64,000 bases of DNA, taken from NCBI RefSeq assembly GCF_900129655.1, contig NZ_FQWK01000003.1, positions 124,001-188,000 on the forward strand, in the 5' to 3' direction. The first letter of the stretch is position 1. The number at the start of each line of letters is the position of its first letter. The notes below the pieces were generated by a model. The model had not been told where the DNA came from. It searched no databases and saw only the letters and a list, made by a program, of their open reading frames with translations. The DNA comes from Bacteroides clarus YIT 12056 (GTDB taxonomy: Bacteria > Bacteroidota > Bacteroidia > Bacteroidales > Bacteroidaceae). Shown here piece by piece: positions 1-64,000 of this stretch. The position numbers and the translations under genes were made by a program.

Positions 1-1002
1 ATGCGCGGGAATACCGCTGATGCGGCATAAGGTAATGAATAAAAGGCTGACCTGACCGCAGTCGCCGTGACGGTTGTCCAATACATATTCCGGGATATTC
101 TCAATCGTGGAATATTCGCGGGCGGACGCCCAAGGGAAGTTATCGTTGACCCAGCGGAAAATACGCTTCGCCTTTAAATAAGGATTGTTTTCGCCTGCTG
201 TCAATTTGGCAGCCAGCTCATGCAGACGCGGAGAGAAAATGATATGCTTCTCCCGCTCGGCGGTATATTCCTTATAAAGAGCGGTAGCCGTATCATAGGG
301 CTGGACATCTTCCACACGCAGATTATGCCATTCTCCGCAAGACGTATATTCAAACGTCTCGGAGAATACGGTAGGCTCACCTTTCACCGCGCGCTTCTCC
401 ATATAGAGCGTACTGTGCCGGCAGTCTTGCGGAGAAAAGACATACTCCGGCTCGCTGGCAGAAATAAATTTCACGTCCGTCTGCCGGGACTGGTCTTTAC
501 GGGGATAAGGCAGCCAGCAGCGAATCATCTTTCCCGCAGGAACAGCATTGGTGTCTACCGTCAGCGTATAAGTGACGCGCATCCGTTTAGGAGCGACTAT
601 CGCTTTCTTGTCCTTCTTCACGGCGGCAATGATTTCCGGCAGGTTCTCCTTGTTCACCTGTTCGCTCCCGCTCAATGCAGTGCCTTCTTTGGCTGTTTTT
701 ATATCATAACAGGCCGAATCCACACGAAACAGATTAGGCCCGGCATTACGGAAATAGCGTTTTTCACCATCCAAGGTCATGCACTCCAAAGCATTGGACG
801 CTTCCCACCGGCGCATTTGCTCGTCCGTCACATCAGGAATATACTTTTCGATATAGTCTTTCACCTGGGCTTCCGTCAAACAGAAATCCGTAAGCAGGCG
901 TTGGTGTAAATCATCGTCCCAACTATATGGTTTGCTTTCAGGCTTCGTGCCGCAAGCGGAAGCAAGAACAAACAGGAATACGGTATATACTAATTTCCTC
1001 AT
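1..1002 (-). CDS. Transglutaminase-like lipoprotein, 3' end outside window
   Basis: The ATG at 1002 opens a frame that runs off the left edge. Its first residues (MRKLVYTVFLFVLASACG) form a lipoprotein signal with the lipobox ASAC, so the protein is probably lipid-anchored and faces the periplasm or cell surface. Near the left edge the frame reads VLDNRHGDCGQVSLLF, a transglutaminase-core motif with the nucleophilic Cys in GDCGQ. It starts 33 bp after the dipeptide epimerase gene and shares its strand, which suggests one operon acting on peptide material with the NlpC/P60 enzyme. Such domains in bacteria are often peptidases rather than cross-linkers. The substrate is not evident, and the His/Asp of the triad lie outside the window. 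Confidence 0.8.
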   Translation of the reverse strand, partial: MRKLVYTVFLFVLASACGTKPESKPYSWDDDLHQRLLTDFCLTEAQVKDYIEKYIPDVTDEQMRRWEASNALECMTLDGEKRYFRNAGPNLFRVDSACYDIKTAKEGTALSGSEQVNKENLPEIIAAVKKDKKAIVAPKRMRVTYTLTVDTNAVPAGKMIRCWLPYPRKDQSRQTDVKFISASEPEYVFSPQDCRHSTLYMEKRAVKGEPTVFSETFEYTSCGEWHNLRVEDVQPYDTATALYKEYTAEREKHIIFSPRLHELAAKLTAGENNPYLKAKRIFRWVNDNFPWASAREYSTIENIPEYVLDNRHGDCGQVSLLFITLCRISGIPAH

Positions 1003-1035
1003 GGAGAGATTTATAATTTAGGATTTATCATGCAT

Positions 1036-2208
1036 TTAAAGTTTCACGACTCCGATACCCGGCAAATCCGGCAGCGTAATCTTTCCCTTCACAACTTCCA
1101 TACCCTTGAAGCGGTCGTTGGCTATCAACAAACTGCCGTCCAAATCGGCAAAGTCCACCGCCGGAGAGAATTGCGAGGCCGCGGAAATGGCGCACGAAGT
1201 TTCGGTCATACAACCCACCATGACTTTCATGCCCAAAGCACGCGCCAGTGTCACCATTTTCCATGCCTCACGCATACCTGTACACTTCATCAGTTTGATA
1301 TTGATACCGGTAAAGGCGTCTTTCAGCCCTACTATATCCTTCAAACGTTGAATGGACTCGTCCGCGAATATCGGCAACGGGCTTTGTCCGGTTACCCACG
1401 CGATATCATCCAATTGTTCTTTAGGCATGGGCTGCTCTATCATCACAATGCCTTTCTCTTTCAGCCAGTGAATCATATCAAGCGCATAATGTTTGTCTTT
1501 CCAGCCCTGATTGGCGTCAACAGCGATGGGAAGAGCCGTCACCGAACGGATGGTCTCAATCATCTCCTTATCGTTATCACGTCCCAGCTTCACTTTCAGA
1601 ATATTGAACTGCTCGGCGCACTCTTTTGTCTTTTCACGTACCACATCGGGCGTATCGATACCGATGGTAAATGTGGTGGAAGGCGCTTTCTCCTTATCCA
1701 ATCCCCAGATTTTATACCAGGGAGCCTGCAACAATTTACCCACCAAATCATGCAAAGCGATATCCACCGCGGTTTTAGCCGCCGCATCGCCGGCAGAGAG
1801 ACTGTCTATATAGCTTAGAATATCCTCCAGCCGAAAAGGATCGGAAAACTGTCCGATAACACCCTGTACTTTCTTCAGAAAAGCCAGCACGCTATCCATC
1901 GTACCCAATTCGTGTTGCAGATAGGGCGGCATGGACGCTTCGCCATAGCCGACGATGCCGTCATACTCTATTTCGACCTGCACATCGGGAGTAGTGGTGC
2001 GCGAATAAGTAGCCACCGTAAACACATGGCGCAACTTCAATTCATACGGAAAGAAACGCAGCTTCATTTTAGGCGTAACGCCACTCTTCTTATTGATATT
2101 GAACAAAGCGGGCATTGCACCTTCACCTGCCAATACGCTATTGATAGCCATGCCCGAGCCTAATGCGGCAAAGGCGGCGGTCTTTAAAAAGTCTCTTCTG
2201 TTTTGCAT
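1036..2208 (-). CDS. Dipeptide epimerase (L-Ala-D/L-Glu epimerase), enolase superfamily
   Basis: A 390-residue enolase-superfamily protein. The muconate-lactonizing subgroup residues are visible in order: a KVKLG segment with the first catalytic Lys, DANQGW and EQP metal ligands, DES as third ligand, and IKLMK with the second Lys. The family epimerises L-Ala-D-Glu from murein to L-Ala-L-Glu so it can be degraded. The N terminus carries a twin-arginine-like signal (RRDFLKTAAFAALGSG), so export is likely. Only one base separates it from the upstream NlpC/P60 gene, an enzyme class that releases this dipeptide. Exact substrate specificity is inferred from this neighbour and from known Bacteroides homologues. 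Confidence 0.9.
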   Translation of the reverse strand: MQNRRDFLKTAAFAALGSGMAINSVLAGEGAMPALFNINKKSGVTPKMKLRFFPYELKLRHVFTVATYSRTTTPDVQVEIEYDGIVGYGEASMPPYLQHELGTMDSVLAFLKKVQGVIGQFSDPFRLEDILSYIDSLSAGDAAAKTAVDIALHDLVGKLLQAPWYKIWGLDKEKAPSTTFTIGIDTPDVVREKTKECAEQFNILKVKLGRDNDKEMIETIRSVTALPIAVDANQGWKDKHYALDMIHWLKEKGIVMIEQPMPKEQLDDIAWVTGQSPLPIFADESIQRLKDIVGLKDAFTGINIKLMKCTGMREAWKMVTLARALGMKVMVGCMTETSCAISAASQFSPAVDFADLDGSLLIANDRFKGMEVVKGKITLPDLPGIGVVKL

Positions 2209-2209
2209 G

Positions 2210-3412
2210 TCATTTATAGTATTCGTTAGTTTCCGTCGTATTTAATCCCGCTTCCTTATTTATATAAGGTAACACGCGCGTAGCAAACAGCAACCGTCCG
2301 AGATTGTACTCATCAAACAATTCGTCCGCCGGGTCGAAGCTGCTGATATGCACATCACCCTGTGAATGAATAAAACGCTTGCCGCCGATATACATGCCCA
2401 CATGCACGACACGTTCTTTACGTTCCGGGGTTGCTTTGCGGCCGAAGAATATCAAATCACCCGGCTGCAGGTTGGAGAAATCGGATGCAATGTCTATATG
2501 CTCGCCCACATAAGCCTGCTGGGAAGCATCACGTGGAATAATGATGTCGTGCATGAAAAGTATGGTACGCATGAAACCGCTGCAATCCACACCTTTCGAT
2601 GAAGTTCCCGCCCAAAGATAAGGTATTCCCATCATTGTGTGCGCCGTACGAATAATATCGGCCGCATCCTGCTTCAAGCCGGAACGCCATTTCTTCTCAG
2701 GCATGGCTATGGATTTGGAGATGTAACCCTGACGGCCGTCGGGATAGGTCACTTTGTAAAAAGCTCCTTTGCTCCCTTCCCATTTCAAACGGTTACCTGC
2801 CGCAACATCCGAAATCGTCTGTGAGGTCTGGTCCGGTTCGGAATATACAAAACCGTAATGAGCCGTCACAACAACCTTTTCCGCGCTGTTCCATGCAGCC
2901 ATTTCTTCTTTTGTCACGGGATGTACACCTACGCGGTGCACCCAGGCGATATAATCGTCGGGAGTTTGAATACGTATCCAGCCGTCGCGCTGCAACACAC
3001 GCACGGGCATTCCCATCAAGCCCTGCGTCATCATTTCCGATGAGAAATCCGGGGATACGCGCAGGTTTGCCACAGAGACATTGATAATGCCGTACGTTTT
3101 GCCTTCCAAATCCTTCCCGTCGGGAAGCACTTTGAGACAATCCATTACGGTATATCCTTTTTTTGCCAGTTCTTTCAGCAAAACAGTCTTTGCCTCCGCC
3201 GAGGTAGTAACACCGCGCAACATCACATTTTTACCGGAAAAAGAATAATCTATTTCCAACAACGCCACACGCTTATCCGGTGCGAACTGTTTTTTCAAAC
3301 TATCGGTGAGTTGCGCTACCTCTGCCGGTATATCACGGTCGCCGGATTCCGAAGCGGCTGCGCAAAGAGTTATCAAGAGAAATACTGCTAAGAATGAGGC
3401 AAACTTTTTCAT
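2210..3412 (-). CDS. NlpC/P60 (C40) peptidase with SH3b domains
   Basis: A 400-residue secreted cysteine peptidase. Residues 1-20 are a signal peptide. Roughly 105-235 form bacterial SH3-type repeats (NLRVSP, WIRIQTPDDYIAWV, YGFVYSEPD). The NlpC/P60 domain covers about 245-385, with the nucleophile in GVDCSGFMRT (Cys about 277) and the His in HVGMYIGGKRFIHS. The family cuts the gamma-D-Glu to diamino-acid bond in murein peptides and yields L-Ala-gamma-D-Glu. It is the first gene of a leftward operon with the epimerase and the transglutaminase-like lipoprotein, consistent with scavenging of cell-wall peptides. A small repeat pair (CGCCAATCAC) and the rnpB promoter lie upstream. Confidence 0.92.
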   Translation of the reverse strand: MKKFASFLAVFLLITLCAAASESGDRDIPAEVAQLTDSLKKQFAPDKRVALLEIDYSFSGKNVMLRGVTTSAEAKTVLLKELAKKGYTVMDCLKVLPDGKDLEGKTYGIINVSVANLRVSPDFSSEMMTQGLMGMPVRVLQRDGWIRIQTPDDYIAWVHRVGVHPVTKEEMAAWNSAEKVVVTAHYGFVYSEPDQTSQTISDVAAGNRLKWEGSKGAFYKVTYPDGRQGYISKSIAMPEKKWRSGLKQDAADIIRTAHTMMGIPYLWAGTSSKGVDCSGFMRTILFMHDIIIPRDASQQAYVGEHIDIASDFSNLQPGDLIFFGRKATPERKERVVHVGMYIGGKRFIHSQGDVHISSFDPADELFDEYNLGRLLFATRVLPYINKEAGLNTTETNEYYK

Positions 3413-3566
3413 GGGCTATATGCATTTGGGAGTTATTAATGTTAGCAAAGCTAACAATTTATTCCGAAAGAGATACATATTTTCAGCGTTTTTAAGAATT
3501 TACGCAAATAAAAGGCCGATAACAAACAAATCGCCAATCACTGACCGCCAATCACCAAAAAATTCC

Positions 3567-3574
3567 TATCTTTG
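3567..3574 (+). promoter_or_regulatory. -7 promoter element of rnpB
   Basis: TATCTTTG matches the Bacteroides -7 consensus TAnnTTTG and ends 6 bases before the predicted first paired base of RNase P RNA. No clear -33 TTTG is present. Just upstream the string CGCCAATCAC occurs twice. Confidence 0.75.
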
Positions 3575-3580
3575 CGGGAC

Positions 3581-3997
3581 AAAGCAGTTGGTCGGTTTGT
3601 CGCTTGCGCCCTGTGCGTATGAGGAAAGTCCGGGCAACACAGAGCATCCTACTTCCTAACAGAAAGCTGTCCGCGAGGGTAGAGTAACGTAGAAGAAAAT
3701 AACCGCCATGCTCTTCCTGAGTATGGTAAGGGTGAGAAGGTGGGGTAAGAGCCTACCGGCCTTGTGGTGACACAAGGGCTGTACGTCTTGGGAGTTGTAA
3801 GGTCATGTAAACCGACGCTATGAGAGCTGCTCGCTCCATGTCGGAGGGTAGACCGCTAAAGCCGGTATGGCAACATACGGCTCAGATAAATGACAGACAC
3901 TTCTTGAATGAAGAAGGAAGAATGAGGAATGAAGAATTCCGAAAACGACCTCTTCCGGAACAGAAGAACAGAACCCGGCTTACAGACCGACTGCTTT
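3581..3997 (+). ncRNA. rnpB: RNase P RNA (type A)
   Basis: The catalytic RNA that removes tRNA 5' leaders. Diagnostic conserved strings are present in order: GAGGAAAGTCCGGGC near the 5' end, AGAGTAACG, GGTAAGGGTGAGAAGGTG, a GTAAACC core segment, AGATAAATGACAGAC, and ACAGAACCCGGCTTA near the 3' end. The termini AAAGCAGTTGGTCGGT and ACCGACTGCTTT pair to form P1. A purine-rich stretch at 3901-3967 lies between AGACAC and ACAGAACCC, a place that is only a few bases long in E. coli; it resembles the GAATGAAGAAT repeats found elsewhere in this window. The 3' end is followed by a T-run. Confidence 0.95.
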
Positions 3998-4000
3998 TTT

Positions 4001-4083
4001 AAATTAAAAATTAAAAGTTGAGAATTGAGAAATAAAGGCCTTTCGGCCTACTGTCATTTTTCAATTCTCAATTCTCAATTTTC
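4001..4083. repeat. Inverted pair of AATTGAGAATTGAG-type repeats after rnpB
   Basis: The left arm (4001-4033) contains GTTGAGAATTGAGAAAT, the right arm (4056-4083) its near reverse complement (CAATTCTCAATTCTCAATTT). A small hairpin AGGCC-TTTC-GGCCT sits between them. The same unit occurs at 40683-40716 and 44515-44655. The structure lies between rnpB and the brkB-type gene and could end rnpB transcription. Confidence 0.8.
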
Positions 4084-4091
4084 ACTTTAGC

Positions 4092-5411
4092 ATGAACAAG
4101 CGTATCGCCACCCTTTGGAAGTTCCTGACATACGACATCTGGCGTATTACGGAAGATGAAGTCACCAAAACGACTTTTTCCTTATATAATATCATCAAAA
4201 CCATTTATCTCTGCATCAACCGCTTCACCAAAGACAGGCTTGTGAACAAGGCGTCTGCGCTGACATACAGTACCTTGCTGGCTATCGTACCCATTTTGGC
4301 CATTGTGTTCGCCATCGCACGCGGGTTCGGTTTCGACAATCTGATGGAGAGCCAAATCGTCAAAGGTTTCGGCGGTCCGTCGGAAACGACGGAGGTTATT
4401 TTCCAATTCGTCAATTCCTATTTGTCGCAAACCAAGAGCGGCATATTCATCGGGGTGGGTTTAATCATGTTATTGTGGACAGTGCTCAACCTGATTAACA
4501 ATATGGAGATTACTTTCAACCGCATCTGGCAGGTAAAGAAAGCGAGGAGCATGTACCGCAAAATCACGGACTACTTCTCCATGCTTCTGCTGATACCGAT
4601 TCTGCTGGTAGTTTCCGGCGGTCTTTCCATATTCATGAGTACCATGCTGAAGAATGTGGCTGACTTCACCCTGCTCGCCCCCATCGGTAAGTTCTTAGTC
4701 CGCCTCATACCTTTCGTTTTGACATGGTTCATGTTTACGGCACTGTACGTCTTCATGCCTAATACAAAAGTGAAATTCAAACACGCGCTGATTTCGGGAA
4801 TTCTGGCAGGTACGGCACATCAGGCCTTTCAGTTCCTTTATATCAGCAGCCAGTTGTGGGTATCCCGCTACAATGCCATCTACGGCAGCTTTGCGGCGCT
4901 CCCCATGTTTCTGCTGTGGTTGCAAATATCCTGGACCATCTGCCTCTTCGGAGCGGAACTGACGTATGCCGGACAGAACATACGGAACTTTAGTTTCGAT
5001 AAGGACGCGCGCAATATCAGCCGCCGTTACCGCGATTTTATCTCCATCCTCATCATGTCTCTTGTAGCCAAGCGTTTCGAAAAGAATGAACCGCCCTACA
5101 CTGCCGAAGACATATCCGAGGAGTGCCAGATTCCCATACGCCTGACCAACCAGACCCTGTATGAGTTACAGGAAATCAATCTGCTGCACGAAGTAGTGAC
5201 CGATACCAAAAGCCAGGACATCGCTTACCAGCCCTCTATGGACATCAACAAGCTAAACGTCGCTTTCCTGCTGGACAAACTGGACACCCACGGTTCCGAG
5301 GACTTCAAGATAGATAAGGATAAAGAATTCCACGGGCAGTGGGAAACACTGATGAAAGCACGGGAAGAGTACTACAAAAGCGCAAGTAAAGTGTTGCTGA
5401 AAGACTTATAG
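4092..5411 (+). CDS. YihY/BrkB family inner-membrane protein
   Basis: A 439-residue protein whose residues about 30-310 match the YihY/BrkB family: about six hydrophobic helices and the early motif ALTYSTLLAIVPILAIVFA. Older annotations called such proteins RNase BN, which is not supported. The last 120 residues are hydrophilic (RFEKNEPPYTAEDISEECQI) and resemble a winged-helix-like cytoplasmic tail, common in Bacteroidetes members. The gene stands alone after rnpB and converges with the nitroreductase gene, the stops being 8 bp apart. The transported or bound molecule is unknown. Confidence 0.88.
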   Translation: MNKRIATLWKFLTYDIWRITEDEVTKTTFSLYNIIKTIYLCINRFTKDRLVNKASALTYSTLLAIVPILAIVFAIARGFGFDNLMESQIVKGFGGPSETTEVIFQFVNSYLSQTKSGIFIGVGLIMLLWTVLNLINNMEITFNRIWQVKKARSMYRKITDYFSMLLLIPILLVVSGGLSIFMSTMLKNVADFTLLAPIGKFLVRLIPFVLTWFMFTALYVFMPNTKVKFKHALISGILAGTAHQAFQFLYISSQLWVSRYNAIYGSFAALPMFLLWLQISWTICLFGAELTYAGQNIRNFSFDKDARNISRRYRDFISILIMSLVAKRFEKNEPPYTAEDISEECQIPIRLTNQTLYELQEINLLHEVVTDTKSQDIAYQPSMDINKLNVAFLLDKLDTHGSEDFKIDKDKEFHGQWETLMKAREEYYKSASKVLLKDL

Positions 5412-5419
5412 CGATGCCA

Positions 5420-5959
5420 TTAATAATGGTTGTACGAAACAACCTTATCTTTGGATTTTCTTGATTTCTTCCGTTTATCTTTCGCCGGATAACCTATCGT
5501 TATGTCAAGCAACAGACGCTTATTGGCGGGAATGCCCGTAAGCTTCTTAATCTCCTTTTCATCGAACCAGCCCAAGATACACGAACCCAGCCCCTCGCTC
5601 TCGGCAGCCAGCGTGATATGGGCGGTAGCAATACCGATATCTATCAGGGGGAAATACTTGTCCTTAATCTTAGCGCCCAAGAAAGAAGTGATATTCATCG
5701 ATTCTTCCACAACCAGAATATGTACCGGAGCGTCTTTGGCAAACTTATTCATCCCCAACCCGGCAGTAGCCTTACCCACTTTTACCGACAGCTCCGGGTC
5801 TGTGATTACCACAAAACGCCACGGCTGGGCATTGCAAGCCGAAGGCGACAGCCGGGCCGCTTCCAAAATACGTTCCAACTTCTCCGGCTCTACCGCACGG
5901 GACATATCATAAGCCCGGTCGCTTTGGCGTGAAGCGACCAATTGCAAGAAATCATTCAT
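5420..5959 (-). CDS. Nitroreductase family protein
   Basis: A 179-residue FMN-dependent nitroreductase-fold protein. Visible features are the N-terminal RQSDRAYD FMN-contacting segment, SPSACNAQPWRFVVI, and the C-terminal GYPAKDKRKKSR region with late basic residues that usually bind the flavin phosphate. The family reduces nitro compounds, quinones or other electron acceptors with NAD(P)H, usually as a homodimer. It is at the short end of the family. Upstream (5962-6068) is an inverted pair of TTATGAGTTATAAG repeats rather than an obvious promoter. The physiological substrate cannot be read from the sequence. Confidence 0.88.
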   Translation of the reverse strand: MNDFLQLVASRQSDRAYDMSRAVEPEKLERILEAARLSPSACNAQPWRFVVITDPELSVKVGKATAGLGMNKFAKDAPVHILVVEESMNITSFLGAKIKDKYFPLIDIGIATAHITLAAESEGLGSCILGWFDEKEIKKLTGIPANKRLLLDITIGYPAKDKRKKSRKSKDKVVSYNHY

Positions 5960-5961
5960 AA

Positions 5962-6068
5962 TGAGTTATGAGTTATAAGTTATAAGTTATGAGTCATGAG
6001 TGGTAAATGCCTGTGCTTATAAAAAGAAAGCACCCGCGAATTATAACTTATAACTCATAACTTATAAT
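5962..6068. repeat. Inverted pair of TTATGAGTTATAAG-type repeats
   Basis: The left arm has repeated GAGTTATGAGTTATAAG units. The right arm TTATAACTTATAACTCATAA is nearly its reverse complement, so the whole can fold into a long A/T-rich stem between ribE and the nitroreductase gene. The same family is found at 29336-29402 and, as a single arm, at 53470-53505. Confidence 0.8.
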
Positions 6069-6069
6069 T

Positions 6070-6672
6070 CTATTTATATTGTATCATTCTACTGATATAC
6101 TTACCGATAATATCGAACTCGAGATTCACTACGCTACCCACCTTGAAAGCATGGAAATTGGTATGTTCGAAAGTATAAGGAATAATGGCTACCTGGAACG
6201 TGTTATCCGTAGGATTGCATACAGTCAGGCTGACGCCATTTACGGTAACGGAACCCTTATCTACGGTGATATAACCGCGCTTTGCCATTTCCTTATCAAA
6301 CTCATACCGGAACGTAAAGTAATAACTGCCCTCGGCATCCTTTATATCCACGCAAGTTGCCGTCTGGTCTACGTGTCCCTGTACAATATGTCCGTCCAAG
6401 CGGCCGTTCATCATCATGCTGCGTTCTACATTCACCTCATCGCCTACACTTAACAAGCCGAGATTGGAACGGTCTAAAGTTTCCTTCATCGCCGTCACCG
6501 TATAGGTATCATCCGTCATGCTGACCACCGTAAGGCATACGCCATTATGGGATACACTCTGGTCTATTTTTAATTCATTCACGAACGAACACTTGAAAGT
6601 AAAGTGTACATTTTCTTGGTCTTTCACCATAGCCACCAGCGTGGCGCATTCTTCTACTATTCCGGAAAACAT
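6070..6672 (-). CDS. ribE: Riboflavin synthase, alpha subunit
   Basis: Catalyses dismutation of two 6,7-dimethyl-8-ribityllumazine molecules into riboflavin and a pyrimidinedione. The 200-residue protein begins with the family's hallmark MFSGIVEE and has two lumazine-binding repeats, residues about 1-95 and 98-190; GHIVQGHVDQT marks the junction. An upstream in-frame ATG at 6711 is rejected: a -7 element at 6720-6727 puts the transcript start at about that ATG, leaving no leader, and 6672 gives the canonical N terminus. The gene stands alone. I see no FMN riboswitch in its short leader, so flavin control at this point is not supported. Confidence 0.95.
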   Translation of the reverse strand: MFSGIVEECATLVAMVKDQENVHFTFKCSFVNELKIDQSVSHNGVCLTVVSMTDDTYTVTAMKETLDRSNLGLLSVGDEVNVERSMMMNGRLDGHIVQGHVDQTATCVDIKDAEGSYYFTFRYEFDKEMAKRGYITVDKGSVTVNGVSLTVCNPTDNTFQVAIIPYTFEHTNFHAFKVGSVVNLEFDIIGKYISRMIQYK

Positions 6673-6719
6673 AAGCCTATACATTTTTAAGTTAGATACT
6701 ATCCTTATCATGGATGCGG

Positions 6720-6727
6720 CAAAGATA
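6720..6727 (-). promoter_or_regulatory. -7 element of ribE promoter
   Basis: Reads TATCTTTG on the minus strand, a full match to TAnnTTTG. It lies about 48 bp upstream of the chosen ribE start and only 9 bp from the upstream ATG, which helps decide the start codon. Confidence 0.7.
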
Positions 6728-6751
6728 CAAAAAGGGTCTCATATAGAAATG

Positions 6752-6785
6752 AAAAAAAGGAAGCTTTTCACAAAGCCTCCTTTTT
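6752..6785 (-). terminator. Hairpin terminator between phoU and ribE
   Basis: On the minus strand the hairpin GGAGGCTTT-GTGA-AAGCTTCC is followed by a run of seven T. It can end phoU-side transcription before ribE, and is also T-flanked on the plus strand. Confidence 0.8.
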
Positions 6786-7024
6786 CAGTTTTCAATAGGT
6801 ATTAGTTTTTTTTAAGGTAAAAAGATTGTTTTCAGGATAACGTTGCAAATATAGCCGCTTTTCAGGATACCAACCAAATTAAAAAACATGTCTTATAACA
6901 TCTTTTCCTTGATTCTTTTGATTTTATTATCATTTCAAAGCACTTTTCTACATCTGCAATCGTTTTCAATGGACAAATATAGGGTTATTTTCCATTAAAC
7001 ACTAAAAATATCCTAAAAAGTTAT
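6786..7024 (-). other. phoU-ribE spacer with two promoter-like -7 elements; possible small RNA
   Basis: Two minus-strand matches to TAnnTTTG (both TATATTTG) occur at 6974-6981 and 6846-6853. The second has a TTTG 21 bp upstream. A transcript from the second would begin near 6839 and meet the terminator at 6752-6785 after about 85 nt without a convincing coding frame. This is the arrangement of a small RNA gene, but no known family is recognised. Confidence 0.35.
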
Positions 7025-7720
7025 CTATTTCTTATCATTCGGATAGTGTTCGTCTGTACGTCCGCTATGTTTTAACACTTTGGCGTCGATAAAGAACACG
7101 ATTTCCTCGGCGATATTCGTAATGTGGTCACCGGAACGTTCCAGTTTACGGAACACACTGACCAGATTCAAACAGGAGAGCGCACTTTCGGGGTGCTTGC
7201 TGATATAGTCGGAAAGCACGGCAGTGGCGTTCGCGTTGATTTCGTCCAGCAGATTATCTTTGGCAAACACCGCGGTCGCCATCTCCTGACTCTCTTCCTG
7301 GAGAGCTTTTTTGGCAAGCTCCAGCATAGACAACACCTGGTTTATCATCTCTTCCAAGCGCAGCCCTTTTACCAGCTCGTTGTCCAAAACAGGTTCCTTG
7401 CAGTTTATGGCAAAGCGGGCTATCCCCTCGGCAAAGTCGCCCAAACGTTCCAGGTTCGTATTGATTTTGAGCATGGCAAGTACAAAGCGCAAGTCGATGG
7501 CGACAGGATTATAGAGGGCTATAATATCTTCTATATCACTGTCTATTTTGAGTTCAAAGGCGTTGACACGACGTTCGCGCACCAATACCTGCTGTGCCAG
7601 TTCGCGGTCTAAAGTCAGTACGGCTTCTCCTGCGCGGTCAAGCTGGTTATACACTAAAGTCCACATTTCGTCTATTTCTTTTTTCAGCAAGACGAGCTCT
7701 GATTCGATAAACTTTACCAT
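7025..7720 (-). CDS. phoU: Phosphate-signalling regulator PhoU
   Basis: A 231-residue helical protein with two PhoU repeats of about 100 residues. Acidic metal-binding motifs E/DxxxD are visible in both halves (ERLGDFAEGIA and ERSGDHITNIAEE). PhoU links the Pst transporter to the PhoR/PhoB two-component system and represses the Pho regulon when phosphate is ample. It is the last gene of the leftward pstC-pstA-pstB-phoU series, separated from pstB by about 200 bp of tandem repeats. A terminator lies downstream at 6752-6785. Confidence 0.95.
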   Translation of the reverse strand: MVKFIESELVLLKKEIDEMWTLVYNQLDRAGEAVLTLDRELAQQVLVRERRVNAFELKIDSDIEDIIALYNPVAIDLRFVLAMLKINTNLERLGDFAEGIARFAINCKEPVLDNELVKGLRLEEMINQVLSMLELAKKALQEESQEMATAVFAKDNLLDEINANATAVLSDYISKHPESALSCLNLVSVFRKLERSGDHITNIAEEIVFFIDAKVLKHSGRTDEHYPNDKK

Positions 7721-7766
7721 AATGTTTCTTCTATTTCAAAATTATCAATTCCATAATCATATCACT

Positions 7767-7922
7767 TGTTTCAACGCATGACACTGTTCGTACCAAAGGG
7801 CGGTACCGTCCGTACCAACGCATGAAACTCCCCGTACCAAAGCGTGGTACCGCTCGTACCAAAGCGTGAAACTGCTTGTACCACGGCATGGTACCGCGCC
7901 TGCCAAAGCACGGAACAGTCCG
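7767..7922. repeat. 22-bp degenerate tandem repeat, about seven units, between pstB and phoU
   Basis: Units begin CGTACCAAAGCGT or a variant. They alternate between an odd form containing GGTACCG and an even form containing GAAACT, so the true period is 44 bp. Odd units contain GTACCA-AAGCG-TGGTAC, a perfect 6-bp inverted repeat, and could form a series of small hairpins in the pstB-phoU transcript. No spacers differ enough to suggest CRISPR. Confidence 0.85.
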
Positions 7923-8687
7923 TTACCCGAAGCGTCCCGTTATATAGTTCTGCGTCTCTACCTTATCGGGATTAGTGAAAATCTTTTTGGTATCGCCGAA
8001 CTCCACCATCTCACCCATATAAAAGAAAGCCGTACTATCGCTTACGCGGGCAGCCTGCTGCATATTATGGGTAACGATTACAATGGTGTATTGCTTCTTC
8101 AATTCGTGTATAAGCTCCTCTACCTTAGCCGTGGAAATGGGGTCGAGGGCAGACGCCGGCTCATCCATCAACAGGACGGACGGAGATACCGCCATGGCAC
8201 GGGCTATGCAAAGGCGCTGCTGCTGTCCGCCGGAAAGGGCGTAAGCAGACACCTTGAGCTTGTCTTTCACCTCATCCCATAGTGCCGCCCCTTTCAGGGT
8301 CTCCTCTACCCGCCGGCGGATAAAAGCATTGTCGGTAACGCCGTTTACACGCAATCCGTAGGCCACATTCTCAAAAATGCTTTTCGGAAAGGGATTGGGA
8401 CGCTGGAATACCATACCTACATTTTTGCGAAGTTCGTCCACCTGCACACCTTTCTTATATATGTCCTGACCGTCGATAAGAATCTCACCGGTCAGGCGGG
8501 TGTCGGGTATCAAATCGTTCATACGGTTCAGCAAGCGGAGAAAAGTGGACTTACCGCAACCGGAAGGTCCGATGAAAGCCACAACCGACTTCTCCGCGAT
8601 ATCCATGCTGATACCTTTCAAGGCATGGAAGTCGCCATACCAGAAATTTACATCACGCGTTTCTATTTTATTCATCATGCCGTTCAT
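7923..8687 (-). CDS. pstB: Phosphate ABC transporter ATP-binding protein PstB
   Basis: The ATPase that powers high-affinity phosphate import. Walker A is GPSGCGKST, the Q-loop lies near [17 protein letters not shown], the ABC signature is [14 protein letters not shown], Walker B is [13 protein letters not shown], and the H-loop is VTHNM. Length 250-254 residues is normal. The start is uncertain: ATG at 8687 or the downstream MNKIETRDV at 8675, the latter fitting the usual family N terminus. It follows pstA by 12 bp and precedes phoU across the repeat array at 7767-7922. Confidence 0.96.
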
Positions 8688-8699
8688 GATTTTATTGAT

Positions 8700-9560
8700 T
8701 TAGTTCATTTTGATTTTCTTCTCGAAATATTTCCGCAGAGCATTGGCCAGCAGATTTACCAGAAGGATTATCAGTATCAAGACCAAAGCCGTTCCATAGG
8801 CAATAGGCAGCTGGGCTTCCATATCCGTACCGCTGGTGGAGATGACGTACAGATGATAGGGCAACGCCATGCACTGGTCGAAAATACTGCCGGGCAGTTG
8901 CGGCAGGAAATAGGCTGCGCACGTAAAGAGAATAGGCGCCGTCTCTCCGGATACACGCCCCAGAGCAAGAATCAGGCCGGTGATGATGTTGGGCATTCCC
9001 ATCGGCAGAATCACATGCCAGATTGTTTGCAGCTTGGTGGCTCCCAAAGCGCGGCTGCCCTCACGCAGGTTGTCGGGTATCGCCTTCAAAGCCTCTTCGG
9101 TAGTGCGAATCACCAAAGGCAGGCTCAACAGCCCCAAGGTAAGCGAACCCGCCAGGATGCTGTCGCCAAAGTCCATATAGTTGACAAACAATGCCATGCC
9201 GAAAAGTCCGAACACGATGGAAGGTATGCCGCTCAGGTTGTTCGTCATCATACGGATGAAACGCACAATCCAGCCCTTAGGCGCATATTCGTTCATATAG
9301 ATGCCGCTCATCACCCCCACCGGGAAAGCGAACAACGCGCTACCTGTCATCAGGCAAAAAGTACCGACGATGGCAGGCAGGATACCGCCGGATGTCATGC
9401 CGTCTGTCGGAGCGCCCGTCAAGAACTCCCAGTCGATGACTCCTATACCTTTGTATATGATAAAACCGAGAATGGCAAAGAGGATGCCTACTACACTCAG
9501 ACTAAGCAAACGGAACAGTCCGAACGCGATGTTTTGCGAAAGATGTTTTCTACTTATCAT
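8700..9560 (-). CDS. pstA: Phosphate ABC transporter permease PstA
   Basis: A 286-residue inner-membrane permease with six predicted helices. The inner-membrane-component coupling motif is in EALKAIPDNLREGSRALGATK, which contacts PstB. The typical PstA early segment IDWEFLTGAPTDGMTSGGI is present between helices 1 and 2. It pairs with PstC to form the transmembrane channel. The gene follows pstC by 6 bp and precedes pstB by 12 bp, so tight co-expression is expected. Nothing unusual was noted in length or motifs. Confidence 0.95.
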   Translation of the reverse strand: MISRKHLSQNIAFGLFRLLSLSVVGILFAILGFIIYKGIGVIDWEFLTGAPTDGMTSGGILPAIVGTFCLMTGSALFAFPVGVMSGIYMNEYAPKGWIVRFIRMMTNNLSGIPSIVFGLFGMALFVNYMDFGDSILAGSLTLGLLSLPLVIRTTEEALKAIPDNLREGSRALGATKLQTIWHVILPMGMPNIITGLILALGRVSGETAPILFTCAAYFLPQLPGSIFDQCMALPYHLYVISTSGTDMEAQLPIAYGTALVLILIILLVNLLANALRKYFEKKIKMN

Positions 9561-9566
9561 ATCCTT

Positions 9567-10754
9567 TTACTTTCTTTTGCCCGAAGATACAGCTTCTACC
9601 GTGAAGTTTATCAACAAGCTGATAAAAAACAATACGACTCCCAAGAGGAACAATGCCTCGTAATGCGCGCCACCCGCCGGCGCTTCGCCCAGTTCGGCGG
9701 CAATTGTGGCGGGAATCGTGCGCAAAGGTTCCAAAATGCTATGGGGAATTACGGCAGCGTTTCCCGTCACCATCAGCACCGCCATCGTTTCGCCGACAGC
9801 ACGGCCGATGCCCAGGACAACCCCGGACGTAATACCTGATATGGAATAAGGTATCACCACCTTATATATGGTCTGCCACTGTGAAGCGCCAAGCGCCAGA
9901 CTGGCTTCGCGCATGGCCCGCGGACAGTTGCGCATGGCATCCTCAGTCACCGTGATAATGGTAGGCAACGCCATGATGGCGAGCACGATACTTCCTGCCA
10001 GTCCGCTCTCGCCGACAGGCAAATCGAACACTCTCTGCAGCAAAGGCACTATCACAATCAACCCGAAGAAACCGTAAACAACGGAAGGAATACCGCTCAG
10101 CAGTTCTATCACCGGCTTCATCAGATTCCGTATCTTATGGTCAGCCACCTCGGACATATAAACGGCCACCGCCAGTCCGAACGGCAAGGCTATGAGAATG
10201 GCGAAAAGGCTTACCCACAACGTACCCGTTATCAACGGTAAGAAGCCGAACTGGGGAGCAGGTGTAGCCGTAGGAAACCACTCGGCTCCCGCAAAGACGT
10301 CTTTCAGCGAAATGGTGTTGTCCCACAGCAAATGAACGGAGTCGGGACGGACAATGAACTGCCTCGGCACAAAAGCCACGATGCCCGGCGTGCGTTCCAC
10401 CAAGTCCGTGATGCATGCGCCTGCATTTTCGTAAGATGCTCCCAACTGTTCTTCCGTATAATACCGTGTAACATCTTCCAAACGAAAAAGCCGGATAGGG
10501 AGATTCTCCCCACCGACTTCCCGCCAATTTGTTATCTCTTCATCGAAAACATCCTTTATCTGTACCGGAGTAAGTTCACTTACCTTATTGTCCTTATTTA
10601 ACGCCAAGACATACCCCTCTTCGATTACCCGGCTATGGAACAGCCCCACCGCTTCGGAAAAGAGGAATAAGACGATAAGCACAATAGTAAGACTTGTTAC
10701 AAAACCGCTACAAGCCAATATGCCCTCTATAATTTTCTCAAAAACTTTTTTCAT
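9567..10754 (-). CDS. pstC: Phosphate ABC transporter permease PstC with an inserted PstS-like segment
   Basis: The permease partner of PstA. The C-terminal 250 residues form the usual six-helix domain with the coupling loop DAMRNCPRAMREASLALGAS. The start is placed at MKKVFEKIIEG; 28 further upstream codons (to 10838) run into Pho-box-like repeats. Between helix 1 (about 15-37) and the permease core lies a stretch of about 100 residues (44-145) that reads like part of a phosphate-binding protein: VSELTPVQIKDVFDEEITNW compared with VKQLTRRQLEDIFRGKITNW in the neighbouring PstS, followed by a GIVAFVPR segment matching its GAIGYVGL. E. coli PstC has only a short loop here. First gene of the operon. 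Confidence 0.93.
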   Translation of the reverse strand: MKKVFEKIIEGILACSGFVTSLTIVLIVLFLFSEAVGLFHSRVIEEGYVLALNKDNKVSELTPVQIKDVFDEEITNWREVGGENLPIRLFRLEDVTRYYTEEQLGASYENAGACITDLVERTPGIVAFVPRQFIVRPDSVHLLWDNTISLKDVFAGAEWFPTATPAPQFGFLPLITGTLWVSLFAILIALPFGLAVAVYMSEVADHKIRNLMKPVIELLSGIPSVVYGFFGLIVIVPLLQRVFDLPVGESGLAGSIVLAIMALPTIITVTEDAMRNCPRAMREASLALGASQWQTIYKVVIPYSISGITSGVVLGIGRAVGETMAVLMVTGNAAVIPHSILEPLRTIPATIAAELGEAPAGGAHYEALFLLGVVLFFISLLINFTVEAVSSGKRK

Positions 10755-10823
10755 ATTGCCTACTTTTTTCTGTGCGCAAAGAAACGGGGTAGATATTAAG
10801 GTAGTGTGACTATCGTTTGAAAG

Positions 10824-10856
10824 AAATGTTTCAAACATATTACAAATCTGTTACAA
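10824..10856 (-). promoter_or_regulatory. Pho-box-like array facing pstC
   Basis: On the minus strand three direct 11-bp repeats follow one another: TTGTAACAGAT, TTGTAATATGT, TTGAAACATTT. PhoB-type operators are built of 11-bp direct repeats, so this is a probable site for PhoB control of pstCAB-phoU. The consensus differs from the E. coli CTGTCAT repeat. Confidence 0.6.
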
Positions 10857-10874
10857 TAAACACAGACCCGCCGT

Positions 10875-10907
10875 ATGTAACAACTTTGTAACATGCGTTG
10901 TTTTAAT
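10875..10907 (+). promoter_or_regulatory. Pho-box-like array facing pstS
   Basis: Plus-strand 11-bp repeats ATGTAACAACT, TTGTAACATGC and a weaker GTTGTTTTAAT. They share the core TGTAACA with the divergent array at 10824-10856 and precede pstS by about 80 bp. Confidence 0.6.
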
Positions 10908-10985
10908 TTGCAGCGAAATAAAAACAGCGGGAACATACCACCATACACTATTGTTGTTTAAGTATCGTCCCAAAAACATTAGAAT

Positions 10986-11807
10986 ATGATGAAGCATTTA
11001 TTTCTGACCATCTTCGCATTGGCATTTGCCGCTACCGACATTCAGGCGCAGCGCATCAAAGGCAGCGACACCGTTCTGCCCATCGCACAGCAAACCGCCG
11101 AACGCTTTATGACATTGAATCCCAATGCCCGCGTCACCGTCACCGGAGGCGGAAGCGGGGTAGGCATTTCCGCCTTGCTGGATGAAACGACCGACATCGC
11201 AATGGCTTCCAGAGGCATCAAATTCAGCGAGAAGATGAAAGCGAAAGCAGCCGGAGAGGAACTGGAAGAAATACCGGTAGCCTATGATGCGCTGGCCGTT
11301 GTCGTACACCCGTCCAATCCCGTAAAGCAGCTCACCCGCCGACAGTTGGAAGATATCTTCCGCGGTAAAATCACCAATTGGAAGCAAGTAGGCGGAGACG
11401 ACCGCAAAATAGTGGTCTACTCGCGTGAGACCTCTTCCGGCACATACGAATTCTTTAAAGAAAGCGTACTGAAAAATAAGAATTACATGAGCAGCAGCCT
11501 TTCCATGCCCGCCACCGGAGCCATCATACAATCCGTCAGCCAAACGCGCGGAGCCATCGGCTATGTGGGTCTTGCCTATGTATCGCCCCGCATCAAGACC
11601 CTTGCCGTATCTTACGACGACAAGCACTTTGCCGCTCCCACCCTGGAAAACGCCATCAATAAAACTTATCCCATCGTACGCCCGCTATATTATTATTACA
11701 ATAAGAAAAACGCCGGCCTTGTAGACCCGCTGTTACAGTTCGTATTGTCACCCGCCGGCCAAGAAATCATTAAAAAGAGCGGATACATTCCTATAAACGA
11801 AGAATGA
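10986..11807 (+). CDS. pstS: Phosphate-binding periplasmic protein PstS
   Basis: The 273-residue solute-binding protein for the Pst system. Residues 1-21 are a cleavable signal peptide ending at IQAQ. Phosphate-binding features are GSDTVLP near the N terminus, the TGGGSGVGI loop, the YSRETSSGTYEFF loop and the late GAIGYVGLAYV segment. It is short, as for the PstS-like proteins of many Bacteroidetes. The start may be 10986 or the adjacent ATG at 10989. It is transcribed divergently from pstC across a spacer with two Pho-box-like arrays, a rarer layout than the usual pstS-first operon. Confidence 0.93.
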   Translation: MMKHLFLTIFALAFAATDIQAQRIKGSDTVLPIAQQTAERFMTLNPNARVTVTGGGSGVGISALLDETTDIAMASRGIKFSEKMKAKAAGEELEEIPVAYDALAVVVHPSNPVKQLTRRQLEDIFRGKITNWKQVGGDDRKIVVYSRETSSGTYEFFKESVLKNKNYMSSSLSMPATGAIIQSVSQTRGAIGYVGLAYVSPRIKTLAVSYDDKHFAAPTLENAINKTYPIVRPLYYYYNKKNAGLVDPLLQFVLSPAGQEIIKKSGYIPINEE

Positions 11808-11808
11808 A

Positions 11809-11891
11809 AAATGAATAATGAATAATGCAGAATGAAAAACGAAGAATGAGGAGCGAGAAATTCTTCATTCTTCATTCTTCATTCTTCATTA
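11809..11891. repeat. Inverted pair of GAATGAAGAATGA-type repeats before glnS
   Basis: The left half has GAATGAAAAATGAATAATG and related units, the right half TTCATTCTTCATTCTTCATT, which pair over most of their length. It sits between the pstS stop and the glnS promoter and can end pstS transcription. The same purine-rich unit is found inside rnpB at 3901-3940. Confidence 0.8.
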
Positions 11892-11899
11892 TTTTGCGC

Positions 11900-11907
11900 T
11901 ATCTTTG
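11900..11907 (+). promoter_or_regulatory. -7 element of glnS promoter
   Basis: TATCTTTG, a full match to TAnnTTTG, 27 bp upstream of the glnS ATG at 11935. This favours that start over an in-frame ATG at 11905, which overlaps the element. Confidence 0.75.
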
Positions 11908-11934
11908 CGCCACTATACGAATAATAATAGCATT

Positions 11935-13674
11935 ATGGCAGAAATAAAAAGCGAAGAAACAAGCGAAAAGAAGAGCCTGAACTTCATTGAACAAATAGTA
12001 GAGAACGACTTGAAAGAAGGTAAAAACGACGGAAAAGTACAGACACGTTTTCCGCCGGAACCCAACGGTTATCTTCACATCGGACATGCCAAAGCCATTT
12101 GCCTGGATTTTGGTATTGCCGCCGCACATGGCGGTGTCTGCAACTTGCGTTTCGATGATACCAACCCCACCAAAGAAGACGTGGAGTACGTAGAGGCTAT
12201 CAAGGAAGATATTCAATGGCTGGGCTACCGGTGGGGCAACGAATACTATGCTTCCGACTATTTCCAACAGCTATGGGACTTCGCCATCCGCCTCATCAAA
12301 GAGGGCAAAGCGTATATTGACGAGCAGACATCCGAACAGATCGCCGCTCAAAAAGGTACTCCTACCCAACCCGGAGTAGAAAGCCCGTACCGTAACCGCC
12401 CCATTGAAGAGACTCTCGACCTGTTCCAAAAAATGAACACCGGAGAGATTGAAGAAGGCGCCATGGTGCTCCGTGCCAAGATTGACATGGCAAGCCCCAA
12501 CATGCACTTCCGCGACCCGATTATCTATCGCGTCGTGAAGCATCCGCACCACCGTACGGGTACTGCATGGAAAGCTTACCCGATGTATGACTTCGCTCAC
12601 GGACAAAGCGACTACTTTGAAGGTGTAACCCACTCTCTGTGTACACTGGAGTTTGTTCCTCACCGTCCGTTGTACGACTTGTTCGTAGATTGGGTGAAAG
12701 AAGGTAAGGATTTGAACGACCACCGTCCTCACCAGTACGAATTCAACAAGCTCAACCTGAGCTATACGCTGATGAGCAAACGCAACCTGCTGACTTTGGT
12801 AAAAGAAGGTCTCGTCAACGGTTGGGACGATCCCCGTATGCCGACCATCTGCGGTTTCCGCCGTCGCGGCTATTCACCCGAGTCCATTCATAAATTCATT
12901 GATAAAATCGGTTATACCACTTATGACGCTCTCAATGAGTTCGCGTTGCTGGAAAGCGCCGTACGCGAAGATTTGAACGCCCGCGCCACCCGCATATCCG
13001 CCGTATTGAATCCGGTGAAGCTTATCATCACCAATTACCCAGAAGGACAGGTTGAGGAAATGGAAGCCGTCAATAACCCGGAACGTCCGGAAGAAGGCAG
13101 TCACAACATCGAATTCAGCCGCGAACTGTGGATAGAACGCGATGACTTTATGGAAGATGCTCCCAAAAAGTACTTCCGCATGACACCCGGACAAGAAGTT
13201 CGCTTGAAAAGCGCGTACATCGTGAAGTGTACCGGTTGCAAGAAGAACGATGCGGGAGAAATCACAGAAGTATATTGTGAATACGATCCCGACAGCAAAA
13301 GCGGTATGCCCGGAGCCAGCCGTAAGGTAAAAGGCACGATTCATTGGGTGAGCTGCGCACACTGCCTGCAAGCCGAAGTCCGCCTTTACGACCGTTTATG
13401 GAAAGTAGAGAATCCGCGCGACGAACTGGCCGCCATTCGTGAAGAAAAGAATTGCGACGCGCTGACAGCCATGAAGGAAATGATAAATCCGGACTCTCTG
13501 AATGTATTGCCATGCTGCTATATCGAAAAATACGCTGCCGGCATGAAGCCCCTCTCCTACCTGCAGTTCCAGCGTATCGGTTACTTCAACGTAGACCGTG
13601 ACTCTACGCCGGAGAAAATGGTATTCAACCGTACCGTAGGCCTGAAAGATACTTGGGGTAAAATCAATAAATAA
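11935..13674 (+). CDS. glnS: Glutaminyl-tRNA synthetase
   Basis: Charges tRNA-Gln with glutamine. This class I synthetase of 579 residues shows PPEPNGYLHIGHAKAI with the HIGH motif near residue 50, the FDDTNP segment, and LMSKR as the KMSKS-type motif. The C-terminal anticodon-binding part is extended by a cysteine-containing region (KCTGCKK, HWVSCAHC) with four Cys arranged like a small metal site. The start at 11935 gives MAEIKSEE, which suits the promoter position. The TPR gene follows after 21 bp and is probably co-transcribed. Confidence 0.96.
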   Translation: MAEIKSEETSEKKSLNFIEQIVENDLKEGKNDGKVQTRFPPEPNGYLHIGHAKAICLDFGIAAAHGGVCNLRFDDTNPTKEDVEYVEAIKEDIQWLGYRWGNEYYASDYFQQLWDFAIRLIKEGKAYIDEQTSEQIAAQKGTPTQPGVESPYRNRPIEETLDLFQKMNTGEIEEGAMVLRAKIDMASPNMHFRDPIIYRVVKHPHHRTGTAWKAYPMYDFAHGQSDYFEGVTHSLCTLEFVPHRPLYDLFVDWVKEGKDLNDHRPHQYEFNKLNLSYTLMSKRNLLTLVKEGLVNGWDDPRMPTICGFRRRGYSPESIHKFIDKIGYTTYDALNEFALLESAVREDLNARATRISAVLNPVKLIITNYPEGQVEEMEAVNNPERPEEGSHNIEFSRELWIERDDFMEDAPKKYFRMTPGQEVRLKSAYIVKCTGCKKNDAGEITEVYCEYDPDSKSGMPGASRKVKGTIHWVSCAHCLQAEVRLYDRLWKVENPRDELAAIREEKNCDALTAMKEMINPDSLNVLPCCYIEKYAAGMKPLSYLQFQRIGYFNVDRDSTPEKMVFNRTVGLKDTWGKINK

Positions 13675-13695
13675 TATAAGGAGTAGAAATAATTA

Positions 13696-15111
13696 ATGAG
13701 TAAAAAGAACCTGTTGTCCGGAAGAGACAAGGAATTGCAAGAACTTGCAGAACAATATGAAGCCGCGAAAGCTGAAAATAAGCCTATCTATCTGGACGCA
13801 GACGATTTAGCCGACCTTGCCGACTGGTATGCCATGCACGGGAAAAGCGAACAAGCTACCGAAGTCGTAGAGTACGGTTTAAGCTTACACCCCGACAGTA
13901 CCCCTCTACTGGTGGAACAGGCCTATCTCTTCATGGATGCCCAGAACAGAGAGCAAGCCAAACTGGTAATAGAGCGAATATCCGAGGATTACTCTTCGGA
14001 AGTGAAGGTACTTAAGGCGAATATTCTCTTGGGTGAAGGTAAAATAGATGAAGCGGAACAGCTTCTCGACACTATAGAGGACAAAGAGGAGTTAGCCAAT
14101 ATTGTCGATGTATCCTATATGTATATCGATATGGGTTATCCCGTTAAGGCTTTACCATGGCTGGCCGGAGGCTCTGAAAGATACGCCGAGGACGAAGCAT
14201 ATCTGGCCGTAACAGCCGATTGCTTCCATGCGCAAGGTTTGAATCAGAAAGCCGAAGCGTTATATAATAAGCTGATAGATAAAAATCCTTATTCGGCTCC
14301 TTACTGGTTCGGCTTGGCGCGTTGCTATTTCGAACAGCAGTTGTTTGACAAAGCCATCGAGGCCTGTGATTACGCAATCGTGGCAGATGAAGAATTTGCC
14401 GAAGCCTATATCATGAAAGGTCATGCTTTCTACCAATTGGGCAATGAAGAAAGTGCATTGGAGAACTATACTTTGGCCGAGAAATATAAGGCTATCAACC
14501 CTGATTTTCTCCAAATGTTCATCGGGCTTAATGAAATATCCAAAGGGCATTGGGAAGAGGGATACCGGCATCTTGAATCTGCCATACAAAGCAAGGATAC
14601 CGATTCAACGATACTGCCTTCTTTGTATGCTCACGCAGGGAATTGCCTCTATAAATTAGGAAAGAAACGTAAAGCCGGCCAGTATTTCAAGAAATCCCAT
14701 GAAATAGACCCGGAAGATGTGGACTCGTATCTGATTGAAGGACGCATGTATATGGAAGACGGTGACTTTGACAAGGCCGTAAAAAAGTGGGCTTTGGCTT
14801 TAGAGCGTGCACCGTATGCCGATACGTGGAATGAGATTGGGATATACAGCATGGAACTCGGCCAACTGAACCATGCCCGGATGGCCTTCGAACATGTCAA
14901 GGAGTTGGAACCCGATTTTGAAAATATCAACGAAAAGCTGGCATCTCTTTATCTGCTGCTTAAAGACAAAGAGAACTTCCAGAAGTACAACCAGCTTTGC
15001 AAACGTCCGTTCCAACTGGAAGACTTGAAGAAAATAGAAGAAATGCTGGAAAGTGAAGATAAAGAGGAGTTGGCACAAGCGATGAAGAACATCCTGAATG
15101 CACTACAATAA
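13696..15111 (+). CDS. Tetratricopeptide-repeat protein
   Basis: A 471-residue protein made almost wholly of TPR units of about 34 residues, with recurrent A at position 8 and P at position 32 (for example ADCFHAQGLNQKAEALYNKL and ARCYFEQQLFDKAIEACDYA). There is no signal peptide or membrane helix, so it is probably a cytoplasmic scaffold. The composition is acidic. It lies 21 bp after glnS and 35 bp before the dedA-type gene. The partner proteins are unknown and the family is common in Bacteroidales. Confidence 0.88.
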   Translation: MSKKNLLSGRDKELQELAEQYEAAKAENKPIYLDADDLADLADWYAMHGKSEQATEVVEYGLSLHPDSTPLLVEQAYLFMDAQNREQAKLVIERISEDYSSEVKVLKANILLGEGKIDEAEQLLDTIEDKEELANIVDVSYMYIDMGYPVKALPWLAGGSERYAEDEAYLAVTADCFHAQGLNQKAEALYNKLIDKNPYSAPYWFGLARCYFEQQLFDKAIEACDYAIVADEEFAEAYIMKGHAFYQLGNEESALENYTLAEKYKAINPDFLQMFIGLNEISKGHWEEGYRHLESAIQSKDTDSTILPSLYAHAGNCLYKLGKKRKAGQYFKKSHEIDPEDVDSYLIEGRMYMEDGDFDKAVKKWALALERAPYADTWNEIGIYSMELGQLNHARMAFEHVKELEPDFENINEKLASLYLLLKDKENFQKYNQLCKRPFQLEDLKKIEEMLESEDKEELAQAMKNILNALQ

Positions 15112-15146
15112 GAATGTAAACAAACCATTAATCACAAGTATAGAAT

Positions 15147-15791
15147 ATGGAATCATCAGCAGAGCTCATTAAATGGGTATTAGAGAATTTGAATTATTGG
15201 GTGGTCACAATCTTTATGACCATTGAAAGTTCATTTATCCCGTTCCCTTCGGAAGTCATCGTACCACCGGCCGCGTGGAAAGCAATGACCGATGATAGTA
15301 TGAACATCTTCCTTGTTGTTCTTTTCGCAACCATCGGCGCAGATCTCGGCGCACTCATAAATTATTATCTTGCACGTTGGCTGGGTCGCCCTATCGTCTA
15401 TAAATTTGCCAACAGCCGTTTGGGACACATGTGCCTGATTGATGAAGAGAAAGTACACCATGCCGAAGAGTATTTCAGAAAACATGGCGCTGCATCCACA
15501 TTCTTCGGACGCCTCATCCCCGCGGTACGGCAGCTTATCAGTATTCCGGCCGGACTGGCAGGCATGAAGTTAGGGCCATTCCTGCTTTACACGACGCTCG
15601 GTGCCGGAATATGGAATGCGATACTGGCTCTGCTCGGTTATTTCATATACCGGTTCACGGACATTAAAACTACGAATGATGTCTATATACTGGCCACGAA
15701 GTATAGTCATGAAATCGGTTACGTCATTATAGCAGTTACGGTATTGATTGTAGGTTTCCTGATTTACAAAGGAGCGAAACAGAAAAAATAA
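15147..15791 (+). CDS. DedA family membrane protein
   Basis: A 214-residue inner-membrane protein of the DedA/VTT group. Family marks are the N-terminal ESSFIPFPSEVIVPPA, the acidic ATIGADLGALINYYLARW segment, and FGRLIPAVRQLISIPAGLAGM with the conserved Arg residues. Four to five hydrophobic segments are seen. Known family members act as lipid flippases, including recycling of undecaprenyl phosphate, and affect envelope integrity. It ends a rightward set begun by glnS and is closed by a bidirectional terminator shared with tpx. Confidence 0.92.
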   Translation: MESSAELIKWVLENLNYWVVTIFMTIESSFIPFPSEVIVPPAAWKAMTDDSMNIFLVVLFATIGADLGALINYYLARWLGRPIVYKFANSRLGHMCLIDEEKVHHAEEYFRKHGAASTFFGRLIPAVRQLISIPAGLAGMKLGPFLLYTTLGAGIWNAILALLGYFIYRFTDIKTTNDVYILATKYSHEIGYVIIAVTVLIVGFLIYKGAKQKK

Positions 15792-15798
15792 TAAATGG

Positions 15799-15837
15799 AA
15801 AAACGGTGGATAAAGATAGTCTTCATCCACCGTTTTT
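15799..15837. terminator. Bidirectional terminator between dedA-type gene and tpx
   Basis: A perfect 13-bp stem AAAAACGGTGGAT / ATCCACCGTTTTT with a 13-nt loop lies between two convergent genes and has T-runs on both strands. Confidence 0.92.
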
Positions 15838-15862
15838 CATTATATAGCTAAGTCTAAAAGGC

Positions 15863-16366
15863 TTATTTCTTAACTGTCTCAATCGCTTTATCATAATCCG
15901 GCTCCTGCGTAATTTCCGGAACCAACTCTGTATAGGCAATCTTTCCATCCTTACCGACAACAATTACCGCACGAGCCAGCAAACCGCTCAACGGACCGTC
16001 TGCCATACGCACGCCATAGTTTTCATCAAAATCCGAGAAACGGAAATCGGACAAGGGAATAACATTCTCTATGCCTTCCGTTGTACAGAAACGAGCATGT
16101 GCAAAAGGCAGGTCTTTGGAAATAGCCAGTACCACCGTATCCGGCAACCCGGCGGCCAATTTATTGAATTTACGTACGGAAGTAGCACATACACCGGTAT
16201 CCAAACTCGGGAAAATATTAAGAATTACATTCTTGCCATTCAGTTCTTTCAATGAGAAAGAAGACAAATCCGTTTTTACCAATTCGAAATCAGGGGCAAC
16301 TGTCCCCACTTTTATAAACTCACCGATTACTTTCACCGGTTGTCCTTTAAATTTTGTTGTAGCCAT
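15863..16366 (-). CDS. tpx: Thiol peroxidase (atypical 2-Cys peroxiredoxin)
   Basis: Reduces hydrogen peroxide and organic peroxides using thioredoxin. The 167-residue protein has the peroxidatic Cys in DTGVCATSVRKFN (about residue 60) and the resolving Cys in RFCTTEGIENV (about 94), the spacing of Tpx enzymes. The N-terminal beta-hairpin typical of Tpx (FKGQPVKVIGEF) is present. It is a single gene convergent with the dedA-type gene. Confidence 0.95.
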   Translation of the reverse strand: MATTKFKGQPVKVIGEFIKVGTVAPDFELVKTDLSSFSLKELNGKNVILNIFPSLDTGVCATSVRKFNKLAAGLPDTVVLAISKDLPFAHARFCTTEGIENVIPLSDFRFSDFDENYGVRMADGPLSGLLARAVIVVGKDGKIAYTELVPEITQEPDYDKAIETVKK

Positions 16367-16492
16367 AGTTTTATCAATTTATATGATATAGTAACAAACC
16401 GAATACAGAAAATGTTCAATGGAAACTTTTCAATCCGTAGATTGTTACTTTCCCAACGAACTTATAATAATCATTTTTAAATTAAGATTCAC

Positions 16493-17068
16493 ATGAAAAC
16501 AATTTTTGATGAACTGAAACAGGAAGTGAAGAACTGGTGGATTTCACTTATTCTCGGAATCCTGTATGTTGTGGTAGCTTTGAGTTTAATGTTCTCCCCT
16601 CTTGACGGATATGCGGCATTAAGTATTTTATTCAGTGTTTCCATGCTGGTCAGCGGTTTGCTGGAAATCTCCTTTGCGGTAAGTAACCGTCGAAGAGTGT
16701 CCAGTTGGGGCTGGTATCTGGCGGGAGGTATCATTGATATGATTTTAGGATTCTATCTGATAGCCTATCCTCTGTTAAGTATGGAAGTTATTCCGTTTAT
16801 TATCGCCTTCTGGTTGATGTTCCGGGGATTCTCATCGGTAGGTTACGCCATGGACTTAAAAAGGTATGGAACGAAAGACTGGGGTTGGTACATCGCATTG
16901 GGCATCCTCGCCGTTATATGCTCGCTTATTATTCTGTGGCAGCCGGCGGTCGGAGCTATCTATGCAGTTTATATGATTTCGTTTGCATTCCTTATTATAG
17001 GATTCTTCCGTATCATGCTGTCCTTCGAGCTAAAGAATCTGCACAAACGGAGTTCTCAGAGCGCATAA
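16493..17068 (+). CDS. HdeD family (DUF308) membrane protein
   Basis: A 191-residue protein with about six membrane helices in pairs, the internal repeat of DUF308 (LSLMFSPLDGYAALSILFSV and later LIILWQPAVGAIYAVYMISF). E. coli HdeD is an acid-resistance membrane protein; the role in Bacteroides is not established. The short basic tail LHKRSS ends in the cytoplasm. The gene stands alone and is followed by an inverted repeat at 17074-17164. Confidence 0.88.
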   Translation: MKTIFDELKQEVKNWWISLILGILYVVVALSLMFSPLDGYAALSILFSVSMLVSGLLEISFAVSNRRRVSSWGWYLAGGIIDMILGFYLIAYPLLSMEVIPFIIAFWLMFRGFSSVGYAMDLKRYGTKDWGWYIALGILAVICSLIILWQPAVGAIYAVYMISFAFLIIGFFRIMLSFELKNLHKRSSQSA

Positions 17069-17073
17069 TTCGC

Positions 17074-17164
17074 CGCAGATTACACTGATTTGTACAGATG
17101 AGATATCCCTGAGCAAGCCTCAACAGCTTTAAGTCAGTCTGTAATAATCGGTATAATCCGCAGT
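17074..17164. repeat. Inverted repeat of CGCAGATTACACTGATT type
   Basis: The left arm CGCAGATTACACTGATTT and the right arm AATCGGTATAATCCGCAGTG pair imperfectly and enclose about 50 bp. It is related to the stronger hairpin at 42761-42831 (GGATTACACGGA/TCCGCGTAATCC) and lies between convergent genes. Confidence 0.65.
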
Positions 17165-17198
17165 GAATCATAACACATTCCGGTTGGAGGTCTCCGGC

Positions 17199-17795
17199 TT
17201 ATCTTTTATGATGCAGAAAACGGAACATGGTTGTTCTGGACACTCCCATTCGTCGGGCGAGTTCAGAACAGGATGTTCCGTTCGCCTGTTCTTTAAATAA
17301 TTCCCTTTTATTCTCCGCAAGTATTCTCATCTTGGGCATATACCCCTTTTGGCGCCCTAACCGCTTTCCTTCCTGCTTTCTACGGGCCAATGCTTCTTTG
17401 GTACGCATCGAAATCAGATTACGTTCTATTTCAGCCATTAAGCCGAATGCAAATCCCAGAACCTTACTGTTGATATCGTTCTGAAAGACGTATCCTTCTT
17501 TAGTACTATACAATATAACTCCTTTTTTGATGCACGAATTAAGAATAGTCATAATCTCAAGTAATGTGCGGCTTAGCCGTGATATCTCCGTTACAATTAA
17601 AGAATCGCCGGGACGCATCCTGTCCAGCACTCCCGATAATTTACGCTCTTTACTACTGACGCTGCCGCTAACAGTCTCTGTGTACCACTTGTCAATACTC
17701 ATACCGTTTCTCTCTGCGAAACGTATAATCTCCTCTCGTTGGTTTTCCAAAAATTGTCTTTCTGTACTTACTCTTAAATAAGCTACTACTGCCAT
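17199..17795 (-). CDS. Serine site-specific recombinase, Mpi-like DNA invertase family
   Basis: A 198-residue small serine recombinase. The nucleophile lies in AYLRVSTERQ (Ser10). Catalytic arginines are in ISRLSRTL and the helix-E region reads FGLMAEIERNLISMRTKEAL. The C terminus has a helix-turn-helix (CSELARRMGVSRTTMFRFL). In B. fragilis the related Mpi flips many promoters, including those of capsular loci. Here it adjoins the end of a polysaccharide operon on the same strand, after a terminator. I found no clear inverted-repeat pair around the operon promoter, so its targets may be elsewhere. A 10-bp inverted repeat just upstream could serve autoregulation. Confidence 0.9.
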   Translation of the reverse strand: MAVVAYLRVSTERQFLENQREEIIRFAERNGMSIDKWYTETVSGSVSSKERKLSGVLDRMRPGDSLIVTEISRLSRTLLEIMTILNSCIKKGVILYSTKEGYVFQNDINSKVLGFAFGLMAEIERNLISMRTKEALARRKQEGKRLGRQKGYMPKMRILAENKRELFKEQANGTSCSELARRMGVSRTTMFRFLHHKR

Positions 17796-17808
17796 AAATT
17801 TTGTTGTT

Positions 17809-17854
17809 TTTTTATTGGTTTAACGTCACCAAAGAACGGCTATTCCAATAAAAA
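17809..17854. promoter_or_regulatory. 10-bp inverted repeat upstream of the serine recombinase
   Basis: TTTTTATTGG at 17809-17818 and CCAATAAAAA at 17845-17854 are exact reverse complements 26 bp apart, beginning 14 bp upstream of the recombinase ATG. They could be a regulatory or recombinase-binding site. Confidence 0.5.
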
Positions 17855-17911
17855 TGCCAACGCCTCCACGCATATCCTTTACAAAAGGATTCCAAAAATG
17901 AAGGATAGGGT

Positions 17912-17950
17912 AAAAAAACTCCCGGCTGTATTCGGCAACCGGAAGTTCTC
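17912..17950 (-). terminator. Terminator of the polysaccharide operon
   Basis: On the minus strand the sequence forms a stem AACTTCCGG...CCGGGAGTT followed by seven T, 53 bp after the last gene of the operon (wcfS-like). Confidence 0.8.
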
Positions 17951-18003
17951 TTTCAAATTCCAATAATATGTAGGATGTACTCCTTCCTCATAAACGATTT
18001 CTA

Positions 18004-18591
18004 TCAACGTACGATACTCCAAAATGTCAAAAAGATGATTTTGAAGTATTCTTTCAGAGAACGATTATTGATATACTTCATATTATACCTGATTTTATCA
18101 GGCATAATCAATTCCACATAGGCCTTATCCGCATCATCCGCTTGCCCCAATATCGTATTTTCATCAACATATTCTATCGAGGCGTAATCTGTTATGCCCG
18201 GTCGTACAGACAGAACTTTACGCTGTTCCTCTGTATAGAGGTCAACATATTTGCGTACTTCAGGACGCGGCCCTACCAAACTCATATCTCCTTTCAGAAC
18301 ATTAAATAATTGGGGCAACTCATCCAATTTATACTTCCGTATAAAATAACCGATACGGGTTATTCTCGGATCACGTCCACCTACAGTAATCAATCCCTGT
18401 TTATCGGCTCCTACACGCATCGAACGGAACTTATAAACATAGAAGTCCTTACCATAACGCCCTACACGCAATTGACGGTAAAATCCACCGCCTCTACTTT
18501 CCAAACAAATGGATATATAAAGAAGAAGAAAGACCGGAGATAATAGAAGTATGCCCAGAAAGGAGAAGAAAATATCGAAGAAACGAATCAT
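18004..18591 (-). CDS. Initiating sugar-phosphate transferase (small PglC/WcfS type)
   Basis: A monotopic phosphoglycosyl transferase of 195 residues that transfers a sugar phosphate from a UDP-sugar to undecaprenyl phosphate, the first step of repeat-unit assembly. One N-terminal hydrophobic re-entrant helix (FDIFFSFLGILLLSPVFLLL) is followed by the core motifs FRSMRVGADKQG, RITRIGYFIRKYKLDELPQL and SLVGPRPEVRKYV. Length and motifs match PglC and the B. fragilis PSA enzyme WcfS. It follows the WcfR-like aminotransferase by 15 bp, the same pair and order as in the PSA locus, so the substrate is probably UDP-AATGal. It is the last gene of the operon. Confidence 0.9.
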   Translation of the reverse strand: MIRFFDIFFSFLGILLLSPVFLLLYISICLESRGGGFYRQLRVGRYGKDFYVYKFRSMRVGADKQGLITVGGRDPRITRIGYFIRKYKLDELPQLFNVLKGDMSLVGPRPEVRKYVDLYTEEQRKVLSVRPGITDYASIEYVDENTILGQADDADKAYVELIMPDKIRYNMKYINNRSLKEYFKIIFLTFWSIVR

Positions 18592-18606
18592 AGACTTACA
18601 ATGGTA

Positions 18607-19836
18607 TCACTCTACAGCTTTATCACCTGCCACCTTGCGATATGCCGCTTTTACGGTATCAATAATAAAAGCCAACTTTTCTTCATCCAATTGCGGATAT
18701 ATAGGCAAAGATATTTCTCCCTTAAAGTTCTCGTAAGCTTGAGGATAATCCTTTATATCATACCCCAAAGAATTGAAGAATGATAACATTGGCATCGGGA
18801 TAAAGTGAACATTTACAGCCACTTCACTTTTGGCTATTTCATCAATCATCCGATCGCGCTGTTCTTCTGTAAAATCCTTGATACGTAGGGCGTAGATGTG
18901 GTAGGAACTTTCTTTATCGCCCTCTATCGAAGGGGGCACAATAGCCCAATTACAGTTTTCAAAAGCTTGGGTGTAAGTATTGAATACTCTTTTTCTCTCT
19001 TCGAGCAGTTTAGGGTATTCCCGTATCTGTGCAAGACCGATGGCAGCATTTACATCCGCCATATTAATTTTCATCCCTAAGCCAACAATGTCATAACGCC
19101 AACCACCCGCTTTAGATTTGGAGAAAGCGTCTTTAGTCTGGCAGTTCAAACTCATCATACGAAGTTCTTTGTACAACCCGGCATTGTCAAAGGACATGGG
19201 CAGATTCAAACAAATGGCACCGCCTTCGGCTGTTGTCACGTTCTTTACTGCGTGAAGAGAGAAAATGGCAACATCCGTTTCACAACCGGTACGCTGATTC
19301 TTACTGTATTGCGCTCCCAGTGAATGGGCCGCATCATTCATTACAAGGATACGCCCCAACTTTTCTTGTACCGGACTTTCCGCTTTGAACATTTTCTGTA
19401 TTTCAGATGTGTTTACTAGCTTCATGATACAATCGTAATCACACGGAAAACCTGCAATATCTACAGGGATAATAGCTTTCGTTCGCGGAGTAACGGCTCT
19501 ACGAATGGCATCTACCGAAATATTGAAATCCGCACCGGAGTCCACCATAACGGGTTTAGCGCCTGCATGCAGCACCGCCAACGCCGTAGCGCTATATGTA
19601 TAAGCCGGAACGATAACTTCATCCCCGGCTTTCACTCCCAGCCAACGAAGCATCATAATGGCTCCCGAAGTCCAGGAATTTACACAAAGCACTTCTTTTG
19701 CACCGGAAAAAGACTTTATTTCTTCTTCCAACGCTTTTACTTTAGGTCCGGTGGTTATCCAACCGGAGCGTAAGGAATCAACCACTTCATTGATGACAGT
19801 GTCATCAATGTAAGGGGGAGAAAATGGTATTTTCAT
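18607..19836 (-). CDS. DegT/DnrJ/EryC1 sugar aminotransferase (WcfR-like)
   Basis: A PLP-dependent nucleotide-sugar aminotransferase of 409 residues. The PLP lysine lies in FSLHAVKNVTTAEGGAI, preceded by the NDAAHSLGA segment with the ring-stacking Asp/His. The N terminus PFSPPYIDDTVINEVVDSLRSGW is typical. Such enzymes aminate 4-keto-6-deoxy UDP-HexNAc. With the next gene it matches B. fragilis WcfR-WcfS, which make and transfer AATGal (2-acetamido-4-amino-2,4,6-trideoxygalactose). No acetyltransferase is present in the locus, so the 4-amino group would stay free. The 4,6-dehydratase needed upstream may be the unlinked gene at 31172-33076. Confidence 0.92.
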   Translation of the reverse strand: MKIPFSPPYIDDTVINEVVDSLRSGWITTGPKVKALEEEIKSFSGAKEVLCVNSWTSGAIMMLRWLGVKAGDEVIVPAYTYSATALAVLHAGAKPVMVDSGADFNISVDAIRRAVTPRTKAIIPVDIAGFPCDYDCIMKLVNTSEIQKMFKAESPVQEKLGRILVMNDAAHSLGAQYSKNQRTGCETDVAIFSLHAVKNVTTAEGGAICLNLPMSFDNAGLYKELRMMSLNCQTKDAFSKSKAGGWRYDIVGLGMKINMADVNAAIGLAQIREYPKLLEERKRVFNTYTQAFENCNWAIVPPSIEGDKESSYHIYALRIKDFTEEQRDRMIDEIAKSEVAVNVHFIPMPMLSFFNSLGYDIKDYPQAYENFKGEISLPIYPQLDEEKLAFIIDTVKAAYRKVAGDKAVE

Positions 19837-19992
19837 GATTAATATAATTTATATTGTCAGATGCATTATAAGATATTTCCTGAAGCGGAAAGTACAGTAT
19901 AATAAAGGATATGATAAAGTAAATTCATTTTTACTTCATCACAGATATGTGTATTTTTGAAATTGAACGATTGATAATCAAAATCTAACATT

Positions 19993-21006
19993 TTATTCAT
20001 CCTCCTGCGAAGAGTAACAAATCCAAAACGGCATCTTTATCAATCCAACTAAAGTTCCAATACCATAAGATATATGTAAGAGCAAGAAAATCAGTGGTAA
20101 CAATACTGCGAAACGACAAGTTATCCTATTTCTTAAATATGTCGCTAATGCCATCAATATGGCAACTATAAGATAGCTCAATATCAATACTATAAAGAAA
20201 ACTTTGAAGCCACAGAGATACAGAATTGTACAAAAAATAATTGAAATAATAAATAAAAAAGGTACAAAATGAAATAGAGAGAAACAAGCAGGACAAATCC
20301 CCATAGTTAGTCCAATCCAATAGCCATTAAGAAATTTCTGTTTAATCAACTTATACAAAGAGTTTCTAGAGAAACGATAAGAAATAATATTAGGATTAAA
20401 ATAAAATTTATATCCTGCCGTACGCATTCTATAATGCATCTCATTATCTTCTGTTCTTACTAACTTTTCGTTATAAAAACCTACGGACTCAAATACTTTC
20501 TTCCGATAAATAGCAAATGCCAATGTTGATACCTCACGCACTTTGTCACTACGACGAAATGCCGCAAAACTCCCCCCAAACATAGAGTTCTCGGCAGCTA
20601 ACAAGGTCTGTTGCCACATTCCCTGTTCTATTTGTAAACTTAAAACTTTACCCCCACAAATATCATATCCTTTTTGTAAATATTGAACATTTTTCTTAAT
20701 AAAATCCTTTGGAATAGAAGCATGAGCATCGATTCTCAATATTGCATCCCCAGCTACGTGCTTCAATAAAACATTCCAACCCGCAGCCAATATTCTATTA
20801 GGATTATCAAGAACTACAATCTGCTTAAAATCTTTTTCTTCATCAGCAAAATGCAGCATAATGGATTTTGTATTATCAGTAGACATACTATCTACTAATA
20901 TTACTTGTATTAAAGAATGCGGATAATCCTGTTTCTTAAGGTCCGACAATAAACTCGGTAAATACCGACATGCATTATATGCTACTATACCGAAAGTTAA
21001 AATCAT
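19993..21006 (-). CDS. Family 2 glycosyltransferase with C-terminal membrane helices (ExoA-like)
   Basis: A 337-residue GT-A glycosyltransferase. The nucleotide-binding start LTFGIVAYNACRYLPSLLSDL is followed by VDSMSTDNTKS, the metal-site stretch ILRIDAHASIPKDF, and an acceptor region with RTEDNEMHYRMRTAGYKF. Three hydrophobic helices fill about residues 245-325. This layout resembles ExoA-type membrane glycosyltransferases. It probably adds a sugar to the lipid-linked repeat unit at the cytoplasmic face. Donor and linkage are not predictable. Base composition is much more AT-rich than the flanking aminotransferase gene. Confidence 0.85.
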   Translation of the reverse strand: MILTFGIVAYNACRYLPSLLSDLKKQDYPHSLIQVILVDSMSTDNTKSIMLHFADEEKDFKQIVVLDNPNRILAAGWNVLLKHVAGDAILRIDAHASIPKDFIKKNVQYLQKGYDICGGKVLSLQIEQGMWQQTLLAAENSMFGGSFAAFRRSDKVREVSTLAFAIYRKKVFESVGFYNEKLVRTEDNEMHYRMRTAGYKFYFNPNIISYRFSRNSLYKLIKQKFLNGYWIGLTMGICPACFSLFHFVPFLFIISIIFCTILYLCGFKVFFIVLILSYLIVAILMALATYLRNRITCRFAVLLPLIFLLLHISYGIGTLVGLIKMPFWICYSSQEDE

Positions 21007-21034
21007 ATATTATTATGTATTAAAATAGATTTTT

Positions 21035-21943
21035 TTAATCATTTGGAAGTTCAAACTTCATTATAAAATGTCGTTCACGTTTTTCAAGAGGCGGGAGTTG
21101 CATATAATCTTTATAAAGATTAGTAAGATACTTGTCATAATCAGCCGGAATAAAAACATCTAAATCCTCAAATTTTACCTTTTGTGGCGGAAAAAAAACA
21201 GAAGCCTCAAAAATCTCACCATTATAATATTTTCTACCGGTAGGTATACCTACCAAATTATTCATATTGTCATTCGCAACAAATTTATCAAAACAATACA
21301 CCCATGTCTTATGACTTATCACACCAAATATCTTACCTAAAAACAATTTTAGTTTATATCTTCTTTTCAACTGAACATCCAAAGACACAAATTTTTTAAA
21401 AGACTTACTCGGGTATTGCGCCATTAATACCATGATAGAAATATATTGCAACAGATTGGCGATACATCCCTTAACAAAACGGAAAAGTTTATTGGCAGGA
21501 ACTCCATCCAAAGCAAATACATCTAAATATATTCCTTTAGGAAAAGGTGTATTCTCATTAAACAATTCTTGATTAATAGAATTTTTTCTATAAATCTTAA
21601 GAAACACATTTTTACTGTCGGTACTTGGATTTGGATAGTTAATCTCATACTTATCTCCCAACTCTCCTCTTTTACATAGAAGAATAAGCGTTTCATAATC
21701 TTTACGAGGCATCATTATATCCAAATCATCATCCCACGGAATAAACCCCTTATGACGGACTGCCCCCAAACAACTACCGCCACTCAACATATAAGTCAAG
21801 TTATACTTATTGCATAGGGTTGCAACATCTTTGTATATACCTATTAATGCTGACTTCAATGAAGCCGATTCATCCGAAGAAAGTTCCCTCAAATAATTAA
21901 CCCTATGAGAGAGTTCATTCATTAATTCACTATCCGATTTCAC
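21035..21943 (-). CDS. LicD family phosphotransferase
   Basis: A 302-residue LicD protein. The family's signature is seen as YMLSGGSCLGAVRHKGF followed by IPWDDDLDIMMPRKDYE, which carries the metal-binding Asp residues of a nucleotidyltransferase fold. LicD and the related fukutin proteins transfer phosphocholine, or ribitol phosphate from a CDP donor, to glycans. The operon also encodes a predicted CDP-ribitol synthase and no choline uptake or CTP:phosphocholine gene, so ribitol phosphate is the better guess here. No membrane helix is strong. A 359-bp non-coding spacer separates it from the upstream gene. Confidence 0.88.
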   Translation of the reverse strand: MKSDSELMNELSHRVNYLRELSSDESASLKSALIGIYKDVATLCNKYNLTYMLSGGSCLGAVRHKGFIPWDDDLDIMMPRKDYETLILLCKRGELGDKYEINYPNPSTDSKNVFLKIYRKNSINQELFNENTPFPKGIYLDVFALDGVPANKLFRFVKGCIANLLQYISIMVLMAQYPSKSFKKFVSLDVQLKRRYKLKLFLGKIFGVISHKTWVYCFDKFVANDNMNNLVGIPTGRKYYNGEIFEASVFFPPQKVKFEDLDVFIPADYDKYLTNLYKDYMQLPPLEKRERHFIMKFELPND

Positions 21944-22302
21944 AATAAATAAACAGTTATTTTCTAAAAAACGACATATGCAGAGGATCTCTCACCCATC
22001 TTTCGGGCAGCCGTCAGAAGTATCATAAAAAAGATTTAACTATTACCGCCAAAACGTTTAACTTTTTGCACCGTAAGAGTTAACTTTCACGATGCTGACT
22101 GTTAAATGTTATTTTCACGTTTCTGTAGCATAGAAATCATTAAGCATCTAACAAACTGATAATCTGCATATTTTAAAAATATCAATAACAGGCTGGTAAA
22201 AAAGCTCCTCACATATCGGGCTTCTCGTCGTGTAGATGCAATCCAATAACATTTTTTCTTTCACCGCACCAATAAAAAATTAATTCACTCCAAAGACACA
22301 TA
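21944..22302 (-). other. 359-bp non-coding spacer with GTTAAC-type repeats in the polysaccharide operon
   Basis: No plausible gene was seen. The motif GTTTAACTTTTTGCACCG, then GAGTTAACTTTCACG, then a weaker TGTTAAATGTTATTTTCACG repeat within 22040-22120. Similar AAGTTAACTT units occur in the other long spacer of this operon (27723-27970). It could be a remnant of a lost gene, a recombination scar, or a regulatory segment. Confidence 0.6.
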
Positions 22303-23676
22303 TCACTTTTTCCTTACATCAATTACTTCACCCGTCATTGAAGAAAACAGACTATTAACCGAAACAGCAGCCACAACATTGGACTTCAGCAGACTGTCAT
22401 CAGGTTCCATACCAAAGTTTCTTGTTCTCATAGGTGTCTTTGTCCGCTCCGGATTAATACAATTTACACGTACCCCACAATCGTACCATTCTTCACTTAA
22501 TGCCTGCACAAAGTTGACAATCGCAGCTTTGGAAGACGAATACAGACTATACAACGAACGTCCCCGTGTATAAGAACTGGAAGTGAACAGCAATAATTCT
22601 CCTTTACTGTCCTGTAAATACGGATAAGACTCCTTAGCTACAATAACAGCACCTAAGTAGTTAATATTAATGCTTTTATAAACATCCTCATAGGACATAT
22701 TCACCAAAGGTTCTTTATCAAGTATTCCGGCAGTATTTACTACGGCATCTATCCGCCCTTCCTTTTCGTACACCTCTTTCAGAGCTTTTGCTACCAACAA
22801 CTTATTTGAAATGTCAACACCATTTTCCGAGCGGCTGAAAGAATATGTATGCGCTCCATAACAGGTGCAAATATTCACGATGTCAAGTCCTATGCCATAA
22901 CTGCCACCAAAAACCACGATTACAGAGTTTGCCAACCCCGATTGTGCTTTAGGAGTTATCGTTTCGTTCTGTTGGGCTATTGATTTCAATTGAAACAACT
23001 TATCCAAAAGGAATAAATCTTCTTTATAAGTAAGTTTCATATTAAACTGCTCACCCTTTACGACATATACGGGTTCATCCGGCAGATATTTATACACTAC
23101 ACCGCAGTCATCCGTTGTCTTAAAATCAGCGTCTTGTAAGGCCAATTCATATGCTTTCTTAATAGTGGATAATTTAAAAGCTTGCGGGGTTTGTCCGTTA
23201 CGCAAGTCCTCACGGGCAGGAATACCGGTTATATACTCTTTTTCATTTACTTCGATAATGGTATCGGTAGTTTTGATAGCTACATCTACTGCATTATATT
23301 CTTCCAAAGCCCGTATGCAATCCGATATGATCCGGTCATTCACTAAAGGACGCACGGCATCATGAAAAATAAGATTAAGCTCTTCATTACTATCGTAGGC
23401 ATTAATAGCCGCTAAACTGGAGTGATAACGTTCTTTACCGCCTTGAAGTATTCTCTTCAATTTAGTATAACTATTCTTTATTACAATATTCTCTACATCA
23501 TTTACAAAAGCCGGATTGGAGACAACCGCAATCTCGTTAATTTGCGGATGATTCTGAAACACATCCAATGTGTGTTCTATAACTTTTTTTCCGGCAACTT
23601 TCAGGAACTGTTTAGGTATAGAATCCCCCAATCTTTGCCCCGTTCCGCCAGCTAATATTATTGCAATATTTTTCAT
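22303..23676 (-). CDS. IspD-SDR fusion, predicted bifunctional ribulose-5-phosphate reductase / CDP-ribitol pyrophosphorylase
   Basis: 457 residues in two domains. Residues 1-235 are an IspD/TarI-type cytidylyltransferase (LAGGTGQRLGDSIPKQFL, FHDAVRPLV). Residues about 248-457 are a short-chain dehydrogenase with the nucleotide loop GGSYGIG, NTAGILD, and the catalytic Ser/Tyr/Lys in LLLFTSSSYTRG and YSSSKAA. This order and size match Haemophilus Bcs1/Acs1, which reduce ribulose 5-phosphate and couple it to CTP to give CDP-ribitol. A housekeeping IspD has no SDR partner. The upstream glycosyltransferase gene overlaps it by 4 bp. It implies a ribitol-phosphate component in the polymer. Confidence 0.88.
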   Translation of the reverse strand: MKNIAIILAGGTGQRLGDSIPKQFLKVAGKKVIEHTLDVFQNHPQINEIAVVSNPAFVNDVENIVIKNSYTKLKRILQGGKERYHSSLAAINAYDSNEELNLIFHDAVRPLVNDRIISDCIRALEEYNAVDVAIKTTDTIIEVNEKEYITGIPAREDLRNGQTPQAFKLSTIKKAYELALQDADFKTTDDCGVVYKYLPDEPVYVVKGEQFNMKLTYKEDLFLLDKLFQLKSIAQQNETITPKAQSGLANSVIVVFGGSYGIGLDIVNICTCYGAHTYSFSRSENGVDISNKLLVAKALKEVYEKEGRIDAVVNTAGILDKEPLVNMSYEDVYKSININYLGAVIVAKESYPYLQDSKGELLLFTSSSYTRGRSLYSLYSSSKAAIVNFVQALSEEWYDCGVRVNCINPERTKTPMRTRNFGMEPDDSLLKSNVVAAVSVNSLFSSMTGEVIDVRKK

Positions 23677-24665
23677 TTAAAGATTCTTGTGAGTTTAAAA
23701 TAGCTATATATAAAAAGTACAAATAATGGATAACAATTTAATGATAGCCATGCAGAGCATTTGTATCTGAACGGCATATTATTTATTGTTAAGATATTAG
23801 ATACATATTTATGGAAAACAGAGTCCTCTAAAATATCCCTAATTATACGATGAGCTTTACAAGAAAAGGGTGCTATACATATATATTTTATTATTATACT
23901 ATTATAAACCCATGTAAATAACATTATATCATATAAATCATTACGATCACCTCGTTGTAACAAATATCTATCTATCGCTCCAACTGTATATAAAACGTCT
24001 CTATCTTTATCTTTTATCGTAGATGTTATATTCCCATTTCTATGATGCCGATAAAAATAAAGATTATCATCCAGTACAATAACCTTATTAGAATTATACA
24101 AATACTCAAAAGAAAAGAGCAAATCTTCATAAACTATATCTTTAGTAAATCGTAGCTGCAACGTCTGGATTAAATTTCGCCTAAATATTTTAAAACATAC
24201 AGGAGCTGCGAAATCTCGATATTTTACAGCATTGAGTAAATATGCTCTCCCACTATTATATATTTTATTTACATCATTGAAAGTTACAATTTCTTTTTCT
24301 TGATCGTCAAACAAACAACGGTTAAAGACAACCAAATCACAACCCGTACATAAATGTTTTACAAATTCTTCACAAGCATTAATTGCTACATAATCATCAC
24401 TATCTATAAACCAAAGATAATCTCCTGAAGCGACTTTCATTCCTGCATTCCTTGCCGCACTTAAACCTTGATTTTCCTGATTAATAATCTTAATTCGTTC
24501 ATCGTGTAACTGATACTGCTGAATTATAGAGAATGAATTATCCGTAGAACCATCATTCACTATAATAATTTCAATATCGCGATAAGTCTGATTTACAACA
24601 CTATTTAAACACTCAGCCAAATAGTTTTCAACATTATAGACGGGAATAATTATTGATATTTTCAT
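23673..24665 (-). CDS. Family 2 glycosyltransferase
   Basis: A 330-residue GT-A enzyme beginning SIIIPVYNVENYLAECLNSV, with VNDGSTDNS and the DxD-type motif in WFIDSDDYVAI. The second half (YEDLLFSFEYLYNSNKVIVL) is typical of bacterial capsule glycosyltransferases. It probably extends the lipid-linked repeat unit with a sugar that I cannot identify. It overlaps the polymerase gene upstream and the IspD-SDR gene downstream by 4 bp each (ATGA junctions), indicating translational coupling. Strongly AT-rich. Confidence 0.88.
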   Translation of the reverse strand: MKISIIIPVYNVENYLAECLNSVVNQTYRDIEIIIVNDGSTDNSFSIIQQYQLHDERIKIINQENQGLSAARNAGMKVASGDYLWFIDSDDYVAINACEEFVKHLCTGCDLVVFNRCLFDDQEKEIVTFNDVNKIYNSGRAYLLNAVKYRDFAAPVCFKIFRRNLIQTLQLRFTKDIVYEDLLFSFEYLYNSNKVIVLDDNLYFYRHHRNGNITSTIKDKDRDVLYTVGAIDRYLLQRGDRNDLYDIMLFTWVYNSIIIKYICIAPFSCKAHRIIRDILEDSVFHKYVSNILTINNMPFRYKCSAWLSLNCYPLFVLFIYSYFKLTRIFK

Positions 24666-26152
24666 AATTTATTCATGGAAAAAAGAATATATCGTTGTTT
24701 TAAATAAAATAATAATTGTATAAAAAATAGCATAAATAAAGGTCTAAACAAGACTGGTACTATATTCATTGGAGCAGAACGAGGAGAAATAAAAAATGCC
24801 GGTAACATAAAGAATAAAAGAAATACCCCCGTATATGTTTTTTTATATTTTTCCACAAAAAATATTACACAAAAAACAAGCATATAACCCACAAACATCA
24901 CCCCAAACATACCACCAAAGATGTAAGATTCTGCAATTGCACTACTTCCCATACCATGCCCTAACAAATAGTATTTTGGGGCTACTATGTAAGAAAGTTT
25001 ATCACTCCACGAATAGCTTTTTTTTACAGTTTCTGCAACTTGTCCTTGAGGAATTCCAAAATTAAGACTCTCCGCAACTGGATTTTTTCTTAGATTGTCT
25101 GTAATAGGTCCATAGAAATAAAGCCATCCGTTTGTAACATCATCTGCGTGCTCTATGGTACGTCCAATAGTCTGTATGGAAGTACCTTGCTGCCAAAAAA
25201 AAGTCTGCACAAGTTGTGCAATAGGAATATCGCTTTCACTATCACTAACCAATCCCTCAAATCCTTTATCACGAAAATCATTTACAATTTGAGCAGTATA
25301 TATCAATCCACAAACAGTTAGACTAAAATATATAATACGCCTCTTATCTATCCGCAAACCTCGTAACCCCAAATATACAATAAATGCAAATATTTGCGTA
25401 AACGTGGCAGTTCTTCCCCCCGTTCCCAACATTATTAGTAAAGTAAATATATAAAAGATTATTGCAAACTTATATTTCTTTCCGGATGGGAATGTGCTTA
25501 AATATAAAAACAAACCAGCTATACAAAAATCATCGCTTATTCTCAAGAAAGGATTAGTAACAGAAGTGGCAGACTCGTTCAGATATACAGCCAAATACCC
25601 ATTCTCCATAACATATTTTACAGCTTGGTATAAATATATCAAATAAGGTATAGTAAAAGCTATAAAAAGAGCAAAACCTAAACGTCGTACTGCCAACATG
25701 ATAGGAGTTGCTTCCTTTATACTTCTATTTTCATACAATCCGCTAGAAAGATAAAATACAGATAAAGCTCCTAAAGAAGCAAATAATAAAAAGAAGATTA
25801 AAGCATTCAACATTTCAAACTGTATCGGTTGCGAAAAAAAAGACCAGTCGTTAGCCCATGTTGCCACATCAAAAAAAGCATTCTCCACCCCAAAGGTATC
25901 TAAGAAAACTCGTGACATCATAAAAACACCAAAAGCTAAAAGATAAAGAATATATGGGTGGACAATATTTATCCCAAGTAATAACGGTATTATAATTCCT
26001 ACAATATATATAGCACACGCATAATATTTCAAAAATGAAATAATATCTTCATCGGGACACTGTATCCAAATTACAAACTGTACAAAAATCAATATCAAAT
26101 AAAAGAGTAAAGATATTTTTATTCTATATCTCTTACTGTTTCCCGAACTCAT
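24662..26152 (-). CDS. Wzy-type O-antigen/capsule repeat-unit polymerase
   Basis: A 496-residue integral membrane protein with 11-12 hydrophobic helices and little sequence motif, as is usual for Wzy polymerases. Near the C terminus a large extracytoplasmic loop (about 300-400) contains many charged residues (DFRDKGFEGLVSDSESDIP). Wzy joins flipped repeat units at the periplasmic face. Assignment rests on topology, size and position next to a Wzx flippase and glycosyltransferases. It starts 31 bp after the flippase stop and overlaps the next gene by 4 bp. Confidence 0.82.
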   Translation of the reverse strand: MSSGNSKRYRIKISLLFYLILIFVQFVIWIQCPDEDIISFLKYYACAIYIVGIIIPLLLGINIVHPYILYLLAFGVFMMSRVFLDTFGVENAFFDVATWANDWSFFSQPIQFEMLNALIFFLLFASLGALSVFYLSSGLYENRSIKEATPIMLAVRRLGFALFIAFTIPYLIYLYQAVKYVMENGYLAVYLNESATSVTNPFLRISDDFCIAGLFLYLSTFPSGKKYKFAIIFYIFTLLIMLGTGGRTATFTQIFAFIVYLGLRGLRIDKRRIIYFSLTVCGLIYTAQIVNDFRDKGFEGLVSDSESDIPIAQLVQTFFWQQGTSIQTIGRTIEHADDVTNGWLYFYGPITDNLRKNPVAESLNFGIPQGQVAETVKKSYSWSDKLSYIVAPKYYLLGHGMGSSAIAESYIFGGMFGVMFVGYMLVFCVIFFVEKYKKTYTGVFLLFFMLPAFFISPRSAPMNIVPVLFRPLFMLFFIQLLFYLKQRYILFSMNKL

Positions 26153-26183
26153 CTTAACAAAAATACACTGTAAATTTGATTAC

Positions 26184-27722
26184 CTATTTACCGAATAACA
26201 ATTTCATTCTTGCCATAGACAATCGAAAAGATTTATCAAAACAGGCAAATAATACTAAACTTAATATAACATAGATGGAAAGATATTTAAAAGCAATCCA
26301 ACAGAACGTTCTATATGAAGTTATTATATCTAAAGAAGACAAATCTAAAAAAAGAGAAATGGCTAACCAAGATATTAGAATTAATATCACATATTTGGCA
26401 TAACGCCAAATATATTCATTGAGACTTGTTTTAAATCCTTTTTTAAATAAGAAAACAGGTTTCCAACAGCAAACCATCAACAGAAGGCTTATTAAAACAC
26501 CAAATAAAATACCTGTTAACCCGTAATAATACCCCAAAAGGATTGAGAGTCCTAAATTGAGTATGGCTTCTGTCAGCGGAGCCCAAATATCTTGAAATAG
26601 CCCGAAAGCAGACAAAAAGACTTGACTTGTCCGTGTAAGATTTATAAAAGCAATTATCACTAAAAATTGAAATGCAGTTTCTTCCAATATAAATTCCTTA
26701 CCAACCCAAAGAGTGATAAAAGAATGTCCCAATGTATAAATTCCGAAACATATAATTGAAGCAAACCACATTTTTATAGACGTAAATTCCCAAAAGACCG
26801 ATTTAATACGCTCCATATCTCCCTCAGCCACCAAATTGCCAACAGAGGCATTGATCCCGTTAAATAAAGAATTCATAAGAGAAATTACTCCCAAAATAAT
26901 AAGCATATAGTTGCCATAAATAGCTACCAAAGTTAATGAAGCATAAGCATAAATTATTAAGGGACTTGTTTGAGTTAATACGACACCAGCTATTTGATGA
27001 AAAAAGACCTGTTTCGTTTTCTGAATGATTTCCGGATATTTTTTCCGGAGTTTTCCGCCTTTTGAAGGTATTGATTTCAGCCAAGGATATGTCCGCTTCA
27101 ACAATTTATCCAATGCAACAGCCATAGCGACCGATACGACCAATTCTAAAATCATCCAATAGACATATCCATTATCCAAATAATAAATAGCAAGTATCTG
27201 CAAAAAAACTTTTACGGCTCTGCCACCTTGTAAGTTCCAAGTTATCATATACTCTTTTTGGTCGGCAGTAAGAACTATTTGGCGGTAATTAATAAAATAG
27301 CCGAGTAATGCGCTTATCAATAAAACGATAAAAGAGCCATAAGTATACCACAAAGGAACGTTTGCCTTTTCAAAGATTAACGGAAAAAAACACATTAATA
27401 TGCATGCACCGATAATCACGCAATAGGCTACCCGGCGATAAAGCCATCCTTGTACGGAAACGACTTCATTCACAACCTGGACATTTTTCTCATAAAGAGG
27501 CTTGTAGAGCGTAAAAGCAATAGCTCCACCTATCCCCAATTCTGCCAAATTCAAGAAACCTATCAGGTTCTGTGCTGTGGTACTTAATCCTAAAAGTTCC
27601 GCTCCCAAACACTCTAAAAAAACTTTACGGGAAAAGAATTGTAAGATCAAATTAATAAAATAAAAAACAAGGCCTATCTTGGCGTTTTTTAAACTTTTGG
27701 CAGTTCGAGAAACTTCAGACAC
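26184..27722 (-). CDS. Wzx-type polysaccharide flippase
   Basis: A 512-residue protein with about 12-14 membrane helices of the MATE/Wzx superfamily. The N terminus (KNAKIGLVFYFINLILQFFSRKVFLECLG) and LSTTAQNLIGFLNLAELGIGGAIAF are typical of capsule repeat-unit exporters. It moves the undecaprenyl-diphosphate-linked unit across the inner membrane. It is the first biosynthetic gene after upxY, with a 248-bp spacer between. Most Bacteroides loci have upxZ at that place; none is seen. Confidence 0.88.
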   Translation of the reverse strand: MSEVSRTAKSLKNAKIGLVFYFINLILQFFSRKVFLECLGAELLGLSTTAQNLIGFLNLAELGIGGAIAFTLYKPLYEKNVQVVNEVVSVQGWLYRRVAYCVIIGACILMCFFPLIFEKANVPLWYTYGSFIVLLISALLGYFINYRQIVLTADQKEYMITWNLQGGRAVKVFLQILAIYYLDNGYVYWMILELVVSVAMAVALDKLLKRTYPWLKSIPSKGGKLRKKYPEIIQKTKQVFFHQIAGVVLTQTSPLIIYAYASLTLVAIYGNYMLIILGVISLMNSLFNGINASVGNLVAEGDMERIKSVFWEFTSIKMWFASIICFGIYTLGHSFITLWVGKEFILEETAFQFLVIIAFINLTRTSQVFLSAFGLFQDIWAPLTEAILNLGLSILLGYYYGLTGILFGVLISLLLMVCCWKPVFLFKKGFKTSLNEYIWRYAKYVILILISWLAISLFLDLSSLDIITSYRTFCWIAFKYLSIYVILSLVLFACFDKSFRLSMARMKLLFGK

Positions 27723-27970
27723 TTATCAAAAATTAGTTAAAAGAGAAAACAAATAGAACTTATCTATTTATGCTATAAACATATTAATTTATAACATCAT
27801 ACCAAGTTAACTTTAACATATTGACTAAGTTAACTTCCTATCATCTATAAAGTTAATATCATAACTACTAGAAATTAACTCCTTATCAATAGGATGTATA
27901 TTACTTATTTTACATTTTAACATTGGGAAAGCAGAGACTGATTCTCTTTAGATAAATGAGAAGGTAGATA
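27723..27970 (-). other. Non-coding spacer between upxY and flippase; no upxZ
   Basis: 248 bp of very AT-rich sequence without a plausible gene. AAGTTAACTT occurs twice (27808-27835) with a third weaker copy AAAGTTAATATC, resembling units in the 21944-22302 spacer. upxZ, the usual second gene of Bacteroides capsule operons, is absent. Confidence 0.6.
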
Positions 27971-28486
27971 CTATCCACGCCGTACATAGCTCACCGGCAC
28001 ACTAACCAACGCACATCCCAACTCCTGCAATCTTACAGCTATGTAATATTTACTTTCATATTTCACCATTTCGCCTCGTACCCCCTGCATACTTCCTTTT
28101 GCCACAGTAACCATAGTTCCCGGAGTAATCGGCTCATTAACCATTAAAATAGAAGTATCGGAGAGGTCGACCATGAAGCGGAAGTCTGCCATTTGTTGGT
28201 CGGGAATGACAAGAGGGGCATTAGTGCCACGTTTACTAAAGAAATGATGAACGTTGGGTGCTTGTTCTACCACAGAGAGTTCGGAACGAGAAAGGCAGAC
28301 AAACACCATACCTGTAATTACCGGCTTTGTCACTTTCACACGCTTTCCGGCATATTCCAGAAATACATCCTGCACAGGCAAATAGACTTCTACTCCTTGC
28401 TCACGTAGCCACGTTTCTACCTTAAATTCGGTATTGTGACGAACATAAACAGCATGCCAATGCTTATGATCCGACGTAGTTAACAA
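27971..28486 (-). CDS. UpxY-type transcription antitermination protein (NusG paralogue)
   Basis: A 171-residue NusG-like protein: NGN domain at about 8-110 (HWHAVYVRHNTEFKVETWLREQGVEVYLP) and a C-terminal KOW-type segment (PGTMVTVAKGSMQGVRGEMVKY). UpxY proteins load on RNA polymerase in the 5' leader of their own capsule operon and prevent premature termination. The frame has a stop two codons upstream and no ATG before the NGN domain, so translation must begin at TTG (28486), an inefficient start. First gene of the leftward operon, about 147 nt after the inferred transcript start. Confidence 0.88.
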   Translation of the reverse strand: MLTTSDHKHWHAVYVRHNTEFKVETWLREQGVEVYLPVQDVFLEYAGKRVKVTKPVITGMVFVCLSRSELSVVEQAPNVHHFFSKRGTNAPLVIPDQQMADFRFMVDLSDTSILMVNEPITPGTMVTVAKGSMQGVRGEMVKYESKYYIAVRLQELGCALVSVPVSYVRRG

Positions 28487-28639
28487 ATGCTAATAATAAA
28501 TTATTAATAGTTTAGTAATAAGCGTTTTATGATTTCATTATAGCAGAGTTTCTTTTATGGCTCCGCCGAATGTAGCATCCACTACATTTCTCATCTCAAG
28601 AATAGAATTTTCGTCCACGATTAGCTCGTTTTGCAAGGG
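28487..28639 (-). promoter_or_regulatory. 5' leader of the polysaccharide operon with hairpin
   Basis: About 147 nt lie between the inferred transcript start (near 28633) and the upxY start. A 7-bp hairpin AATGTAG-(6 nt)-CTACATT is at 28569-28588. UpxY-type factors are known to act in such leaders; the exact loading site cannot be read here. Confidence 0.55.
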
Positions 28640-28670
28640 CAAAGATAAACACTCCGTATGGAACTACAAA
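28640..28670 (-). promoter_or_regulatory. Promoter of the polysaccharide operon
   Basis: Minus-strand -7 element TATCTTTG (28640-28647) and -33 TTTG (28667-28670) with a 19-bp spacer, an exact fit to the Bacteroides housekeeping promoter. I looked for flanking inverted repeats that would make it invertible and saw none. Confidence 0.8.
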
Positions 28671-28745
28671 ATATTTAATAGATAAAAAGTTTTGCATTAA
28701 CATAATCTTCTTTCACATACATCGAACATTTTTCCTCTTTTTCGT

Positions 28746-28753
28746 TTATCTTT
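28746..28753 (+). promoter_or_regulatory. -7 element upstream of the DUF4494 gene
   Basis: TATCTTTG on the plus strand, 115 bp upstream of the DUF4494 ATG and divergent from the polysaccharide promoter. No good -33 TTTG is seen. Confidence 0.65.
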
Positions 28754-28867
28754 GTACACCCTTTCCAATATAAACGGGAAAGAGATTCTTCAATAAGTCG
28801 CAAAATGACAGAAAGAAGAAAGCAATTAATTTATTAATTAAAAACACTAACTAAAAATCAGAAAATT

Positions 28868-29332
28868 ATGGCAATGCATACATGGTTTGAGTGCAAAATC
28901 CGTTACGAGAAAACAATGGAAAACGGAATGAACAAGAAAGTTACCGAACCTTATCTGGTAGACGCACTCAGCTTTACGGAAGCGGAAGCGCGCATCATTG
29001 AAGAGATGACGCCGTTTATTTCCGGTGAGTTTACCGTATCGGATATTAAACGGGCGAATTACAGTGAACTCTTCCCTTGCGAAGAAGATGCTGCCGACCG
29101 TTGGTTCAAATGCAAACTGGTTTTCATCACATTGGATGAAAAAAGCGGTGCGGAGAAGAAAACATCTACTCAGGTACTGGTACAAGCCGCCGACCTGCGC
29201 GACGCAGTAAAGAAACTGGATGAGGGTATGAAAGGTACAATGGCCGACTATCAAATTGCATCGGTAGCAGAAACCGCCATCATGGATGTATATCCGTACA
29301 GTGCAGAACCGAATGATAAGCCGGAAGTGTAA
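28868..29332 (+). CDS. DUF4494 domain protein
   Basis: A 154-residue Bacteroidales protein beginning MAMHTWFECKIRYEKTMENG, characteristic of DUF4494. It is soluble, acidic and without signal peptide. The family has no established function. The gene stands between the divergent polysaccharide operon and yggS. An inverted repeat at 29336-29402 follows its stop, so it is probably transcribed alone from the promoter at 28746. Confidence 0.88.
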   Translation: MAMHTWFECKIRYEKTMENGMNKKVTEPYLVDALSFTEAEARIIEEMTPFISGEFTVSDIKRANYSELFPCEEDAADRWFKCKLVFITLDEKSGAEKKTSTQVLVQAADLRDAVKKLDEGMKGTMADYQIASVAETAIMDVYPYSAEPNDKPEV

Positions 29333-29335
29333 TTT

Positions 29336-29402
29336 AAGTTATGAGTTATAAGTTATGAGTTATTATTGGGTACTCATGACTTATAGCTTATAAATCATAA
29401 AA
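29336..29402. repeat. Inverted pair of TTATGAGTTATAAG-type repeats
   Basis: AAGTTATGAGTTATAAG on the left and CTTATAGCTTATAAATCATAA on the right pair imperfectly around a short loop. Same family as 5962-6068. Confidence 0.78.
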
Positions 29403-29413
29403 CAAGAGAACTG

Positions 29414-30079
29414 ATGATTGCAGAAAATATAAAACAAGTACTGAGCGAACTGCCTGAAGGGGTGCGACTGGTAGCTGTTTCCAAATTTCACCCTAACGAA
29501 GCCATAGAAGAAGCCTATAACGCAGGGCAACGTGTGTTCGGAGAAAGTAAGGTGCAAGAAATGACAGCCAAATATGAAAGCCTGCCCAAAGACATAGAAT
29601 GGCATTTCATCGGACATCTGCAAACAAATAAAATCAAATATATCGTACCTTATGTAGCATTGATTCACGGAGTTGACTCCTACAAACTTCTCACCGAAAT
29701 CAACAAGCAAGCAGCCAAGGCAGGACGAATGGTAAACTGTCTGCTCCAACTGCACATTGCACAAGAAGAAACTAAATTTGGTTTCAGTTTCGACGAATGT
29801 CGGGAAATGCTTACGGGCGATGAGTGGAAAGAGCTTAAGAACATCCGGATATGCGGACTGATGGGCATGGCGACAAATACCGATAATGTCGAACAAATCA
29901 AAGCTGAGTTTTGTTCATTAAATAGCTTCTTCCAAGAAGTTAAGGCCACATGGTTTTCCAATGCAGAGTGGTTTCGGGAGCTGTCTATGGGGATGTCACA
30001 CGATTATCACGAGGCAATTGCCGCCGGTAGCACTTTGGTACGTGTAGGAAGTAAAATATTTGGAGAAAGAATATATTAA
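29414..30079 (+). CDS. YggS/PLPBP family pyridoxal-phosphate-binding protein
   Basis: A 221-residue single-domain PLP protein related to the alanine racemase barrel. The PLP lysine is in VAVSKFHPNEAI, followed by FGESKVQEM, WHFIGHLQTNK and the phosphate-binding SMGMSHDYHEAI. The family keeps vitamin B6 and amino-acid pools balanced and has no known catalytic activity. The DHODH-like gene follows after 18 bp, likely in one transcript. Confidence 0.93.
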   Translation: MIAENIKQVLSELPEGVRLVAVSKFHPNEAIEEAYNAGQRVFGESKVQEMTAKYESLPKDIEWHFIGHLQTNKIKYIVPYVALIHGVDSYKLLTEINKQAAKAGRMVNCLLQLHIAQEETKFGFSFDECREMLTGDEWKELKNIRICGLMGMATNTDNVEQIKAEFCSLNSFFQEVKATWFSNAEWFRELSMGMSHDYHEAIAAGSTLVRVGSKIFGERIY

Positions 30080-30097
30080 TCACTAATAACTATTATC

Positions 30098-31075
30098 ATG
30101 GCAACATTAGAAACTACTTTTGCAGGGTTAAAACTTAGAAACCCGATCATTATCAGCAGTTCCGGACTTACCGACAGCGCTGCTAAGAACCAGAAGCTTT
30201 ATGAAGCCGGGGCAGGAGCTATTGTACTCAAGTCACTTTTCGAGGAGCAAATCATGATGGAAGCCGACTGGCTTGGAGATCCCAATATGTATCCGGAAGG
30301 AAGCGATTACCTGGTGGGATATATACGCGAACACAAATTGGGTGAATATTTGAATTTAATCAAAGAGAGCAAGAAAGTCTGCGATATTCCTATCATCGCC
30401 AGTATCAACTGTTATCAGGATGCAGACTGGATTGAGTTTGCCAAGAAAATAGAAGAAGCCGGAGCAGATGCTTTGGAAATTAATATCCTTGCTTTGCAAA
30501 CTGATATGCAATATGCTTACGGTTCCTTTGAACAGCGCCATATCGATATCTTGAGCCACATCAAGAAAACGGTCAATATTCCTGTCATCATGAAATTGGG
30601 AGACAATCTTACCAACCCTATTGCTCTCATCGACCAGCTTTATGCTAACGGTGCGGCGGCGGTAGTCATGTTCAACCGCTTCTACCAGCCGGATATCGAT
30701 ATTGAAAAGATGGCTCAAAGCGCCGGAAGCGTATTCAGCACAGATGCCGATTTATCTAAATCTTTACGTTGGATAGGTATCGCTTCTGCAGCAGTCGGTA
30801 AGCTGGACTATGCAGCATCCGGCGGTATACACGCTCCTGAAGGAGTAGTAAAAGCTATTCTGGCAGGTGCTTCGGCGGTAGAGATATGCAGTGTGCTGTA
30901 TCAGAATTCCTATGCCATCATTGACGAATATGTTCGTTTCCTGAATTTATGGATGGACCGTAAAGGAATGGAGAATATCAACCAGTTCAAAGGCATGCTG
31001 AATGTAAGCGACTTGAATGGCGTAAATACATTCGAACGTACCCAATTCCTGAAATATTTCTCCTCACGCAAGTAA
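30098..31075 (+). CDS. Dihydroorotate dehydrogenase-like protein
   Basis: A 325-residue FMN-binding TIM barrel of the DHODH superfamily. FMN-binding segments are LRNPIIISSSGLT, VIMKLGDNLTNP and the C-terminal AASGGIHAPEGVVKAILAGA. It differs from PyrD proper: the ISINCYQDADWIEFAK region lacks the usual pyrD active-site loop, so the substrate may not be dihydroorotate. Bacteroidales genomes normally carry a separate pyrD. It is co-directional with yggS and closed by a strong terminator at 31091-31134. Confidence 0.8.
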   Translation: MATLETTFAGLKLRNPIIISSSGLTDSAAKNQKLYEAGAGAIVLKSLFEEQIMMEADWLGDPNMYPEGSDYLVGYIREHKLGEYLNLIKESKKVCDIPIIASINCYQDADWIEFAKKIEEAGADALEINILALQTDMQYAYGSFEQRHIDILSHIKKTVNIPVIMKLGDNLTNPIALIDQLYANGAAAVVMFNRFYQPDIDIEKMAQSAGSVFSTDADLSKSLRWIGIASAAVGKLDYAASGGIHAPEGVVKAILAGASAVEICSVLYQNSYAIIDEYVRFLNLWMDRKGMENINQFKGMLNVSDLNGVNTFERTQFLKYFSSRK

Positions 31076-31090
31076 GTGTGATACATACTA

Positions 31091-31134
31091 AAACGGATGA
31101 TGCGTTTATGATAAACGCATCATCCGTTCTTTTA
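31091..31134. terminator. Strong terminator after DHODH-like gene
   Basis: An 18-bp perfect inverted repeat (AACGGATGATGCGTTTAT and its complement) with one central base, followed by TCTTTT. It lies between convergent genes and can work in both directions. Confidence 0.9.
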
Positions 31135-31171
31135 TATCATAATCATTGTCTGTTTCAGACTTCACCGGCTC

Positions 31172-33076
31172 CTACTCTTTCTTATCCAGAACCTCAAAGC
31201 AGGAATTCTTGCTGACAAACTCAGGAACAATATCTTTCATGGCCGCCACAATCTTCATCTGGTCATAAGTATAGCTGACCTCAATCAACTTCTGAATACG
31301 TTCCCGCACTTCATCATAATCATACTCGCGTACAGTAGCAATCATAATCTTTTCGTGATAGGTCGGTTTTGTCAGCTCCCGGACATTAAGCAGTTCCTCA
31401 TACAACTTCTCGCCATGACGTAACCCTGTAAATTCTATCTTGACATCAGTACGTCCGGAAAGACTGATCATACGCTTAGCAAGGTCTACAATCCGCACCG
31501 GTTTACCCATATCGAAGATATAAATCTCTCCTCCATGCCCCATACTACCGGCTTCGAGTACCAAACGGCAAGCTTCCGGAATGGTCATAAAGTAACGTAT
31601 AATTTCCGGATGAGTCACCGTTACAGGCCCGCCACGCTGTATCTGATCACGAAAACGGGGAATGACCGAACCGTTCGACCCCAAAACATTGCCGAAACGG
31701 GTAGTGATAAACTGCGTGAAACGTCCGCCTTCCGCCTGTAATTTCTTCGCCAGCGACTGAACGTAAATCTCACAGATACGTTTGGAACATCCCATTACAT
31801 TGGTAGGATTCACCGCCTTGTCCGTAGAAATCATCACAAACTTCTCCGCACCGTATTTCACCGCCAAATCAGCGACAGTACATGTACCGTAAACATTTAC
31901 CTGAATAGATTCGGATACATTATCTTCCATCATCGGTACGTGCTTGTACGCCGCCGCATGAAAAATATACTGCGGCTTATACTGCCTGAATATTTCTTCC
32001 ATGCGAGTTGCATTGGAAATATCGGCGATGATGGTTTCGGCATCAATATCCCGCCAACGGTCCTGTAGTTCCAAACGAATATCATGCAACGGAGTTTCCG
32101 CCTGGTCTACAAGAATCAGTTTATAAGGATTGAAAGAAGCCACCTGACGCATGATTTCACTACCGATAGAACCGGCGGCACCGGTAATCATCACCCGCTT
32201 GCCTTCCAGATGGGAAGCAACCTTATGAATATCAATCTCAATCGGATTGCGCTGCAACAAGTCCTCAATCTGGATTTCTTTCAGTTGGGTACGGTCCAGG
32301 AACTGCCCATTCCATTCACTCAGCGGCGGAGCCGTCATCAGTTTGATGTTGTGCGCCAATAAACGGTCTGCCATGTCGGAGCGCTTGAGCGCTTCCATCT
32401 TGGCGGGAGAAACGATAATGGTATGCACGTCACGGTCGTCCAGATTATCAATCAGGGCGTTGTCGTTGGGATATACCTTTACCCCCATCATCACCTTATT
32501 AATAAGTTCCGGCTCATCGGCAATGAAACCGCGCAAACGGTAATGGTTACGCAAATTAACGCGCAGCGCTTTTGCAATATTCACTCCGGCCTCTTTGGCT
32601 CCGTAAATAAACACATTGGCGCTGTGCGAACCGTCAAAGTTCAACGCTTCGAAGAATATCTTTACAACAATACGGGAACACGCCATCATGGCAAAACTGA
32701 TGATATAAGACATGAACAATACCGTAGCAGGCGCTACATTAATGTCCATGCAACTTTTTGCCAGCACACTCGTTATCAGCAACAATGCGTAGGAAACCGT
32801 CAGCGATACGAATATGCGCATTATATCTACAAACGATGAAAAGCGAAGCACGTTAGAGTACGTACGAAACACTCTAAAGAATATCACATTGACGATTACC
32901 GTCCACACAATCGTTATGTCTATGGACGAAGATTCCGAGAACAGACTCCGGAAATCATATCGCAGCGCATAAGCCAACAGACTGGATACGACAATAATAA
33001 GCACATCAATCAATAGAACAGTCCATATCGGCAATACCTTTGCTGAAAGGTACCGATGAAAAAAGTTTCGCTTCAT
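31172..33076 (-). CDS. Membrane-bound nucleotide-sugar 4,6-dehydratase (FlaA1/CapD/PglF type)
   Basis: 634 residues. Four N-terminal membrane helices (about 10-135) and a CoA-binding-like linker precede a C-terminal extended SDR domain with ITGAAGSIGSEI and STDKAVNPTNVMGCSKR, in which Met replaces the usual catalytic Tyr, as in PglF/FlaA1. PglF-type enzymes convert UDP-GlcNAc to the 4-keto-6-deoxy sugar. That product is what the WcfR-like aminotransferase at 18607-19836 would need, although the genes are 11 kb apart. The start at 33076 is chosen because a -7 promoter element (33107-33114) excludes the farther ATG at 33130. Confidence 0.88.
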   Translation of the reverse strand: MKRNFFHRYLSAKVLPIWTVLLIDVLIIVVSSLLAYALRYDFRSLFSESSSIDITIVWTVIVNVIFFRVFRTYSNVLRFSSFVDIMRIFVSLTVSYALLLITSVLAKSCMDINVAPATVLFMSYIISFAMMACSRIVVKIFFEALNFDGSHSANVFIYGAKEAGVNIAKALRVNLRNHYRLRGFIADEPELINKVMMGVKVYPNDNALIDNLDDRDVHTIIVSPAKMEALKRSDMADRLLAHNIKLMTAPPLSEWNGQFLDRTQLKEIQIEDLLQRNPIEIDIHKVASHLEGKRVMITGAAGSIGSEIMRQVASFNPYKLILVDQAETPLHDIRLELQDRWRDIDAETIIADISNATRMEEIFRQYKPQYIFHAAAYKHVPMMEDNVSESIQVNVYGTCTVADLAVKYGAEKFVMISTDKAVNPTNVMGCSKRICEIYVQSLAKKLQAEGGRFTQFITTRFGNVLGSNGSVIPRFRDQIQRGGPVTVTHPEIIRYFMTIPEACRLVLEAGSMGHGGEIYIFDMGKPVRIVDLAKRMISLSGRTDVKIEFTGLRHGEKLYEELLNVRELTKPTYHEKIMIATVREYDYDEVRERIQKLIEVSYTYDQMKIVAAMKDIVPEFVSKNSCFEVLDKKE

Positions 33077-33106
33077 CACGTTTGACAGTTTTTGTTTTAG
33101 GCACCG

Positions 33107-33114
33107 CAAAGATA
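33107..33114 (-). promoter_or_regulatory. -7 element upstream of the dehydratase gene
   Basis: Minus-strand TATCTTTG, 31 bp upstream of the chosen ATG. A TTTG lies only 13 bp upstream of it, so the -33 assignment is weak. Confidence 0.65.
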
Positions 33115-33154
33115 CACTAATTTTTATCAAAGCGAAGAAGAAAATGATAAAATG

Positions 33155-34480
33155 TTACATCAAGTTACTTGCTAACTCGCTCAGCTGGCTACGCTCTCCT
33201 TTCACTAAATTGATATGGGCAAACAGGTTCTGATCTCTCATGCGGTCTATCATATAGACAAGTCCGTTGGACTGGCTGTCCAGATACGGCTGGTCAATCT
33301 GTTGGATGTCACCCGTGAATACCATCTTCGTCCCCTCTCCGGCACGTGTTATGATGGTTTTGATTTCGTGAGGAGTAAGGTTCTGCGCCTCGTCAATGAT
33401 ACAATAAGTCTCGCTCAAGCTGCGTCCACGGATAAAGGCCAGGGCTTCAATAACCAGTTGGTCGCTTTTCTGCATATCTTCCAACCTTTTCACTTCGCTC
33501 GAATTAGATGCAAACTGATGCTTGATTACGTTCAAATTATCAAACAAAGGCTGCATATACGGAGCGACCTTTTCATTGGCGTCACCCGGCAGGAAACCAA
33601 GGTCTTTATTGGATAAGGCGACGATAGGACGCGCCAACAGGATTTGCTTATAATCCGTCAGCTTGCCCAAAGCGGCAGCCAGCGCCAACAGCGTCTTACC
33701 GGTTCCGGCCTTACCCGTAAGGGCTACCAACTTGATATTCGGATCGTTCAGCACTTCAAAAGCAAAACTCTGCTCGGCGTTGCGCGGTTCTATACCGTAA
33801 TTCTTCGTCTTGTTTACACGGCAGACAGAATGCGTAAAAGGATTATAGCGGGCAAGCACACTGCTACGGTCGCTTTTCAGTACAAAGCATTCATTGGGAT
33901 GGATGACATCCTTAAAGTCGAACTCACTGATATCCAGCCCCTCTTTGGATGAATAGATACGGTCTATCAAAGTAGGGTCGATCCCCTCGAACACTTCATT
34001 CGATTTTTCAAATATATCCACATTGATTACCTTGTCATTGATATAATCCTCGCACAGTAGTCCGATGGAGCGCGCTTTCATACGAAGGTTGACGTCTTTG
34101 GTGACAAGAATGGATTTCATTTTCGGCTTTTTCTCCGTCAGCCAGTCTACGACGGACAATATCTGATGATCGGGAATGCGTTCAGGGAAAGAATCACGCA
34201 CGCGGGACGAATCTACCGAGCCGGCCACTACGAACAAACGTCCCAGCCCCTCTCCCAGCGGAGCGCCTTTGGTAAAGAGGTTATCGTCGGTAATCAAGTC
34301 GAGTTCCCGGACAAACTCACGGGCATTGAAATTTATCTGCTCGTTGCCTTTCTTGAATTTATCGAGTTCTTCAAGCACTACAATGGGAAGATAAATGTCG
34401 TTCTCTTGAAAGTTCTTCAAACAGTTATAATCGTGAAGGATAACATTGGTATCAATCACAAAGTTTTTCTTAGCTCCCAT
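33155..34480 (-). CDS. PIN domain / PhoH-like ATPase
   Basis: 441 residues. An N-terminal PIN nuclease domain (about 5-140; FVIDTNVILHDYNCL with conserved Asp, VTKDVNLRMKA) is fused to a PhoH ATPase (about 215-440) with Walker A in GKAGTGKTLLALAAA and Walker B in YCIIDEAQNL. Related PhoH2 proteins are RNA helicase-nucleases. Despite the name, nothing here ties it to the Pho regulon. The gene is divergent from folC and lies upstream of the dehydratase gene on the same strand. Confidence 0.92.
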   Translation of the reverse strand: MGAKKNFVIDTNVILHDYNCLKNFQENDIYLPIVVLEELDKFKKGNEQINFNAREFVRELDLITDDNLFTKGAPLGEGLGRLFVVAGSVDSSRVRDSFPERIPDHQILSVVDWLTEKKPKMKSILVTKDVNLRMKARSIGLLCEDYINDKVINVDIFEKSNEVFEGIDPTLIDRIYSSKEGLDISEFDFKDVIHPNECFVLKSDRSSVLARYNPFTHSVCRVNKTKNYGIEPRNAEQSFAFEVLNDPNIKLVALTGKAGTGKTLLALAAALGKLTDYKQILLARPIVALSNKDLGFLPGDANEKVAPYMQPLFDNLNVIKHQFASNSSEVKRLEDMQKSDQLVIEALAFIRGRSLSETYCIIDEAQNLTPHEIKTIITRAGEGTKMVFTGDIQQIDQPYLDSQSNGLVYMIDRMRDQNLFAHINLVKGERSQLSELASNLM

Positions 34481-34559
34481 ACTCTTTAGATTTAAATTGT
34501 TTATACCTCATACCGACATATAAAATAAAGCAAGCATACGCACTTAAATAAAATTGCCT

Positions 34560-34567
34560 TATCTTTG
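34560..34567 (+). promoter_or_regulatory. -7 element of folC promoter
   Basis: TATCTTTG on the plus strand, 64 bp upstream of the folC ATG; the intervening leader contains GGGAGAAAGGA, which is purine-rich but too far from the start to be its ribosome site. Confidence 0.65.
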
Positions 34568-34631
34568 CCGTTCCTAAAGATAACACTTTAATAGGGAGAA
34601 AGGATTGCTTTCCCGTTAATTTTTATAAAAG

Positions 34632-35885
34632 ATGGACTATCAGAACACTTTAACTTACTTATATAACAGCGTACCCATGTTCCAGCAAGTGGGTGGCTCG
34701 GCATACAAAGAAGGGCTGGAAAACACACGTATACTGGACGAACATTTCGGACATCCCCACCGCTCGTTCCGCACCATCCATGTGGCGGGAACCAACGGCA
34801 AAGGCTCCTGTTCGCACACGCTGGCCGCCATATTGCAGGAAGCCGGGTATCGTGTGGGACTTTACACTTCCCCCCACTTGGTAGACTTCCGCGAACGTAT
34901 CCGTATAAACGGACAGCCTATACCGGAAGAGTATGTAGTACGTTTCGTAGAAAAAGAGCGTGACTTTTTCGAGCCTCTGCACCCTTCTTTCTTCGAGCTG
35001 ACCACCGCCATGGCCTTCCGTTATTTTGCCGATGAAAAAGTGGATGCAGCCGTCATTGAAGTCGGGCTGGGCGGCAGGCTGGACTGCACAAACATCATTC
35101 ATCCGGATTTGTGCCTTATCACCAACATAAGTTTCGACCACACCCAGTTTTTAGGCGACACACTGGCAAAGATAGCCGGAGAAAAGGCAGGCATCATCAA
35201 AGCAGGCATCCCCGTCGTCATCGGAGAAACCACTCCCGAAACCAAACCTGTGTTCCTGCAAAAAGCGGAAGAAGAAAAAGCTCCGGTCATATTCGCGGAA
35301 GATACGATGATACAAGATTATCCCGGGATGAAAACAGAATTGCAAGGGCTCTATCAGATAAAGAACACGCGTACCATTCTCACCGCCTTACCGCTGCTTC
35401 AAGAAGCCGGCTACCGGATAGACGAACAAAGCATACGCAGCGGTTTCGCCCATGTCTGCGAACTAACGGGATTAATGGGACGCTGGCAAAAGCTGCAGGA
35501 CGCCCCCACCCTGATATGCGACACCGGACACAACGTAGGCGGCATCAGCTACATTGTAGAACAATTGAAGCAGCAGACCTACCGCCAGCTGCATATTGTA
35601 ATAGGTATGGTAAATGACAAGGATATCAGCGGCGTACTCGCCCTGCTTCCCAAAGACGCCGCCTACTATTTCACCAAGGCCTGCGTAAAGCGCGCCCTGC
35701 CCGAAGAAGAGCTGCGCGCGCTCGCCGCACAAGCCGGTCTGCGGGGAAGCTGCTATCCGGATGTCCCTGCCGCTGTGACCGCAGCGCAAGAAAAAAGCTA
35801 CCCGGAAGACTTTATCTTCGTAGGTGGCAGCAGCTTTATTGTAGCGGACTTGTTAGCGAACCGCGATGCACTCGATCTCCACTAA
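34632..35885 (+). CDS. folC: Bifunctional folylpolyglutamate/dihydrofolate synthase
   Basis: A 417-residue Mur-ligase-fold enzyme that adds glutamate to dihydropteroate and to folates. The P-loop is HVAGTNGKGSCSHTLA, the second family motif EVGLGGRLDCTNI, then ITNISFDHTQFLGDTLAKIA with the metal-binding His, and CDTGHNVGG in the C-terminal domain. The last 33 bp overlap the end of the convergent ridA gene, so the two messages are complementary there. Single gene with its own promoter. Confidence 0.95.
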   Translation: MDYQNTLTYLYNSVPMFQQVGGSAYKEGLENTRILDEHFGHPHRSFRTIHVAGTNGKGSCSHTLAAILQEAGYRVGLYTSPHLVDFRERIRINGQPIPEEYVVRFVEKERDFFEPLHPSFFELTTAMAFRYFADEKVDAAVIEVGLGGRLDCTNIIHPDLCLITNISFDHTQFLGDTLAKIAGEKAGIIKAGIPVVIGETTPETKPVFLQKAEEEKAPVIFAEDTMIQDYPGMKTELQGLYQIKNTRTILTALPLLQEAGYRIDEQSIRSGFAHVCELTGLMGRWQKLQDAPTLICDTGHNVGGISYIVEQLKQQTYRQLHIVIGMVNDKDISGVLALLPKDAAYYFTKACVKRALPEEELRALAAQAGLRGSCYPDVPAAVTAAQEKSYPEDFIFVGGSSFIVADLLANRDALDLH

Positions 35886-36227
35886 AGCGTCTTTCGGAAG
35901 CGCCTTTACGGCAACTGCCGAACGGGCGGGGAAATCTCCGTCAAAGTAAGTGGCGTACACCTTATTCATATCGGCAAACAAAGACATATCCGCCAGAAAA
36001 ACGGTAGTCTTTACAATATTCGCCATGCTCAATCCTGCTTCTTCCAAAATGTGCTTTACATTCTCCAGCGATTGGCGTGCCTGAGCCTCTGCGCCCTCTG
36101 CCATCACTCCGGTAGCAGCGTCAATGGGTAACTGACCTGATACAAACACCATTCCGTTCGCTTCAATAGCTTGACTGTATGGGCCTATTGCGCCCGGAGC
36201 CTTTTGGCTGCAAATTACTTTCTTCAT
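35853..36227 (-). CDS. ridA: RidA family reactive-intermediate deaminase
   Basis: A 124-residue trimeric enzyme that hydrolyses 2-aminoacrylate and related imines. Family marks are the N-terminal GAIGPYSQAIEANGMVFVSGQLP, the catalytic Arg in ARSAVAVKALPKDALVEIECIAV, and full-length match to YjgF/RidA. The C-terminal 11 codons overlap the convergent folC gene. No operon partner is seen; the upstream 245 bp hold one terminator that belongs to the next leftward operon. Confidence 0.94.
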   Translation of the reverse strand: MKKVICSQKAPGAIGPYSQAIEANGMVFVSGQLPIDAATGVMAEGAEAQARQSLENVKHILEEAGLSMANIVKTTVFLADMSLFADMNKVYATYFDGDFPARSAVAVKALPKDALVEIECIAVR

Positions 36228-36426
36228 AATTTTCTTATTCTTTTTATCTGTTCATTATCAAGTATATCGTATCTTTCTTTACAATATTCTCAAAAAAAAT
36301 CAATAAGTCCATGCAGTATTCCTAAAAGCCGTGCATTTACTATACGAATATACGAAAGAAATTTCACTCATAACCTGTTAATACCTAGACTTAACTTTTA
36401 TTTTAGCATGGGGAAGTTTCCCAAAC

Positions 36427-36456
36427 AAAGGCTCTGCTTGTGAAAGCAGAGCCTTT
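36427..36456 (-). terminator. Terminator after the dnaN-to-TPR series
   Basis: A 13-bp perfect stem AAAGGCTCTGCTT / AAGCAGAGCCTTT with a 4-nt loop, 17 bp beyond the stop of the TPR gene. Confidence 0.88.
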
Positions 36457-36472
36457 ATCGTTAGTATATCAC

Positions 36473-38176
36473 TTATTTGCAATGCTTTTTAATCAGTTCA
36501 TCCACATTCGGGTCTCCCAATTCTTTCGCTTTGGCAAAACTTTGGCACGCTTCCTGATTTTTCTTCATCTGCAACTGCGCGATTCCCATCAGACGATAGG
36601 CTTCCGCATATTTAGGGTCGATTTCCAAAGCGGCCTGCAGCACCTTCAGCGCTTCCTCATTACGTCCCACACGAATATTGACAACGGCAAGTTCCGCACG
36701 GTAAGTCAAATCTTTCGGACTTAATTCGATAGCCTTTTCCATATCATTCAGCGCACGCTGGAACTGCTTGGCTTTCAAGGCGGCCTGCTCACGATAGTAA
36801 TAGAATACATCATTCACCTTGCCGTTTACCGTCTTGTAATACGCATCATAGTCGAGCATCGCGGCGCGCGCCTGATTCGCATTCATACGGGCTTGGGCAC
36901 GTTCCAACAGATAAGGGGCGGCTTCTTCCGTATACGGCTCGCTGAAGCGTGCCATACAACTATCCATAAGCGCTACTACTTCTTCCGCAGGCGCTTTCAT
37001 CAGTTCTTTGGTCTTGGCTGCGCTGAAGAAAGTGGCCGCCGACGCCAGATTGGACTGATTCACCTTTTCATAGCAAGCCAAAGCAGCCGGATAATCTTGT
37101 TTCGCAAACAAAATATCTCCTTCGGTCTGTACGTACACCGGAAGTTCCTGAACGGCAATCGCCTTTCTTATTTCATCCGCAGCCTTGTCGTACGACCAGT
37201 CCTTGTAAGGTTTCTCCGGATTGCCCAACATATAATTGTATATCAGCTTGGCACGATTGTAATATACATCGTCCTTCTTCTGAGTTACGCTCAGGGCCTT
37301 ATCCATATCGGCCGCTACCTTATCCATCGAGGCGTCATCTTTTGACTGATACAACCGGTTGGTAGCACGACGCAAATAACCGTCCGCGCTATTCGGATAT
37401 TCGGCGACGAAGTCATCCAGCAGTTCGGCGTACTTCTCCGGGGTAACCTGTGAAGAAGCCATGAAGAGGAACACCAACGCCTGTTCTTCCGTATCGGGCA
37501 ATGCCTTCTTGATGCCGATATTCTTTAAAGTCATATCGCTGAAAGAGAACGCCGAAACATTCTGGTCTATGGCAAACTTAGCATCTACCGCATAACAGAT
37601 TGTTGCGGTGTCGGCGCCGGATGATTTCTGCGCAAGGGCAAAGACCTGTCCTTCCTCGGTCATTACGGGACAACTCACCATCTTATCTTTCAGACGCAGG
37701 TTGAGCGTATAGTAATAATACTTTTCGGAGAACTTATCCGCCGCTTTCACTTGTCCGGCGGTATAAGAACGGTCTTTTTGCGTGGAATAAGGCAGGATAT
37801 ATACATTGGCGCCCACTGCCGGAGCCGTGGTTGCCGGGTTCAATGCAGGAACTTTCTTGGTTGATATGCCTACACGAAACTTAATGACATCGTACATATC
37901 ATTTGCGCCCAAAATAGAAACTACCGGCATCTGTACGCCTTCCGAGTTCATCACTACCGCCCGTTGCGCTCCCTTGAACAGAGAGTAATCGGACAAGGCA
38001 ACGCCGTCTTCCGTTACGAAGAACCCGTTTCCGGTATTCAGAATCTTGTCATTCTCGCCATAAGTGACCACCGAGAACACGGCACGTTTAGCTTTCTCCA
38101 CCCATTTGGGGGCTTGCGCTACACTCCACTGAGCCAGAAGGCACAGAGTGAAAAGCAGGAAAATCTTCTTTTTCAT
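36473..38176 (-). CDS. Secreted degenerate trypsin-like protease plus TPR protein
   Basis: 567 residues: signal peptide (1-20), a trypsin-fold domain (about 25-215) and TPR units (about 225-560, ending NIRVGRNEEALKVLQAALEI and AYRLMGIAQLQMKKNQEACQ). The protease domain has HtrA-like strands (GFFVTEDGVALSDYSLF, CPVMTEEGQVFALAQ), but at the usual catalytic His place there is Tyr (SDYS), and the GNSGGP motif is replaced by MVSCPVM without the nucleophilic Ser. It is therefore probably a binding module in the periplasm, not a protease. It follows rlmB by 2 bp. Confidence 0.82.
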   Translation of the reverse strand: MKKKIFLLFTLCLLAQWSVAQAPKWVEKAKRAVFSVVTYGENDKILNTGNGFFVTEDGVALSDYSLFKGAQRAVVMNSEGVQMPVVSILGANDMYDVIKFRVGISTKKVPALNPATTAPAVGANVYILPYSTQKDRSYTAGQVKAADKFSEKYYYYTLNLRLKDKMVSCPVMTEEGQVFALAQKSSGADTATICYAVDAKFAIDQNVSAFSFSDMTLKNIGIKKALPDTEEQALVFLFMASSQVTPEKYAELLDDFVAEYPNSADGYLRRATNRLYQSKDDASMDKVAADMDKALSVTQKKDDVYYNRAKLIYNYMLGNPEKPYKDWSYDKAADEIRKAIAVQELPVYVQTEGDILFAKQDYPAALACYEKVNQSNLASAATFFSAAKTKELMKAPAEEVVALMDSCMARFSEPYTEEAAPYLLERAQARMNANQARAAMLDYDAYYKTVNGKVNDVFYYYREQAALKAKQFQRALNDMEKAIELSPKDLTYRAELAVVNIRVGRNEEALKVLQAALEIDPKYAEAYRLMGIAQLQMKKNQEACQSFAKAKELGDPNVDELIKKHCK

Positions 38177-38178
38177 AT

Positions 38179-38919
38179 TTAGTTGGTTCTTTGTTTCACA
38201 GCTTCATAAATCAGAATACCCGCCGCAACAGATACGTTAAGAGATTCAATCGTACCCAGCATCGGAATCTTTACCCATTCGTCGCATAATGCAAGGTTGT
38301 CGTAAGAGACGCCTTTATCCTCAGCGCCCATGATGATACACATAGGGCCGGTATAATCGGCTTTTGTGTAGTCGTAATCACCTTTTTCCGTGGCAGCCAC
38401 AATATGGAAGCCGCTGTTTTTAAGGTACTGCAAGGTATCTTTCAAGTTCTGCTCACGGCATACGGGCAAGGTATGCAACGCTCCCGCCGAAGTCTTCACC
38501 GCATCGGCATTCACCGTCACGCTGTTCTTGGCGGGGATAATAACGGCATCTACCGCCGCGCACTCGCAAGTACGGGCTATCGCTCCGAAATTACGCACAT
38601 CCGTTATGCCGTCCAGCATGACAAACAACGGGTTCTTTCCCTCTTCAAACAGAAACGGCACAAGGTCTTCCGTTTTCTGGTAGGTCACGGCGGAAACAAA
38701 CGCTATCACACCCTGATGGTTCTTGCGTGTAAAACGGTTGATACGTTCCACCGGCACACGTTGCACGGGAATCAAAGTTCCCTTCAAAGCGGCAAACAAC
38801 TCTTTGGACAAGTCGCTCTGAATATCTTTCTTCACCAATATCTTGTCTATGTCCTTACCTGCCTGAATAGCTTCTATTACGGCGCGAACGCCGAAAATCA
38901 TTTCACTTTTATCTGTCAT
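38179..38919 (-). CDS. rlmB: TrmH/RlmB family 23S rRNA 2'-O-methyltransferase
   Basis: A 246-residue SPOUT methyltransferase. The N-terminal L30e-like substrate-binding domain (about 5-75, MIFGVRAVIEAIQAGKDIDK) precedes the knotted SAM domain with DGITDVRNFGAIARTCECA, IIMGAEDKGVSYD and IPMLGTIESLNVSVAAGILIYEA. This is the pattern of RlmB, which methylates G2251 of 23S rRNA; other TrmH-type targets cannot be ruled out. It lies 95 bp after recN and 2 bp before the protease-like/TPR gene. Confidence 0.92.
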   Translation of the reverse strand: MTDKSEMIFGVRAVIEAIQAGKDIDKILVKKDIQSDLSKELFAALKGTLIPVQRVPVERINRFTRKNHQGVIAFVSAVTYQKTEDLVPFLFEEGKNPLFVMLDGITDVRNFGAIARTCECAAVDAVIIPAKNSVTVNADAVKTSAGALHTLPVCREQNLKDTLQYLKNSGFHIVAATEKGDYDYTKADYTGPMCIIMGAEDKGVSYDNLALCDEWVKIPMLGTIESLNVSVAAGILIYEAVKQRTN

Positions 38920-39014
38920 TATATCTTAATTGTTTTTTGTCTTACTTCAGTCTGCCGGAGCTTTACGCTACGGCTATAAACCTCTACTTTACAAGCGCAG
39001 AATTACGGCACCCG

Positions 39015-40676
39015 TCAGACGATGCCCAACAACGCCTTTGCATTGTTCAGCGCAGCTTCCGTCAAGGTGGCGCCGCTCAACATATGCGCTATCTCCTCTA
39101 CCCGTTCTTCGTCCGTCAGGCGGCGGATATGGCTGTTGGTTTCCGTCTCATTATCCTGCTTATACACCTTATAATGGGCACGTCCGCGGGCGGCAATCTG
39201 CGGCAGGTGGGTAATGCTGATAACCTGGCGGTCGCTATCCCCCATTTCCTGCATAATGTCCGCCATACGGTCGGCTATCTCACCGGAAACTCCGGTATCT
39301 ATTTCATCGAATACGATAGTGGGCAGCTTCACCGCTCCGGCTATCATCGCCTTGACAGACAGCATAACACGGGCAATCTCACCGCCCGAAGCTACCGAAG
39401 ATATATTCTGCAACGCCCCGTTCTTATTGGCGGAGAAAAGGAAGCCCACCGTATCCGCGCCATGCGCACCCGGCTCCTTACGTGTACCTATCTCTACCCG
39501 GAAACGAACATTAGGCATTCCTAACGGTATCAAACGGGCTGCCATTTGTTTCTCGACCTCGCGGGCTGCGGCAGTACGCAATTCGGTCAGTACCGCAGCC
39601 TGCTTTTTCACCTTATTATATAAGGCTTCGCTACGGGACTTCAGTTCTTCAATCTGTTCATCCGATGAAGTGATGTTGGAGAGTTTCGCTGCATAATCGT
39701 CCGCCAAAGCCAGCAGTTCGTCCACCGTAGAGACTCGATGTTTCTGCTGGAGAGTATAAATCAGGTTCAAACGGTCGTTCACTTCTTCCAGCCGGGCGGG
39801 ATTAAATTCAACCTCTTCTTCCTTTCCTGAAATCTCCTGGGAAATATCTTTCAATTCGATATAGCTGCTTTCCAGACGCTCGGCAAGTTCCCCGGCCGAA
39901 GGATATACTTTCTGCAGCCCCGACATTGTGTTCAAACACTCTTTCAACGCGGAGAGCAGACCGCCTTCATCGGAGTTCATCACCTGACCGGCACGGAACA
40001 GTCCGGCTTTTATCTCTTCCGCATGGCTCAGCGTATCGGCTTCCCGCTCCAGCTCTTCCTGCTCTCCGGCAGTCAGGTGAGCGTCTTCCAACTGCTCCAA
40101 CTGAAAACGGATATAGTCTTCATCAGCCTTATTCTGTCCGGCAAGGGCGATAAGGTTCTCTAAATCCCGCTGCGCCTGCTTCCATTCCCGATGAAGGGAC
40201 TGATAGGCGGCCAGTTCTTCTTCATCATGCGCCAATATATCCAGCACATTCAGCTGGAAACCCTCTTTGTTCAGCAATAAGTTCTGATGCTGCGAGTGCA
40301 CGTCAATCAATTGCTCACCAAGCTCTTTCATCTGTACCAATGAAGCCGGCGTATCATTGATGAATGCGCGGCTCTTGCCCGAAGCATAGACCTCACGGCG
40401 CAGAATGCACTCATCTTCGTATTCCAGTTCGTTTTCCTCAAAGAAAGGCTGCATGCCGTAGCCCGCAATCTCAAAACGGGCTTCAATCACACATTTCGCG
40501 GCGCCTCGCCTGATAGACTTCACATCGGCGCGCTGCCCCAGCAACAGGCCGATAGCTCCCAGTATAATGGACTTTCCGGCGCCTGTCTCACCGGTAATCA
40601 CCGAGAAACCGCTACCGAAGTCTATATCAAGTTTCTCGATAAGCGCATAATTCTGTATGTATAGAGAACGCAACAT
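39015..40676 (-). CDS. recN: DNA repair protein RecN
   Basis: A 553-residue SMC-like ATPase for double-strand-break repair. The Walker A motif is ITGETGAGKSIILGAIGLL near residue 30. Coiled-coil arms occupy about 160-360. The ABC signature SSVASGGEIARVMLSVKAM and Walker B PTIVFDEIDTGVSG are near the C terminus, followed by VISITHLPQIAARG. It starts 42 bp after coaBC in a leftward series that begins with dnaN. Confidence 0.96.
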   Translation of the reverse strand: MLRSLYIQNYALIEKLDIDFGSGFSVITGETGAGKSIILGAIGLLLGQRADVKSIRRGAAKCVIEARFEIAGYGMQPFFEENELEYEDECILRREVYASGKSRAFINDTPASLVQMKELGEQLIDVHSQHQNLLLNKEGFQLNVLDILAHDEEELAAYQSLHREWKQAQRDLENLIALAGQNKADEDYIRFQLEQLEDAHLTAGEQEELEREADTLSHAEEIKAGLFRAGQVMNSDEGGLLSALKECLNTMSGLQKVYPSAGELAERLESSYIELKDISQEISGKEEEVEFNPARLEEVNDRLNLIYTLQQKHRVSTVDELLALADDYAAKLSNITSSDEQIEELKSRSEALYNKVKKQAAVLTELRTAAAREVEKQMAARLIPLGMPNVRFRVEIGTRKEPGAHGADTVGFLFSANKNGALQNISSVASGGEIARVMLSVKAMIAGAVKLPTIVFDEIDTGVSGEIADRMADIMQEMGDSDRQVISITHLPQIAARGRAHYKVYKQDNETETNSHIRRLTDEERVEEIAHMLSGATLTEAALNNAKALLGIV

Positions 40677-40718
40677 TTTATAAAATTGAGAATTGAGAGT
40701 TGATAATCGAAAATAGCA

Positions 40719-41939
40719 TTAATGTTTCATCACTTCCACCAGATGGTCGATAATGTCCGCAGCCACCTCGGCTTTGGACTTCAACGGATAATCCTTTTTA
40801 CCATTCCGGTCTATAATACTGATTTTATTGGTATCGTAACGGAATCCGGCGCCTTTGTCATTCAACGAATTGAGCACGATAAAGTCCAGATTCTTACGGT
40901 TCAGCTTATCTTCCGCATTCTGTCGTTCGTCATTGGTTTCGAGGGCAAACCCTACCAGCACTTTGCCGGGATATTGCTTCTTCATCTCTCCCAAACGGGC
41001 GGCAATATCCTGCGTAGGCTTCAAATCCAACGACATATCCCCGGTCTTTTCCCGCTTAATCTTCTTATCGGCCACCTGCTCCGGCGTATAGTCGGCTACG
41101 GCGGCGGCCATAATAACGGCATCCGCATTGTAAAACAAAGAAGTGGCCGCCTCGAACATCTGTCCGGCAGACTCGACATTGAAATGTTGATGCATAGGAT
41201 AATGCGTACGGAGCTGCACAGGTCCCGAAACCAGAGTCACAGCCGCTCCTCTTGCCGCACATTCATCGGCAAGCGCAAAGCCCATCTTACCCGACGAATA
41301 ATTGCCGATGAAACGCACCGGGTCTATTTTTTCATACGTAGGTCCGGTAGTTATCATAATTTTCTTTCCGGCCAGATCACCGTCTTTGGCTGCGAAGAAC
41401 TCTTCCAAATGACGGATGATAACGTCCGGTTCTTCCATTCTTCCTTTGCCCACCAAATGGCTCGCCAGCTCGCCCGTGCCCGGTTCTATGATATGATTGC
41501 CATACGAGCGCAGCGTCTCCAGGTTCTTTTGGGTGGACGGATGAGCATACATATCCAAATCCATCGCCGGAGCCACAAACACAGGAGCTTTCGCAGACAG
41601 ATAAGTGGTTATCAGCATATTGTCGGCAACGCCATTCGCCATTTTGCCGATAGTGGAAGCCGTGGCCGGAGCTATCAGCATGGCATCCGCCCACAAGCCC
41701 AAATCCACGTGACTGTTCCATGTCCCGTCACGTTGCGCAAAAAACTCACTGATGACAGGCTTCCCGGTGAGGGCGGATAAAGTAATGGGAGTTATGAATT
41801 CTTTTCCCGCAGGGGTTATAACGACCTGCACTTCCGCACCCTGTTTTATAAGTCCGCGGATGATATGGCAGGCTTTATAAGCGGCAATACTGCCTGTAAT
41901 GCCGAGTACTATTTTCTTTCCTTTCAGTGGATTTGCCAT
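40719..41939 (-). CDS. coaBC: Bifunctional phosphopantothenoylcysteine decarboxylase / phosphopantothenate-cysteine ligase
   Basis: Two steps of coenzyme A synthesis in one 406-residue protein. The N-terminal flavin decarboxylase (about 1-185) shows GITGSIAAYKACHIIRGL, SHVDLGLWADAMLIAPAT and APAMDLDMYAHPST. The C-terminal ligase shows TTGPTYEKIDPVRFIGNYSS followed by GKMGFALA, and KKIKREKTGDMSLDL. It lies between the exonuclease gene (25 bp) and recN, an order common in Bacteroidales. Confidence 0.96.
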   Translation of the reverse strand: MANPLKGKKIVLGITGSIAAYKACHIIRGLIKQGAEVQVVITPAGKEFITPITLSALTGKPVISEFFAQRDGTWNSHVDLGLWADAMLIAPATASTIGKMANGVADNMLITTYLSAKAPVFVAPAMDLDMYAHPSTQKNLETLRSYGNHIIEPGTGELASHLVGKGRMEEPDVIIRHLEEFFAAKDGDLAGKKIMITTGPTYEKIDPVRFIGNYSSGKMGFALADECAARGAAVTLVSGPVQLRTHYPMHQHFNVESAGQMFEAATSLFYNADAVIMAAAVADYTPEQVADKKIKREKTGDMSLDLKPTQDIAARLGEMKKQYPGKVLVGFALETNDERQNAEDKLNRKNLDFIVLNSLNDKGAGFRYDTNKISIIDRNGKKDYPLKSKAEVAADIIDHLVEVMKH

Positions 41940-41964
41940 GAAATCAAAATACTAATTACAAATA

Positions 41965-42735
41965 TCACTTCTGAGTAATCTCACGCAGGCGGATTTTAGT
42001 CAGCATGGCTTTGGTATTCAGCGTAAAATCACTGTTCAGTATCCAGCTGTAATATCCCGGATCACGCTTCAACACATCGGCTACCGACATGCCTTTGTAC
42101 TTACCGAAATTAAACACTTCCACACCTTTATCATCGTAAACCATGCGTCCCGCAAAGTCCACATTCTTGTTGAAACTGGAATAATCCGACAGGAAAGTCA
42201 CATCGTTCTGCAAGTCCGGATAGCGGTCCAGTTGCGACATCAGCACCTCATAGGTAGCGCGAGTGTCCGCTTCCGCCGTATGGGCGTCTTCCAGATTCTT
42301 GCCGCAATAGAACTTATAGGCGGCGGACAGCGTGCGCTGTTCCATTTTATGGAAGATAACCTGCACATCCACAAACTTGCGGCGGCTCATGTCGATATCC
42401 ACATCCGCACGCAGGAATTCTTCCGCCAGAACGGGAATATCGAAACGGTTGGAATTGAAACCGGCAAGGTCGCAGCCTTCAATATCATTGGCGATACCGC
42501 GCGCCACTTCCTTAAACGTGGGACAGTCCGCTACATCTTCATCATAAATGCCATGAACGGCGGAAGCTTCCGCCGGAATATGCATTTCGGGATTGATACG
42601 CATGGTTTTGGTTTCCTCGTTCCCGTTGGGATATACTTTGAGATAACAGATTTCTACTATTCGGTCTGAGTTAATGTTTGTACCGGTGGTCTCCAAATCA
42701 AAAAAGACAATCGGATTTTTAAGATTCAGTTTCAT
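41965..42735 (-). CDS. DnaQ-like 3'-5' exonuclease
   Basis: A 256-residue DEDDh exonuclease: FFDLETTGTN (motif I), LAGFNSNRFDIPVL (II) and HTAEADTRATYEVL (III). The last 60 residues (FNFGKYKGMSVADVLKRDPGYYSWI) are a separate small domain of the DUF3820 type found after bacterial exonuclease domains. It is the gene next to dnaN, so a role as proofreading or repair exonuclease is plausible, but it is not shown to be the Pol III epsilon subunit. A hairpin at 42761-42831 separates it from dnaN. Confidence 0.9.
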   Translation of the reverse strand: MKLNLKNPIVFFDLETTGTNINSDRIVEICYLKVYPNGNEETKTMRINPEMHIPAEASAVHGIYDEDVADCPTFKEVARGIANDIEGCDLAGFNSNRFDIPVLAEEFLRADVDIDMSRRKFVDVQVIFHKMEQRTLSAAYKFYCGKNLEDAHTAEADTRATYEVLMSQLDRYPDLQNDVTFLSDYSSFNKNVDFAGRMVYDDKGVEVFNFGKYKGMSVADVLKRDPGYYSWILNSDFTLNTKAMLTKIRLREITQK

Positions 42736-42760
42736 GAAGTTTCGTATTTATTTATCTTTT

Positions 42761-42831
42761 AGGCACGGATTACACGGACTGACACGGTTTTCCTATAAAC
42801 CTGAACCGTGAAATCCGCGTAATCCGTGCCT
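42761..42831. repeat. Long hairpin of GGATTACACGGA type between dnaN and exonuclease gene
   Basis: Arms AGGCACGGATTACACGGA and TCCGCGTAATCCGTGCCT pair with one mismatch, and an inner stem ACGGTTT...AAACCTGAACCGT extends it. It lies within a gene series and could attenuate transcription or shape mRNA decay. Related to 17074-17164. Confidence 0.85.
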
Positions 42832-42859
42832 AAACAAAAAATGACAGGTTACTATCTCA

Positions 42860-43984
42860 TTAGTCATTCAGCATCATCGGCATCAGCAGCATCAGCAGGT
42901 CTTCGTTTTCTTCCTGCTCTACCGGAACGATAACGCCGGCGCGTGAAGGATCGGCCAATTCGATAACCACTTCATCCGCTGAAATATTATTCAGGATATC
43001 TATGAGGAAAGTAGATTTGAAGCCGATGCTCATCGGATTGCCCGTATACTGGCAAGTCTGTGTTTCTTCCGCCGAAGTGGAGAAGTCGATGTCCTGCGCC
43101 GAAATCACAATCCGGTTTTCCTGCATGCGCAGCTTGATAAGGCTGCTGGCCTGTGACGAGAAGATGGACACGCGGCGCAACGCGCCTATCAGTTGCTGGC
43201 GGTCTACCGTTACCTTATACGGGTTGTTCTGCGGAATTACAGAGTTATAGTTCGGATAGCGTCCTTCAATCAGACGGCATACCATGCGATAACTTTCCAG
43301 CGTAACCACAGCGTTACGTTCATCAAACTCAATGGTTACCATGCCCTGTTCTTTGGGCAACAGGTTCTTCATCAGGTTGGCGGGTTTCTTGGGCAGGATG
43401 AAAGCGGCGCGTTCATTGCCTTTGGCGGCCAGCGTCTTGCAGCGTACCAGCTTATGGCCGTCGGAAGCCACCATGGTGATGTCTTCGGTGGTAATATCGA
43501 AATAGATACCGTTCATCACGGGACGAAGCTCGTCATCGGCGGTTGCAAATACCGCGCGGTTGATACCGCCCAGCAACACCTGCGCATCCATTTCCACACG
43601 TACGGCGTTGTCACCCAGCATGGCCGATTGCGGGAATTCGTCCGCGTTCTGTCCCATCAGGCTGTATTTACCGTTTTGATACTGTACTGTAATCTCCAAA
43701 GAATTTGTGTTGATGTCAAATGTCAGCGGTTGTTCGGGAATTTCCTTCAAAGCATCCAACAGAGTTTTGGCGGTTACGGCAAAACGTCCGTCGGTATCAC
43801 TTTCGTTCACTTCGACTGTAGTAACCATCGTTGTTTCGCTGTCGGAAACGGTTACAGACAAGGTTCCGTCTTGTAGTTCAAAGAGGAAACAATCCAAAAT
43901 AGGCAGCGCATTCTTCGAATTAATCACGCGGCTGATAGCCTGCAAATGGCTGGAGAGCGCAGTACTCGAAACGATAAATTTCAT
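42860..43984 (-). CDS. dnaN: DNA polymerase III beta subunit (sliding clamp)
   Basis: A 374-residue clamp protein of three repeated domains. Recognisable segments are MKFIVSSTALSSHLQAISRV at the start, the VASDGHKLVRCKT hydrophobic-pocket motif, and a C-terminal LLMPMMLND in place of the usual MPMRL tail. It dimerises around DNA and tethers the replicase. It has a textbook promoter at 44035-44065 and heads a leftward series of exonuclease, coaBC, recN, rlmB and a TPR gene. Confidence 0.97.
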   Translation of the reverse strand: MKFIVSSTALSSHLQAISRVINSKNALPILDCFLFELQDGTLSVTVSDSETTMVTTVEVNESDTDGRFAVTAKTLLDALKEIPEQPLTFDINTNSLEITVQYQNGKYSLMGQNADEFPQSAMLGDNAVRVEMDAQVLLGGINRAVFATADDELRPVMNGIYFDITTEDITMVASDGHKLVRCKTLAAKGNERAAFILPKKPANLMKNLLPKEQGMVTIEFDERNAVVTLESYRMVCRLIEGRYPNYNSVIPQNNPYKVTVDRQQLIGALRRVSIFSSQASSLIKLRMQENRIVISAQDIDFSTSAEETQTCQYTGNPMSIGFKSTFLIDILNNISADEVVIELADPSRAGVIVPVEQEENEDLLMLLMPMMLND

Positions 43985-44034
43985 ATATTCTGTATATTTA
44001 AGTTTTAATTTCAGCTAACTTGTTAACTAACGGA

Positions 44035-44065
44035 CAAAGTTAAAAAAAGAATTCCCTACGACAAA
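44035..44065 (-). promoter_or_regulatory. dnaN promoter
   Basis: Minus-strand -33 TTTG (44062-44065), 19-bp spacer, and -7 TAACTTTG (44035-44042), 51 bp upstream of the dnaN ATG. Confidence 0.85.
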
Positions 44066-44148
44066 GAAATAGTAAGAAAAAACAGCCGTTTATTCGTCGC
44101 ATATTCCTAAAAAATTGTAACTTCGCCGCATCATTTAAAAAGAGAACA

Positions 44149-44517
44149 ATGGAATTTACAGGAAAAATTATCGCTATACTCCAGCCCAGAGGCGGAGTTT
44201 CCAAAACAGGTAACGAGTGGAAGGCACAAGAATACGTAATCGAAGACCACGGGCAATATCCCCGTAAGATGTGTTTCGACGTATTCGGAGCAGATAAAAT
44301 AGAACAGTTCAACATCCAGATGGGTGAAGAGCTGACGGTTTCTTTCGATGTCGATGCACGTCAGTGGCAAGACCGCTGGTTCAACAGTATCCGCGCATGG
44401 AAAGTAGAACGCGTCAGCGCAGCCGCACCTGCACCGGGCGCACCGGTTCCGCCGCCGGCTCCTTCCGCAGCACCGGAATTCTTGTCCGGAGACGCTAAAG
44501 ACGATTTACCTTTCTAA
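44149..44517 (+). CDS. DUF3127 domain protein
   Basis: A 122-residue Bacteroidetes protein. The first 85 residues (MEFTGKIIAILQPRGGVSKT, followed by GNEWKAQEYVIEDHGQYP) are DUF3127 with an OB-fold-like pattern; the last 30 are a Pro/Ala linker ending in an acidic DAKDDLPF tip. The tip closely resembles the C-terminal DDDIPF-type peptide of single-stranded-DNA-binding proteins, which binds repair partners. A single-stranded DNA-binding role is therefore an attractive inference, and its neighbour is dnaN, transcribed divergently. No function is established. Confidence 0.88.
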   Translation: MEFTGKIIAILQPRGGVSKTGNEWKAQEYVIEDHGQYPRKMCFDVFGADKIEQFNIQMGEELTVSFDVDARQWQDRWFNSIRAWKVERVSAAAPAPGAPVPPPAPSAAPEFLSGDAKDDLPF

Positions 44518-44655
44518 ATTGAGAATTGAGAATTAAAAATTGAGAAATAAGAAAGACCATGTATCTACCTGCGGGCATATACATGGTTTTTTTTTATCGG
44601 AAGAACCGACTATTCTCCCTATTTCTCAATTTTTAATTCTCAATTCTCAATTTCC
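44515..44655. repeat. Inverted pair of AATTGAGAATTGAG-type repeats
   Basis: The left arm follows the DUF3127 stop directly. The right arm (44622-44655) enters the end of the next gene, whose last codons (EIEEIEN and stop) are made of the repeat unit. An intrinsic terminator sits between the arms. Confidence 0.82.
44556..44595 (+). terminator. Terminator after DUF3127 gene
   Basis: ACCATGTAT / ATACATGGT stem with a loop of about 14 nt, followed by nine T. Confidence 0.85.
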
Positions 44656-46292
44656 TCAATTTCCCCTTTATACAGTAAGACGAGGTTCGGGTACACTATT
44701 CCGTCCGTACAAGTAAACTGTATGCCGATTACGAAGTGACGGAAGAACTTGGCCTGACGGAAGAAGAAGTTCGGTATCAGGCGCACATAAGTTTCCGGCT
44801 GGAGCATCATCTCTTCCATATCCACCATCATGGCAAAGTTATAATACGGGGAAAGACTGCCTACCCCTTCTTCATACACCGAAGTTCCGCCCAGCACATC
44901 CTTATTCTCGACGGCGTCTATATAGGCGGAAAGGCTCTGCGCATCGGGCGCCAGCAACAAGGCCCCCTTATAAAAACAGGCGTAGGTGTGAAGCGCGGAT
45001 TCCGTAATGCCGGTCAGTTGCGTCAGCATAGTATTCCGGGGCAACATGTACTGCCGGTATTTCCTCGCCTGCGGATATTGCCTGTAACCGGGAGAGGTCC
45101 GCGGCACTGCCGGGGCGTCCTCTTCTTTCGGAGTAACATATAGCAGATGTTGCAGATAACGTTCCGCCTGCGCTTCATCTTTCACGGCAACACTCATTAC
45201 GGCGCAAGGACGACGGTCGGTTGTGTCTTTGGATTGGAACAGGCAGGACATGATGCTCTCTCCCGCATGCTCTTTCATAAAATCCATCCACTCTTCATCC
45301 CGCTTCTTGATATAATCGGAATAAGTAGCTTTGGCATATTCCTGCCGCGAAGTAAAGCCGAACATGGCTTCCAAATCCGAAATAGCCCACTGGTCGTAGA
45401 AGAAAGTAGAGGCCGGAAGCCGCTCTCCCGAAAACCCCTTTATCGGCATCTGCCTGCGAAGCGCGTTGATAAACGTCCGGGTAGTATCCGAACCGTGACT
45501 GATACCGGAACAATACACGGCTTCCTCATTGAACTTCATATCAAACTCCGCCCAGCTTCCCAAGCGTGTCTGCGAACGGATGCCGTCCGTATCCTTTCCC
45601 ATGCCCACCTCTTTCATGCGCACGTACACCGTTGCCGCCACATTATTGCGTTTGCCGGCATACATGGTACGGAAAGAAGGCATATCCATCAGCGATTGCC
45701 TGGAACGGCGGGCATCGATGACCCGCTCTATCAAACGCTTCTGAAAGCTGACCGCCAGAAAATCCGGCGTGAAATAGACCGCAAGGAAACGTCCGTCCGC
45801 CATGGGATAGATACGTATTTCCTCGCCGTTATAATCGAAGTATTTAGAGGGGAAAGTACTGGAGCAGTACTTACGCACAAAAGATTCCACCAATTCGTAA
45901 TCTCCCGACCCCAGGCTGCAATACAACACCTGATTCAAAGGAGTATCCGGCTCGTGAAAACTGATAAGCATCTTGTTCATCTGCCTGCTCAACCCGTGCG
46001 GGGTGTCGCCTACCAGCGTATTGAGATACTTTTTCAAGTAGGCGAAAAGCTCCGAAACATATAGGAAGTGGTCATCCTTACTGCAATGCAACCCGTTGAT
46101 GTCTTCCATCAAGTCCGCCACGCGGTCTGTCTCAAGTACAGCCGTAGCATCTTGCGGAACCAAGGTAAAGAGATTAAAATCCTGCCGGTTTTCCACCGCG
46201 TTCATGCGCAGGAACGAGTATGCGCCGAAGCCCGTACATAGCAGCACTATGGACACAATAACGGCTATTCGTATAAGTACTCGAAGCTTCAT
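44640..46292 (-). CDS. DUF3352 domain membrane-anchored protein
   Basis: 550 residues with one N-terminal membrane helix (about 7-28) and a large extracytoplasmic part. The DUF3352-like region begins at FNLFTLVPQDATAVLETDRV. No catalytic motif or lipobox is seen. It probably acts in the envelope, role unknown. The C-terminal residues EIEEIEN are encoded by an AATTGAG-type intergenic repeat, so the natural end of the protein may have been altered by repeat insertion. It stands alone on the minus strand, convergent with the DUF3127 gene. Confidence 0.78.
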   Translation of the reverse strand: MKLRVLIRIAVIVSIVLLCTGFGAYSFLRMNAVENRQDFNLFTLVPQDATAVLETDRVADLMEDINGLHCSKDDHFLYVSELFAYLKKYLNTLVGDTPHGLSRQMNKMLISFHEPDTPLNQVLYCSLGSGDYELVESFVRKYCSSTFPSKYFDYNGEEIRIYPMADGRFLAVYFTPDFLAVSFQKRLIERVIDARRSRQSLMDMPSFRTMYAGKRNNVAATVYVRMKEVGMGKDTDGIRSQTRLGSWAEFDMKFNEEAVYCSGISHGSDTTRTFINALRRQMPIKGFSGERLPASTFFYDQWAISDLEAMFGFTSRQEYAKATYSDYIKKRDEEWMDFMKEHAGESIMSCLFQSKDTTDRRPCAVMSVAVKDEAQAERYLQHLLYVTPKEEDAPAVPRTSPGYRQYPQARKYRQYMLPRNTMLTQLTGITESALHTYACFYKGALLLAPDAQSLSAYIDAVENKDVLGGTSVYEEGVGSLSPYYNFAMMVDMEEMMLQPETYVRLIPNFFFRQAKFFRHFVIGIQFTCTDGIVYPNLVLLYKGEIEEIEN

Positions 46293-46364
46293 GGCATTTA
46301 TTCATCAACTGTTGGCAAAAATAAACATTTCTACTAATAAAACAAAACAAATGTTTTAAAAAGT

Positions 46365-47129
46365 TTAGAAATCTATTTCCATCCCGTCATAAGCAAAATG
46401 CACATGGGGCGGCAGTTGGCTGTCTATTTCGGCATGCAGTCCTGCATGATGGCTCATGTGGATGAAATAAGTTTCCTTCGCGCCAATACGTTCCGCAGCC
46501 GCCAACGCTTCCGATATGCTCTGATGCGTAGGATGCGGTTGCGGCCGCAAAGCGTTTATTACCAAAACGTCCAGCCCCTGCAATTGTTCATACGAGGCAT
46601 CCGGCATCGTAAGCATATCCGTTACATATCCCAGGCGTCCGCCGATACGGTAGCCCAGAATGGGTAAACGCCCGTGCATCACGGCCACCGGCAGTATTTC
46701 CGTTCCCCGTACAGAGAAAGGCTTGCCCGCTTCCACTTCCCGCAAATAGATGCGCGGCACGCCCGGATACTTCTTATCCACAAAGCAGTAAGGCATCCGC
46801 ACCCGCAGATGGGCGGCTGTGTAAGCATCCGAATAGATAGGTATCTCCGAAAAACGGCAGAAAGGGCGCAAATCGTCCAATCCGCCCACATGGTCGTAAT
46901 GCTCGTGGGTTATCAGTACGCCGTCTATCCGCTCGTAAACGGCAGCGCGCAACATCTGCGTCCTGAAGTCGGGGCCGCAGTCTATCAATATCGTCGCGTC
47001 GTCCGTATGCAGCAGAGCCGACGCGCGCAAGCGGTTATCCCGCAAATCGGCAGAGGTGCAGACAGGGCACGTGCAACCTATTTCCGGCACTCCGGTAGAT
47101 GTTCCGCTTCCTAATATGGTCAGTTTCAT
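46365..47129 (-). CDS. MBL-fold metallo-hydrolase (PhnP-like)
   Basis: A 254-residue metallo-beta-lactamase-fold hydrolase. The N terminus MKLTILGSGTSTGVPEIGCTC is followed by Cys pairs (CTCPVCTSAD) typical of PhnP-type phosphodiesterases, then THEHYDHVGGLDDLRPF as the HxHxDH metal motif and HMSHHAG near the C terminus. PhnP acts on cyclic ribose phosphate; the substrate here is open. The start at 47129 is used, because the upstream in-frame extension overlaps murB and does not look like protein. It follows murB by 26 bp. Confidence 0.9.
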   Translation of the reverse strand: MKLTILGSGTSTGVPEIGCTCPVCTSADLRDNRLRASALLHTDDATILIDCGPDFRTQMLRAAVYERIDGVLITHEHYDHVGGLDDLRPFCRFSEIPIYSDAYTAAHLRVRMPYCFVDKKYPGVPRIYLREVEAGKPFSVRGTEILPVAVMHGRLPILGYRIGGRLGYVTDMLTMPDASYEQLQGLDVLVINALRPQPHPTHQSISEALAAAERIGAKETYFIHMSHHAGLHAEIDSQLPPHVHFAYDGMEIDF

Positions 47130-47155
47130 AACAGTAATAAGTAAATGGCGGTTAA

Positions 47156-48148
47156 TCACTCTATAAAGTTTACTTCCGGATGAATCTCCACCCCGAACTT
47201 CTCCTTTACAGAAGCTCTGACGGCATCCGACAGGGCAACCACGTCTTTTCCGGTCGCACCGCCCAGATTCACAAGCACCAGAGCCTGCTTGTCGTGTACG
47301 GCGGCAGGTCCTAAAGCCTTGCCTTTCCAGCCGCACCGGTCTATCATCCACCCGGCGGGAATCTTCACCCGCTCGGCGTCCACCTCGTAATGGGGCATGG
47401 CGGGATATCTGTCCAGCAACGCTTCAAATTGCGCACGGGGCACGATGGGGTTCATAAAGAAACTTCCGGCATTGCCCAGCACTTTCGGGTCGGGCAGCTT
47501 GCTTTCGCGGATAGCTATAATCACACGGCGCAAAACAGCTAAATTCACCGACGGATACTTGGCAAGTTCCTGACGAATCGTACCGTAATCCAGCGTGTAA
47601 CGCTCCTTCTTGCTCAGTACGAAATTCACGTAAGTCACAAAGACCGACTTCATTTCAGGCTTTTTGAAAAGGCTTTTCCGGTAAGCGTACTCACATTCGT
47701 CTTTTTGGTAAACACGCTTCTCGCCGCGAATGTTTATCGTCTCCACAGACGCGATGATGTCTTTCACCTCTACGCCGTAAGCGCCGATATTCTGTACGGC
47801 GCCCGCACCCACCTCACCGGGTATCAGCGACAGGTTCTCCGCGCCATACCAGCCCCGCTCTACGCAGTAAGCCGCGAAATCGTCCCATATCACGCCCGCG
47901 CCCACACGCACCCGCACCCGCTCATCATCTTCCGCGGTCACTTCCACTCCGCCGATGCGCGAGTGCAGCACCATGCCGTCATAATCTTTCACAAACAACA
48001 GGTTACTGCCGCATCCTATATGCAAAAAAGGAGAAGTGACGCGCCCTTCGGCTATCCATTTCTCCAGTTCCTCTACCGAGTGATATTCCGCATACACGGC
48101 AGCTTTCACATCGAATCCGAATGTATTGGGTATTCTCATAAATCTCAA
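47156..48148 (-). CDS. murB: UDP-N-acetylmuramate dehydrogenase
   Basis: Reduces UDP-GlcNAc-enolpyruvate to UDP-MurNAc in peptidoglycan synthesis. The 330-residue FAD protein has the FAD segment [13 protein letters not shown], the core [20 protein letters not shown], and the active-site Ser in [13 protein letters not shown], with the C-terminal HPEVNFI containing the catalytic Glu. Length fits the type I enzyme. It overlaps the DUF4348 lipoprotein gene upstream by 4 bp, and the metallo-hydrolase follows. Confidence 0.96.
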
Positions 48149-48993
48149 ATGCTCGTATCTTCGTATTTATACATTTTCCACTCGCCGCCCCGTCTCCGGA
48201 AATAGAAAACGTTGGAATATCCGTTGCCGATGCCGTTCACTTTCAGAATTTTCGTATTCGAATTGTCCTCGTTCTTCTGTCCGTAGTTGATGTTGGACAA
48301 CTTGTCTACGGGCAGCGGCGGACGGAAAGCATACCACTGGTTCACATCGAGGGTGGTCTCCAATATGGCAAACTCATCGTCGGGGTCGATGGTGACAAAC
48401 TGCAACGGGTCGGCGATATGCTTACTCTGGTACAGGCTGTCCGTCACAAAACGGGTATAGAAATCCACAAAATTCTCACCTTCACCTTCCTCGATATGGC
48501 GCAGATTTATGGCTTCAAGCATCCACATGCCTTCCTTGCGCTCAAAGTAATATTTCTTCACCATGCGCGTTTTCAGGTAAATCCATTCCACCTGTACGGA
48601 TTTCAATGCGGTGTCACCCACCATATCCATGTCGCTCTCACGGTCGAAAAGCAACGTGTAATAGTTCTGCTTCGTAAACAGGTAGTCGTGCTTCCAGAAA
48701 CGCTCTTCTATTTTTGAAGGGGTATCCCGGTTGTAATAAGGCAAAGGAAACACCGTCCTCTCCCGCTGCAAAGCTTCGTCCGAGGCATAGTTGAAGATAA
48801 AATCATCAAACAGTTCGTCCGCTTCCAACGGCTTAGGTTCTTCCTTCACTTCCGCCTGTTGCAGCGTATCGGCCTTATGACCGGCCGAATCCACCATTTC
48901 GGTAATGGTAGCAAAGGGATCCATTTGCGTCTTCCTGTTCCCGCATGAGAACAGAAAGACGAGTATAAAAAATCCCGTTAGTAATCGTTTCAT
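48145..48993 (-). CDS. DUF4348 lipoprotein
   Basis: 282 residues. The N terminus [19 protein letters not shown] is a lipoprotein signal with the lipobox LFSC. The mature part ([40 protein letters not shown]) matches DUF4348, a Bacteroidales-only family of unknown function with an NTF2-like look. The stop overlaps the murB start by 4 bp, so it is translationally coupled to murB and may act near the cell wall. Confidence 0.85.
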
Positions 48994-49013
48994 TCTTTAC
49001 TGACCCTCTACGG

Positions 49014-49970
49014 TCATTTATTTAATTTCGCTCTTAATTTTTCAAGCATATCCACAGTCATGGACTCCAGGTCGAATTGCGGCATCCAGTCCCATTCCTC
49101 GCGGGCGCAGGAGTCGTCCAGAGAGTCGGGCCAACTGTCGGCGATGGCCTGCTTCAAAGGGTCTACCTCGTAGGTCATTTCAAAGTCGGGCACATGCTCC
49201 TTGATAGCGGCGTAAATCATTTCCGGGTCGAAGCTCATGGAAGCGATGTTGAACGCATTCCGGTGTTTCAGGCGCGCCGGAGCGGCTTCCATCAGCGAGA
49301 TAGCCGCATTGATGGCATCGGGCATATACATCATGTCCATAAATGTACCCGCCTTTACGGGACATACGAACTTCTCGCCTTTCACAGCCGAGTAGAAGAT
49401 GTCTACCGCATAGTCCGTCGTACCGCCACCCGGGGGCGTCACGTTGGAGATGATGCCGGGGAAGCGTACCGCACGGGTATCCACCCCGTATTTCGTATAA
49501 TAATAATCGCTTAACAATTCTGTCGTCACTTTTGTTACGCCGTACATGGTGCGCGGGCGCTGAATAGTGTCTTGCGGCGTCTTTACGTGGGGAGTGTTTT
49601 CTCCGAACGAACCGATGGAACTCGGCGTAAATACGGCGCAACCATACTCACGCGCCACTTCCAGCACGTTCCACAACCCGTCTATACCTATTTTCCATGC
49701 CATGGCCGGACGGCTTTCGGCAACTACCGACAGCAAGGCTGCCAGATTATAAATTGTATCGATCTTGAATTGTCGCGCCACAACTTCAATGGACTGGCGG
49801 TCTGTCACATCGGCTATGGCCGAGGGACCCGAGGCTTTTAATTCACCCTGCGGCATAGCGCTCGGAATATATCCGGCTACAACATGGTCATCACCATAGC
49901 GCTTGCGCAACTCTAATGTCAACTCCGAGCCAATCTGTCCTGTGGCTCCGATTACCAAAATATTTTTCAT
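49014..49970 (-). CDS. NAD-dependent L-threonine 3-dehydrogenase (SDR epimerase type)
   Basis: A 318-residue extended SDR. GATGQIGSELTLEL binds NAD, and YGVTKVTTE carries the Tyr and Lys of the active site, preceded by a Ser/Thr-rich FTPSSIGSFG. This branch of the epimerase family oxidises L-threonine to 2-amino-3-ketobutyrate. It is transcribed divergently from kbl, the enzyme for the next step, across a 155-bp spacer with a minus-strand -7 element TATATTTG at 50009-50016. Confidence 0.92.
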   Translation of the reverse strand: MKNILVIGATGQIGSELTLELRKRYGDDHVVAGYIPSAMPQGELKASGPSAIADVTDRQSIEVVARQFKIDTIYNLAALLSVVAESRPAMAWKIGIDGLWNVLEVAREYGCAVFTPSSIGSFGENTPHVKTPQDTIQRPRTMYGVTKVTTELLSDYYYTKYGVDTRAVRFPGIISNVTPPGGGTTDYAVDIFYSAVKGEKFVCPVKAGTFMDMMYMPDAINAAISLMEAAPARLKHRNAFNIASMSFDPEMIYAAIKEHVPDFEMTYEVDPLKQAIADSWPDSLDDSCAREEWDWMPQFDLESMTVDMLEKLRAKLNK

Positions 49971-50125
49971 ACAACTTATTTATAAGGTATTCTTTCATTA
50001 CCGAGGCGCAAATATACGCACTTTTTTTTCATTTTTCTATCAAAAAGATATTGTTTATTCCAATAAAAATGATGTCCTTTGTAGAGCTTCAAATAACGAT
50101 GTATCACTTATTAAAATAGAACGCT

Positions 50126-51313
50126 ATGTATGGTAAAATGAAAGACCATCTCAGCAAAACTCTTGCTGAAATAAAAGAAGCCGGACTCTACAAAGAGGAA
50201 CGCCTGATTGAGAGTGCGCAACAAGCCGCTATCACCGTGAAAGGCAAGGAAGTACTGAACTTCTGCGCCAACAATTACCTGGGATTATCCAATCATCCCC
50301 GCCTGATAGCCGCCGCCCGAAACATAATGGAACGCCGCGGTTACGGCATGTCGTCCGTACGTTTCATCTGCGGAACGCAGGACATTCACAAAGAACTGGA
50401 AGCCGCCATTTCCGATTACTTCAAGACGGAAGACACCATTCTGTACGCCGCCTGCTTTGACGCCAACGGCGGTGTGTTCGAGCCTCTCTTCACCGAAGAG
50501 GACGCCATCATCTCCGACTCCTTGAACCACGCTTCCATTATCGACGGCGTGCGCCTGTGCAAAGCCAAGCGTTACCGCTATGCCAATGCCGACATGGCGG
50601 AGCTTGAAAAATGCCTGCAAGAGGCTCAGGCGCAACGTTTCCGCATCATCGTGACGGACGGTGTGTTCTCCATGGACGGCAACGTGGCTCCCATGGACAA
50701 GATATGCGACCTTGCCGAAAAATACGACGCGCTGGTAATGGTGGACGAATCTCACTCCGCCGGCGTGGTAGGCGCTACGGGTCATGGCGTGAGCGAGCTG
50801 TATGGCACGTACGGGCGTGTGGACATCTACACCGGTACGTTAGGCAAAGCCTTCGGCGGCGCTTTGGGTGGTTTCACCACAGGCCGCAAAGAGATTATCG
50901 ACTTATTGCGTCAGCGCAGCCGCCCGTACCTGTTCTCCAACTCCCTGGCTCCGGGCATCATCGGCGCGAGCCTCGAAGTGTTCAAGATGCTGAAAGAGAG
51001 CAACGCCCTGCACGACAAGTTGGTAGAGAACGTAAATTACTTCCGCGACAAGATGACTGCCGCCGGTTTCGACATCAAGCCTACCCAAAGCGCCATTTGC
51101 GCCGTAATGCTGTATGACGCCAAACTGTCTCAGATTTATGCGGCACGCATGCAGGAAGAAGGTATCTATGTAACCGGTTTCTACTATCCCGTTGTACCGA
51201 AAGACCAGGCACGCATCCGCGTACAAATCTCCGCCGGACACAATAAGGAGCATCTGGATAAATGCATCGAAGCGTTTATAAAGGTAGGAAAGGAATTGGG
51301 AGTACTGAAATAA
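50126..51313 (+). CDS. kbl: Glycine C-acetyltransferase (2-amino-3-ketobutyrate CoA ligase)
   Basis: A 395-residue PLP enzyme of the alpha-oxoamine synthase family. It cleaves 2-amino-3-ketobutyrate with CoA to glycine and acetyl-CoA. Conserved parts are NFCANNYLGLSNHP, GMSSVRFICGT, VDESHSAGVVG and the PLP lysine in YTGTLGKAFGG. With the divergent dehydrogenase it completes threonine breakdown to glycine. A second ATG four codons in (50138) could also serve. It is closed by the bidirectional terminator at 51317-51372. Confidence 0.96.
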   Translation: MYGKMKDHLSKTLAEIKEAGLYKEERLIESAQQAAITVKGKEVLNFCANNYLGLSNHPRLIAAARNIMERRGYGMSSVRFICGTQDIHKELEAAISDYFKTEDTILYAACFDANGGVFEPLFTEEDAIISDSLNHASIIDGVRLCKAKRYRYANADMAELEKCLQEAQAQRFRIIVTDGVFSMDGNVAPMDKICDLAEKYDALVMVDESHSAGVVGATGHGVSELYGTYGRVDIYTGTLGKAFGGALGGFTTGRKEIIDLLRQRSRPYLFSNSLAPGIIGASLEVFKMLKESNALHDKLVENVNYFRDKMTAAGFDIKPTQSAICAVMLYDAKLSQIYAARMQEEGIYVTGFYYPVVPKDQARIRVQISAGHNKEHLDKCIEAFIKVGKELGVLK

Positions 51314-51316
51314 TAT

Positions 51317-51372
51317 AAAAAAAGCGATAGAGTGGTAAAATGGTAAAAAGCAGATTACTCTATCGCTTTTTT
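51317..51372. terminator. Bidirectional terminator between kbl and DUF3791 gene
   Basis: A stem AAAAAGCGATAGAGT / ACTCTATCGCTTTTT with T-runs on both sides. The right arm includes the last codons and stop of the DUF3791 gene. Confidence 0.9.
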
Positions 51373-51588
51373 ATTATATTCAAGTACTAATTCTTCTGCC
51401 AGATATTCATCACTCAGACAGTGCATATCAGCCACTCCGTCATTTATCAAACCATAGGTTTCCGAATCATAAAAAAAGCCCAAGGCATCCTCATAAGACA
51501 AATGCACCCGTTCTGCAAACAACCTGACAATGCGGGCGTATTTCATTTGTAGAATAGTTTTATTTGCTATCATTTTTGCTTGCTTCAA
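51355..51588 (-). CDS. DUF3791 protein (downstream copy)
   Basis: A 77-residue acidic protein; the part QMKYARIVRLFAERVHLSYE through YLAEELVLEYNKK matches DUF3791. It is the third gene of a tight three-gene operon and overlaps the end of the DUF3990 gene by up to 29 bp, so translation is coupled. A start five codons later (51573) is also possible. It differs clearly from the DUF3791 protein upstream, so the pair is not a recent duplication. DUF3791 proteins commonly accompany DUF3990 proteins; a partner or antitoxin role is inferred only. Confidence 0.8.
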   Translation of the reverse strand: MKQAKMIANKTILQMKYARIVRLFAERVHLSYEDALGFFYDSETYGLINDGVADMHCLSDEYLAEELVLEYNKKAIE

Positions 51589-52060
51589 TTGTTATTTCAG
51601 TAGCTTTCTTAAATTTCAGATGATGTAGAATTACATTCTGATTCAGTATACAGATTTGATGATTGGGATATTCAAAAGCCAGTCTTCCTAAAGCATCTTC
51701 TTTACTCATCTCACCGGCAAAATACAAATCAATCGTGTTGAAAACTTTATCATCCGCTATACCGCCGGATACAATGTCATATATCACCCCACCGTTACCT
51801 TTACGACATGCACCTACATACTCCAACCAGGCTTCGTCATATCTGTCGAATGTCATAACATTGTATTCAGACAAATCTTCATCTAATACATACTCATTAA
51901 TATAAGCTTTTTGCCCTCTGCGGAGAAAACGCATCGCATATTTTTCAGCCTGCTCACGTATTGCAGTAAGATAGAAGCCCTTCCCAAAATCCAGAAAGTC
52001 ACGCGAACGGCTCACATCCGGTCTCTCTATAATATACGGCGAAGCATGATACAATATCAT
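51560..52060 (-). CDS. DUF3990 protein, ADP-ribosyltransferase-like fold
   Basis: A 166-residue protein beginning MILYHASPYIIERPD. DUF3990 is grouped with the ADP-ribosyltransferase superfamily. Residues fitting an H-Y-(E/Q) type active site can be seen: His in LYHAS, Tyr in DFGKGFYLT, and a late Gln in PNHQICIL; the last is my inference. The gene starts on the stop of the upstream DUF3791 gene (ATGA overlap) and runs into the downstream one. This arrangement resembles toxin-antitoxin operons, with this protein as the candidate effector. No signal peptide; it would act in the cytoplasm. Confidence 0.82.
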   Translation of the reverse strand: MILYHASPYIIERPDVSRSRDFLDFGKGFYLTAIREQAEKYAMRFLRRGQKAYINEYVLDEDLSEYNVMTFDRYDEAWLEYVGACRKGNGGVIYDIVSGGIADDKVFNTIDLYFAGEMSKEDALGRLAFEYPNHQICILNQNVILHHLKFKKATEITIEASKNDSK

Positions 52061-52272
52061 TGCAAAACTCCTTTCTCTTTCATATACGATACAATGTCTT
52101 CCACCAGATAATCTTTACCGAATGTATGCAGCACGTCATACCCCGGCACAATATACTCCATTAAAATACCGGAGTCTCTCAACAGCCGATACACGTTTCC
52201 TGCGCTCATTTTCAATGCATCCGCTACATTGCCCACGCAAAACATCGTGAAATTTAATTGTTCAAAGTTCAT
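52057..52272 (-). CDS. DUF3791 protein (upstream copy)
   Basis: A 71-residue protein beginning MNFEQLNFTMFCVGNVADAL and ending YLVEDIVSYMKEKGVLQ, a DUF3791 protein with a helix-turn-helix-like middle (DALKMSAGNVYRLLRDSGIL). The start at 52272 is preferred because the -7 promoter element lies at 52317-52324, within the region of a longer frame that would begin at 52329. First gene of the three-gene operon. A palindrome spans its promoter, and this small HTH-like protein is the obvious candidate for autoregulation. Confidence 0.8.
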   Translation of the reverse strand: MNFEQLNFTMFCVGNVADALKMSAGNVYRLLRDSGILMEYIVPGYDVLHTFGKDYLVEDIVSYMKEKGVLQ

Positions 52273-52316
52273 ATTCTTTAATACTGCAAAGCAGAGTATC
52301 TGATTATCTCTAAAAA

Positions 52317-52355
52317 CAAAGATACGCAAAAAACTCTATATTTTCTGCGTATCTT
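52317..52355 (-). promoter_or_regulatory. Promoter and operator-like palindrome of the DUF3791-DUF3990 operon
   Basis: The -7 element TATCTTTG (52317-52324, minus strand) is overlapped by one arm of a perfect 10-bp inverted repeat, AAGATACGCA at 52319-52328 and TGCGTATCTT at 52346-52355, 17 bp apart. A protein bound to it would cover the core promoter. Confidence 0.65.
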
Positions 52356-52356
52356 C

Positions 52357-52377
52357 CAAAAAAATCCCATTAGGGAT
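52357..52377 (-). terminator. Short terminator of ftnA
   Basis: Minus-strand ATCCC-TAAT-GGGAT followed by seven T, 12 bp after the ferritin stop codon. Confidence 0.65.
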
Positions 52378-52388
52378 AATCAGTATAC

Positions 52389-52871
52389 TTATCTTCTTTC
52401 GCCCAGCTTCGCATCGACAAAGAACACTCCGGCAGCACCGGCTTTCTTTACCATATCTACGATACCTGCGGCAGTAGCTTCTTCTTCCACCTGTTCGCGA
52501 ACGAATCCCCACAAGAAGTCTTGAGAAGCTTTATCTTTTTCAGCGGCAGCTACGTCAACGAGGGCGTCAATCATCTTTGATACGCGGCATTCGTGTTCGT
52601 AAACCTGTTCGAATACTTCCAGCGGAGTACCGAAATCGTTGGGAACAACGTCAATCTTATCTAATTTAGCCTTACCGCCGCGCTTGATGATGTACGATGC
52701 CAGTTCGCAAGCATGTTCGTGCTCTTCGTGCGCCTGCTTTTTCAACCAGGAAGCCATACCGCAATAACCTTCCTTATCCATATAGAAAGACATTGCCAAA
52801 TAAAGGTTGGATGACCACATCTCAGCCGTAATCTGCTCGTTAATTGCATTCTGTAATTTTTCTGTTATCAT
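52389..52871 (-). CDS. ftnA: Ferritin
   Basis: A 160-residue non-haem bacterial ferritin that stores iron in a 24-subunit shell. The ferroxidase ligands are in AEMWSSNLYLAM, AHEEHEHACELASYI and EVYEHECRVSKMI-like positions (EVFEQVYEHECRVSKMIDAL), with QVEEEATA in the last long helix. Single gene with a -7 element TACATTTG at 52904-52911 on the minus strand. No Fur-like site was recognised. Confidence 0.95.
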   Translation of the reverse strand: MITEKLQNAINEQITAEMWSSNLYLAMSFYMDKEGYCGMASWLKKQAHEEHEHACELASYIIKRGGKAKLDKIDVVPNDFGTPLEVFEQVYEHECRVSKMIDALVDVAAAEKDKASQDFLWGFVREQVEEEATAAGIVDMVKKAGAAGVFFVDAKLGERR

Positions 52872-52995
52872 AATTGTATTTATTAAGTAAATTGAAATGA
52901 TTACAAATGTAACAAGAACACACGAATATTGTTCACCCCAATAACATTATTTAGTAAAAAAAGCGTAACATAACTTTTCAAATACAACAATCGGA

Positions 52996-53469
52996 TTACA
53001 ATGAAGCCGGATTGGGGGGCGACGGCTCTTGCAGAATGGACGCAGCATCAAAGCAAGGACACACTTTTACCCATTCTTCGGGTTCTATCTCGCCGTTGCC
53101 GTTCAGGTCGGGACTGAGGTCGCGATGCCCGCAAAGGCGGCTGCCGGGATAATCGCGCAGCAATAACATAACGAGTACCCTCAGTGAGTGTTTCTGGAAA
53201 TCGGTACGGGTATCGGCAGGCCGTCCCCGCTCGTTCAGCCCGCCCTCGTAGCAGATGCCGACGCTGTGGGCGTTGCAGCCTCTGGCATGCGCACCGGGAC
53301 GTTCCAAAGGCCGGAGCGTCTTTATATCACCGTTCTTACGGATATAAAAATGATAACCTGCGCCGGAGAAGCCCCGGCGCAGGTGGTCTGTTGTCAGGTC
53401 GTGTTCCGTATAGCTGCGGTCGCAGCGGGTGGCGGAACAGTGGACAACGATGAGGTTGATGAATCTCAT
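52996..53469 (-). CDS. N-acetylmuramoyl-L-alanine amidase (Amidase_2/PGRP type)
   Basis: A 157-residue zinc amidase that would cut the bond between muramic acid and L-Ala. Zn ligands are the His in IVVHCSAT, the His in GHRDLSPD and the Cys in VCPCFD; GYHFYIRKNGDI carries the Tyr. An insertion DLNGNGEIEPEE after GHRD fits the 12-residue EF-hand calcium loop (Asp1, Asn3, Asn5, Gly6, Ile8, Glu12). There is no signal peptide, so release would need lysis or a holin-like partner. It is the last gene of the HU-smalltalk-amidase set. Confidence 0.92.
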   Translation of the reverse strand: MRFINLIVVHCSATRCDRSYTEHDLTTDHLRRGFSGAGYHFYIRKNGDIKTLRPLERPGAHARGCNAHSVGICYEGGLNERGRPADTRTDFQKHSLRVLVMLLLRDYPGSRLCGHRDLSPDLNGNGEIEPEEWVKVCPCFDAASILQEPSPPNPASL

Positions 53470-53505
53470 TTTGAGTTATGAGTTATAAGTTATGAGTTAT
53501 GACTT
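53470..53505. repeat. Single arm of TTATGAGTTATAAG-type repeat
   Basis: TTGAGTTATGAGTTATAAG and one more unit lie between the smalltalk stop and the amidase start; no inverted partner is present. Confidence 0.7.
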
Positions 53506-53507
53506 GG

Positions 53508-53609
53508 CTACATGGGCATTGCGTGCGCGCCCAATGCGCCGAGAACGGCCGATGCCACTGCGATTACGATTTTGAGGAGCTTGTCCCACCAGGTTGATTT
53601 TGTTGACAT
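53508..53609 (-). CDS. Smalltalk protein (33 residues)
   Basis: A very small protein that reads MSTKSTWWDKLLKIVIAVAS and then AVLGALGAHAMPM. The charged, Trp-rich head followed by one hydrophobic helix is typical of the Bacteroidetes smalltalk family. It lies between an HU-like gene and the amidase, the context in which the family usually occurs. A single-helix membrane protein next to an amidase without signal peptide suggests a holin-like or membrane-signalling job, but this is inference. A purine-rich AAACTCTT region precedes the ATG. Confidence 0.88.
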   Translation of the reverse strand: MSTKSTWWDKLLKIVIAVASAVLGALGAHAMPM

Positions 53610-53676
53610 AAGAGTTTAGGATTTAAAAGATGAATACATAAAGTTATTGTTCAGTCGGGAAATCAGGACGGAAAGG

Positions 53677-54165
53677 CTATCCAAGAGGGTTCTCCTCTTC
53701 GCCGCTGTTGCCGCCGCCGTTACCGCCGCCCGAGCTGCCGTCAGCAGGTTTATCCAGCGAGAAAGCCACATTGGCCGGACTACGGGTGACGGCCGTACTG
53801 CCATTCACCAGCTTGAGACCCTTGTCGGGCACGAAGCGGATATTCACTTTGGAAATATTCCTGACCGTACAATCTTCCGACTTCTCCACACCCGGACAGC
53901 GGAACGTCATGTGAAGCGTACCGAGCTGATTCAGTTTCACCTTGTCGCCGTTGGCAAGATTTGTCTGAATTTCTTCCACAAGGGCTTCGATTACGTGCTT
54001 CACATCGCCTTTCGTCATGGCGCAATTTTTCTGAATACTGGCGGCAAGGACATCGATATCCACCGTGCCGCAGGTTTTGGGTTTCTGACGAAGATAATAC
54101 AGTTTCTGAGAATCAGGATTCGTCACATCCTTCCGGCGCAGAAAGCGCTCTACAAGTACATCCAT
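53677..54165 (-). CDS. HU-like DNA-binding protein with Gly-rich tail
   Basis: A 162-residue member of the HU/IHF family. The core is recognisable in LAASIQKNCAMTKGDVKHVI followed by ALVEEIQTNLANGDKVKLNQLGTLHMTF, with a substituted arm region. The last 30 residues are a Gly/Ser/Asn-rich acidic tail (SSGGGNGGGNSGEEENPLG) instead of the basic tails of many architectural proteins. First gene of the set HU-smalltalk-amidase, with its own promoter at 54272. Proteins of this kind lie beside capsule and mobile loci in Bacteroides; their targets are unknown. Confidence 0.88.
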   Translation of the reverse strand: MDVLVERFLRRKDVTNPDSQKLYYLRQKPKTCGTVDIDVLAASIQKNCAMTKGDVKHVIEALVEEIQTNLANGDKVKLNQLGTLHMTFRCPGVEKSEDCTVRNISKVNIRFVPDKGLKLVNGSTAVTRSPANVAFSLDKPADGSSGGGNGGGNSGEEENPLG

Positions 54166-54271
54166 AAAAAATAAAGTTTAGGTTAAAAAAAATGCATATC
54201 AAAATTCCATGTAAAAAGGAAGAGTAAACAGGCGCCTTAATCAATGATTTTCCCTTTCTTTAAGCACATAA

Positions 54272-54279
54272 CAAAGATA
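54272..54279 (-). promoter_or_regulatory. -7 element of the HU-smalltalk-amidase set
   Basis: Minus-strand TATCTTTG with a TTGA (near TTTG) 19 bp upstream; 107 bp before the HU ATG. The rest of the 325-bp spacer 54166-54490 holds only the palindromic repeats listed next. Confidence 0.7.
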
Positions 54280-54362
54280 CGAAATCTACGAGGCGAAGTC
54301 AAGTATCCAGCCATTTATTTTCTATAATTCGTTCACTTTTTTCTCTGAAAATCAGGTAAAAA

Positions 54363-54447
54363 AACAGACGGTCTGTTTGCTCCGTACAGACCGTCTGTTT
54401 CACCGTTGCAGACCATGCGTTTACCCTGTTTGCACCGTCTGTTTTTT
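54363..54447. terminator. Palindromic CAGACCGTCTGTTT repeats, terminator after dnaB-like gene
   Basis: AACAGACGGTCTGT (54363-54376) and ACAGACCGTCTGTT (54386-54399) are reverse complements of each other, and each is itself nearly palindromic. On the minus strand the hairpin ends in a T-run after the helicase gene. A third half-copy (GCACCGTCTGTTTTTT) follows at 54432-54447. Confidence 0.8.
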
Positions 54448-54490
54448 CATATTCTCCTATATAAGTAATGAATACATTATAATTGGATTG

Positions 54491-55867
54491 TTATTTCGCG
54501 TTTCTCATCAGCCATTCCGTAGGCGGGACATATTCGCCAAGTTTCGTCATGCTGGGGTTATGCGCAAAGTACACATCCCCTGTCTCACCGTTGCGGTGCT
54601 TCGCCACCATCACCACTCCCAAACACTCCGTAGGATACTTGCTTACCGGTTCTGTCTTGATGCCCGACAACGCAGGGCGGTAAAGCAGCATCACCATGTC
54701 CGCGTCCTGCTCGATAGCCCCGCTTTCACGCAGGTCGCTCAAGATAGGACGGCTGAAAGGCCGTCCGTCGCTTCCCCGGTTCAACTGGCTCAGGAGCAGA
54801 ACGGGCACATTCAGTTCTTTTGCCATGAGTTTCGCCTTGCGGGTGGTCTGCGCCACTTCTTGTTCGCGGTTGCGGTTCTTCTGGTCGGACTTCATGTCGC
54901 AGAGTTGCAGATAATCCAGAATAATCATGTCGCACTTGCCTTTGCTTTGCAGCATACGCGCCGAAGAGCGCACCCTGTCCATACTCGTCACCGGATGGTC
55001 GTCCACGTGGATAGGCAGTACACGCAAGCCCGTAGCGGCTCTCCTCACCTGCTCCACCTCATCGGCGGTGAGTTGTCCGCCGCGCAGGTGGCGGGCATTG
55101 ACATCCGGTGAGGCGGCCACCAGCCAGCGGTCGCCCAGGCGCTCACCCTGCATTTCGAGGCTGTACACCGCCACATGATGTCCTGCGGTGGCGGCCGCAC
55201 GCGCCAGATGCAGAGCGAAGGCCGTCTTACCTACGGCGGGACGGGCGGCAATGACATTCAAGTCACCCCGCTGCCAGCCCGAAGTCAGGCGGTCGAGGTC
55301 AGCCAGACCGGTGGGGATACCTGTGATGCCGTTTATGCCGGAAGCCTGACGGGCATCCACTTGTTGCAGCGTATCATCCATCAAGGTATCCATATCGCGC
55401 AAATGGTCGATAGTGCCGCATTCTCCCTCAAAACGGTCCAGCAGGTTGTGGGCATCCACCAGCGTGTCGGCAATATCCGTGGTTTCATCGGCGGCAAGGG
55501 CCAGCAATTTATGGAAGCCGAGTATCATTTCACGCCGCAAGTGCTTCTCATGCAAAATCCGCACATGATACTCCAAATGCACCGACGACACCACCCTGCC
55601 GCTGATACGGACCAGTTCATACGGCCCGCCCGCGGCATCCAGCTTGCCGCGGGCGCCAAGCTCGTTCTTCACGGTGATGATATCTATCTGCCTGCCATCC
55701 CGGTACATCGCCTGCAAGGCGGCATAAATCAGCGCATTCTTCTCAAAGTAGAACATTTCCGGACGTAGCCGGTCGGCCACCATCGGCATGGCCTCACGCT
55801 CTATGAGGCAGGCGCCAAGTATAACTTCTTCAAGTTCCGCATCCTGCGGGTTCAGTATTTCACTCAT
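54491..55867 (-). CDS. DnaB-type replicative helicase (accessory copy)
   Basis: 458 residues with an N-terminal DnaB domain (AELEEVILGACLIEREAMPM), Walker A in AARPAVGKTAFALHLARAA, Walker B in CDMIILDYLQLCD and the arginine-finger region in LSQLNRGSDGRPFSRPILSD. The protein lacks an intein and is slightly shorter than chromosomal DnaB. It lies next to a DnaD-like gene and a DUF4248 gene, so it belongs to an accessory replication cassette and is not expected to be the main helicase. Its GC-rich bases contrast with the AT-rich polysaccharide genes. Confidence 0.92.
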   Translation of the reverse strand: MSEILNPQDAELEEVILGACLIEREAMPMVADRLRPEMFYFEKNALIYAALQAMYRDGRQIDIITVKNELGARGKLDAAGGPYELVRISGRVVSSVHLEYHVRILHEKHLRREMILGFHKLLALAADETTDIADTLVDAHNLLDRFEGECGTIDHLRDMDTLMDDTLQQVDARQASGINGITGIPTGLADLDRLTSGWQRGDLNVIAARPAVGKTAFALHLARAAATAGHHVAVYSLEMQGERLGDRWLVAASPDVNARHLRGGQLTADEVEQVRRAATGLRVLPIHVDDHPVTSMDRVRSSARMLQSKGKCDMIILDYLQLCDMKSDQKNRNREQEVAQTTRKAKLMAKELNVPVLLLSQLNRGSDGRPFSRPILSDLRESGAIEQDADMVMLLYRPALSGIKTEPVSKYPTECLGVVMVAKHRNGETGDVYFAHNPSMTKLGEYVPPTEWLMRNAK

Positions 55868-55900
55868 TGCATTACGGTTGTCATCGTCGGCCGCCGGCCG

Positions 55901-56509
55901 CTAATATTCGTATTCATTCAAGAAAGCCTTGTTGGAGAGGTAATTCACGGCTTGCAGGCAGAACAAGGTGCTGTTGAGATGGCCGTAATAGTTTTCGATG
56001 TTTTCTACGGCGGCGGTACGTTCGTTGGCGGAGAGCCTGTTCCAGCTTTTGCGCGCTTTGGCGGGATTCACTTTGTCCTTGCGGGTAATCTCGTGGTACT
56101 GCTCCCAGAAATCATTGAAACCGTTGTCGGGCGGTGTGGCGGACGCCGCTTCCTTTTTCGGCGCGCGGGGTATCCAGGCGTCATAATCGGGGATGCGGAT
56201 ATGGGTGGAATGTCCGTCGTCCAGATGCACCAGCCGTTTGCAATCGAACATTTTTTTGAAGAAACGCATGGTACGGCTACGTCTCCAACCGAAAATTTCG
56301 GTCCACTGCATATAGCTGAACAGACTTTCGCCACGTGCGCACACATACTCTGCCCCGTTGCGGCGATAAACGCTCTCCTTGTAATTGGCATAGAGCAACA
56401 CACGCAGAAAGGCTTCCTGCTCTCCGGCAGCTTCCGGACACTCGCATATAATCTCATGGATTAGTTGTCGGGGAACCATGAGATACCCCTGTTTGGTGGA
56501 TTCTAACAT
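55901..56509 (-). CDS. DnaD-like replication-associated protein
   Basis: A 202-residue protein of a kind found next to phage or plasmid helicases. The N-terminal half (QGYLMVPRQLIHEIICECPE through EIFGWRRSRTMRFFKKMFDC) looks like a winged helix of replication initiators. The C-terminal half has FNDFWEQYHEITRKDKVNPA, followed by a short helical bundle like the DnaD C-terminal module. It is 33 bp upstream of the helicase gene. A helicase-loading role is inferred from this context only. Confidence 0.7.
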   Translation of the reverse strand: MLESTKQGYLMVPRQLIHEIICECPEAAGEQEAFLRVLLYANYKESVYRRNGAEYVCARGESLFSYMQWTEIFGWRRSRTMRFFKKMFDCKRLVHLDDGHSTHIRIPDYDAWIPRAPKKEAASATPPDNGFNDFWEQYHEITRKDKVNPAKARKSWNRLSANERTAAVENIENYYGHLNSTLFCLQAVNYLSNKAFLNEYEY

Positions 56510-56681
56510 TTTATCGTTTTAAATTACTCCGCAAAGGTAGAGGACAATTCCCGGCTCTGCAAGCCCGGTATGCACTTCCGGTAAGCTTCGGTAAATAATA
56601 GCAGGTTTCGGTGGAAAATAGCTATTTCAGGTCGTTTTCGGTATGAACATCTTTCCGGACGCTCCGGCGCTCATTCATACG

Positions 56682-56720
56682 GGCTGTCCGCCAAAGGCTT
56701 ATTATCTTTGGCGGACAGCC
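56682..56720. terminator. 15-bp perfect hairpin downstream of the DUF4248 gene
   Basis: GGCTGTCCGCCAAAG and CTTTGGCGGACAGCC around a 9-nt loop. No T-run is present, so it may be a structural or binding element rather than a classic terminator. It separates the DUF4248 gene from the DnaD-like gene. Confidence 0.7.
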
Positions 56721-56779
56721 GGCCGGACATTTTCCGGACACATAAGAAATAAAGGAAAGAATTGATATATTAAAATATA

Positions 56780-57061
56780 TCAGGGGTTTTCTCTGGAAGC
56801 GCGTTTCTGCTTTTCGAAGAACGCTTCGCACGGCATTCCCAATTCGCGAATCACGGCAGCTATATGCAGAGGGGTCAGGATGGTGAAATGTTCCGTGTAG
56901 CCGTTCTTGCAAAGTTCGGCGTAAAGTTTCGGATAAAGTCTCAACAGTCTGCGGAAAGCGCGTGTGGACGAAGTGGCGTGTTCACAAGGACAATAAGCCA
57001 TAGCGATGTCGGATATCGGATGACATCCGAACAGCATCCAGTCATAATCAGGGTGTTTCAT
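56780..57061 (-). CDS. DUF4248 domain protein
   Basis: A 93-residue Cys-containing protein (IAMAYCPCEHATSSTRAFRR, LTPLHIAAVIRELGMPCEAF) matching DUF4248, a Bacteroidales family with a helix-turn-helix-like pattern, often found at the head of integrated cassettes with amidase and HU-like genes. The start at 57061 (MKHPDYDW) is chosen; a longer frame to 57145 adds a hydrophobic stretch that overlaps the integrase control region. Function unknown; DNA binding is plausible. Confidence 0.75.
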   Translation of the reverse strand: MKHPDYDWMLFGCHPISDIAMAYCPCEHATSSTRAFRRLLRLYPKLYAELCKNGYTEHFTILTPLHIAAVIRELGMPCEAFFEKQKRASRENP

Positions 57062-57193
57062 ATTATGTTTATTTTTTAAAAAAACGGCTGCAAAGGTATA
57101 CAAAAAAGCCAAACATAACATTACCAATTGATTACCTGTGAACAAGCTGTTTTTTTACGCGTAATTTATTTTCAGGAAAACGAGTATATTATA

Positions 57194-57218
57194 TTGCGCG
57201 CGTTAATTGCGCACGCAA
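57194..57218. promoter_or_regulatory. Imperfect palindrome upstream of the tyrosine recombinase
   Basis: TTGCGCGCG and CGCACGCAA flank TTAATTG; eight of nine arm bases pair. It is 30 bp before the recombinase ATG and could be an operator. The 57146-57247 spacer shows no perfect TAnnTTTG element. Confidence 0.5.
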
Positions 57219-57247
57219 GGAGTGTAAATATATAAAAACAACGCATT

Positions 57248-58198
57248 ATGAAAGATTTAACATCCTTTACGCTTTCGGTCGTACAAGAACTGGAAGACAG
57301 GGAGCGGTTCGGAACCGCTCATGTGTATCGCAGCGCTTTGCGCGCTTTCCAACGTTACTGGAAAACCAGGCATCCGCAAGAAGAGATACGGATGAAAAAA
57401 GTGTTCGTGGCCGCCACGATACAAGAGTTTGAAAGGCATTTACAGGAGCGGATGCTCAAACTGAACACCTTATCCACGTACCTGCGGATGCTGCGTGCCC
57501 TTTACAACCGGGCATTGGCGGCGGGAATGGCCAACTATGTGCCCGGACTGTTTGCCCGCGTATATACCGGAACCCGCACCGACGTGAAGCGCGCCCTGCC
57601 GCCTGCCGATATGGGGCGTGCGCTTGCCATTTCCCCGTCCTTGCAGCAGGAGCTGAGGGAAACGCAAATATGGTTCGCCCTGCTTTTCCTGTTACGGGGA
57701 ATGCCTTTTGCCGACCTTGCCCGGCTACGCAAATGCGACTTCAGGAACGGAGTGATTTCCTACCGCCGGCAGAAAACCGGACGACAGGTGAGCGTGCAGG
57801 TCACCGCCGAAGCCGCCGAACTTCTCCGGCAATGCGCCGACCACCGTACAAACTCCCCCTATCTGCTCAATATCCTATGGGACGAAAGCCGGTATTCTCC
57901 ATTGGGAAGCCGTAACGAATATCAACATTACCAACGGGTATTAAGAAACTTCAACCGGAAACTGAAGCTGCTGGCATCCGCCCTCGGACTAAGCGGAAAA
58001 TTATCGTCCTACACCGCGCGCCATACATGGGCGACAACGGCTTTTCACACGAAAGTCGCTGTGGGAATCATCAGCAACGCGCTGGGACATTCATCGGTAA
58101 AGGTGACGGAAACCTATCTGAAACCATTTGAAAACGAAGTGCTGGATAAAACCAATAAGAAAATAATCGCTTACGTAAAAAGATGCACGACGTGCTAA
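57248..58198 (+). CDS. Tyrosine recombinase (Tsr-type DNA invertase)
   Basis: A 316-residue tyrosine recombinase. The N-terminal SAM-like core-binding domain covers about 5-100 (VYRSALRAFQRYWKTRH). Catalytic residues are Arg in LLFLLRGMPFADLARLR, the Lys in YRRQKTGRQ, His-x-x-Arg replaced by YTARHTWATTAF (Arg and His), a second His in LGHSSVKVT and the nucleophile Tyr in TETYLKPF. Similar Bacteroides enzymes (for example Tsr15 and Tsr19 of B. fragilis) flip promoters of surface-protein genes beside them. Here a perfect 19-bp inverted-repeat pair begins 57 bp after its stop, so it is the likely switch enzyme for the fimbrial operon. Confidence 0.92.
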   Translation: MKDLTSFTLSVVQELEDRERFGTAHVYRSALRAFQRYWKTRHPQEEIRMKKVFVAATIQEFERHLQERMLKLNTLSTYLRMLRALYNRALAAGMANYVPGLFARVYTGTRTDVKRALPPADMGRALAISPSLQQELRETQIWFALLFLLRGMPFADLARLRKCDFRNGVISYRRQKTGRQVSVQVTAEAAELLRQCADHRTNSPYLLNILWDESRYSPLGSRNEYQHYQRVLRNFNRKLKLLASALGLSGKLSSYTARHTWATTAFHTKVAVGIISNALGHSSVKVTETYLKPFENEVLDKTNKKIIAYVKRCTTC

Positions 58199-58254
58199 TG
58201 CCAGGAGATTTGGATTTCCGATATATATCTATAATACAGGATATTACAAAGGAA

Positions 58255-58543
58255 TTACTTTGTAGGTAACGGAGAGTATCTTCACTGCAAAAGTAACCAT
58301 AAAACTTGAAAAACAAAGCAAAAAAGATAAAATCTTATCACAAACGGCACAAAAGCCCTACTTGCGAACAAACAGAAACAAACCAACCCCGAAGCATACG
58401 GCAACAAATCCTCTTACCGCCTTTCCGGACGGAAAGCGGGAAACACCTGTTATATAACCCCACTGATTATACAACCCGGCCATACATGCGACAGACGCTT
58501 CTGTGAGGAGCCGCAAAACCGTTTTCCGTTACCTACAAAGTAA
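58255..58543. repeat. Invertible DNA segment bounded by 19-bp inverted repeats
   Basis: The left repeat TTACTTTGTAGGTAACGGA (58255-58273) and the right repeat TCCGTTACCTACAAAGTAA (58525-58543) are exact reverse complements. Within each lies the dyad (G)TTAC-TTTGTAG-GTAAC, a typical tyrosine-recombinase crossover site. The 251 bp between them contains a full promoter (58288-58317) and no convincing gene. The whole lies between the recombinase and the fimbrial operon. Confidence 0.9.
58288..58317 (-). promoter_or_regulatory. Promoter inside the invertible segment, facing away from the fimbrial genes
   Basis: Minus-strand -33 TTTG (58314-58317), 18-bp spacer and -7 TACTTTTG (58288-58295). In the present orientation it reads left, towards the end of the recombinase gene. 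After inversion the elements would lie at 58481-58484 and 58503-58510, reading right into the fimbrial operon about 70 bp before the first gene. No rightward promoter was seen in the segment now. Confidence 0.82.
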
Positions 58544-58580
58544 CGGACAAATATCAACAATCAAACAAACAAAACAGTAC

Positions 58581-58868
58581 ATGGTAACACCCCGAACACA
58601 GGCCGCCATCGTGCAGCTTAACCACATCCACGCAGGCAGCTATGATAGCTGTCCGGAACAGCATATACCTGCCGAAGAAGCGAGGCGCTCCCTACTGCCG
58701 CAACTCACCGCCGCCGGACTTATCATTCCAAAAGGTGACAATAATCCGATGGAAATGCAATCTTATAAAAAATCCTACATTCAATACGGAACGACTGCGC
58801 AGAACCCCGGAGTAGTACACCCGGTGAACGGGACATACCCGCAAGCAACAAACATGTCGGACTTATAG
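58581..58868 (+). CDS. Small protein at the head of the fimbrial operon, winged-helix-like
   Basis: A 95-residue frame starting MVTPRTQAAIVQLNHIHAGS. The first 55 residues (AEEARRSLLPQLTAAGLIIP) resemble the winged helix of Rrf2-type regulators, but the match is weak. The tail is Gln/Asn/Pro-rich. It would be the first gene read from the inverted promoter. A stop TAG at 58866 is followed in the same frame, 15 bases later, by the DUF3575 start. I do not recognise the family; a regulator of the operon is a guess. Confidence 0.55.
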   Translation: MVTPRTQAAIVQLNHIHAGSYDSCPEQHIPAEEARRSLLPQLTAAGLIIPKGDNNPMEMQSYKKSYIQYGTTAQNPGVVHPVNGTYPQATNMSDL

Positions 58869-58883
58869 CCGGAGAGAAAACAG

Positions 58884-59471
58884 TTGAGAAAAAGAAGCTA
58901 CATATCGGCCTCGGTGCTCCTGGCAGTGCTGTTATTGCTTCCCGCCTGCAAGACGGAAGGGCAAAACATTGCCGTGAAAAGCGATTTGCTTACAGGCATG
59001 CTCTCCTCTCCCAACCTCGGCGTGGAAGTAAGGCTGTCCGAACGGTTTACGCTGGAAACCGGATTTCATTACAACCCTTTCCCGGCAGGAGAGAACAAAC
59101 GCTGGAAGCACTGGTTTGTACAGCCGGAACTGCGTTATTGGATGTGCCAGCCCTATGGCGGGCATTTCTTCGGGGTGAACCTGACGTACGGAGTGTACAA
59201 TGCGGGAAAAATGAAACTGCCTTTGGGGCTCTTCAAGGGAGTGCGCTCCGACAGATACGAAGGAAACGTCATGGGCGCGGGCTTCTCGTACGGCTACCAC
59301 TTTATCCTCTCTCCGCACTGGGGACTGGAAACAAGCCTCGGCATAGGATTTCTGCACACCGCATACGAACGTTACCGCTGCCTGCACTGCGGAGAAAAGA
59401 CGGGAAGCGGGCGCAAGAGCTTCATAGCTCCCACAAAAGCGGCCGTATCGCTGGTGTATATGATAAAATAG
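58884..59471 (+). CDS. DUF3575 lipoprotein, fimbrial-locus outer-membrane protein
   Basis: A 195-residue DUF3575 protein. The signal SASVLLAVLLLLPACK has a lipobox (LPAC). The mature part (IAVKSDLLTGMLSSPNLGVE, LSERFTLETGFHYNPF) has alternating strands typical of small outer-membrane barrels. DUF3575 genes usually precede DUF3868 and Mfa/Fim genes in Bacteroides fimbrial loci. Translation appears to start at TTG (58884), with GGAGAGAAAA as a good ribosome site; no in-frame ATG lies near. Confidence 0.85.
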   Translation: MRKRSYISASVLLAVLLLLPACKTEGQNIAVKSDLLTGMLSSPNLGVEVRLSERFTLETGFHYNPFPAGENKRWKHWFVQPELRYWMCQPYGGHFFGVNLTYGVYNAGKMKLPLGLFKGVRSDRYEGNVMGAGFSYGYHFILSPHWGLETSLGIGFLHTAYERYRCLHCGEKTGSGRKSFIAPTKAAVSLVYMIK

Positions 59472-59503
59472 TAACAAGAATAATTACATAGCAAATTGAA
59501 AGT

Positions 59504-61012
59504 ATGAAAAACTTAATCCGTATTCCTCTGGCTCTGGCAACGCTGACGCTCTGTTGCAACACCGGCTGCGCACAGGAATTCTACCGGGGGGAAATGTTCG
59601 TTACCGGACAACGGTTCTCGCTTGCGGACGGACATCTGAACATAGAATTGTCCGTTGACTTCGAGGGGCTGAAAATGCCCTCGGACGAATCGCTGACTCT
59701 GACACCCGTACTCATCAGCGGGGAAAACGAACAAGACCTGCCCGCAGTCCTGATTAACGGCACGGAGAAGCAGAAAGTATACCGACGGGAACAGAAATTT
59801 GCCGACAGCAAGCATCCCGCCCCCATACCTGCGGTAGTAATAAGAAATGACGCCAAGGTGTCGCGTTCGTTCCACTACCGGGTGGCAGTGCCCTATCAGG
59901 AGTGGATGAAGAACGCCTTGCTCCTGATACGGTCGCAGGAGTGCGCCTGCCACGGGAAGCAAGGAAACGTCTATGAAGACAAGATAGCCGACAAACTGAG
60001 CCTGCCCAAAGCACGCGCTTCCGCCTGGGACACGGGTACGGACAGAAAATACCTGTCTTGGGTGAATTTCATCGAACCCGCACCGGACAAGGATACGCTC
60101 CGCACGATAACAGGCTCCATCCCCTACTTCGGCCGGGACAGCCGGGAGAAAGGCGAGAAGCCGTTGGGCGGCCTGTCCGAAGAGAAGCAGGACTTCGAGA
60201 TATACCATCGCCTGCGCAATGCCTTGCAGGACATCCGACGGGAAAGCGGAACGGAGCTTTCCAAAGTGGAAATAACCGGTTATGGGGCTCCCATAGGAAA
60301 TCTGAAAAAGAACGAGATGAACGCGCCGGTACGTGCGCTAAGCCTGAAAGGGTATCTGCGCGAAAACCGCCTGGCGGCAAGCACTCCGCTGGAAGTCCGT
60401 TGGATTTCCGAGGATTGGGATTCCATCGCCGCACTGATAAAGCAAAGCGACATGATGTTCCGTGAAGCCGCCCTCGACCTGATAAACAATGTAGACATAG
60501 ACAAGGGGCGCGAACGCATGCTGATGAACCTTGCCGACGGTAAGCCTTACAAATATCTGGCGGAAAGGATATTCCCCGAAGTAATGAGAGTGGACTACAA
60601 AATAGAGTACACCCGCAGGCCGCCGGATGCGGCGGAAAGCCTGAGGCTGTTCCGTACGGGCGAACGGAAAGCGCTGCACCTGAACGAGTTCTTTACAGTG
60701 GCAAGCAGCTATCCGCAAGGGTCCAGGGAGTACAACGATGTGCTCGACCTGGCAGCCCGCCTGTTTCCCGACAGCCCCGAAGCGAACATCAACGCCGCGG
60801 CGGTAGCCCTCGCCAAAGGCGAAACAGCCAAGGCCCGCCGCTATCTGGAAAGGTTCGCCACCCTGCCCATGGCATACAACAACATGGGCATACTCTGCCT
60901 GCAGGAAGGAAACCGCGACAAGGCGGAAGTGTATCTTACCATGGCGGCGGCAGCCGGAATAGAGCAAGCGAACGAAGCATTGAAAACCCTGAGAAGAGAA
61001 ACCGAATATTAA
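59504..61012 (+). CDS. DUF3868/OmpA-like protein of the fimbrial locus
   Basis: 502 residues. A signal peptide (1-23, ending NTGCAQ, possibly a lipobox) is followed by the DUF3868 domain (about 25-190), which is beta-rich, then an OmpA-like segment (SKVEITGYGAPIGNLKKNEM with ALSLKGYLREN) that in OmpA proteins binds peptidoglycan, and TPR units at the end (ARRYLERFATLPMAYNNMGI). It probably anchors or assembles the fimbria at the outer membrane. It begins 32 bp after DUF3575 and ends 18 bp before the major fimbrillin. Confidence 0.85.
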   Translation: MKNLIRIPLALATLTLCCNTGCAQEFYRGEMFVTGQRFSLADGHLNIELSVDFEGLKMPSDESLTLTPVLISGENEQDLPAVLINGTEKQKVYRREQKFADSKHPAPIPAVVIRNDAKVSRSFHYRVAVPYQEWMKNALLLIRSQECACHGKQGNVYEDKIADKLSLPKARASAWDTGTDRKYLSWVNFIEPAPDKDTLRTITGSIPYFGRDSREKGEKPLGGLSEEKQDFEIYHRLRNALQDIRRESGTELSKVEITGYGAPIGNLKKNEMNAPVRALSLKGYLRENRLAASTPLEVRWISEDWDSIAALIKQSDMMFREAALDLINNVDIDKGRERMLMNLADGKPYKYLAERIFPEVMRVDYKIEYTRRPPDAAESLRLFRTGERKALHLNEFFTVASSYPQGSREYNDVLDLAARLFPDSPEANINAAAVALAKGETAKARRYLERFATLPMAYNNMGILCLQEGNRDKAEVYLTMAAAAGIEQANEALKTLRRETEY

Positions 61013-61030
61013 TCATTAAAACAGGCATAT

Positions 61031-62146
61031 ATGAAAACGAACAATTACTTATGGACGGCCCTGGCAGCCACCACTTTTGCGCTCGCCGGATGCGGCGGTG
61101 ACGACAACGGAATGACAGAACCCCGGCCGCAGGAGAACATAGCGCAACTGGAACTGCATCTGACTGGAAACGGAACAAACACCAAAGCGACAGGCGGCGC
61201 ATTGCCCGCGCAGGCCGAGGAAAACACCGTGAAACGTTTCACCGTCGCCATCTTCAACAGTGACGGATCGGTGAACGCCATCCAAACCGTGACCCAAAAC
61301 ACAACCGCCGCCACAACCATCAACTGTACGCCGGCCAAAGACTGCACGGGCATGGTGGTAGCCAATGCTCCCACGAACGACTATTTTGCGGGTGTGCTGA
61401 ACAAGACCGACTTTCTGAAGAAAACCATCGCCCTATCCGACGCCCAAACCAAAGACTGCCTGCCCATGAGCGGGGATGTGAAGAACAGCAGCAAAAGCGC
61501 GACTTTCACGCTCGGCGCAGGTGAAAACAAAGGTATGACGGCAGCGTTGAGCCGTCTTGTGGCAAGGGTATCGGTGAGCAGCATCAAAACCGCTTTCGAC
61601 CCCAACGGGCAATACTCCGCAGCGTCTTATGAGCTGAAGAATGTCTTTGTACGGAACGCCGTGAAAGAAGCGGTACCCGCCACAGGAGATTACAGCCAAA
61701 CGAAAATGGGAACGCCCGCCTATCTGACCGGCAACCACAACGGCTCCACCGGAACGGCGGCCTATCTGGCAACAGCGGTAACCCCGGCCGTCAACGTAAA
61801 AACGGAACATAAAACCGACTATTGGTTCTATATCTTCCCCAACGAAGAAACTACCCGTACGGCATTGGTGCTGGAAGGTACTTTCAAGAAAAACGCGAGT
61901 GACACGGGAACTACCATTTACTACCCCGTCGTCATCAACAAAAAACAGACGGGAACAACTATTACCGGGACTTCGGGTACAGGGACTTCCACCATCGCCC
62001 GCAACACCACCTATGCCGTAAAAGCCACGATTAAGAGCATAGGAACCGAAGACCCCGACGGAGAGATAACCCCTACTTCACTGGAGCTGACGGTGAGCGT
62101 CGCCGACTGGGCGTTGAACATTACCCAAGACGTAACATTTGAATAA
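61031..62146 (+). CDS. Mfa1/FimA-like major fimbrial subunit
   Basis: 371 residues. The lipoprotein signal has the lipobox ALAGC. The N-terminal domain holds LELHLTGNG and VKRFTVAIFNSDGSVNAIQT, and the C-terminal part ends in LELTVSVADWALNITQDVTF, the strand region used in subunit polymerisation. As in Porphyromonas Mfa1, lipidated precursors are exported and cut by an Arg gingipain-like protease before assembly by strand exchange. The Thr/Ala/Gly-rich composition is usual for such subunits. It follows DUF3868 by 18 bp; the anchor subunit follows by 23 bp. Confidence 0.88.
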   Translation: MKTNNYLWTALAATTFALAGCGGDDNGMTEPRPQENIAQLELHLTGNGTNTKATGGALPAQAEENTVKRFTVAIFNSDGSVNAIQTVTQNTTAATTINCTPAKDCTGMVVANAPTNDYFAGVLNKTDFLKKTIALSDAQTKDCLPMSGDVKNSSKSATFTLGAGENKGMTAALSRLVARVSVSSIKTAFDPNGQYSAASYELKNVFVRNAVKEAVPATGDYSQTKMGTPAYLTGNHNGSTGTAAYLATAVTPAVNVKTEHKTDYWFYIFPNEETTRTALVLEGTFKKNASDTGTTIYYPVVINKKQTGTTITGTSGTGTSTIARNTTYAVKATIKSIGTEDPDGEITPTSLELTVSVADWALNITQDVTFE

Positions 62147-62169
62147 GCAGCCGAGAGTACAATACAGCC

Positions 62170-63057
62170 ATGAAGCATCTTCACCCATCCATACTTACGG
62201 CACTGTATGCCGGACTTATCTTCCTGTACGCATCATGCGTGCGGGAAGATACAAGCGCCTGCATGCAGTATGAAGTAAACGTACGGGTAGTGGATGCCGA
62301 AGGCAACGACCTCACCGAAAGCGAGGTGCTGGAAAAGTCGGAAGTGTATCTGTTCGGCGAGAACGGATTTGTGCGCATGATTCCTGCGGGAGTATCGTCG
62401 GATTACCTCTTCGGGCACTACAAGGATGACAGGCTCACGCTGGTGGCATGGGGAAACGTCAAGGAAGATACGCTGATAACCGCCGAAATCAAACCGGGCA
62501 CTCCGATTGAGGAAGCGCGGCTGAAGCTGAAACAGTATGCCGAGGGAAATCATCTGCCCGTTACCGACCTCTTTTACTGCCGTAAGGAGTTGAGCAACAC
62601 CGCAACAAGAGGCATACGGGAAGAAAACATCACGCTGGTCATGGAAAGACTGGCGGCAGGGCTGAGCATACGCGCGCGCTATCTGACCGAACGGTATGCC
62701 GACAAAGGCGAAGGCTATACCTTTATCGTGAAGGGAACGGGCAGCGAAATGAACTTCATGGGAAAAGTGACCGGAGAGGATTCGGGCTACAAGCCACTGA
62801 CCCTCACGGACGGACAAGGGGATGCCTACGCCCCGCCCTTCCGCATCTTTCCTACGGAAAAGGGAGAATGTATAGAAGTGGAGATATACAGGGGACAGGA
62901 GAAGCTATGCACCGTTACACACGACGAGCAACAGCAGCCCTTATGCGCGGCAGCCGGAAAGCAGACGGATATTGAAATAGATTTCAGATACGCCGAAGTG
63001 AGGACGTTTGTGACAGTGCTGCCCTGGGGAGAAGTGGAACAGGAGACGGAAATGTAA
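62170..63057 (+). CDS. FimB/Mfa2 family fimbrial anchor subunit
   Basis: 295 residues with a lipoprotein signal (lipobox YASC). Family features are YEVNVRVVDAEGNDLTESEV, LVAWGNVKEDT, NITLVMERLAAGLSIRARYL and the C-terminal QTDIEIDFRYAEVRTFVTVLPWG. Mfa2/FimB proteins stop subunit polymerisation and anchor the fimbria to the outer membrane through their lipid. It lies directly after the major subunit, the same order as in P. gingivalis mfa1-mfa2, and 12 bp before the next fimbrillin. Confidence 0.9.
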   Translation: MKHLHPSILTALYAGLIFLYASCVREDTSACMQYEVNVRVVDAEGNDLTESEVLEKSEVYLFGENGFVRMIPAGVSSDYLFGHYKDDRLTLVAWGNVKEDTLITAEIKPGTPIEEARLKLKQYAEGNHLPVTDLFYCRKELSNTATRGIREENITLVMERLAAGLSIRARYLTERYADKGEGYTFIVKGTGSEMNFMGKVTGEDSGYKPLTLTDGQGDAYAPPFRIFPTEKGECIEVEIYRGQEKLCTVTHDEQQQPLCAAAGKQTDIEIDFRYAEVRTFVTVLPWGEVEQETEM

Positions 63058-63069
63058 AGAGACAAAAGT

Positions 63070-64000
63070 ATGACAGGTATATTGGAACATAGAAGCAAAG
63101 CCGCTACATTATATATCGTAACCGCCGTGGCTGTCATCATTGCCTTATCGGCTTGCGACACCGGACAGCCCGACATGCCGGCCGATGATGATGAAGTGAT
63201 GCTCACGCTCCGCCTTTCACTGCCGGAAACGGAACGGGATGCCGCCACCCGTGCCATTACGTCCGTTGAAGAGAATGCGATAGACATCGCCCAACTGAAA
63301 GTGCTGGTATTCAAAGCCGCCGGTACAACGGAAACTTTCAGTTACGAAGCGCCGCAAGTGCTGCTGCAAGGCGGAAAGTATACGGTAACCTTGAAGCAGA
63401 GCCGCGCCGGAGAGAAGTATCGGCTCGTCGTCATAGCCAATGCGGGAAAGAAACTGCCCGTCATACCGGAGAACACCTCTAAAAACGATGCGCTGAAAAT
63501 GATTACATTCGGTGCCGGCGGAAAATGGAACGCAACGGGCACGACGAACTACACGCGTTTCCCCATGTGGGGAGAGACGGCGGCGGCACAGGTAATCTCC
63601 TCTGCCACATCTCTGGGAACAATCACGCTGCTCCGTGCGCTGGCTCGTATAGATGTGGGTTGTGCACTCAGCGGAGAAACGGCAGCGGGAGTAAACGGGT
63701 TCACCCTGACAAGCGCCAGTATATACCGCACCAAGAACAAGGGGTATGTAGCCCCCGTGAACGGGGGAACCATCACCGGTAATGTGGTCGCAAACGTATC
63801 CATCCCCCCGGATGCCGGAACAAACGGCGCGCTGACTTATACCTGTACGGACGGTAAATCTTTGATACGGACTATCTATGTAGCGGAAACGCCGCAAGGG
63901 AGCAACAAGGATAATAATGTATGTCTTGTCGTGGGCGGAACTTATGCGGGAAGCACGAACTATTACAGGGTAGACCTTACCGCCGGGGGAAATTATATAC
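63070..64000 (+). CDS. Fimbrillin family (tip-like) lipoprotein, 3' end outside window
   Basis: The ATG at 63070 opens a frame that runs to the right edge. The signal VAVIIALSACDTG carries a lipobox (LSAC). The following region (LRLSLPETERDAATRAITSV, IAQLKVLVFKAAGT, YRLVVIANAGKKLP) matches the N-terminal domain of fimbrillin-type proteins, and MWGETAAAQVISS the usual second strand. An accessory or tip subunit is most likely from its position after the anchor gene. The C-terminal domain is not available. Confidence 0.85.
   Translation, partial: MTGILEHRSKAATLYIVTAVAVIIALSACDTGQPDMPADDDEVMLTLRLSLPETERDAATRAITSVEENAIDIAQLKVLVFKAAGTTETFSYEAPQVLLQGGKYTVTLKQSRAGEKYRLVVIANAGKKLPVIPENTSKNDALKMITFGAGGKWNATGTTNYTRFPMWGETAAAQVISSATSLGTITLLRALARIDVGCALSGETAAGVNGFTLTSASIYRTKNKGYVAPVNGGTITGNVVANVSIPPDAGTNGALTYTCTDGKSLIRTIYVAETPQGSNKDNNVCLVVGGTYAGSTNYYRVDLTAGGNYI

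Follow-up and report, generated by a model that had tools for sequence, protein, structure and literature searches.

The fimbrial operon of Bacteroides clarus YIT 12056 that starts at position 58581 of the window raises the question of whether its expression is set by an invertible promoter and, if so, in which state it was sequenced. The window is the whole stretch of DNA that was analysed (64,000 nucleotides; contig NZ_FQWK01000003.1, positions 124,001 to 188,000, forward strand). An earlier note, made from the letters alone, had proposed a promoter segment bounded by inverted repeats and captured in the OFF orientation next to a tyrosine recombinase gene. The features of the locus are as follows.

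57248..58198, + strand: tyrosine recombinase of 316 residues, putative invertase (Pfam Phage_int_SAM_5 and Phage_integrase, both above cut-off)
58251..58273, + strand: left site, with outer arm GGAATTAC, centre TTTGTAG (58259-58265) and inner arm GTAACGGA
58255..58543, no strand: predicted invertible segment of 289 bp (inverted repeats; homologous segments of the family are inverted between collinear flanks)
58288..58295, - strand: -7 box TACTTTTG, aimed away from the operon (OFF); identical in three other copies of the locus
58314..58317, - strand: -33 box TTTG, with an 18-nt spacer; retained in three other copies of the locus
58325..58340, no strand: AGATAAAATCTTATCA, which includes GATAA-N4-TTATC as an inverted repeat and lies upstream of the promoter; identical in four aligned copies, two of them near-duplicates
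58449..58458, no strand: GTTATATAAC, a perfect palindrome located at the segment's far end; identical in four aligned copies
58525..58547, - strand: right site, with TCCGTTAC, centre CTACAAA (58533-58539) and GTAACGGA
58581..58868, + strand: first gene of the operon, 95 residues (homologues have 124; 29 inner residues are missing here)
58884..59471, + strand: DUF3575 protein (Pfam E 1e-64)
59504..61012, + strand: DUF3868 protein (Pfam E 5.8e-11; TPR matches below cut-off)
61031..62146, + strand: FimA-type pilin (Pfam P_gingi_FimA, E 6.2e-18, and FimA4_C)
62170..63057, + strand: Mfa2/FimB anchor pilin (Pfam Mfa2, E 6.9e-41)
63070..64000, + strand: borderline FimA-like minor pilin (P_gingi_FimA), continuing past the window to a total of 368 residues

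Promoter segment and fimbrial operon

The inverted repeats are perfect, as claimed: the two 19-nt arms (58255-58273 and 58525-58543) are 100% complementary, lie 251 nt apart and span 289 bp. The only other perfect inverted repeat of at least 19 nt with arms 100 to 1,500 nt apart in the window was AT-rich and located near 44520/44630; there were also AT-rich repeats whose arms lie closer together, for example near 5970/6045. In the 3.75-Mb genome, the exact 19-mer was found at these two places only, and matches with three mismatches occurred at four further places, versus one for a reversed control pattern.

Promoters were called by matching to the Bacteroides -33/-7 consensus. The leftward promoter described in the earlier note was recovered with 10 of 10 consensus letters (TTTG at 58314-58317, an 18-nt spacer and TACTTTTG at 58288-58295) and was the only full match in the segment for spacers of 18 to 21 nt, its own spacer lying at the short extreme of this range, which was both scanned and seen in relatives. 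At least one full match arose in 2.6% of 5,000 dinucleotide shuffles of the segment. Between 58199 and 58581, there were five weaker leftward matches (9/10) and, in agreement with the note, no rightward site with 8/10 or more consensus letters. Flipping the segment in a script placed the start of the -33 box at 58481 and the -7 box at 58503-58510, reproducing the predicted positions. A conserved TTATACAACCCGG (58467-58479) was found in the segment beside the short palindromes at 58325-58340 and 58449-58458. The AGATAAAATCTTATCA element is possibly a regulator site, and the palindromes and TTATACAACCCGG may be regulator or accessory sites. The motif TTATAYAACCC occurs twice in the window and is absent from both copies of the locus in another genome, G176.

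The genes from 58581 on were assigned by Pfam to a FimA/Mfa2-type operon, as the note had it. In the FimA/Mfa (type V) pili of Bacteroidota, a FimA-type stalk and an Mfa2/FimB anchor are encoded in one operon, and the window operon has this combination of genes. The FimA-like protein at its end matched P_gingi_FimA at the cut-off for the part inside the window and slightly under it for the whole protein. The 29 inner residues absent from the 95-residue product of the first gene are present in five relatives. Three of five scanned homologues, the window protein not being among them, displayed a weak likeness to Rrf2 (E 0.006-0.07, below cut-off), and the structure model of the 95-residue protein (pLDDT 44) was too poor for use. 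Past the window (L031:8203-9696), there is a gene encoding an Mfa_like_1 protein with a sub-cut-off Lcl_C match, a possible tip adhesin; the next gene encodes a C5 cytosine methylase.

Recombination sites and recombinase

Xer/Cre-like core sites usually have a 7-bp centre framed by inverted arms of 8 bp. Judged by their letters, the 19-bp repeats of the window are each part of such a larger core site, with GTTAC arms and a 7-bp centre. The right site has two inverted 8-bp arms flanking the centre, and the left site retains the centre and the inner arm, its outer arm being degenerate (ATTAC). The locus thus carries paired facing sites of the GTTAC-N7-GTAAC type with identical centres and, since the centre is asymmetric, facing sites yield inversion. 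The window repeat with one extra base, GTTACTTTGTAGGTAACGGA, is printed in part of a report on B. xylanisolvens for a 280-bp segment with an integrase upstream, and inversion of a 289-290 bp segment was detected there by long reads at a pair of GTTACTTCTTAGGTAACGGA, a 20-bp repeat with two bases unlike those of the window (PMC12118408). The site consensus appears in published excerpts as CCGTTACCTABVRAGTAAC.

The repeat sequence and the type of switch are already published, for Bacteroides capsules, S-layer and fimbrial-like loci. As described in excerpts of the published work, the invertible promoters of capsule and S-layer loci (B. xylanisolvens CPS; B. thetaiotaomicron CPS1/3/5/6 and BT1927) have an adjacent tyrosine invertase and the same class of site as the window. 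The centre of the capsule class is TTCTTAG, in contrast to TTTGTAG in the window, where the genes downstream form a FimA/Mfa2 fimbrial operon. At the B. fragilis Tsr loci, according to the relevant part of a review, tyrosine recombinases invert surface-protein promoters and one open reading frame matches a sequenced fimbrial protein; the outer-surface-protein (fimbrial-like) loci of Weinacht et al. 2004 resemble the window locus by this description (PMC12632263). Among the hCom2 invertons, fimbrillin genes are reported to be enriched downstream of some groups, and the fimbrillin and FimB/Mfa2 invertons are likened to the window locus by description, with fimbrial genes downstream in both; neither this locus nor its site sequence is named in those excerpts (PMC11892184). 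The present analysis adds a site and a family that are shared, counts of orientation and cases of natural inversion, and it ties the published capsule and S-layer inversion site to fimbrial operons.

The E. coli fim switch works alike but belongs to another family, since it has unrelated fimbriae, 9-bp repeats and two recombinases. Its recombinase genes adjoin the switch. The element is described, in the part of the source that deals with it, as a 314-bp invertible promoter with short inverted repeats and dedicated site-specific recombinases (PMC8777976).

The recombinase gene of the window, said in the earlier note to end close to the segment, does so at 58198, 56 bp short of the left repeat. 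The model of its product (pLDDT 92.9) has the Xer/lambda Int/Cre fold, with TM-scores of about 0.4-0.65; a scan of the protein against NCBIfam gave no model above cut-off. In an alignment of 95 rows, which includes the window protein twice, K176, R258, H259, H281 and Y290 were present in all rows, and R174, R233 and Y255 were likewise invariant (95/95). The canonical place of the first catalytic arginine, Arg I (position 153; P153 in the window protein), was occupied by P, S or C in all 95 rows, and position 150 by R (59 rows), C (28), Q (5) or H (3). Alignment to an Xer protein set P153 beneath the Xer arginine and Y255 beneath the Xer histidine. By these aligned residues, the proteins are a family of invertases that lacks the canonical first catalytic arginine and has a tyrosine in place of the first histidine. 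Apart from Arg I, which is lacking in all aligned relatives too, the active site of the window protein is intact. In IntDOT-like recombinases, Arg I is displaced and another conserved arginine is available; in the window protein, R174 and R233 are conserved candidates for such a role, and R174 is presumably the counterpart of the IntDOT arginine. R174-x-K176 is invariant across the family. For the CTnDOT integrase, the catalytic arginine is reported in excerpts of the source to be displaced and replaced by a downstream arginine (PMC8138268).

The earlier note read the locus as an invertible promoter in the OFF orientation that has a tyrosine recombinase of its own and precedes a fimbrial operon. 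This reading is the best one and is supported: the locus is very probably a phase-variation switch in which a recombinase flips the promoter, read in the OFF orientation. The recombinase (57248-58198) would bind the two core sites at the ends of 58255-58543, and strands would be exchanged inside the identical, asymmetric centres. The sites face each other, and the segment would consequently invert. In the sequenced orientation, the sole full-consensus promoter would fire to the left, leaving the operon from 58581 OFF. After inversion, the promoter (-33 box at 58481, -7 box at 58503-58510) would fire to the right over the right-hand site and drive the operon, with an ON-state leader estimated at about 64 nt. 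We infer that the sites are acted on by the adjacent recombinase and that fimbrial expression follows from the orientation. The short spacer and the lack of the canonical Arg I count against the reading, although the latter is common to all aligned relatives.

A family of switches and its orientations

The 19-mer, with up to two mismatches, was found in 75 of 158 Bacteroides genomes, including 59 of the 93 good ones. Among the matches listed, it was present on both strands in at least 64 genomes, versus 1 for the reversed control pattern, which matched on any strand in 27. Because the control matches singly by chance, the both-strand count is the better figure, and with at least 64 of 158 genomes it points to one cassette of recombinase, site and promoter common to many Bacteroides species.

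The site-pair analysis covered 136 loci, 14 of which had no pair (chance matches in other phyla, contig ends and a few Bacteroidales records). Removal of identical segments left 107 distinct pairs from 104 loci, mostly of Bacteroides and partly a chosen portion of the both-strand pairs among the matches listed. Sites were paired if they had at most 4 mismatches to the core and agreed with each other at no fewer than 15 of 19 positions. The two sites of a pair had the same 7-bp centre in 104 of the 107 pairs, versus 31 pairs expected from an independence estimate that leaves out the pairing rule, a rule that inflates centre identity somewhat; there were 15 different left-site centres. The inner 8 bp were identical within 71 pairs and the outer 8 bp within 20. 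Of the three pairs whose centres differed, one was a second pairing in L094 that overlapped another. A homologous recombinase flanked the site in 101 of the 107 pairs (from an overlap of 15 bp to a gap of 128 bp), a count limited to genes whose 3' end faced the site, other arrangements of a second recombinase being invisible to it; the recombinase was within the segment in 2 pairs, and 4 pairs were at a contig or locus edge. At L039:7375-8749 and L187:3109-4545, the recombinase gene is inside a 1.4-kb segment with the promoter at one end.

In 88% of 106 segments, a promoter with 9/10 or more consensus letters ended 30 to 36 bp from the outer edge of one site, and in none was this so at both sites; at five control positions, the proportion was 0-1% for four and 14% for one. 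Terminator-like sites were counted in 9 and 16 of 101 segments on the two strands, versus 4 and 4 in shuffles. Recognised fimbrial genes followed 35 of the pairs, a subset defined by phmmer matches within 2.5 kb that misses some members, such as L076, where the downstream gene is a DUF3575 gene by Pfam. Downstream of other pairs were large surface-type genes or NusG-domain genes, the latter UpxY-like by position, and at these loci the layout and the promoter position were the same as in the window.

A chance repeat was ruled out, since the site pair and the recombinase recur across the genus, as was control by a serine invertase of the Mpi type, since site and neighbour are both of the tyrosine type. 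A search of genome contigs for recombinase plus pattern returned 109 pattern matches and no confirmed relative. A mobile-element reading was also considered, the 18-mer being present in 21 viral-contig stretches. Six of these had a site pair, five with a full and one with a partial recombinase match, and five of the six had DnaB, HU or amidase homologues similar to ones in the neighbourhood of the window locus. In the remaining 15 there was a single site, probably due to chance, and no recombinase match.

The co-occurrence of site and recombinase bears on the proposal that the adjacent recombinase is a bystander and that inversion is chiefly the work of a global invertase encoded elsewhere. 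B. fragilis has global tyrosine invertases, Tsr19 and Tsr0667, according to part of PMC4747536, and two recombinases 39-40% identical to that of the window are encoded elsewhere in the B. clarus genome. However, both of these adjoin inverted repeats of their own, with different arms or centres, the exact 19-mer is nowhere else in the genome, and recombinase and site were found together in 103 of the 107 pairs, making a distant invertase very improbable. One of the two other recombinase genes is located about 1.6 kb ahead of another DUF3575 gene.

The state of a locus can be read from an assembly by a simple rule based on the site centre, the side of the promoter and the recombinase end. Comparison of L226 (genome G069) with L235 (G065) provided a clean case of natural inversion: the flanks aligned in the plus orientation (92.6% and 96.0% identity over 1,000 bp each) and the segment, 97.2% identical over 290 bp, in the minus orientation. 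A weaker case was provided by L204 (G030) and L237 (G067), with flank matches of 196 bp (91.8% identity) and 260 bp (93.1%) and a segment that aligned over 300 bp in the minus orientation at 96.0% identity. The latter comparison is mosaic, since the L204 recombinase gene resembles its counterpart in L093 more closely (91.6% over 936 bp), and contamination amounts to 7% in one of the two genomes. In L204 (2036-2335), the site centres differ (TTCGTAG and TTCATAG), yet the segment is reversed relative to L237. Opposite orientations at orthologous loci indicate that this class of switch inverts in nature.

With the recombinase side as the reference, clear calls for the family were 87 OFF and 8 ON, two of the latter (L091 and L117) being doubtful, and there were 6 additional weak OFF calls. 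Among 56 clusters at 80% identity, 40 were OFF only, 6 ON only, 2 mixed and 8 without a clear call; in a subset taken regardless of orientation, the clear calls were 31 OFF and 4 ON. The fimbrial subset comprised 34 OFF calls out of 35 (30 of them clear), its lone ON call being the doubtful L117. An assembly reflects the majority state of the grown or sampled material, so that the OFF excess cannot be read as a rate. The inverted-repeat promoter switch of BT1927 is reported, in an excerpt of PMC12548429, to be expressed in about 1 in 1,000 cells in rich medium.

Four copies of the window locus were found, in the window, in genome G018 and, as two near-identical copies, in G176; all four were OFF, with no ON copy among them. 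The two G176 copies of the switch and operon (L183 and L184) are about 99.4-99.5% identical and lie about 354 kb apart on one strand, and in one of them an insertion of about 1.8 kb interrupts the DUF3575 gene. The uniform state of the four copies and the single orientation of 34 of the 35 recognised fimbrial members would fit a fossil or fixed switch, in which the module is present, inversion has ceased in the fimbrial class and the only role of the leftward promoter is to give a leftward transcript. This is improbable, because the repeats are perfect, the recombinase frame is intact, the promoter is conserved and the operon has no rightward promoter with 8/10 or more consensus letters. In addition, the segments of the window and of its G018 orthologue are 80% identical, and the centre is TTTGTAG twice in the former and TTTGCAG twice in the latter, a joint change at both sites that is expected if the sites still recombine. 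The phase-variation reading of the locus as OFF draws on the module family, the fixed one-sided promoter, the matched centres and the natural inversion of other members, and we infer inversion of the window locus itself from them.

Possible feedback of the OFF promoter on the recombinase gene

The fimE gene of E. coli is under orientational control, with a logic similar to that of a feedback model that extends the antisense damping suggested in the earlier note. The OFF promoter would transcribe into the recombinase gene from behind, lower its output and stabilize the OFF state, and the ON orientation would free the recombinase and lead to flipping back. Among the papers searched on the damping idea, none joined antisense, invertible promoter, Bacteroides and recombinase. 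We consider this feedback tentatively, as a possible but rather unlikely cause of the OFF excess (87 to 8 clear calls; 40 to 6 among single-state clusters at 80% identity). Consistent with it, wherever a recombinase gene flanks the pair (101 pairs), its 3' end points towards the site, in line with excerpts of PMC11892184 that describe a class of nearby tyrosine invertases oriented such that the inverton promoter cannot drive them. At the window locus there is no intrinsic terminator between the promoter and the end of the recombinase gene. Terminator-like sites were detected neither in the window segment, on either strand, nor between the segment and the recombinase gene end, the first leftward ones being located within the recombinase gene (57405-57419 and 57371-57394). 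In B. fragilis, plasmid-borne BF2766 (Tsr19) is described in part of PMC4747536 as abolishing the OFF excess of IVp-I, which is predicted by a cis effect on the chromosomal gene.

Several observations do not favour the feedback. Both L039 and L187 are OFF too, although the recombinase is inside the segment and the promoter does not face it (their state was judged by which adjacent gene inversion would place under the promoter). The cost of expression in culture or a preference of the recombinase explains the OFF excess equally well, and the B. thetaiotaomicron group 126 inverton has approximately equal orientations in culture, according to excerpts of PMC11892184. Leftward terminator-like sites were found near the recombinase end in 13 of 101 relatives.

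Slightly less probable again is the fuller proposal that the module is a self-stabilizing OFF latch, in which one promoter has two jobs (the operon when ON, antisense to the recombinase gene when OFF) and the recombinase has a rearranged active site. If so, OFF would be long-lived and ON self-erasing across several surface systems of the genus, namely fimbriae, capsules and S-layer-like proteins. Given so strong an OFF excess, the upkeep of the bias is directly testable.

In the B. clarus genome, recombinase/inverted-repeat cassettes at L261 (C9, about 103 kb) and L262 (C17, about 588 kb) apparently have three copies of the site each, and the third copy could permit nested inversions.
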